Shown: in pieces, positions 1 to 24,201 of the stretch
Position numbering within the stretch: position 1 is the stretch's first letter
Layout of the letters: every line of letters starts with the position of its first letter
IMG/VR virus record: IMGVR_UViG_3300032516_005935
Location: 1 to 24,201 of that record
DNA: 24,201 bases
Source: a virus
Strand: one strand, 5' to 3'
The notes under the pieces: generated by a model
The model's database searches: none
Told to the model about the DNA's origin: nothing
Seen by the model: only the letters and a program-made list of their open reading frames with translations
Translations under genes and position numbers: made by a program

Positions 1-2
1 GC

Positions 3-1847
3 GAGGTTGCCTGGGCTTTTGAGAAACTCAAAAAATTCGATCTTCTAACCCCCGCGCCGGCCGATCTAGAGAATGAGCTCTACATCGGGTGGCGAGAACA
101 TGGAGATCATGACGTGTACTATCGACGAGTGTACGGCAAAGAGATTACAAAATTCGATTCAGAACAGAATTGCAACCGCAGCGTTTTTCAGATTCCAAAA
201 TCTGCCGAGACGAAATTACGAGAAAAATCTAATCACGGTGGAACGCGTCAAGGCGCGGGATCCAAGTTGACCTTGGCTGGGCGCATCGAAGCGCTCAAGA
301 ATTTGCCTCAATTTGCCGATCGTCGGAATCTCTTGATCCACTTTTTGAAGAACTTTCCCGACCAGGATTCTGATGAAATTCGAGCCGCCATTTTCAGCGA
401 AAGACAGCCCATGTTAGAGAATTTTGAACCCTCGCCGAAGGTCATTGAAGATATAAATTCTACAAATTTTGAGCAAAAAACCTACAACACAGTTTGTGAA
501 ACAAACCCGAATCAACTACGTACAGGGTCCGAATCAACAACGTACCAAATAGAAGATCTAGAAACTAATAGAAGAGCTATAACATCTCTCTCTACTAATA
601 GTAGTAGAGAAGAGATGTTTGGCGCGGTCGCAAACGTGGCGGCGGCGCTGGTTTTTGTGACGACCAAAAATCTCAACCAAACTCTCGACGCTTGCCGACC
701 CCTTTCTCAGGTTGCTTCGCAACCCTCGCAAGTGTTCGGTGAGGCTGCGCCTCAACCATATTCTCGAGACAAAAAAGATGGCGTAGCCCAATCTCGAGAT
801 AAAAATCAGGATGAGAATCTCAACGAGAACCTAGTTCAGATTCAGAGCGTCAACGATGACGAGAACCAAACTCTGATCGCTTATCGACCTACTCGGGTTG
901 CTACGCAACCCTCTCAAGTCGATGGGGCGGAGCCCCAAACAGCAATTGAATCTCAATCCACTCGAGATGAAGTCGACGATGCCCGCGCCAGCGAAATCAC
1001 TTCGAGACTAAAAGCGTCAGCGTCACGGGTGCGCGCAGATGAAGAAAAAGTTTTGCGCGCGACAAACACAGATTTAAAAAAGGGGTTGCGCGCCGCTCCC
1101 AGCAATGAAAAAGGGGTTCCGCGCGGCGAAATTTTGCGCGATGGGCGCCTCGATTTCGCCGCGTTGGTTCCGTTGCCGACAGATTGGCCGGCGCTCCCCG
1201 CGCTCGTTGCGCTTCCAGAAACGTGGGCGAGTTCTCCCGACGAAGTGTCGACGCCGAGTCTTCCGCTATCGCTGGAGACTTGGTTACCACCCCCGCCAAC
1301 GCTCTCAGATGGGCACGACAGCGATTTAGACGCCGAGCTTGTCATGAGCGCCTATCGGGCGGTTTCGACGCGCCATATGGGCAAGCAGAGCTTTGCGCTG
1401 ACCAAGAAGGGGGCGCTCAAGAAATCGAAATATTTTCAGATGGCGGTAAAGCTCGCCTCGGTTTTGCGCAAGCACGACCTTGCGCCGATGGTTTGGTTCG
1501 AGTGGTCGTTCGGCAAGTGGCGCGGCGATAGTCAACCGCCTCTGAATTTTCTGTTGAGCTCGACTCGAGTCGAAAAATATTTTGATTGGTGCGAGCGAGA
1601 GATGAGCGCTTTCGCGCCGCCGCGAAGAGTCCGAGCGCCTTCGATCGACGCTCTCAGTCTTCGCTGTTGGATGCTCCAAGAGATTCTCGCGCAGGTATCC
1701 ACGACGCAAAGAAAAAGTGTCATTGAATTTTTCTTCCCGAATCATCTTTTCGAGGAAATGTTAGAGCAGGCGAAAAAAGATCGAGAAAAAATTCGCGAAA
1801 CGATCAAGTTCTATATGGCCGGCGGTCGCGCTTGGATTTGGGGCTAG
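3..1847 (+). CDS. Possible replication initiator / replisome organiser (5' truncated)
   Basis: The frame is open from the left edge, so the start lies outside the window; the GTG at 114 is only an internal candidate. The visible part has three zones. First comes an N-terminal region ending in a basic Gly-rich stretch (GGTRQGAGSK, encoded near 238-270), a motif seen in many phage DNA-binding proteins. A long low-complexity Gln/Asn/Arg/Ser linker (about 430-1150) follows, rich in DNA repeats. A folded C-terminal domain with WFEWSFGKW and a helical tail (about 1330-1847) completes it. The position just upstream of a DnaB-like helicase and a primase, together with iteron-like repeats inside the gene, resembles lambda O-type initiators that carry their origin internally. 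I do not recognise a specific family, so the role is inferred from context. It ends about 100 bases before the helicase start. Confidence 0.55.
   Translation, partial: EVAWAFEKLKKFDLLTPAPADLENELYIGWREHGDHDVYYRRVYGKEITKFDSEQNCNRSVFQIPKSAETKLREKSNHGGTRQGAGSKLTLAGRIEALKNLPQFADRRNLLIHFLKNFPDQDSDEIRAAIFSERQPMLENFEPSPKVIEDINSTNFEQKTYNTVCETNPNQLRTGSESTTYQIEDLETNRRAITSLSTNSSREEMFGAVANVAAALVFVTTKNLNQTLDACRPLSQVASQPSQVFGEAAPQPYSRDKKDGVAQSRDKNQDENLNENLVQIQSVNDDENQTLIAYRPTRVATQPSQVDGAEPQTAIESQSTRDEVDDARASEITSRLKASASRVRADEEKVLRATNTDLKKGLRAAPSNEKGVPRGEILRDGRLDFAALVPLPTDWPALPALVALPETWASSPDEVSTPSLPLSLETWLPPPPTLSDGHDSDLDAELVMSAYRAVSTRHMGKQSFALTKKGALKKSKYFQMAVKLASVLRKHDLAPMVWFEWSFGKWRGDSQPPLNFLLSSTRVEKYFDWCEREMSAFAPPRRVRAPSIDALSLRCWMLQEILAQVSTTQRKSVIEFFFPNHLFEEMLEQAKKDREKIRETIKFYMAGGRAWIWG
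507..545. repeat. Two 17-base iteron-like direct repeats
   Basis: CCGAATCAACTACGTAC at 507-523 recurs as CCGAATCAACAACGTAC at 529-545. They differ at one base and have a 22-base period, about two helical turns, so both copies would face the same side of the DNA. They sit in an A/T-rich stretch inside the candidate initiator gene, 36 bases before a large inverted repeat. Iterons are typical initiator-binding sites; this role is inference. Confidence 0.55.
581..619. repeat. Large near-perfect inverted repeat (candidate origin hairpin)
   Basis: The left arm 581-597 (AACATCTCTCTCTACTA) is the reverse complement of 602-619, with one extra A in the right arm and a 4-base loop (ATAG). That gives 17 base pairs inside a coding region. 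No T-tract follows, so it is not a normal terminator. Its place beside iteron-like repeats suggests an origin element. Confidence 0.6.
710..753. repeat. Tandem triloop hairpin pair, copy 1
   Basis: GGTTGC-TTC-GCAACC at 710-724 is followed by GAGGC-TGC-GCCTC at 741-753. Both are perfect stems with 3-base loops. The pair lies in a duplicated linker segment of the candidate initiator gene; the second copy is at 896-936. Confidence 0.6.
896..936. repeat. Tandem triloop hairpin pair, copy 2
   Basis: GGTTGC-TAC-GCAACC at 896-910 and GGGGC-GGA-GCCCC at 924-936 repeat the arrangement at 710-753. The second stem changes an A-T pair of copy 1 (GAGGC/GCCTC) to G-C (GGGGC/GCCCC), a compensatory change, while loop bases differ. 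This favours a conserved structure over a conserved protein sequence. Confidence 0.6.
1076..1140. repeat. Short direct repeats in the initiator linker
   Basis: AAAAAGGGGTT followed by a CG-rich run occurs near 1077-1092 and again at 1108-1125. TTTTGCGCG occurs at 1051-1059 and 1132-1140. These repeats continue the repeat-rich character of the linker. No function can be assigned. Confidence 0.4.
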
Positions 1848-1881
1848 AAACTTTTTTTGAGAGTGAAAAACGAAGAAAAAC

Positions 1882-1925
1882 AAAAATAGTTGGAAAAAAA
1901 ATCAGGCAACCGGACAAGTATAGCA
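1882..1925 (+). promoter_or_regulatory. A-rich promoter-like box, copy A
   Basis: The segment contains ATAGTTGG, eight A's, TCA and CGGACAAGTATA. It matches a segment at 7991-8034 with the same 25-base distance between TTGG and TATA. It lies in the gap before the helicase start. The spacing is too long for a normal sigma70 -35/-10 pair, so a phage-specific promoter or a binding site for a phage factor is more likely. Confidence 0.5.
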
Positions 1926-1951
1926 GTGAGGCAAAAATCACGGGGGAACGC

Positions 1952-3343
1952 ATGAGCGAGGTGCCGAGTAACGTTGTCAGTCTAGATGCGGCGCGGTTAG
2001 AGAAAAAACGAAAAGTTGAACCTTACGGTTTCGTCGAAGAGTTCGAGCTCGCGGTCGTCTACTTGCTCTGTCACAAGAAGGCATTTTTCGCGCAGGTGGG
2101 TCACCTGCTCGAGGCAGATTTGATGTCAACGCCCAACGGTAAACTGGGTGTGAAGGTTGCTCAGATGCACGCGGCAGAGCGAAAAGGGGTTGGCCCTGGC
2201 ATGACTTACTCGGCCATGCAGCGGGCGCGAGAGTTGGTTTCAGACGGGAAGTTGCTAGAAGAAGAGTTTGAAAATTTTTGCGCAGTGCTCATCAGGTTCG
2301 ACATTCTCAGTGCGAAACGCAGACCACAGATCGACGAAACGCTAGCAGAGCTCATCCCGATTCTCAAACGACGCGGCAGACGAGAGGCACTTATGCGAGG
2401 TCTTGATTGTATTTCTAAAGGCAAAACACTCACAGACGTAGCGAAACAAATTACGAACATCGAAGAATTGTCTTCTTCAAGTATGTTTTTTTCATTCGGC
2501 ACGCGAAACCTAGATCACGCAGCGCTCGAGTCTATTCGAGAACTAAAATATGCAATGCGATTGTCAACCGGAATTCGTGAACTCGATGACACTCTCGGTG
2601 GGGGGCTTCCGCTTAGAACAATGGGTGTTGTCATCGGCGGCGCCGGCGAGGGTAAGTCGATTTTTTTAGAGCATGTCGGCACCTATGGAATTCGCAGAGG
2701 GCTGAACGTTGCGACTGCGTCTCTCGAACTCGACTCGGCATTCGTCATGTCTCGATATTTTGCAAACCTATCGGGCGTGCTAGAGAGCAAAATTCAGGCA
2801 TCAGAACCTACGACACATTGTGAAGTTCTGCAAAAACTCGAAGCACAGAAGTTAAACGGTATGTTACACGTAGAGTATTTTGATCCTGGCTCAACGACGG
2901 TTCCGCAATTGCGAGAATGGGTCACGCAATGTGAAGAGAGAAGTGGAAGGAAGATCGATTTGGTGCTCGTCGACTACGCGGATCTTTTGAAGCCTGTATC
3001 TCGAATGCAGATCAATCGGTACGAGGCGGCCGGCTTGGTTTATCAGGCGCTCTCAAATTGGGCGAAGGAAGCTGATATTTGGATCTGGACGGCATCGCAA
3101 GCACAACGAAAACACAAACTGAGCAAACACGAATTGCGCACGATCGACGAAGCGGCAGACTCACAAGAGAAAGTGCGCATCGCAGATCTCGCAGTCACTC
3201 TTAATTGTAAAACGGACGAGTTCAGCGGCTTCAAGGAATGCACTTACAATATTGTGAAATTCAGAATGGGCCGAAGTGGTGTTTCGGTTGGGCCTATCCC
3301 AACAGAATTTGAGTATGGACGCATGTGTCCGAATGAATGGTGA
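1952..3343 (+). CDS. DnaB-like replicative helicase (SF4)
   Basis: This 463-residue protein has the RecA-fold core of replicative helicases. Walker A is GGAGEGKS (229-236), Walker B LVLVDYADLL (337-346), followed by the sensor-like ASQAQR (381-386) and FRMGRSG (437-443) that matches the usual arginine-finger region. The first 170 residues are helical, as in DnaB N-domains. It should unwind DNA 5' to 3' at the fork as a hexamer. I chose ATG 1952, with GGGGGAA just upstream; an earlier in-frame ATG at 1832 would overlap the previous gene and run through the promoter-like box. Primase follows 30 bases later, the usual phage order. Length matches DnaB (about 470). Confidence 0.9.
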   Translation: MSEVPSNVVSLDAARLEKKRKVEPYGFVEEFELAVVYLLCHKKAFFAQVGHLLEADLMSTPNGKLGVKVAQMHAAERKGVGPGMTYSAMQRARELVSDGKLLEEEFENFCAVLIRFDILSAKRRPQIDETLAELIPILKRRGRREALMRGLDCISKGKTLTDVAKQITNIEELSSSSMFFSFGTRNLDHAALESIRELKYAMRLSTGIRELDDTLGGGLPLRTMGVVIGGAGEGKSIFLEHVGTYGIRRGLNVATASLELDSAFVMSRYFANLSGVLESKIQASEPTTHCEVLQKLEAQKLNGMLHVEYFDPGSTTVPQLREWVTQCEERSGRKIDLVLVDYADLLKPVSRMQINRYEAAGLVYQALSNWAKEADIWIWTASQAQRKHKLSKHELRTIDEAADSQEKVRIADLAVTLNCKTDEFSGFKECTYNIVKFRMGRSGVSVGPIPTEFEYGRMCPNEW

Positions 3344-3372
3344 CCAACAAAAAAAAATACGCGGGGGCGTGA

Positions 3373-4242
3373 ATGTTTTTTCAGAGGGAATATTCGCGGC
3401 GAGAGAGGGATGAGCTTGTTTTAGCGGCACTGAATACAGCAAGGGGAAGCGGCGAGTGGGTCAAGACCCATTGCCCGTTTTGTTCGACGGGCAGGAAGAG
3501 CCCATCGTTTGCAATCTCGAGAACTCACGGCGGGTTCAAATGCCATCGTTGCTCTATCAGCGGGATGCTCAAAGATTTTGAAGAAGATGCTGAGATTATC
3601 GAACAACCCAAAAGCGCTATGCAATTGCCCGATGAGTTTCTATCGCTCTCAGAGGAGCCTGGAAAGTCGGCATTCTCAACAAGTGCGGCGAGAGCTTATT
3701 TAGCTTGGCGAAATATTTCACCTAGTGTGATAAAGCAGGCTCATGTTGGGGCGTGCGTAGAGGGTCGATACAGAGGAAGAATCGTAGTTCCTGTTCTATC
3801 GGCTCGAGGCATTTTGCTTGGTTGGGTCAGTCGCGCATGGTCGAAGAAGGTTCAGAAAAAATATCTTTACCCCGTTGGTTCGTGGCGAGCATCGGCTCTA
3901 TTCAATGAGGCTGCACTGCTCGTGGAAACAGATGTTCCGCTGTTCGTTGTCGAGGGAGTTTTCGATGCTTTGGCTCTTTGGCCTAACGCTGTGGCTGTGC
4001 TTGGCAAGCCAAGTGTCATTCAGGAAAACATGCTTGCGCTCTCGAATCGACCCCTTGTCAGCGTGCTCGACGGCGACGCATGGCGAGAGGGAGAAGCGCT
4101 TTCGCTGAGATTGAGATTGACAGGCGCAACGGTTGGGGCGATTCGATTGCCGCCCAAGATCGACCCGGATGAAGTTTACCGGGAAGATTTGATGATGGCG
4201 GGCATAGAGTCGTTGTCGATGATGGAGGCAGTCGCATTTTGA
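3373..4242 (+). CDS. DnaG-type primase with zinc finger and TOPRIM domain
   Basis: This 289-residue protein has an N-terminal zinc-binding motif (C34, C37, C57, C60; CPFC and CHRC). It also has a TOPRIM core with the catalytic glutamate in FVVEGVFDAL (E194), the acidic motif VLDGD (D233, D235) and DPDEV (264-268). It would make RNA primers for lagging-strand synthesis with the upstream helicase. It is much shorter than bacterial DnaG (about 580) because no C-terminal helicase-binding domain is visible, as is common for compact phage primases. The start ATG 3373 is preceded by GGGGG at 3363-3367. Confidence 0.88.
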   Translation: MFFQREYSRRERDELVLAALNTARGSGEWVKTHCPFCSTGRKSPSFAISRTHGGFKCHRCSISGMLKDFEEDAEIIEQPKSAMQLPDEFLSLSEEPGKSAFSTSAARAYLAWRNISPSVIKQAHVGACVEGRYRGRIVVPVLSARGILLGWVSRAWSKKVQKKYLYPVGSWRASALFNEAALLVETDVPLFVVEGVFDALALWPNAVAVLGKPSVIQENMLALSNRPLVSVLDGDAWREGEALSLRLRLTGATVGAIRLPPKIDPDEVYREDLMMAGIESLSMMEAVAF

Positions 4243-4250
4243 GGTTTTAA

Positions 4251-4493
4251 ATGATTTCACATTACGTGCGGTCTCGAGAGAGACTAAAAAGAATGATCGA
4301 TGTTTGGGAGCAGGTTTCTGTTTGGAATGAGTTGAGCCCAATCGGAACCGAAATCTGGTTGATCGAAGATGACGGGTCGAAAACATCGACAAAGACAGCC
4401 AGCGAAGCGTGGATTTTAGGGCACGACCAACCCGTCGTGAAAGTCTCGGGCAGAACGGGCGGGTTCGCTCTTGAGCGGATTCGGCGAAAGTAG
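4251..4493 (+). CDS. Small hypothetical protein
   Basis: An 80-residue product with a basic N-terminus (HYVRSRERLKR) and a Trp-rich middle (VWEQVSVWNELSPIGTEIWL), and no motif I recognise. It starts 9 bases after the primase with GAGG upstream and ends 6 bases before the next ORF, so it belongs to the replication operon. No membrane segment or signal peptide is visible. Confidence 0.65.
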   Translation: MISHYVRSRERLKRMIDVWEQVSVWNELSPIGTEIWLIEDDGSKTSTKTASEAWILGHDQPVVKVSGRTGGFALERIRRK

Positions 4494-4499
4494 GGGTCA

Positions 4500-4724
4500 A
4501 TGATAGATGAAATCGTTGGTGTCGAGTTCGAGGACGTGTTGACTTTGCATGAGACCGAGAAGGCGGTGCTTTGTAATATCGCCGGCGAAGATCACTGGGT
4601 GCCCAAGAGTCAGATTCTGGCTGACTCTGAAGTACAAGGGCACGGTGACCAGGGAGTTTTAAGAGTGACAGAATGGTGGGCCATTAAAATCGGATTATAC
4701 ATAAAGGGAGATACACCAAAATGA
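4500..4724 (+). CDS. Small hypothetical protein of phage type
   Basis: A 74-residue product preceded by AGGGG. The middle (AVLCNIAGEDHWVPKSQI) matches a pattern I know from many small phage proteins near replication genes, where a short beta-rich domain carries a WVPKSQI-like motif. The function of that group is unknown to me. Its stop overlaps the next start (ATGA), so the two are likely co-translated. Confidence 0.7.
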   Translation: MIDEIVGVEFEDVLTLHETEKAVLCNIAGEDHWVPKSQILADSEVQGHGDQGVLRVTEWWAIKIGLYIKGDTPK

Positions 4725-5350
4725 TCGTAACAGTGAAGATTCGAGATATTGAAATCAAGGTGAGTGGAATTAACACGAGCGATGAGGCATTGAAATTCAT
4801 CGACACGGTGATGTCTCGCTATGGTAATTCACCGCCTGTTAAAGAAGAAGTGAAAGCGGTTGTGAAGGCCGCGCCGGTTCAGAAGCCTACCGAGAAACCA
4901 AAGGTTGCGCCCGTTGCACCTGCTGTGAAAGTAGCCCCTAAAAAAGATGTTTGTAACTACGACCATGAAGACGAAGAGCCCGTCGATGATGACTTTGAAG
5001 AAAACGAAGAACCCGCGCCTAGAAAAATCGAGGAGCCCATCGAAGCGCCGGCCATCAACACGAAACCGCAACCAGACATTACCGATTTCGACTTCGGCGC
5101 GAATGCAAAACCAAATGGAGCAAAACGAAAACCAACAGTCGACGAGCTTTCGGCTTTCTCGTCAATCGGACACCTGATAAAACACCTCGTCGCGTTAGGC
5201 ATCAATCGAGAGGATGACATCTATGATCTCTGCAAAGAATATCGAGAGCAGATCCCAATTCTGAATAGAACTCCCAGTATGAGTTTTGAAGAGACAGTTC
5301 GCACGAGAGCGATGGCGATTATGGCGGTAATTCCTGCGGGAACAAAATGA
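4721..5350 (+). CDS. Hypothetical protein with a charged flexible linker
   Basis: This 209-residue protein has three zones. Residues 1-40 form a short beta/alpha domain (VTVKIRDIEIKVSGI). Residues 40-130 are a disordered Lys/Pro/Ala-rich then very acidic linker. Residues 145-209 form a helical domain with GHLIKHLVALGI. AGGGAG precedes the start. It overlaps both neighbours by 4 bases (ATGA), tying it to the polymerase. A tether or adaptor at the replisome would fit, but that is inference and I do not recognise the family. Confidence 0.7.
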   Translation: MIVTVKIRDIEIKVSGINTSDEALKFIDTVMSRYGNSPPVKEEVKAVVKAAPVQKPTEKPKVAPVAPAVKVAPKKDVCNYDHEDEEPVDDDFEENEEPAPRKIEEPIEAPAINTKPQPDITDFDFGANAKPNGAKRKPTVDELSAFSSIGHLIKHLVALGINREDDIYDLCKEYREQIPILNRTPSMSFEETVRTRAMAIMAVIPAGTK

Positions 5351-7992
5351 AAATCTTGAGGGTGTACGATACCTCGCCGGGAGAAATTCCCAAGTCTGCC
5401 GTCGAGGTAGTAGCCTTACCATTTGCAACGTTTGCCTTTCCAACAGAGGAAGGCTGCGAAAGATGCGCGCTCGGTAAGAGAAACACCGCACCGATTAAGC
5501 GACCTTTTTCTTACGACGAAAAGAAAGCGGGGAAGGCTTTACTGGTAGTGCTTAGTCAGACTGTGAACGCGAACAACAAAACCATATCCTTTCTTTACTC
5601 GACGATAAGTAAGATTTGGAAAGGCCCTATTTATTTTGATTTCGCTGTGCGGTGTGCCTCGGTTTTGAATGATATCTCTCCGACGAATGTTGACGCGTGC
5701 AGAGCATATATGCAGACAAGCATCGCCGAGATTAAGCCGACTTTGATTTTGGCGATGGGCGCGAATGCAATTTATTCTCTGCTCGGTCGGTCGGTCGATA
5801 CGATGAGCGTTCGGCGAGGCTTCGCTTTTTTGTCGACGAGAACGCCTGTCGTGTTGTTCTTCGACCCCTCGTTGATTTTTTCAAATCGGTTTATCTCACA
5901 GTTTTTTGAGAGTGACTTGCAATGGGCATTGACTCATCAATTCGAGTTGCCACCCTACGATGCGGAAGCGCGAGTCGTACAAACTGCTAGTGAATCGAAA
6001 GAAGCGGCGGACGATTTGAGGTCGGCTGTCTGGCTGTCGATAGATGCTGAATGGTCGGGCGTGCCGTATCGAAAATTGGAATTGCTAAGCATCGCGTGCG
6101 TTCCTCGAGGAAAAAGTTACGCGTACGTTTGGGATCGAGAGTCTCTAAAAAATGCCGAGATATGTGCAGAGTTGGCGAAATTGTTGGAAGACGATTGCGC
6201 GCGCAAGGTGGGCCAAAACATCAAGAGCGATGCGCATGCGTTGTGGTGCGGTTTGGGAATTCGTCTGCGAGGTATTGTTTACGATGCTCGCCTCATGCGA
6301 AAAATTCTGGACCCCGAGGCACAGACACGATTGAAAACGATGGCAGAGCTCGTGGGAATGGGCGGCCACAAAGAAGAAGCCGAGCAGTATTTGGACGACG
6401 CTGAAAAGAATATCAATGTTTGCCTCAAGGTGGCGCACGCGACTTTTCACGGCGAGACATGCAAGCTCACAAAACAAGCGACCCCGCGCTACGACAAAGC
6501 GATGTTGATTCTCGACAAGGCCGTCGCGGAGGATATCAGGTCAACGGATGATCCGAAGAGTTTTGCATTCGCATTGATTCCACAGACTGTGTTGCTGCGA
6601 TACAATGCGGCGGATGCAATCGCAACGGACCGTCTAGTCGACTTGTTCGAGACAGATATCGCCGACTCCGAGGAGAATTTTTATGTTTGGAATCGGCTCA
6701 TTCGTCCGACAATTGAGCCAATCATAGAGTTGGAAAAATGGGGAATCGCTGTCAGTAAAGACGCCATCCTCTCGTATCAAGAGATGTTGATTCTCAAACT
6801 GACCGACGCGCACAGAAAATTGATTGCTCATACTGGACCCGATTTCAATCCCGGTTCGTCGCATCACGTTTCAGAGTTGCTCTATAAAAAGATGAAATTG
6901 AAAGTGCCGTACACAACCAAAGGCGGTGCGGCTAGCACAGACCACGAGGCGCTTGAAGAGTTGCTCAAGGTCGCGGCGGACGGCAAGAAAGAAATTATCG
7001 AGAGTCTACTCGAGTGGCGTCACTGGGATAAACAGAGAAACACCTACGCAGCTGGTAAAACTGGCTGTGAAGGAATGCTCGCACACGTTCGAGGTGACAA
7101 TAGGATTCACACAACGCTTCACACAGACGGCGCAAGAACGGGTCGCACGAGCTCGGCGGACCCGAATCTTCAGAACATTCCGAGCGGAGAAAAAGAAACT
7201 TACGACCCGAGTTTGGCGAGCATGTCGCGCAACGTCTTTGTGGCGTCGCCCGGTAATTTGATGATCTCGGCCGACTATTCGCAACTCGAGTTGCGCGTGG
7301 CAGCGATGCTGTCAGGAGACCCCGAGATGCGAGCGATCTTCGACGAGGGCGTTGACTATCATCTTCGCACAGCGCAAATGCTCGCCGAGCTTGTTTGGGG
7401 AATCAAACCCGAGCAGGTCGAGAAGTCGCATCGCAAAGCGTGCAAGGCGGTCAACTTTGGATTGCTCTATGGGCAACACGATAAACAACTCGCAGAGAAA
7501 ATTGGGTGCGACGCAAAAATGGCGGCGAGAATTCGGGCGGCGGTTCTCGGACGTTTCAAAGTTCTGGCGGGGTGGATTAAAAACTGTCTCTTGAACGCGC
7601 AGAAGTACGGCGGCGCGTACACGATGTGGGAGGGGCGAAGAGCTCGCTGGCGTCCGCTCTCGAAGATAGGAGACCAAGCGGATGATTGGGCGCGCGGGAG
7701 CGCCGAGCGTTCCTCGTGGAACACACCCGTACAGGGAACCGCGAGCGAGTTTTGTGTTCAGTCGCTCGTCAGATTGATCAATTGGGTCGAGGAAGAAAAA
7801 CTGGCGCCCGATGTCAGGGTGATTCTGTCGGTGCATGACAGCATCATGCTCGACGTGCGAGAAGACCTCGTGCCGTCGACAATCGAAAAGGTGACGCAAG
7901 TGATGCAAGGCTGGGAGACCCCGTTCAATGTTCCGCTCGTGGTCGATGTTGAGGTCGGCGAGTCATGGGGAAGCCTGAAAAAAATAAATTAA
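5347..7992 (+). CDS. Family A DNA polymerase with N-terminal UDG-like domain
   Basis: This is an 881-residue phage replicative polymerase. Residues 30-195 resemble family-4 uracil-DNA glycosylase: four cysteines spaced as for an iron-sulfur cluster (C37, C40, C103, C118) and the KPTLILAMGANA segment. The catalytic GEAPG motif is replaced by LSQTVNANN and the HPS motif by FDPS, so glycosylase activity is probably lost. A 3'-5' exonuclease follows, with DAE (D233, E235), NIKSD (D295) and YNAAD (Y419, D423). The polymerase has DGARTGRTSSADPNLQNIPS (594-613), motif A DYSQLELR (D643), motif B R696/K700/F704/Y708 and motif C VHDS (H830, D831). Phe at 704 implies discrimination against dideoxynucleotides. 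Similar fusions occur in SPO1-type phages. It starts inside an ATGA overlap. Confidence 0.95.
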   Translation: MKILRVYDTSPGEIPKSAVEVVALPFATFAFPTEEGCERCALGKRNTAPIKRPFSYDEKKAGKALLVVLSQTVNANNKTISFLYSTISKIWKGPIYFDFAVRCASVLNDISPTNVDACRAYMQTSIAEIKPTLILAMGANAIYSLLGRSVDTMSVRRGFAFLSTRTPVVLFFDPSLIFSNRFISQFFESDLQWALTHQFELPPYDAEARVVQTASESKEAADDLRSAVWLSIDAEWSGVPYRKLELLSIACVPRGKSYAYVWDRESLKNAEICAELAKLLEDDCARKVGQNIKSDAHALWCGLGIRLRGIVYDARLMRKILDPEAQTRLKTMAELVGMGGHKEEAEQYLDDAEKNINVCLKVAHATFHGETCKLTKQATPRYDKAMLILDKAVAEDIRSTDDPKSFAFALIPQTVLLRYNAADAIATDRLVDLFETDIADSEENFYVWNRLIRPTIEPIIELEKWGIAVSKDAILSYQEMLILKLTDAHRKLIAHTGPDFNPGSSHHVSELLYKKMKLKVPYTTKGGAASTDHEALEELLKVAADGKKEIIESLLEWRHWDKQRNTYAAGKTGCEGMLAHVRGDNRIHTTLHTDGARTGRTSSADPNLQNIPSGEKETYDPSLASMSRNVFVASPGNLMISADYSQLELRVAAMLSGDPEMRAIFDEGVDYHLRTAQMLAELVWGIKPEQVEKSHRKACKAVNFGLLYGQHDKQLAEKIGCDAKMAARIRAAVLGRFKVLAGWIKNCLLNAQKYGGAYTMWEGRRARWRPLSKIGDQADDWARGSAERSSWNTPVQGTASEFCVQSLVRLINWVEEEKLAPDVRVILSVHDSIMLDVREDLVPSTIEKVTQVMQGWETPFNVPLVVDVEVGESWGSLKKIN

Positions 7993-8034
7993 AAATAGTT
8001 GGTAAAAAAAATCATCGATCGGACAAGTATATAG
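7991..8034 (+). promoter_or_regulatory. A-rich promoter-like box, copy B
   Basis: This is the second copy of the box at 1882-1925: AAAAATAGTTGG, T plus eight A's, TCA, then CGGACAAGTATA. It begins at the polymerase stop codon and precedes the GTG of the next gene. Keeping both end blocks at one spacing while the middle varies suggests two contact sites for one regulator or polymerase. Confidence 0.5.
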
Positions 8035-8047
8035 AAAAGGGGGTCAC

Positions 8048-8512
8048 GTGAATCTCGAAGCGGATTACTTGAAGGAGTGTTTGGAGCTTTCGCCGGTTGC
8101 CATTCAGGCAGAGTTTTGTCGAATGGCGTCGGATGTTGCCTTTTGGAATGAGGAGTATCGAAAAGTTTATCGAGCGTATTGGATTAAGAAAGTCGAGTTT
8201 GAGTGGTTCGAGAAACGCTTGAGTCTCGAGACAAGAACAATGCTTGAGACAGCCGAGTCAAAAGGCCGGGTCACCGAGGCATTGATCGAGTCGACAATGA
8301 AGGGGCAGTCTCAAGATTGGATCAAACTGCGCCTTGAATTGGTCGAGGCAGACTGCGAGCGAGTCAAGCTCATTGGAATTCTCGAGAGCCTGAGAGACAA
8401 AAAGGACATGCTCGTTTCACTGGGGGCGCACCTTCGAGAAGAGATGGCTGGCGATTCGATGTTGAAAACGCATATGAGAAATCAGCACGATTCAGATGTC
8501 GAGCGAGGTTAA
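8048..8512 (+). CDS. Helical phage protein, possible recombination accessory
   Basis: This 154-residue, almost wholly helical and charged protein starts at GTG 8048 with GGGGG upstream. The segments ESKGRVTEALIESTMK and DKKDMLVSLGAHLREEM match a pattern I associate with small phage proteins encoded next to SSB and recombinase genes; their function is not established. A mediator role like T4 UvsY would suit the position between polymerase and SSB, but that is only inference. It directly follows promoter-like box B. Confidence 0.7.
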   Translation: MNLEADYLKECLELSPVAIQAEFCRMASDVAFWNEEYRKVYRAYWIKKVEFEWFEKRLSLETRTMLETAESKGRVTEALIESTMKGQSQDWIKLRLELVEADCERVKLIGILESLRDKKDMLVSLGAHLREEMAGDSMLKTHMRNQHDSDVERG

Positions 8513-8513
8513 A

Positions 8514-8912
8514 ATGTCTTCTCCTGACGAGATGCAGGATTCGCGCGATTTGATGACGTCGATAGTGATGTTATTTAAATCCGCTGGCGATTTCGCCTAT
8601 AGCATTCCGAAAGGCGAGGCGTCAGAACTTTACATCGGCAAAGACCAAGGCGACCCGAGAATAAAAGTCGGTACGCCGCAAGCACAAGTTTTGTTATTTT
8701 CTGCTCTGAATTTTACGCTTCGCTATTTTGTGACCTTGGAGCACGACATGCCAGGCAGCACGCTCGAAGATTGCGTCAAAAAAATAGCGAGCGATATTTC
8801 AGTGGCGCTCAAAGATATAGAGATGTCGACTGCGGTTCGAGAAGAGAAGGTTGACCTGAAAGGAGATATGAAAAAGTGCATTGAACAGATACGTTCCGCA
8901 AAATTACACTGA
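8514..8912 (+). CDS. Hypothetical protein
   Basis: A 132-residue product. I chose ATG 8514, one base after the upstream stop, because GAGCGAGG (8501-8508) lies at the right distance; an in-frame ATG at 8496 would overlap the previous gene and has no clear SD. The protein has a mixed alpha/beta middle (ELYIGKDQGDPRIKVG, VLLFSALNFTLRYFV) and a charged C-terminus. I do not recognise it. It lies between two recombination-related genes in the same operon. Confidence 0.65.
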   Translation: MSSPDEMQDSRDLMTSIVMLFKSAGDFAYSIPKGEASELYIGKDQGDPRIKVGTPQAQVLLFSALNFTLRYFVTLEHDMPGSTLEDCVKKIASDISVALKDIEMSTAVREEKVDLKGDMKKCIEQIRSAKLH

Positions 8913-8960
8913 CCATAAACGATTCACGAATAGTAAATCTAATCTCGAGGGGAAAACACA

Positions 8961-9743
8961 ATGCCGAACATCGTAAAATATGGAAGCTTTGATGCGACCG
9001 AGGCCGAAAAACAATTGAAGGAATTCGATTCTGGTTCAACCTTTTTTAAGATTCCAGAGGGGCGAACGGTGGTGCGAGTTCTTCCGCCTAAAGCGGGGAA
9101 AAAAACTCCGATCAAACTCGTGAACCAGCATCGCATTGTGGTGGGCGATAAAGTCATCGTTTTTCTGTGCCCCGGCGCGGCAATTTGTCCGGCATGCGCG
9201 CAATGGGAAGTGCTTCGGAAAAGCCGAAGCGACGAAGAGCGAGAGTTTGCAAAGGAGACTTTTGCACCTCGACAGAGCGCATATACAAATGCGATTGACC
9301 GAGGCGACCCCGAGAAGGGGCCACGAGTTTGGAATTTCGGGAAGAACATTTTCTCGAGCATGATATCGATTCGGAACGACCCCGAGAGCGGCGGCGATTT
9401 CACGGACCCCGTGGACGGTTTCGATCTGATTGTGAAACGCAAGGGCATGACTCGCAATGACACCAAGTACACAATTCTTCCCGCGCGCAATCGAACGCCG
9501 CTTGGCGACATGACGTGGATTGATACGCAGGTTGACCTCGACGAGTTCATCCTCACCAAAACGATTGATGAGATCGAAGACCTCGTTGCCGAGGTTGAGA
9601 GTGGAGGCTTCGAGGCAAAGGAATCTAAAGCGCCCATGCGTCGCACAGAAAAAGAAGCGCACGCGTTGAAGGCGAAACCTCGGTCGAGAAATATTCAAGA
9701 GGACATTGCCGATGCAGACTATGAAGAAGACATTCCGCTGTAG
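8961..9743 (+). CDS. gp32-like single-stranded DNA-binding protein
   Basis: This 260-residue protein resembles T4 gp32-type SSBs. It has an OB-fold-like region (IPEGRTVVRVLPP at 32-43), a His-Cys3 zinc motif (H57, C70, C76, C79) in the same order as gp32, and the conserved WNFGKNIFSSM segment (124-134). The acidic C-terminal tail (DIADADYEEDIPL) is the kind that recruits other replication proteins. It would coat single strands at the fork and during recombination. AGGGG sits ahead of ATG 8961. It precedes the recA-like gene, separated by a structured leader. Confidence 0.85.
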   Translation: MPNIVKYGSFDATEAEKQLKEFDSGSTFFKIPEGRTVVRVLPPKAGKKTPIKLVNQHRIVVGDKVIVFLCPGAAICPACAQWEVLRKSRSDEEREFAKETFAPRQSAYTNAIDRGDPEKGPRVWNFGKNIFSSMISIRNDPESGGDFTDPVDGFDLIVKRKGMTRNDTKYTILPARNRTPLGDMTWIDTQVDLDEFILTKTIDEIEDLVAEVESGGFEAKESKAPMRRTEKEAHALKAKPRSRNIQEDIADADYEEDIPL

Positions 9744-9932
9744 GCGCGAATAGAACTCTGAGATCGATAGCGCTTTCCCCCATATCGTTCTATCGAACTC
9801 TTTGTGATAGTCGTGCCGAACCGCTGGGAGATGCTCGCGCACCAGAGCCCGAGCCATAGACGGGGCAAGTCATCAAGTTGGGCCGATGACTCCGTGTTGG
9901 TGCAATTCCAACCCCCAGCCAATTTTAGAAAA

Positions 9933-9973
9933 AGAGCGCTTGAGCTCGGATGGCCTGGGCGCTCTCCTCTTTT
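9933..9973 (+). terminator. Possible intrinsic terminator upstream of recA-like gene
   Basis: AGAGCGC (9933-9939) pairs with GCGCTCT (9959-9965), then CCTCTTTT follows. This looks like a moderate rho-independent terminator inside the leader. Its U-tract is reused by the next hairpin, which suggests read-through control rather than simple termination. Confidence 0.45.
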
Positions 9974-9996
9974 CTCATACAGAATGTGAAAAGAGG
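9966..9996 (+). promoter_or_regulatory. Anti-terminator-like hairpin before recA-like gene
   Basis: CCTCTTTTC (9966-9974) pairs perfectly with GAAAAGAGG (9988-9996), and CAT/ATG extends it inside. It occupies the U-tract of the preceding terminator-like hairpin, and it ends 13 bases before the SD (GGAG, 10010-10013). The two helices share bases only at the tract, so folding order could set expression. Confidence 0.45.
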
Positions 9997-10018
9997 TTTA
10001 TCTCGCAACGGAGAAAAA

Positions 10019-11068
10019 ATGGCGAAGAAAAAGAAGATGGAAGACTTACAGAAAATGATCATCGCCGCAATTAGAAAACAGTTTGGCAGTGATAGCGCGG
10101 GCGTGTTGGGCGAGGGCGGTCAGAGCGATGTTGTCGAGGTTCTCTCGACAGGAATCGATGTGATTGATCAATACGTGCTCGGATGCAAAGGCTTGCCTGT
10201 CGGGCGCATCGTCGAGCTCTATAGCGAAGAGGCAGGTGGGAAAACGAGTTTCACTTGGAGTTGCATCAAGGGCGCTCTCGAACAGAACGCAATTGTTTTT
10301 TTATGCGAGACAGAGAACGCTTTGAATCTCGAACGCGCGAGTGTTTTCGGCGTTGATTTGAAACGTGTGATTCTGCTTGAGCCCGACCACATGGAAGACG
10401 CGATTGAAAAAATGGCGTTCACACTTGAGCAGCTACCGGGCAATGTGCCCACGCTCGGGGTTTGGGATAGCATTGCCTCATGCGCTACCAAAGCTGAGGT
10501 TTTGAAGGGACTACAGGGCAAAGCTATTTGGGACAGCAGAGCGAAAATATTGAGTCAGGCATGCAGAGTTTTATCGAAGCTCGCCATCGAGAAGAAGTGT
10601 AGTTTACTATTTGTTAATCAGACTCGGCAGAAAATCGGCGTTATGTTTGGCGACTCATCGACGACACCGGGCGGCAAAGCCGTGAAGTTTGCGGCATCGA
10701 TTCGACTTCAGCTTTACCCAGGTAAGCACGTCGAGAATAAACATGAAGAGAAAATCGCAAAGTCTATCACTTTCTTGGCAACCAAGAATCGAATGGCGTC
10801 ACCCTATCGAAAAGCGGTAGTACGTCTGAACTTCGCGACTGGTTGGGATAACGCTTGGTCGACACTCGAGAGAGCAAAGTTATTGGGGCTCGTGAAGCCG
10901 GCGGCCGTTCGAGGATTGAGAGGCGAAGCGTTGAAGCCTTTTGCCGAAGAAGCAAAAATAAAACTCGACGCTTGCGGTTGGTGTCGTGCAGAGAGTGAAC
11001 CGGCAATCGATACGGAAGAGTCTGAGAATGAAGAGACGAAGAACGAAGAGACGGAGGTTACAGAATGA
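10019..11068 (+). CDS. RecA/UvsX-like recombinase
   Basis: This 349-residue protein is close to bacterial RecA in length (about 350). Walker A is EEAGGKTS (70-77), the catalytic-glutamate region ETENAL (97-102), Walker B TLGVWDS (D150). The L2 DNA-binding loop NQTRQKIGVMFGDSSTTPGG (200-219) is followed by AVKFAASIRL, matching the RecA signature. The acidic C-terminal tail (ESENEETKNEETEVTE) is also RecA-like. It would form filaments on SSB-coated DNA and drive strand exchange. I chose ATG 10019, with GGAG five bases upstream; the longer frame from 9950 runs through the leader hairpins. Its stop overlaps the nuclease start (ATGA). Confidence 0.92.
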   Translation: MAKKKKMEDLQKMIIAAIRKQFGSDSAGVLGEGGQSDVVEVLSTGIDVIDQYVLGCKGLPVGRIVELYSEEAGGKTSFTWSCIKGALEQNAIVFLCETENALNLERASVFGVDLKRVILLEPDHMEDAIEKMAFTLEQLPGNVPTLGVWDSIASCATKAEVLKGLQGKAIWDSRAKILSQACRVLSKLAIEKKCSLLFVNQTRQKIGVMFGDSSTTPGGKAVKFAASIRLQLYPGKHVENKHEEKIAKSITFLATKNRMASPYRKAVVRLNFATGWDNAWSTLERAKLLGLVKPAAVRGLRGEALKPFAEEAKIKLDACGWCRAESEPAIDTEESENEETKNEETEVTE

Positions 11069-12210
11069 AGATTGCTTTCTTCTCGGATGTTCATATCGCC
11101 AACCATAAAACCCTAAACGATATTCCCTTTTTCAAGGACGCCGGAGTCTCGGGAATCAACGTTCGCTGTGCGGTTGCCTGCGGTGTTTTAGAGCGTGCCT
11201 TGAAGGCCGCCGATGACGCGCGGTGCTCAGAGGTTTTTATCGAGGGGGATTTGTTCGATGGCGCACGCCCCGAGCCGCCTGTCCTTGCGCACGTCATGCG
11301 AATTCTAGAGTCATACAAAAACCTCACAATAAATATCTTACTCGGCAATCATGAGCAGGTTGTTCTCGATACAGGCAATCACGCTCTTGGTCCGTTGGCA
11401 TTTGTGAAAAACGTTCGCATTGTCACCACGTGTTCTAGTACTCGGATGGCCGGCTGCGATGTGTGGCATATCCCCTTCAGATCTGCGGCTTCTTTCGAGG
11501 CATCTTTGGCGGGATTATTCACTAGTGGTGCAGCTAAGGAAAAGTCGTTTAGAATTTTAGGCTGTCATTTAGGGATCTGGGATTCTGCTACGCCAGCATG
11601 GGGGCAGGCGGGAACCGATTCGATATCAATCGAGCGCCTCTTGACGCTCTGTAAAGAGTATCAAATTGACGCGGTGATGGCGGGGCATTGGCATCGGCAC
11701 GTCGAGTGGCAACCGTTCAATGGAATTCACATTGTGCAATTGGGCTGTCTCTGCCCGACCGATTGGCGAGATGCGTTCGACGATGCGGTTGGGAAAGTGA
11801 CAATCGTTGAAGGAATAAAAAACAAGCAGCTAAAAACAGAGACCATTGAGATAGCAGGTCCGCGATTTGTTTCGTGCGAGAAACCCGACGCCTCGGAATT
11901 GAAACGCTTTCGCGGGTTGAGTGAGGAAGGGAATTTTGTTTTCGCGCGCATGAGAAGCACAGACGAGGTCGGAATGCAGGCAGCATCAGAGTGGCTCGGC
12001 AAACAGAAAGAAGAGAAGGCGATTCTTGGCTATGAGGTGCTTCCCGATGATCAAACGAATAAGATTCAGGCTCGCACCGCTGCGACTTTGGCTCGTTGTG
12101 AAACTGGATTGGCGGAGTCTCTCGCGGCATTTGTGAAAAATATGCCGATAGAGGAGGGAGTGAATCGCGATAAGGTGCTCGCTCTCTCGAAAAAATATTT
12201 GAGGTTGTGA
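11065..12210 (+). CDS. SbcD/Mre11/gp47-like nuclease subunit
   Basis: This 381-residue protein belongs to the calcineurin-type metallophosphoesterases and shows all the metal-binding motifs: DVH (D8, H10), GDLFD (D62), GNHE (N95, H96), GCHLG (H168) and GHWH (H208, H210). With the Rad50-like protein encoded just downstream it would form a nuclease complex that trims DNA ends for recombination, as gp46/gp47 do in T4. Residues past 270 form the capping region. It starts within an ATGA overlap with the recA-like gene and is preceded by GGAGG. Confidence 0.9.
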   Translation: MKIAFFSDVHIANHKTLNDIPFFKDAGVSGINVRCAVACGVLERALKAADDARCSEVFIEGDLFDGARPEPPVLAHVMRILESYKNLTINILLGNHEQVVLDTGNHALGPLAFVKNVRIVTTCSSTRMAGCDVWHIPFRSAASFEASLAGLFTSGAAKEKSFRILGCHLGIWDSATPAWGQAGTDSISIERLLTLCKEYQIDAVMAGHWHRHVEWQPFNGIHIVQLGCLCPTDWRDAFDDAVGKVTIVEGIKNKQLKTETIEIAGPRFVSCEKPDASELKRFRGLSEEGNFVFARMRSTDEVGMQAASEWLGKQKEEKAILGYEVLPDDQTNKIQARTAATLARCETGLAESLAAFVKNMPIEEGVNRDKVLALSKKYLRL

Positions 12211-12217
12211 GGGTGAG

Positions 12218-12451
12218 ATGCCTTTTCATTTTGTGAAATGTAACAAGTGCGGGCTCGTTGCTGTTTGCCTTCAGAATATCGTGGGAGAACGGCATCGAGT
12301 GGAAGCGTGTTTTGAGATAGACGAATCGCAAAAGCGATTAGTGCAATCGGAAAAAGTTGTATGGCTTCAACCTTGTGGTACCTGGTTAAGGATCGACAAT
12401 GCAGATTCAAAAAGTAGTGCTCAAGAATTTCATGAAGCACAGAGAGAGTGA
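12218..12451 (+). CDS. Small Cys-pair protein between sbcD- and sbcC-like genes
   Basis: A 77-residue product starting 8 bases after the nuclease stop, with GAGGGTGAG as SD. It begins FVKCNKCG, a CxxC pair, and has one later Cys (QPCGTW), so a zinc knuckle is possible but incomplete. It overlaps the next gene by 53 bases, unusually long for this window. I do not recognise it. Its place inside the nuclease operon suggests an accessory role or a translational coupling element. Confidence 0.5.
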   Translation: MPFHFVKCNKCGLVAVCLQNIVGERHRVEACFEIDESQKRLVQSEKVVWLQPCGTWLRIDNADSKSSAQEFHEAQRE

Positions 12452-14069
12452 AGTCACACTACCAGAGAAAGGAATTGTTCTTGTTACGGGTCCGAATGGC
12501 TCGGGCAAGTCGAGTCTCGTCGAGGCGGTGTCGGTCGGGCTTTGGGGGAAGACTCTTCGAGGCACAACGCCATGGACCCCCGAGGACGGCGAAGTCAAGG
12601 TATTCACCAATACTGTGGCCGCAATTCGTGGGAAGCTTGGCGCAAAGATAAACTTGCTTTGGTATGACACACGCAGTGAAAACGCTAAAGAGATCAACTT
12701 CGCCTCGACAACTAAGGCACAAGAGGCACTCGAGTTAGAGGTAGGCTCTCATTGGGTTTGGCAAAGAACGCACGTCTTGAGCGCCACCGATATCGCGTGC
12801 TTCACGCAGTCGACCGACGCCGAGCGGAAGCGATTGCTCGAGGCGTTCATCGGAATAGAAAAGTTTGATGCGGCTCTCGAGGAGTGTCGAGGAGATTTGC
12901 GAAACACAGAGGTCTCAATTCACAAAGCCGAGAACGGTCTCGTGATGGGTACGGCAAGAAAAGAGTCTGCCCAAAAGTTATTGGCTCTCTCAGAGGACGT
13001 GCTGAAGTCGTTTGAGAAGACGTTTGAGATTGAAGATCTGACAGAGTTAAACGCGCGGCTCATTCGACTAACACAGGCAGAGCGAGTCAATGCCGAGTTG
13101 ATATCAAAATTGAGAGCGGAGCGGAAAGAGATCGATGAGAACGTGGCGCTCGCCGAGCTCGAGCTCAAGAGCACCATGAAATGTTTTGACGTGCACCTCA
13201 ACACCACCGTTTGCCCGACGTGTGATCAAAAGATACCGCCCCAATCTCGGGCGAAGGCTCAAGCAGAGGTCGAATCAAAACGGATTGAAGTACAGAAAGC
13301 GAAGGCCGCAACCGCCGCCAGTGTCATCGAGAACGAAGAGCAGCGGCACGAGTTCGAGTCAGAGTCGAAGGACATCAAAGAAGCGCTACAAGAAATCAGA
13401 GAACGAATCTCGAAAGCGAAATCTCTCACAGAAGAAAAAGTTCGATACGACTCACAGAGAGCGGGCGCATTGGAGCGCAAAGAGAAAGCGGCAATAGACG
13501 AGAAGGCGGCAATCGAGTTCGAGAAAAAATGGGCTGATATTTTACAGGCTGTGACAGTTGATTTCAAAGAGCTCGGCGTTACGGAAAAGGTGCTCGGCAC
13601 AAAAGGCGTTCGCGCGCATGTGCTCGGGGCGACGCTGAACGCCATCTCGGAAATGTCGAATACGTGGTTGCAGCGTATCGCCGGCGAGGGGTTGCGCTTG
13701 CGTTTGTCGCCCTATCAGGAAAAGAAATCGGGCGGCGTGACCGATTCAATCAGTCTCGAGATCGAGGGAGCCGGCGGCGGGTATGGTTACAAGGCGGCGA
13801 GCGCGGGGGAGCGACGTCGAATCGATGTGGCGTTACTCTTTGCTCTCTCTGAGATCTCGAGTGCGGCGCACGGAACAATGGCGGGAACGCTGTTCGTCGA
13901 CGAGTGCTTCGACGGTCTCGATTCGGTCGGCGTTCCGAGGGTGGTTGAGGCGGTTCGAGAACTCGCCAATCGTCGCGCGGTCGTGGTGATTTCGCATGAC
14001 GAAGATTTAAAAGACTTGCTTGATCCAGCGTTACATTTAAAAATCGAAGATGGAAAACTAATGAGTTGA
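12399..14069 (+). CDS. SbcC/Rad50/gp46-like ATPase subunit
   Basis: This 556-residue SMC-like protein has Walker A GPNGSGKSS (31-39), coiled-coil arms around residues 170-265 and 280-380, and a zinc-hook pair CPTC (C272, C275) between them. The ABC signature is ASAGERRR (467-474), Walker B LFVDECFDGLD (498-508) and the switch histidine H533 in VISHDEDL. It is half the length of bacterial SbcC but matches T4 gp46 (about 560), so the short arms are normal for phages. It works with the upstream nuclease in end processing. Its own start lies inside the upstream small ORF. Confidence 0.92.
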   Translation: MQIQKVVLKNFMKHRESEVTLPEKGIVLVTGPNGSGKSSLVEAVSVGLWGKTLRGTTPWTPEDGEVKVFTNTVAAIRGKLGAKINLLWYDTRSENAKEINFASTTKAQEALELEVGSHWVWQRTHVLSATDIACFTQSTDAERKRLLEAFIGIEKFDAALEECRGDLRNTEVSIHKAENGLVMGTARKESAQKLLALSEDVLKSFEKTFEIEDLTELNARLIRLTQAERVNAELISKLRAERKEIDENVALAELELKSTMKCFDVHLNTTVCPTCDQKIPPQSRAKAQAEVESKRIEVQKAKAATAASVIENEEQRHEFESESKDIKEALQEIRERISKAKSLTEEKVRYDSQRAGALERKEKAAIDEKAAIEFEKKWADILQAVTVDFKELGVTEKVLGTKGVRAHVLGATLNAISEMSNTWLQRIAGEGLRLRLSPYQEKKSGGVTDSISLEIEGAGGGYGYKAASAGERRRIDVALLFALSEISSAAHGTMAGTLFVDECFDGLDSVGVPRVVEAVRELANRRAVVVISHDEDLKDLLDPALHLKIEDGKLMS

Positions 14070-14080
14070 TGGGGGATAAA

Positions 14081-14674
14081 ATGAGTTTGCGAATAGAAGG
14101 CTTGCCCATTGATGCGTTGCAAGACGCTCTTAAAAATCCAAAATTGCACAGCGATCAAATTGAAAACAGCATCGGTCGTTTTGGTTATGTTGAGCCGATT
14201 GTTTTAGATGAGCGAACGAATCGAATTGTAGCGGGGCACGGGCGAAAAGCCGCGCTGTTAAAATTGAAATCATCGGGAGGAACGCCACCCGCTGGTGTTG
14301 TCGTCAATGAAAATGGCGATTGGATCATCCCGGTTATTCGTGGCTGGTGGAGTAAGAATGACAAAGAGGCTGAAGCGTATTTGATTGCAAGCAATCGATT
14401 GGTTGAGCTCGGCGGTTGGGATGAAAAAGAACTTGCTTCGATGATGAGTGGTTTGCAAAGCGAAGATTTGTTGAGTGGCGTTGGCTACACGTCGAGTGAA
14501 GTCACTCACCTCTTGAGCGAAATAGAGCGTCAAAACTCGTTTGAAGGAATGTCAGAGCCTATTTTGAATTCTGTTTGGCAAATTGTTATTGATTGCTCTG
14601 ATGAGCCGGAACAAGAAAAATATTTGAATGAGTTTATCTCAAGGGGTTTGAAATGCCGCGCGCTCATATTGTAG
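14081..14674 (+). CDS. ParB-like (ParB/Srx fold) protein
   Basis: A 197-residue protein with the ParB N-terminal pattern: NPKLHSDQIENSIGRFGYVEPI then the GHGR box (AGHGRKAALL, 51-60). The C-terminal segment (EPEQEKYLNEFISRGLKCR) is like the ending of many phage ParB-like proteins often encoded beside DNA-modifying enzymes. No helix-turn-helix centromere-binding domain is visible, so plasmid partition is unlikely. A nuclease, nucleotidase or DNA-modification helper role is more likely. ATG 14081 has GGGGGA upstream. It overlaps the next gene by 22 bases. It looks more A/T-rich than the neighbours. Confidence 0.75.
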   Translation: MSLRIEGLPIDALQDALKNPKLHSDQIENSIGRFGYVEPIVLDERTNRIVAGHGRKAALLKLKSSGGTPPAGVVVNENGDWIIPVIRGWWSKNDKEAEAYLIASNRLVELGGWDEKELASMMSGLQSEDLLSGVGYTSSEVTHLLSEIERQNSFEGMSEPILNSVWQIVIDCSDEPEQEKYLNEFISRGLKCRALIL

Positions 14675-15777
14675 TCAGTTCTCCGATTGTTGTTACGTCA
14701 AAAGTTTTGCAATTGCGTGGCATATTTGATGTTCCTCCGAGCGAAAATGTTTCTTCAGAATGGGATGTTGATCTTCCACTCGACGAACGAACTTGGAATG
14801 TTGGTTTAATAGTGGGCCCAAGTGGCGCAGGCAAGACGACCATTGCACGTGAGTTATTCGCTGATGCGTTGATGAAGCCGTTTGAATGGGACAAAAACAA
14901 AGCGATTGTTGATTGTTTTGATAGTGAGTCGATTAAAGATGTCATTGAGCTTTTATCTTCAGTCGGTTTTTCTTCACCGCCTTCATGGCTGAAACCTTTT
15001 CACGTGCTGTCAAACGGAGAGCAATTCAGAGTTAATATTGCAAGAGCTCTTTCAGAAAATAAACAGTTGACAGTCGTCGATGAGTTCACGTCCGTTGTTG
15101 ATCGCACTGTCGCACAGATTGGCAGCGCCGCCATTGCGCGAACCGTGCGAAAGAGAAATCAACAGTTCATCGCGGCTACATGTCATTACGACGTGATCGA
15201 CTGGCTTCAACCGGATTGGGCATTCGAGCCGCATATAGGGAAGTTTTACTGGAGGGACCTTCAACGAAGACCAGCAATCAGTCTTGACATTAAGCGAGTC
15301 TCTCGTGAAGCGTGGGAAATATTCGCATCGCATCATTATTTGAGTCGTACGTTGACGAGATCTTCGAGGTGCTTTGTTGCGTTTTGGAATAATATGCCTG
15401 TTGCGTTTACGGCTGTGATTTATTTGCCGCACGCGACATTGAAAAACAGTTGGCGAGAGCATCGCACTGTTTGTCTTCCTGATTTTCAGGGCGTTGGTAT
15501 AGGCAACGCAATGAGCGACGCAATTGGTTCGCTGATACGCGGCCTTGAAGGGCGTTATTATTCTAGAACTTCTGCGCCGGGAATGATTGTCTCAAGAAGA
15601 AGAAGCAAGAATTGGAAGACAACCATCATTGGGCCTTGCTCTTTGCAGAGATCGGGGTCGACGAAAGTTGGGCAGGATTGGACGGCGGATCTTGTCAGAC
15701 AAACGGTTGGATTTGAATATGTAGGATCAAAGATGGATTCAAAACTTGCGTGGTCACTTTGGAATGAGAAAGTGTAG
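14653..15777 (+). CDS. ABC-ATPase fused to a GNAT acetyltransferase-like domain
   Basis: This 374-residue soluble fusion has an ABC ATPase half with Walker A GPSGAGKTT (55-63), signature LSNGEQFR (119-126), Walker B LTVVDEFTS (139-147) and H178. The second half is GNAT-like, with HHYLSR (227-232), REHRTVCLPDFQGVGIG (268-284; Q279-G-V-G-I-G is the acyl-CoA loop) and TSAPGMIVSRRRS. I recall similar fusions in phages and bacteria, often beside ParB-like genes; their substrate is not established. There are no membrane segments, so it is not a transporter. DNA modification or anti-restriction is the leading guess. AAGGGG precedes ATG 14653, within the ParB-like gene. Confidence 0.8.
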   Translation: MPRAHIVVSSPIVVTSKVLQLRGIFDVPPSENVSSEWDVDLPLDERTWNVGLIVGPSGAGKTTIARELFADALMKPFEWDKNKAIVDCFDSESIKDVIELLSSVGFSSPPSWLKPFHVLSNGEQFRVNIARALSENKQLTVVDEFTSVVDRTVAQIGSAAIARTVRKRNQQFIAATCHYDVIDWLQPDWAFEPHIGKFYWRDLQRRPAISLDIKRVSREAWEIFASHHYLSRTLTRSSRCFVAFWNNMPVAFTAVIYLPHATLKNSWREHRTVCLPDFQGVGIGNAMSDAIGSLIRGLEGRYYSRTSAPGMIVSRRRSKNWKTTIIGPCSLQRSGSTKVGQDWTADLVRQTVGFEYVGSKMDSKLAWSLWNEKV

Positions 15778-15802
15778 ACTTGATTTGAGAGCGAGGCAGC
15801 GA

Positions 15803-17119
15803 ATGAACTTGTTAGACTTGCAGTTGCTAGGTGACCACGAGAAGTTGATGACGGGTGTCGAGCACGAGCTTAAACTGCTTGTGAAAATAAAGCCGGGTGT
15901 CGACCTCGATCAGAAGGTTTCGCTCCCAGTCGACGCTTCGCTCTGCCTGCTCTTCGATTGTAGTGCATCGATGCTCGTGAATGGCAAGCTCGACGCCGCC
16001 ATCGATGCGGCAAAGATGATCGCGTCATCGGTCAGCGAGAATCAAAAGTTTTCGCTCATCGCGTTTCAGTCGCGCATCCACATTCTGCTCGACAACGAAA
16101 CGGTCACCGACGCGAACCGCTCCGAGATTCTCGCTCAGATAGACGCCATTCGTGATCTCGCCGGCGGCTCAACGAATATGACCGACGCGATCACAGAGGC
16201 AACGCGCGCCTGCGAGCGAGGGCAAAAGCCCGTTTCGGTCGTCATCCTCTTGACCGATGGCGTCGCCGATTTCCCGGAAACGGCAAGCGCGGTTGCTCTC
16301 GCCGCCGCCGAGTCAAAGGTGCAACTCTTCGCGGTCGGAATGGGAGCCGACTACAAAGCCGATCATCTTTTGCAGATGGTTACGAGCTCAAACGGCGTGG
16401 TCTTCGCCGCGAACGAGAGCGAGAAAATCAAAGAGACGCTGATGGGAATCGTCGGCCGCGTCGAGAATTTCGTCGTAGCGAACGTACGCCTTGAGCTCAA
16501 ATTCGCATCGGCGGTTGAGGTAAGCCTCGCGTACAAGGCGGCGCCCGAGCAGGCGTTCCTCGGCAACCTAAAACTTGACAGCAAGCGGACCGCAAAATTT
16601 ATTGTCGGGAATGTCGAATCAGAAAAAGAATATTCGTTCTTGGTTGTGGTGGACGTGGAGAGCGCTCTCGCTGGTACACAGACTGTGTGTGAAGCGACCG
16701 TTTTTTATGACGTTCCCGCGATGAACTTGGTCGACCAAACGGAGAAGAAACTCTTTTCGGTCGAGCTCGTGTCGGATAGGAAACTGACACAGCTAGCAAA
16801 CGCAGAGGTCTCCGAGGTCTATCGTCGAGTGACGATCACTCAACTCACTTCCTATTTCACGACCGCGCACGAGAAATTTAAGAAGGGCGAGGGCAGCATC
16901 AACGAGGTGACGAAATATCTCAGAGTGCTCGTGAAGCGGTGCGCAGAGTTGCACGACGAAAAAATGAGACAGCGCTACGAGGCGATACTCGATGAGATTA
17001 TCGCAGAGGGATTGACATCGATGGACGCCGTCAATCGCGCGGTCGTCGAGAGCACGGTTGTCGCCGCGCGCCCCGCGTTCATGAAACTCGGTTTGCAGGT
17101 CGAGAAGAAGGAGAACTAA
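15803..17119 (+). CDS. von Willebrand factor A (VWA) domain protein
   Basis: A 438-residue protein with a complete metal-ion-dependent adhesion site: DCSAS (D52, S54, S56), GGSTNM (T124) and LLTDG (D152). The VWA domain spans about 45-225. A beta-rich region (230-340) and a helical C-terminal region (350-438) follow, a layout like bacterial intracellular VWA proteins. No signal peptide or membrane segment is seen. I chose ATG 15803, with GCGAGG (15791-15796) upstream, over the longer frame that overlaps the previous gene. It forms an operon with the FHA gene one base after its stop. Composition turns more G/C-rich from here. Role unknown; protein scaffolding is likely. Confidence 0.85.
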   Translation: MNLLDLQLLGDHEKLMTGVEHELKLLVKIKPGVDLDQKVSLPVDASLCLLFDCSASMLVNGKLDAAIDAAKMIASSVSENQKFSLIAFQSRIHILLDNETVTDANRSEILAQIDAIRDLAGGSTNMTDAITEATRACERGQKPVSVVILLTDGVADFPETASAVALAAAESKVQLFAVGMGADYKADHLLQMVTSSNGVVFAANESEKIKETLMGIVGRVENFVVANVRLELKFASAVEVSLAYKAAPEQAFLGNLKLDSKRTAKFIVGNVESEKEYSFLVVVDVESALAGTQTVCEATVFYDVPAMNLVDQTEKKLFSVELVSDRKLTQLANAEVSEVYRRVTITQLTSYFTTAHEKFKKGEGSINEVTKYLRVLVKRCAELHDEKMRQRYEAILDEIIAEGLTSMDAVNRAVVESTVVAARPAFMKLGLQVEKKEN

Positions 17120-17120
17120 A

Positions 17121-17864
17121 ATGGCAAAGAGATGCCCGACTTGCTCTTGCGTGACCGAGAACCCCGAGGCGATCAAATGCGATTCTTGCGGAGGAGACTT
17201 GCTCTCGGGCAATTTGCCTCCCCCGCCCGATCTCTCCCCGCTCATTCCCGCCGAAGCGCTCGAAGGCTCAGAGGCCCTCACCGTCAACGCAAAGGCGCCC
17301 GACCTAGTGAGCACCCCAACCGAGGGGGAAAAACCAACAGCGGGGCAGCCAGAGCCCGAGAAACAGCAATGCGAGAGCAGCGTAGACGACAAAGAGAACG
17401 CCGGCGCGCCACCCTCGCAGGTCGTCGACACTGCCGAGCAGAAACGCGATGAAAAAAATCAGCAGAGTGACGGTGACATTTCCAACGATGAGATCGAACG
17501 TCATGGCGATGCGCTCCTCGTGCTCGACTCGAACGGTCGAGAAACCATTGTAACGCATTGGATCGAGAGCGACGTGACGCTCATCGGTCGAGAGGATCCG
17601 CAACGAGATATTTTCCCCGACCTCGACCTCGGAAAAGTTCCCGGTGTCTTTTCACAGGGAGTCTCACGCCAGCACTTGCGCTTGTTGCGAACGACCGAGG
17701 GCGACAAAGTCGTTTATAAGCTTTTCATTTTCAAGGGGAGCACGGGAACGCAACTCGGAGCCGACGTTATCGACCCGCGATTATACGGGCACAGGATCGC
17801 TGTCGAGCTCGGGTCGGTGATAGTGCTCGGCGGGCGAGTGTGGCTCAAGCTCGTGCGACTCTGA
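17121..17864 (+). CDS. Zinc-ribbon and FHA-domain protein
   Basis: A 247-residue protein. The N-terminus has a zinc ribbon (C5, C8, C20, C23; CPTC, CDSC). A Pro/Glu-rich flexible linker runs over 30-125, and a C-terminal FHA-like domain covers about 130-247, with IGRE (G156, R157) and VSRQH (S182, R183, H185). The usual Asn before the final GT is absent (GSTGT, 206-210), so phosphothreonine binding may be altered. FHA domains read threonine phosphorylation. Pairing with a VWA protein recalls bacterial VWA/FHA signalling modules, but no kinase or phosphatase is in the window. GGAG precedes the start and the spacing indicates coupling to the VWA gene. Confidence 0.8.
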   Translation: MAKRCPTCSCVTENPEAIKCDSCGGDLLSGNLPPPPDLSPLIPAEALEGSEALTVNAKAPDLVSTPTEGEKPTAGQPEPEKQQCESSVDDKENAGAPPSQVVDTAEQKRDEKNQQSDGDISNDEIERHGDALLVLDSNGRETIVTHWIESDVTLIGREDPQRDIFPDLDLGKVPGVFSQGVSRQHLRLLRTTEGDKVVYKLFIFKGSTGTQLGADVIDPRLYGHRIAVELGSVIVLGGRVWLKLVRL

Positions 17865-17866
17865 CC

Positions 17867-17947
17867 GTGTGTTGCGATCTGTTCGATGCGGTCATCGGCG
17901 CGATAGTGCTGACACTCGTGGTTTATGTTTTGTCGACGATGGAGTGA
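17867..17947 (+). CDS. Candidate 26-residue membrane peptide
   Basis: A GTG-initiated ORF begins two bases after the FHA stop and encodes MCCDLF, then a hydrophobic run (AVIGAIVLTLVVYVLS), then TME. That run is long enough for one membrane-spanning helix. No SD is visible, so translation would need termination-reinitiation from the FHA gene. It could be a chance ORF; the hydrophobicity and tight coupling are the only support. Confidence 0.35.
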   Translation: MCCDLFDAVIGAIVLTLVVYVLSTME

Positions 17948-18001
17948 TTTTTTCGCGGGAAGTTTGGACACTGCCAGTGAGAATCAGGAGTCACACAACC
18001 A

Positions 18002-18310
18002 GTGAATAAGAAGACGCCATCCGAGGTGTGTCGCGAAACGCACGTTCAAGCGTGCCATAACTGCGACGATTTTAATTGCGGTGATAATCTTCAGCGTACA
18101 CAACCAGTGAAATGCCCGCGATATCCACCCCACGACCTTTGCGCGACCGCAAAAGCGCATCTCGCGGGCGATAGAGGAGCCCACGGGTGCGACACCTGCG
18201 AGGCAGAGATTGCCGCGATTATGGCGAGGACGAGCGAGATATTGTCAAAGCGACTCTTACTCGAAAAAGAGGCTAAGCGATTGAAATTGTTAAGCGAAAA
18301 AAATAGTTGA
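18002..18310 (+). CDS. Small Cys/His-rich hypothetical protein
   Basis: A 102-residue product from GTG 18002, with AGGAG 11 bases upstream, a rather long spacing. It has nine cysteines and several histidines, including HNCDDFNC, KCPRYPPHDLC and CDTC, then a charged helical tail. At least one zinc site is likely. I do not recognise the family. Its last codons lie in the repeated promoter segment (18274-18389), so its C-terminus may reflect the repeat insertion rather than selection. Confidence 0.6.
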   Translation: MNKKTPSEVCRETHVQACHNCDDFNCGDNLQRTQPVKCPRYPPHDLCATAKAHLAGDRGAHGCDTCEAEIAAIMARTSEILSKRLLLEKEAKRLKLLSEKNS

Positions 18311-18319
18311 GCGAAGCGC

Positions 18320-18348
18320 TTGCATAGTTCGCTTAACTCGCTTATACT
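18320..18348 (+). promoter_or_regulatory. Sigma70-like promoter
   Basis: TTGCAT (18320-18325) and TATACT (18343-18348) are 17 bases apart, the optimal spacing, with an A-rich stretch upstream. The 8-base palindrome AAGCGCTT overlaps the -35 and may be an operator. Promoter for the 18401 gene and those after it. Confidence 0.75.
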
Positions 18349-18372
18349 AGTTACATAAGGTTGAGAAACAGA

Positions 18373-18387
18373 GAGCGTGTGACGCTC
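18373..18387 (+). promoter_or_regulatory. RTG-loop hairpin leader 1
   Basis: GAGCGT-GTG-ACGCTC forms a 6-bp stem with a GTG triloop, followed at once by AAAGGGG (SD) and ATG at 18401. Confidence 0.75.
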
Positions 18388-18400
18388 AAAGGGGTTTAAG

Positions 18401-18616
18401 ATGAAACCAGTTTTTATAATTCTTGATGCGAAAATCGGATTGCATAAACGTTTGGCGACTCTTGAAGAAGTCGAGATTTGGAATTCTGCTGATCGTCGAC
18501 TCGTGAAAGACTCGGAGGGTTTTTATCGAGCAGATCCTCCGCTGCGGTTAACCGAGACTGAATCTCTCGATGTTATTTGGGGCTCTGAAATTACGCGAAA
18601 AATTCGGAGTTTTTGA
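18401..18616 (+). CDS. Small hypothetical protein (hairpin cassette 1)
   Basis: A 71-residue product, first gene after a strong promoter. It starts FIILDAKIG, suggesting a beta strand, and is otherwise charged and soluble. No motif is recognised. Start ATG 18401 is fixed by hairpin 18373-18387 plus SD AAAGGGG. Only 35 bases separate it from the next gene, and most of these are the next hairpin leader. Confidence 0.7.
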   Translation: MKPVFIILDAKIGLHKRLATLEEVEIWNSADRRLVKDSEGFYRADPPLRLTETESLDVIWGSEITRKIRSF

Positions 18617-18623
18617 ATCCACA

Positions 18624-18638
18624 GAGCGTGTGACGCTC
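18624..18638 (+). promoter_or_regulatory. RTG-loop hairpin leader 2
   Basis: GAGCGT-GTG-ACGCTC, identical to leader 1, followed by AAGGA and ATG at 18652. Confidence 0.75.
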
Positions 18639-18651
18639 AAGGATAAACAAG

Positions 18652-18942
18652 ATGAAAAATTCACAAGTCAATCAAGAGTTTTTAGCGAGAGCTGATGACG
18701 CAACCAGGCGAGAGATTCTCGAATCAATCGCGCGACATTACGGCATCTCTCAGAAAGAAGCATTCAACGAGATCGTTGGCGAGAATGCCGAGCACTTGCT
18801 GGATTACTTGGTAGAGCCGATTCGCTCTGCCGTCAGTGTGCTAATGCAGAGGGCGCAAGTTCGTGAAATGAAAACCTGGGCGGACGTAAGAGCCAACCAT
18901 TTCGCTCGAAGAGTCCGGGTGCCGTGGAAGATAAGTGATTGA
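18652..18942 (+). CDS. Small helical hypothetical protein (hairpin cassette 2)
   Basis: A 96-residue, mostly helical product. It includes ATRREILESIARHYGISQKEAFNEI, which has a helix-turn-helix-like rhythm (alpha, IS turn, alpha), so DNA or protein binding is possible but not shown. The C-terminus is basic. Start ATG 18652 follows hairpin 18624-18638 and AAGGA. Its 3' end enters the second promoter-leader repeat. Confidence 0.7.
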   Translation: MKNSQVNQEFLARADDATRREILESIARHYGISQKEAFNEIVGENAEHLLDYLVEPIRSAVSVLMQRAQVREMKTWADVRANHFARRVRVPWKISD

Positions 18943-18977
18943 AATTGCTAAGCGAAAAAAATAGTTGAGCGAAGCGC

Positions 18978-19006
18978 TTGCATAATTCGCATAGGTCGCT
19001 TATACT
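18978..19006 (+). promoter_or_regulatory. Sigma70-like promoter, second copy
   Basis: TTGCAT (18978-18983) and TATACT (19001-19006) with a 17-base spacer whose sequence differs from the first copy while the boxes do not, as expected of a working promoter. Confidence 0.75.
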
Positions 19007-19031
19007 AGTTACATAAGGTTGAGAAACAAGA

Positions 19032-19046
19032 GAGCGTGTGACGCTC
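19032..19046 (+). promoter_or_regulatory. RTG-loop hairpin leader 3
   Basis: GAGCGT-GTG-ACGCTC followed by AAGGGAG and ATG at 19059. Confidence 0.75.
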
Positions 19047-19058
19047 AAGGGAGACAAG

Positions 19059-19364
19059 ATGGAAAGCAAAATTATCGTTAAGCCGGTCAAGACTTGGAGC
19101 GACGGTCGGACCTGCACAGAATTCAAGGTCGAATGTTTCGCCGGTGGCGACGTGATTGTTCGCGCCCTTGATCCAATTAGCGATACCTACACGCTTCACC
19201 ATTACTTGACAGCGCGTCAGATAAAAAACCTTGTGAAACTGGCGAACGCGCAACGGTTGCTGATAGAGGAATATCAGATTCAAGACATGAAGCGGATTCA
19301 AGCTTTGAGATTGTCGAATTCGACGGCAACTCGCTTAGGAAATCTCCCTGCGAAAATTAAATAG
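19059..19364 (+). CDS. Small hypothetical protein (hairpin cassette 3)
   Basis: A 101-residue product: a beta-rich N-terminal half (IIVKPVKTWSDGRTCTEFKV, GGDVIVRALD) and a helical, basic C-terminal half (ARQIKNLVKLANAQRLL). I take ATG 19059, preceded by AAGGGAG; an in-frame GTG at 19038 is the hairpin loop itself and is unlikely as a start. Not recognised. Driven by the second promoter copy. Confidence 0.7.
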   Translation: MESKIIVKPVKTWSDGRTCTEFKVECFAGGDVIVRALDPISDTYTLHHYLTARQIKNLVKLANAQRLLIEEYQIQDMKRIQALRLSNSTATRLGNLPAKIK

Positions 19365-19366
19365 TT

Positions 19367-19381
19367 GAGCGTGTGACGCTC
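19367..19381 (+). promoter_or_regulatory. RTG-loop hairpin leader 4
   Basis: GAGCGT-GTG-ACGCTC directly after AAATAGTT, followed by AAGGAG and ATG at 19395. The upstream gene stops two bases before it. Confidence 0.75.
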
Positions 19382-19394
19382 AAGGAGAATCAAA

Positions 19395-19967
19395 ATGGAA
19401 ACCCCGAATGTTGAAGTCAATGATGCCAGCAGTCTTGTCGATCTGTTCGACCGCATCAAGGCCATTAACGCCTACGATCGCAAGCATGAGACGAATCTCT
19501 CCGATCAGATCGATATGACTGACCTTCCAAATTTTGGGGGGGTGACCCCCGAATTCACGGACGCCGTGTGGTCGTGGGATGAGGATTCACTCATCATCGG
19601 TCGGGGAGACGACGATTTCGAGATCGTGAATAGGTACACGATCTCGAGTTGCAAAGACGAGATCGAAATCTCGGGCGGTATCCGAGAGGCCATTCAAGCG
19701 GCGGTTGAAATGGACTTCGATGGCCAGGCGGCTGGCGGCGTCGCAGTCTGCGAGAACGGCAACGTCATTGTGACGATTGACTTCCCGGGCGCATCAAGTG
19801 TTACCGAGGGGCAACGTAGCGAGATGCCCCCCGAGGTCGTCGAACTCATGAACGACGAACTCCGCGAGAAAGTGCACGCCGAGGGGGGTTATGATTCGGC
19901 GGCTGAATTCCTTGGTCGCTATTGCGAGCTTCATGCCGAAAAATTCGGCGAATATTTTAAGTGGTAA
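19395..19967 (+). CDS. Acidic hypothetical protein (hairpin cassette 4)
   Basis: A 190-residue, strongly acidic product (WSWDEDSLIIGRGDDDFEIV; EMPPEVVELMNDEL). A mixed alpha/beta middle precedes a helical C-terminus (AAEFLGRYCELHAEKFGEYF). Acidic surface-rich phage proteins sometimes mimic DNA to block host enzymes, but nothing here proves that. No recognised motif. The start is set by leader 19367-19381. Confidence 0.7.
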   Translation: METPNVEVNDASSLVDLFDRIKAINAYDRKHETNLSDQIDMTDLPNFGGVTPEFTDAVWSWDEDSLIIGRGDDDFEIVNRYTISSCKDEIEISGGIREAIQAAVEMDFDGQAAGGVAVCENGNVIVTIDFPGASSVTEGQRSEMPPEVVELMNDELREKVHAEGGYDSAAEFLGRYCELHAEKFGEYFKW

Positions 19968-19984
19968 TTCACAGGTAGTCAATC

Positions 19985-19997
19985 AGCGTGTGACGCT
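19985..19997 (+). promoter_or_regulatory. RTG-loop hairpin leader 5
   Basis: AGCGT-GTG-ACGCT, a 5-bp stem (the outer G-C pair of leaders 1-4 is lost), followed by AAGGAG and ATG at 20013. TTCACAGGTAGT lies just upstream, as before leader 9. Confidence 0.7.
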
Positions 19998-20012
19998 CAA
20001 GGAGAAAATAAA

Positions 20013-20195
20013 ATGCGAGAGAGTGCCTTTGAGACTTTGTTGATGAACGTTATCGAGGAATCTGAGGAGATCGATGAGAAGAAAGCGATTACAGTTTCGA
20101 CTTTCGCCGCAGAGGGACTGCTCACGAGTAATCGCGGATTGGTCGTACGAATCGGCGACGATGAGTTTCAGTTGACAATAGTAAAGGCTCGCTAA
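20013..20195 (+). CDS. Small acidic hypothetical protein (hairpin cassette 5)
   Basis: A 60-residue product with an acidic helical N-terminal half (VIEESEEIDEKKAI) and a beta-rich end (GLVVRIGDDEFQLTIVK). Not recognised. The start is well supported by leader 19985-19997 and AAGGAG. The next leader begins two bases after its stop codon. Confidence 0.7.
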   Translation: MRESAFETLLMNVIEESEEIDEKKAITVSTFAAEGLLTSNRGLVVRIGDDEFQLTIVKAR

Positions 20196-20196
20196 A

Positions 20197-20211
20197 TGGC
20201 GCATGACGCCA
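20197..20211 (+). promoter_or_regulatory. RTG-loop hairpin leader 6 (variant stem)
   Basis: TGGCG-CATGA-CGCCA: stem sequence differs from leaders 1-5 on both sides in a compensating way, with ATG in the loop. AAAGGGAG and ATG 20226 follow. Confidence 0.7.
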
Positions 20212-20225
20212 AAGGGAGAATCAAA

Positions 20226-20726
20226 ATGACTCACGAAGAAAAGAAAACATTGATTAAACACCACAGCGTTAATGGCAGAACCGGCCTCGAGATAATCGGG
20301 GCGGAAGAGTTGTCGGGCCGGAAGATTTTCAGGGGGACGCTCGTCTCCCTCGGGCGAAGCGCCGGCGTATCATGCTTCCGGGTTGACCCCGGAAGTGATT
20401 GGATCGTCGTCGGGGAAGATATCGCGCCAGTCGAAGGCGCGGGGTCGTCTCAAATTGCTAGAGAGGATTTGCAGGGCAACTCATTTTGCACCGTGCTCAC
20501 GGTGCGAGAGGCCGGCGTCTACAAAAAGTTTGAATACAAAAGGAGGGCACTTGCATATCTGCAGATCATCAATGGCGAGGCCCTTGAGGTCTCCCCCGCG
20601 TTTCTGCTTGACGCGGGCATAATTCAACCCGCTGTCGCGCCGGTGCCCGTAGTCGTCGCGCCGCCCTTCAACGCGGCCTTCGCCGCCGCTCTGGCGAAAA
20701 TGACGCCAAAGGAAGAAATAAAATGA
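20226..20726 (+). CDS. Hypothetical protein (hairpin cassette 6)
   Basis: A 166-residue product. I choose ATG 20226 after AAAGGGAG rather than ATG 20196, which overlaps the hairpin. It starts MTHEEKKTL, the same nine residues as the next gene. A beta-rich domain (KIFRGTLVSLGRSAGVSCFRV) and a C-terminal Ala/Pro/Val-rich segment with a hydrophobic stretch (VAPVPVVVAPPFNAAFAAAL) follow. Its final codons form the hairpin and SD of the next gene and its stop overlaps the next ATG. Function unknown. Confidence 0.7.
   Translation: MTHEEKKTLIKHHSVNGRTGLEIIGAEELSGRKIFRGTLVSLGRSAGVSCFRVDPGSDWIVVGEDIAPVEGAGSSQIAREDLQGNSFCTVLTVREAGVYKKFEYKRRALAYLQIINGEALEVSPAFLLDAGIIQPAVAPVPVVVAPPFNAAFAAALAKMTPKEEIK
20692..20708 (+). 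promoter_or_regulatory. RTG-loop hairpin leader 7, inside coding sequence
   Basis: TGGCG-AAAATGA-CGCCA, a 5-bp stem with a 7-base loop containing ATG, followed by AAGGAAG and ATG 20723. It is embedded in the last codons of the upstream gene. Confidence 0.65.
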
Positions 20727-20959
20727 CTCACGAAGAAAAGAAAACATTGCAGGCGATCTGGAATAAGACTCTCGAGGATTTTTTTGAGTTAAAAAATAAA
20801 TTGAGGCGGCATCTTCCCGCCCATGAATATGAACGACTTAAGGCGTATGGAATTGGAAACGTCGAAGCGGGGCTTGGTGAGGGTGATGCAATGGAGTGTG
20901 CATGCACGCTCAAGAAGAAGATTAAAGAACTGCTCGAAGAAGAGAATGAAGAAGAGTAA
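20723..20959 (+). CDS. Small helical hypothetical protein (hairpin cassette 7)
   Basis: A 78-residue, helical, highly charged product ending in an acidic tail (LLEEENEEE). It begins MTHEEKKTL, identical in protein and DNA to the start of the previous gene and then diverging. That points to a recent duplication of the leader plus first codons. It overlaps the previous stop (ATGA). No recognised motif. Confidence 0.7.
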   Translation: MTHEEKKTLQAIWNKTLEDFFELKNKLRRHLPAHEYERLKAYGIGNVEAGLGEGDAMECACTLKKKIKELLEEENEEE

Positions 20960-20973
20960 CACTATCAGTGAAC

Positions 20974-20984
20974 GCGCATGGCGC
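20974..20984 (+). promoter_or_regulatory. RTG-loop hairpin leader 8
   Basis: GCGC-ATG-GCGC, a 4-bp stem with an ATG triloop, then CAAAGGGAG and ATG at 21000. Confidence 0.6.
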
Positions 20985-20999
20985 CAAAGGGAGAAATAA

Positions 21000-21137
21000 A
21001 TGGTTCATCGAAATGAGGATGGCAGCATTCATTGGGGGGCAACAATCAGGTTTTTTTTCGCGCTGATTTTTCCAGCGCGGAACTCGAAGATGATTGAGGG
21101 GAGGGCACTCACGCCCTCTGAGAGGAAGAGAGCGTAG
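21000..21137 (+). CDS. 45-residue hypothetical protein (hairpin cassette 8)
   Basis: A short gene supported mainly by its leader: hairpin 20974-20984, AAAGGGAG and ATG 21000 are spaced as in the other cassettes. The product has a hydrophobic stretch (IRFFFALIFPA, residues 16-26) flanked by charged residues, ending LTPSERKRA. That stretch is too short for a sure membrane span. A 7-bp hairpin (CGCGCTG/CAGCGCG) lies within the coding sequence around 21059-21080. Unrecognised. Confidence 0.55.
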   Translation: MVHRNEDGSIHWGATIRFFFALIFPARNSKMIEGRALTPSERKRA

Positions 21138-21219
21138 CACTGCTGGTGAAGCACTCGGGCGAGAATTGTCTCGCTCGATATTGCAGGGCGCCCGGAATTG
21201 TCTGGGTATGGGAGCACAA

Positions 21220-22227
21220 ATGGAAACGAAAATGATAGTTCGGTGTCACGAAGTAGAAGTTGATCATTTTTTCCTCAATTGGTCGACGCCCGATCTCGCT
21301 GCATACGCCGACAAATTCGGTGTGCCGCCTCAAAAAATATTCGTCGCGGTTAAAGGGACCGCGACCCAATTGAGTGCCTACGGGCGCATCGATCTCACGA
21401 CGGGTGAGGTCGTCGATAACACGAATCATCAAACGCTGTATATGCTCTGGCATTTGTTCGCCAAGGGCGAGGCGGTTTCGCCCGAGGTCGAGATGTCTCT
21501 CGAGGAGTTTGAAAAGCTCGTGGCGTACTCGCGGGATTTTTCGGAGGCGCGATTGATTGATGCTGAGATCGATAGCATTTGCGAGGAAAAATTTTGTCAT
21601 CTTATGTATTTGCCGAGAATTGAGAAAATTCGTGATAGCGCCCCGACGTTGGCGCAGAAAGCGATTGATAAAATCGAGAAGAAAAGTGCCGAGTCGACAG
21701 CGGCGGAAGCAATAGAAAAAGAAAAACGTGAAAAAGAGATCGCTGAGCTTGGGTCCGAGTATAGAGAGAAAAATCAGCGCATCGAAAAATTCCTTCGCGA
21801 GGGTTTATTGGAAGAAGAGGGCGCGAGTGAGATTGCCAATCAATTTCGTGATGGTCTTCTCGCCGAAGATGATTTGCGCAAGTATGCGCGGATTATTTTT
21901 TTCGCACCGATGAAGGAGTTTGCGCGCTACAAATCGCTTGAAAAAGATGAATGCCCCGAGTGTACGGATTCTTGTTATCAGCGCTCGGTTAGCTTTTACG
22001 CCGAGAACGCAGAGTCACTCCCAGTAGACCTATATCCCATATATACCGAGTTTGCTGCAAAAGTGCGTGGGTTGCTTCCGCAGGCTAGGTGTACTTTGCG
22101 CTATCATCAGGTTACGTGCGAGAATTGCGAGGGTGAAGTTTTCCCGAAATACGCCGTTCTTGTTTCTATTTATTGGGAAGGACTGACCATCAGCCGAGAG
22201 TATGACCCCTTCTCGACACAGCAATAA
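21220..22227 (+). CDS. Hypothetical protein with coiled coil and Cys pairs
   Basis: A 335-residue product. I chose ATG 21220, with GGGAG (21210-21214) upstream; the frame is open further upstream to a TTG at 21094, but that region has no SD and reads poorly. The N-terminal part is alpha/beta, a charged coiled coil lies at about residues 125-190 (IEKKSAESTAAEAIEKEKR), and the C-terminal part has CPEC and CENC pairs that could hold zinc. I do not recognise the family. It is the largest gene of the accessory block and lacks the RTG-loop leader; a terminator follows. Confidence 0.75.
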   Translation: METKMIVRCHEVEVDHFFLNWSTPDLAAYADKFGVPPQKIFVAVKGTATQLSAYGRIDLTTGEVVDNTNHQTLYMLWHLFAKGEAVSPEVEMSLEEFEKLVAYSRDFSEARLIDAEIDSICEEKFCHLMYLPRIEKIRDSAPTLAQKAIDKIEKKSAESTAAEAIEKEKREKEIAELGSEYREKNQRIEKFLREGLLEEEGASEIANQFRDGLLAEDDLRKYARIIFFAPMKEFARYKSLEKDECPECTDSCYQRSVSFYAENAESLPVDLYPIYTEFAAKVRGLLPQARCTLRYHQVTCENCEGEVFPKYAVLVSIYWEGLTISREYDPFSTQQ

Positions 22228-22238
22228 AATAACTTTCA

Positions 22239-22269
22239 CGCCCGGTGCATCTTGCCGGGCGTTTCTTTC
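22239..22269 (+). terminator. Rho-independent terminator
   Basis: CGCCCGG (22239-22245) pairs with CCGGGCG (22255-22261), a 7-bp G/C stem, followed by TTTCTTTC. It lies 12 bases after the stop of the 335-residue gene and before the SD (CGGAG) of the next one. Confidence 0.65.
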
Positions 22270-22281
22270 GGAGATGAAAAT

Positions 22282-22569
22282 ATGGATGACCTAGATAAAA
22301 CATTGGCGGGGTTAGTCGAGAAATATTTGCGCTCGCATAACATGGAAAGTCATCTTCAAGACCAACTCGATTCACACGTGGTGCTAGCAGTTGATATTCG
22401 TCTAGCACTTCGATCCGCATACTTGCATGGCTTCCAGGCTGCGGGCGGATTGGTCGCAGAAAACCCGCCGGAAACGGTTTTTCGTGACCCTTTGCTTTGC
22501 GTGAAAGAAGAGCCAAAACCAAAGTGGTACGTGCCCGGCGGGTCTTTGCCGGGGGAAGGAAGAAAGTAG
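22282..22569 (+). CDS. Small hypothetical protein
   Basis: A 95-residue product; ATG 22282 follows CGGAG, and the longer frame from 22252 would start inside the terminator hairpin. The N-terminal two thirds are helical and acidic, with DIRLALRSAYLHGFQAAGG resembling an amphipathic helix. The end is Pro/Gly-rich (PKWYVPGGSLPGEGRK), where the DNA forms a hairpin (CCCGGC/GCCGGG at 22534-22553). Not recognised. Confidence 0.65.
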   Translation: MDDLDKTLAGLVEKYLRSHNMESHLQDQLDSHVVLAVDIRLALRSAYLHGFQAAGGLVAENPPETVFRDPLLCVKEEPKPKWYVPGGSLPGEGRK

Positions 22570-22702
22570 TAATTTTGGCAACGCTGGAATTTTTTAGCAT
22601 GAAATACGAGAGAGCCTCGAAATTCAAGGCCTCGAATTATTTCTATACGGAATTTCGAAGAGGGGTGATATCGATATCGAGGAGAGCGGGGAGGACTTCA
22701 TC

Positions 22703-22915
22703 ATGGATACCGCAACGGATTTCAGCGCGGCGACGGGTGTACTCGAACAACAGTTTGCGCTCGTGAGAAAGGCCGTGCAAGACCTTGAAGACGAGTGCGC
22801 TATCATTTCACAACACGTGAAGGAGGTCAGAGTACTAGCAGAAATATATCGTAGGTCGCTCTCGCGGGTGACCTTGCAAGAGGTGAAAGATGAGCAGAGA
22901 GAACGAACGGATTGA
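22703..22915 (+). CDS. Small helical hypothetical protein
   Basis: A 70-residue, strongly helical product with a likely coiled coil (LEQQFALVRKAVQDLEDECAI). ATG 22703 has GGGGAGG upstream. The same frame is open back to 22598 with protein-like codons (SLEIQGLELFLYGISKRG) but no ATG, GTG or TTG, so a longer form would need a rare start. Its end overlaps the next gene by 26 bases. Confidence 0.65.
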   Translation: MDTATDFSAATGVLEQQFALVRKAVQDLEDECAIISQHVKEVRVLAEIYRRSLSRVTLQEVKDEQRERTD

Positions 22916-23408
22916 GAATTTGATTTCACACGCCGACGCGCAAAAGGAAGAAGCGCTCTTGCGTCAATGGCGAGAAGGACACCTCGGTCACGAGCAGGCG
23001 CTCGCCGAGCTCAAGAAGATTATGCTTACTCGATACGGTCTCGACACGTATCCGAGGTGGTGCTCAATGCGCCCCGTCGATGTTTGCGATAGCGAATACT
23101 GCGAGGACAAGGACGTCAAGTTTGCGAGCGAGCATGGCAACATCTCGTGCACGCCCGAGCAATTCGAGATCTACGAGGAGATCAAAGAGAAACTCCCTGA
23201 GGGTTGGTCGGCGACTCTTCGAGCGCACGTCGGCAGATGCCAGCGATGCGGTGCCCGTCGACGAGTCGTCACATGCACGATAGGAATGAGAATCGGAGTC
23301 GAGGTCTACCATTACGAGGTGACGATCTCGAAAATATCGAATAAACTCTGCCGACAGGGAGAGCCGATCTCAGAGCAGTATGGAAAGAAAAAGTTCTCAA
23401 AGCGATAG
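22890..23408 (+). CDS. Hypothetical protein with zinc-like Cys pair
   Basis: A 172-residue product; ATG 22890 follows AGGTG within the upstream ORF. The N-terminal third is a charged helix. The C-terminal two thirds are Cys-rich, with WCSMRPVDVCDSEYC and CQRCGARRRVVTC, consistent with one or two structural zinc sites. Not recognised. Confidence 0.7.
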   Translation: MSRENERIENLISHADAQKEEALLRQWREGHLGHEQALAELKKIMLTRYGLDTYPRWCSMRPVDVCDSEYCEDKDVKFASEHGNISCTPEQFEIYEEIKEKLPEGWSATLRAHVGRCQRCGARRRVVTCTIGMRIGVEVYHYEVTISKISNKLCRQGEPISEQYGKKKFSKR

Positions 23409-23425
23409 TTTCACAGGTAGTTAAT

Positions 23426-23438
23426 AGCGCATGGCGCT
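23426..23438 (+). promoter_or_regulatory. RTG-loop hairpin leader 9
   Basis: AGCGC-ATG-GCGCT: relative to leader 5 the loop-closing T-A pair becomes C-G and the loop GTG becomes ATG. AAGGGAG and ATG 23454 follow; TTCACAGGTAGT lies upstream as before leader 5. Confidence 0.7.
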
Positions 23439-23453
23439 CAAGGGAGAAAAATT

Positions 23454-24074
23454 ATGGGAAGAGAAATCTATCGGGTGCCTCTTGATTTCAATTGGCCTTT
23501 GCGCAAAGTGTGGCAAGGCTTTCTGAATCCGTACTGGAAGCAATGCGCGCATTGTGGCGGCACAGGCGCAACGGCGGGCGACCGCTGGTTCAATAAATGG
23601 TTGGAAGAGTTTCAGATATCGGCGACCAACCCCACGGATGCCAATAGAAACGCACGCGCAAAAGAACTCCATGAGTTATTCGTCGCGTTATCGGGCGAGC
23701 CCAAAGGAGTGGTACTTCTAGAATGGGGACAGACGTTCAGTCTCAAACAAAAACTCCTCGAGATAGCAGGTCTCCCCGGTTGGGGAAGGTGCACCGCCTG
23801 TGATAGTACGGGCATCGATGCCGCGGTCAAAGCAAAGTACGAAGCGTGGGAGGAAGAGTTGCCGCCCGAGGGTGAGGGGTATCAGCTCTGGGAAACGGTA
23901 AGCGAAGGCTCGCCCATCTCGCCGGTATTTCCGACGAAGGAAACGTTTGTCGACTATCTCGTCACGCAAGGTTACTCGAGAGAGGCGGCGTTGAATTTCG
24001 TCGAGCATGGATGGGCTCCCACGATGATGGTGAGAGACGGAATGGTTTTGAAAGACATCGAGTCATGTCGATGA
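23454..24074 (+). CDS. Phage-type hypothetical protein with Cys-pair zinc motifs
   Basis: A 206-residue product of a type I know from phage genomes. The opening YRVPLDFNWPLRKVWQGFLNPY is characteristic, followed by CAHCGGTG and, after a helical insert, CTACDSTG; the four cysteines look like a DnaJ-like zinc finger split by about 80 residues. Function in that group is not established. The start is set by leader 23426-23438 and AAGGGAG. The CRISPR-like repeat begins at the base after its stop codon. Confidence 0.8.
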   Translation: MGREIYRVPLDFNWPLRKVWQGFLNPYWKQCAHCGGTGATAGDRWFNKWLEEFQISATNPTDANRNARAKELHELFVALSGEPKGVVLLEWGQTFSLKQKLLEIAGLPGWGRCTACDSTGIDAAVKAKYEAWEEELPPEGEGYQLWETVSEGSPISPVFPTKETFVDYLVTQGYSREAALNFVEHGWAPTMMVRDGMVLKDIESCR

Positions 24075-24164
24075 TGTTTCCCCGCACACGCGGGGCTGAA
24101 CCGACCGCGGGCATGGTGCTCAGTTGGGTCTATCAGTATTCCCCGCACGCGCGGGGCAAAAGAA
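24075..24164 (+). CRISPR. Type I-E-like mini-array: two repeats, one 32-base spacer
   Basis: Repeat 1 (24075-24103) has the core TTCCCCGCACACGCGGGG and the ending TGAACCG, close to the type I-E repeat known in many bacteria. Repeat 2 (24136-24164) shares TTCCCCGCAC-CGCGGGGC with one change and diverges at its 3' end (AAAAGAA), as terminal repeats often do. The two CCCC blocks start 61 bases apart (24080 and 24141), exactly 29 + 32, the type I-E period. Each repeat folds as CCCCGC/GCGGGG. No cas gene is in the window. It could also be two stray hairpins. Confidence 0.5.
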
Positions 24165-24201
24165 AATGCCGCCCGACCTCCTCAGAAAAGATCGAGCGGC
24201 A
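24157..24201 (-). terminator. Terminator for a minus-strand transcript from the right
   Basis: TGCCGCCCGA (24167-24176) pairs with TCGAGCGGCA (24192-24201) with a single C-A mismatch. Read on the minus strand the hairpin is followed by TTTTCTTTTG, a normal rho-independent layout. It implies a convergent gene beyond the right edge. The T-run overlaps the diverged end of CRISPR-like repeat 2. Confidence 0.6.

Follow-up and report, generated by a model that had tools for sequence, protein, structure and literature searches.

The window analysed here is a viral IMG/VR record of 24.2 kb (24,201 nt) with a short repeat array at its extreme end. Phage genes surround the array. Products of the window include a family A DNA polymerase, a DnaB-like helicase, RecA and an SbcD-like phosphoesterase, and genes for terminase, portal and major head proteins are present in the sister contig G001. 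An ORF at 14653–15777 is matched in part by the PADLOC model mad3 (E = 2e-11, over residues 103–178) and by further ATPase models; its product joins an ABC-type ATPase region to a C-terminal region of a different kind. The array consists of two repeats and one spacer (Table 1) and lies directly downstream of a 206-aa ORF that has no significant match in Pfam, PHROGs or PADLOC.

Table 1. Features of the array locus and of the variable DNA in two sister contigs (positions in the window unless a contig is named)
Feature	Position	Strand	Details
206-aa ORF directly upstream of the array	23454–24074	+	function not assigned by profile searches
Repeat 1, type I-E	24075–24103	+	TGTTTCCCCGCACACGCGGGGCTGAACCG, 29 nt
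Repeat 1, hairpin part	24075–24095	+	21 nt
crRNA 5' handle in repeat 1	24096–24103	+	CTGAACCG, 8 nt
Spacer (allele A)	24104–24135	+	ACCGCGGGCATGGTGCTCAGTTGGGTCTATCA, 32 nt
Repeat 2, terminal	24136–24164	+	GTATTCCCCGCACGCGCGGGGCAAAAGAA
Repeat 2, hairpin part, retained	24136–24156	+	
Repeat 2, last 8 nt, diverged	24157–24164	+	CAAAAGAA
Intrinsic-terminator-like hairpin	24157–24201	-	stem 24167–24201; T-rich tail enters repeat 2
Variable segment separating the 206-aa gene from repeat 1	L003 5622–5847; L004 5628–6307		

The stop codon of the 206-aa ORF (24072–24074) is followed, at the very next base, by the first base of repeat 1, and the two repeats recur on the plus strand with a period of 61 nt. 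Repeats of ∼29 nt, the I-E hairpin, the 8-nt handle and the 61-nt period identify the array as type I-E, and the combination of one spacer and a host-type repeat on a viral contig, free of the cas genes tested for, is that of a virus-borne mini-array. Cas1, Cas6e and Cas7e were found neither in the window nor in its relatives G001, G002 and G003, records that may be incomplete. Within the window the hairpin pattern is confined to the array locus (three strand matches at two places), and dinucleotide shuffles of the window contained a mean of 0.12 matches, with 0 of 100 reaching three. An Rfam scan of the array locus returned no match. The earlier note, made from the bare sequence, had described two repeats with the I-E core at an exact 61-base period, beginning just past a stop codon and unaccompanied by cas genes; the coordinates it gave were right, and all three points were confirmed, the last for the three Cas proteins named, in the window and the three relatives.

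The final 127 bases of the window are also the first 127 bases of another record, L012 (IMGVR_UViG_3300032516_002767). A shared end of such length is typical of an assembler branch point, so that L012 is probably the continuation of the window, and the contig break probably represents a branch of the assembly graph exactly at repeat 1, as a k-mer reading would suggest. The branch would sit where the upstream sequence varies. The array itself is not a product of assembly, because a separately assembled contig, L023 (JAUQYW010000373.1), which has the same spacer and an identity of 97% to the window across 2.36 kb, reads across the junction and leaves it intact. L023, nearly identical to the window, has been assigned to a genome bin of ∼7.8 Mb labelled ‘Candidatus Sigynarchaeota’; Sigynarchaeota, considered as host from this label, were rejected, a misbinned phage contig being likelier.

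Comparison with sister phages reveals that the spacer has been replaced between repeats that are conserved. All 29 nt of repeat 1 are invariant in the window, L023, L003, L004 and L012. L003 and L004 are ∼98% identical to the window in the upstream gene. Their right flank and their repeat 2, counted from its fourth base onwards, do not differ from those of the window, whereas the spacers are TGCCCATTGATCTGTCTGTTGACTTATCTCA and GGGTGTTCAAGAATTTCGACGAGCATTTCTTC, respectively, against ACCGCGGGCATGGTGCTCAGTTGGGTCTATCA in the window. Ungapped, the three spacers agree at 6–8 of ∼31 positions, which is the level of shuffled sequence. The sister spacers measure 31 and 32 nt and that of the window 32 nt, with a period of 60–61 nt among the relatives; in a type I-E array, too, conserved repeats flank spacers that are each unique and nearly constant in length. 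The DNA that separates the 206-aa gene from repeat 1 varies as well: there is none in the window, ∼0.2 kb in L003 and ∼0.7 kb, with an ORF, in L004. The two longer versions close with a similar 20-odd bases, which suggests that the window version is a deletion. No tRNA was found by a scan of this variable cargo, and a tRNA-Sec-like match in L003 lies far below threshold; the variable DNA of L003 does hold tRNA-like T-arm sequences, which neither ARAGORN nor Rfam accepted as a tRNA. The spacer was probably swapped between lineages by recombination at the repeats, along with the variable DNA just upstream. Variation that is fixed in length and free in sequence between conserved repeats is more in keeping with a guide RNA than with a repeat decoy. 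The locus would then represent a clear type I-E slot in a phage, where the guide is swapped between near-identical phages and the repeats and surroundings stay fixed.

Repeat 2 departs from repeat 1 only past base 21, that is, right after the hairpin. In type I-E systems, Cas6e cuts the repeat at the boundary between the hairpin and the 8-nt tail. This cut precedes the diverged tail, and the divergence of repeat 2 would therefore leave the crRNA of this spacer unaffected. Many IMG/VR contigs with similar repeats carry arrays of this shape with one or two spacers. When 34 distinct viral repeat pairs are compared, mismatches affect 33% of positions in the last 8 nt and 1–5% of those in the stems; since the similarity of the stems is partly imposed by the search pattern and some of the contigs may contain longer arrays or host DNA, it is the contrast between stem and tail alone that is informative. 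A conserved hairpin with a free tail in the last repeat provides a simple rule for spotting one-spacer phage arrays, which standard array finders may miss.

No leader or conserved promoter precedes repeat 1, the upstream sequence differing between alleles, and the leader with promoter that is typical of full chromosomal arrays is absent from the phage array. A promoter-like match at 24048–24075 is weak (9/12), and its sequence is missing from the sister alleles. It is likely that the array transcript originates from read-through transcription of the 206-aa ORF. The terminator-like hairpin to the right, of which L012 holds a longer copy, has no T run after its stem on the plus strand; on the minus strand it would halt transcription arriving from the right. 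In the predicted minimum-energy fold, repeats 1 and 2 pair with each other instead of forming two local hairpins.

The repeat is also found in cellular genomes. Its 26-nt core, TTCCCCGCACACGCGGGGCTGAACCG, is present in 15 stretches from assemblies of cellular genomes, among them the phage contig L023. Most come from Hyphomicrobium and other Alphaproteobacteria, and several are chromosomal arrays with 8 to 112 exact copies. Cas6e is encoded in 10 of 12 carrier assemblies tested (9 above the curated cut-off), a set that includes the bin holding L023. A comparison of 309 spacers from the retrieved arrays with the window phage group yielded no convincing match, the best (∼19 nt with one mismatch) being at the chance level for 309 spacers.

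No protospacer for the window spacer (A) or for spacers B and C was found in any collection searched. Spacer A had no match in the INPHARED phages, only weak matches to plasmids (E about 3 to 9) and none, at up to three mismatches, in 103 genomes of the Hyphomicrobium-type family; spacer B matched phages over 16–21 nt only (E of 3 or more), and codon-degenerate searches of IMG/VR with spacers A and C returned only the arrays themselves. Two candidates were judged to be chance: spacer B agrees with L093 (IMG/VR) at 22 of 31 bases with CAT adjoining, and spacer C is 87% identical over 30 nt to a T4-like gp47 gene, but with E = 3, in antisense and with TTG adjoining. Many targets may be unsequenced. 

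We consider it likely that the locus is a leaderless, phage-borne type I-E mini-CRISPR with one spacer that uses the Cascade of its host, probably against rival elements. On this model, the plus-strand transcript would be cut by Cas6e of the infected host after the hairpin of each repeat, which would free one complete crRNA consisting of CUGAACCG, the 32-nt spacer and the 21-nt repeat hairpin. The crRNA would be loaded into host Cascade and guide it to matching DNA, most likely that of a competing phage or other mobile element. Borrowing of host CRISPR machinery by phages is a known strategy, which is probably encountered here in a new phage group. The earlier note had left two branches, a mini-CRISPR or a decoy acting as RNA anti-CRISPR, and had taken the diverged second repeat for an array end or a decoy. 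The mini-CRISPR branch is now supported by the core shared with host arrays, the 60–61 nt period and the lineage-specific spacers, and the decoy branch is less favoured; the reading of repeat 2 as an array end holds, its divergence starting right after the hairpin as in other viral mini-arrays. Three observations had been named there as speaking against the proposal. One of them, the lack of a spacer match in phage and plasmid databases, came true. The other two did not: instead of there being no I-E repeat match in any plausible host, a search of cellular genomes located the 26-nt core, exact, in arrays of Cas6e-encoding genomes, and instead of a hairpin conserved with variable spacing, the related phages retain the period.

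If the locus were an RNA anti-CRISPR (Racr), its repeats would be mimics that tie up Cas6e or Cas7 in dead complexes, and the intervening sequence would be irrelevant. Solitary repeat units in phages, including RacrIE1 and RacrIE2, are known to act in this way, type I-E among them (PMC10651486), and both the divergence of repeat 2 and the want of a known protospacer for the window array are compatible with such a role. However, the locus has two repeats rather than one, at the exact CRISPR spacing (61 nt; 60–61 nt in the sisters), the intervening stretch stays at 31–32 nt though its sequence is fully replaced, and repeat 2 retains exactly the portion needed to complete a crRNA. Since a decoy could do without a second repeat and without a variable spacer of constrained length, we regard this explanation as unlikely. 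Highly improbable, in our view, is an origin as hairpins or terminators that look like CRISPR repeats by chance, or as a dead remnant of a host array; the adjoining minus-strand terminator-like hairpin and the fact that no target is known would agree with it, but the handle CTGAACCG and the period match type I-E, repeat 1 stays the same in lineages that differ in their spacers, and shuffling fails to yield the pattern.

Alternatively, the spacer may resemble the guide of a CreA-like regulator, in which seed-only pairing of the crRNA to a promoter or gene start lets Cascade repress phage or host genes without cleavage. CreA guides repress their targets with seeds at bases 1–5 and 7–11 plus a PAM (PMC8501985). 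In favour is the mini-array of an unrelated phage, L015 (IMGVR_UViG_3300025018_000023, 3706–3930), a 47.5-kb contig with terminase and head genes nearby and no proteins in common with the window's phage group. This array is located 5' of a gene for a collagen-like lipoprotein on the strand opposite to that of the structural genes nearby; the initial 14 bases of its first spacer, with AAG, match the antisense of the lipoprotein start codon region ∼180 nt downstream; a 14-nt match was reached by 0 of 5000 shuffles of the spacer. The L015 array thus resembles a device by which a phage accessory gene is controlled through a CRISPR guide, but the window spacer has no comparable seed match, and L015 is therefore a lead and not an explanation of the window array. 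In the sister phage G001 (L032, 9917), the first 11 bases of spacer B match the phage's own ParB-like gene, but GCT adjoins the site and the match is close to the chance level (about 0.02 expected). Spacers A, B and C lack a beyond-chance match with an AAG or ATG motif in the available parts of their own genomes, and CreA-like regulation is accordingly rated quite improbable for the window array. A broader version, in which the array is a gene-control device not aimed at rivals but a programmable repressor of the phage's own or host genes through host Cascade, seems very unlikely to us; if true, phage expression would depend on the host having an active CRISPR system, and one-spacer I-E arrays would be so used by this and unrelated phage groups.

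Other self-matching spacers were observed. The spacer GGTTGCTCATGGTGTTTTCCTTTGGTTGGTGG of L044 (965 and 2489; also in L042, L047, L058 and L059) matches a site elsewhere in its own contig at 32 of 32 bases; the site adjoins TGA, and its other strand resembles a ribosome-binding site followed by ATG. In L052 (reverse strand, 1819 and 2215), 31 of the 32 bases of a spacer recur ∼400 nt away in the same contig, next to ACG.

Among known systems, the mini-CRISPR proposed here shares with Racr the presence, in a phage that has no cas genes, of a repeat resembling that of the host, and differs from these solitary repeats in having two repeats and an exact 32-nt spacer that is swapped between lineages. 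It is similar to the CreA guides of CreTA in being a minimal two-repeat array with diverged repeats (PMC8501985); unlike CreTA, no toxin RNA was recognised and the window phage has no PAM-bearing seed match to an adjacent gene, a search for the seed of spacer A with a PAM at the promoter of the adjacent gene giving no match in the window, L012 or L023. The chromosomal I-E arrays of Hyphomicrobium and others that carry the CTGAACCG handle have the identical 26-nt core and a ∼61-nt period, whereas the phage array has a single spacer, a phage location and neither leader nor cas genes. In comparison with the mini-arrays of SPV1 and SPV2 (Sulfolobales portogloboviruses), the window array is of type I-E, resides on tailed-phage contigs and lacks a leader, and no protospacer was found in a sister phage; leaderless mini-arrays have been described in phages (PMC6858448). 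Like those of SPV1, SPV2 and phages, it combines one or two spacers with host-type repeats and no cas genes. Viral mini-arrays are known for spacers that target related viruses and for variation among close relatives (PMC6858448, PMC11656645), and here, too, closely related viruses have different spacers in one and the same slot.
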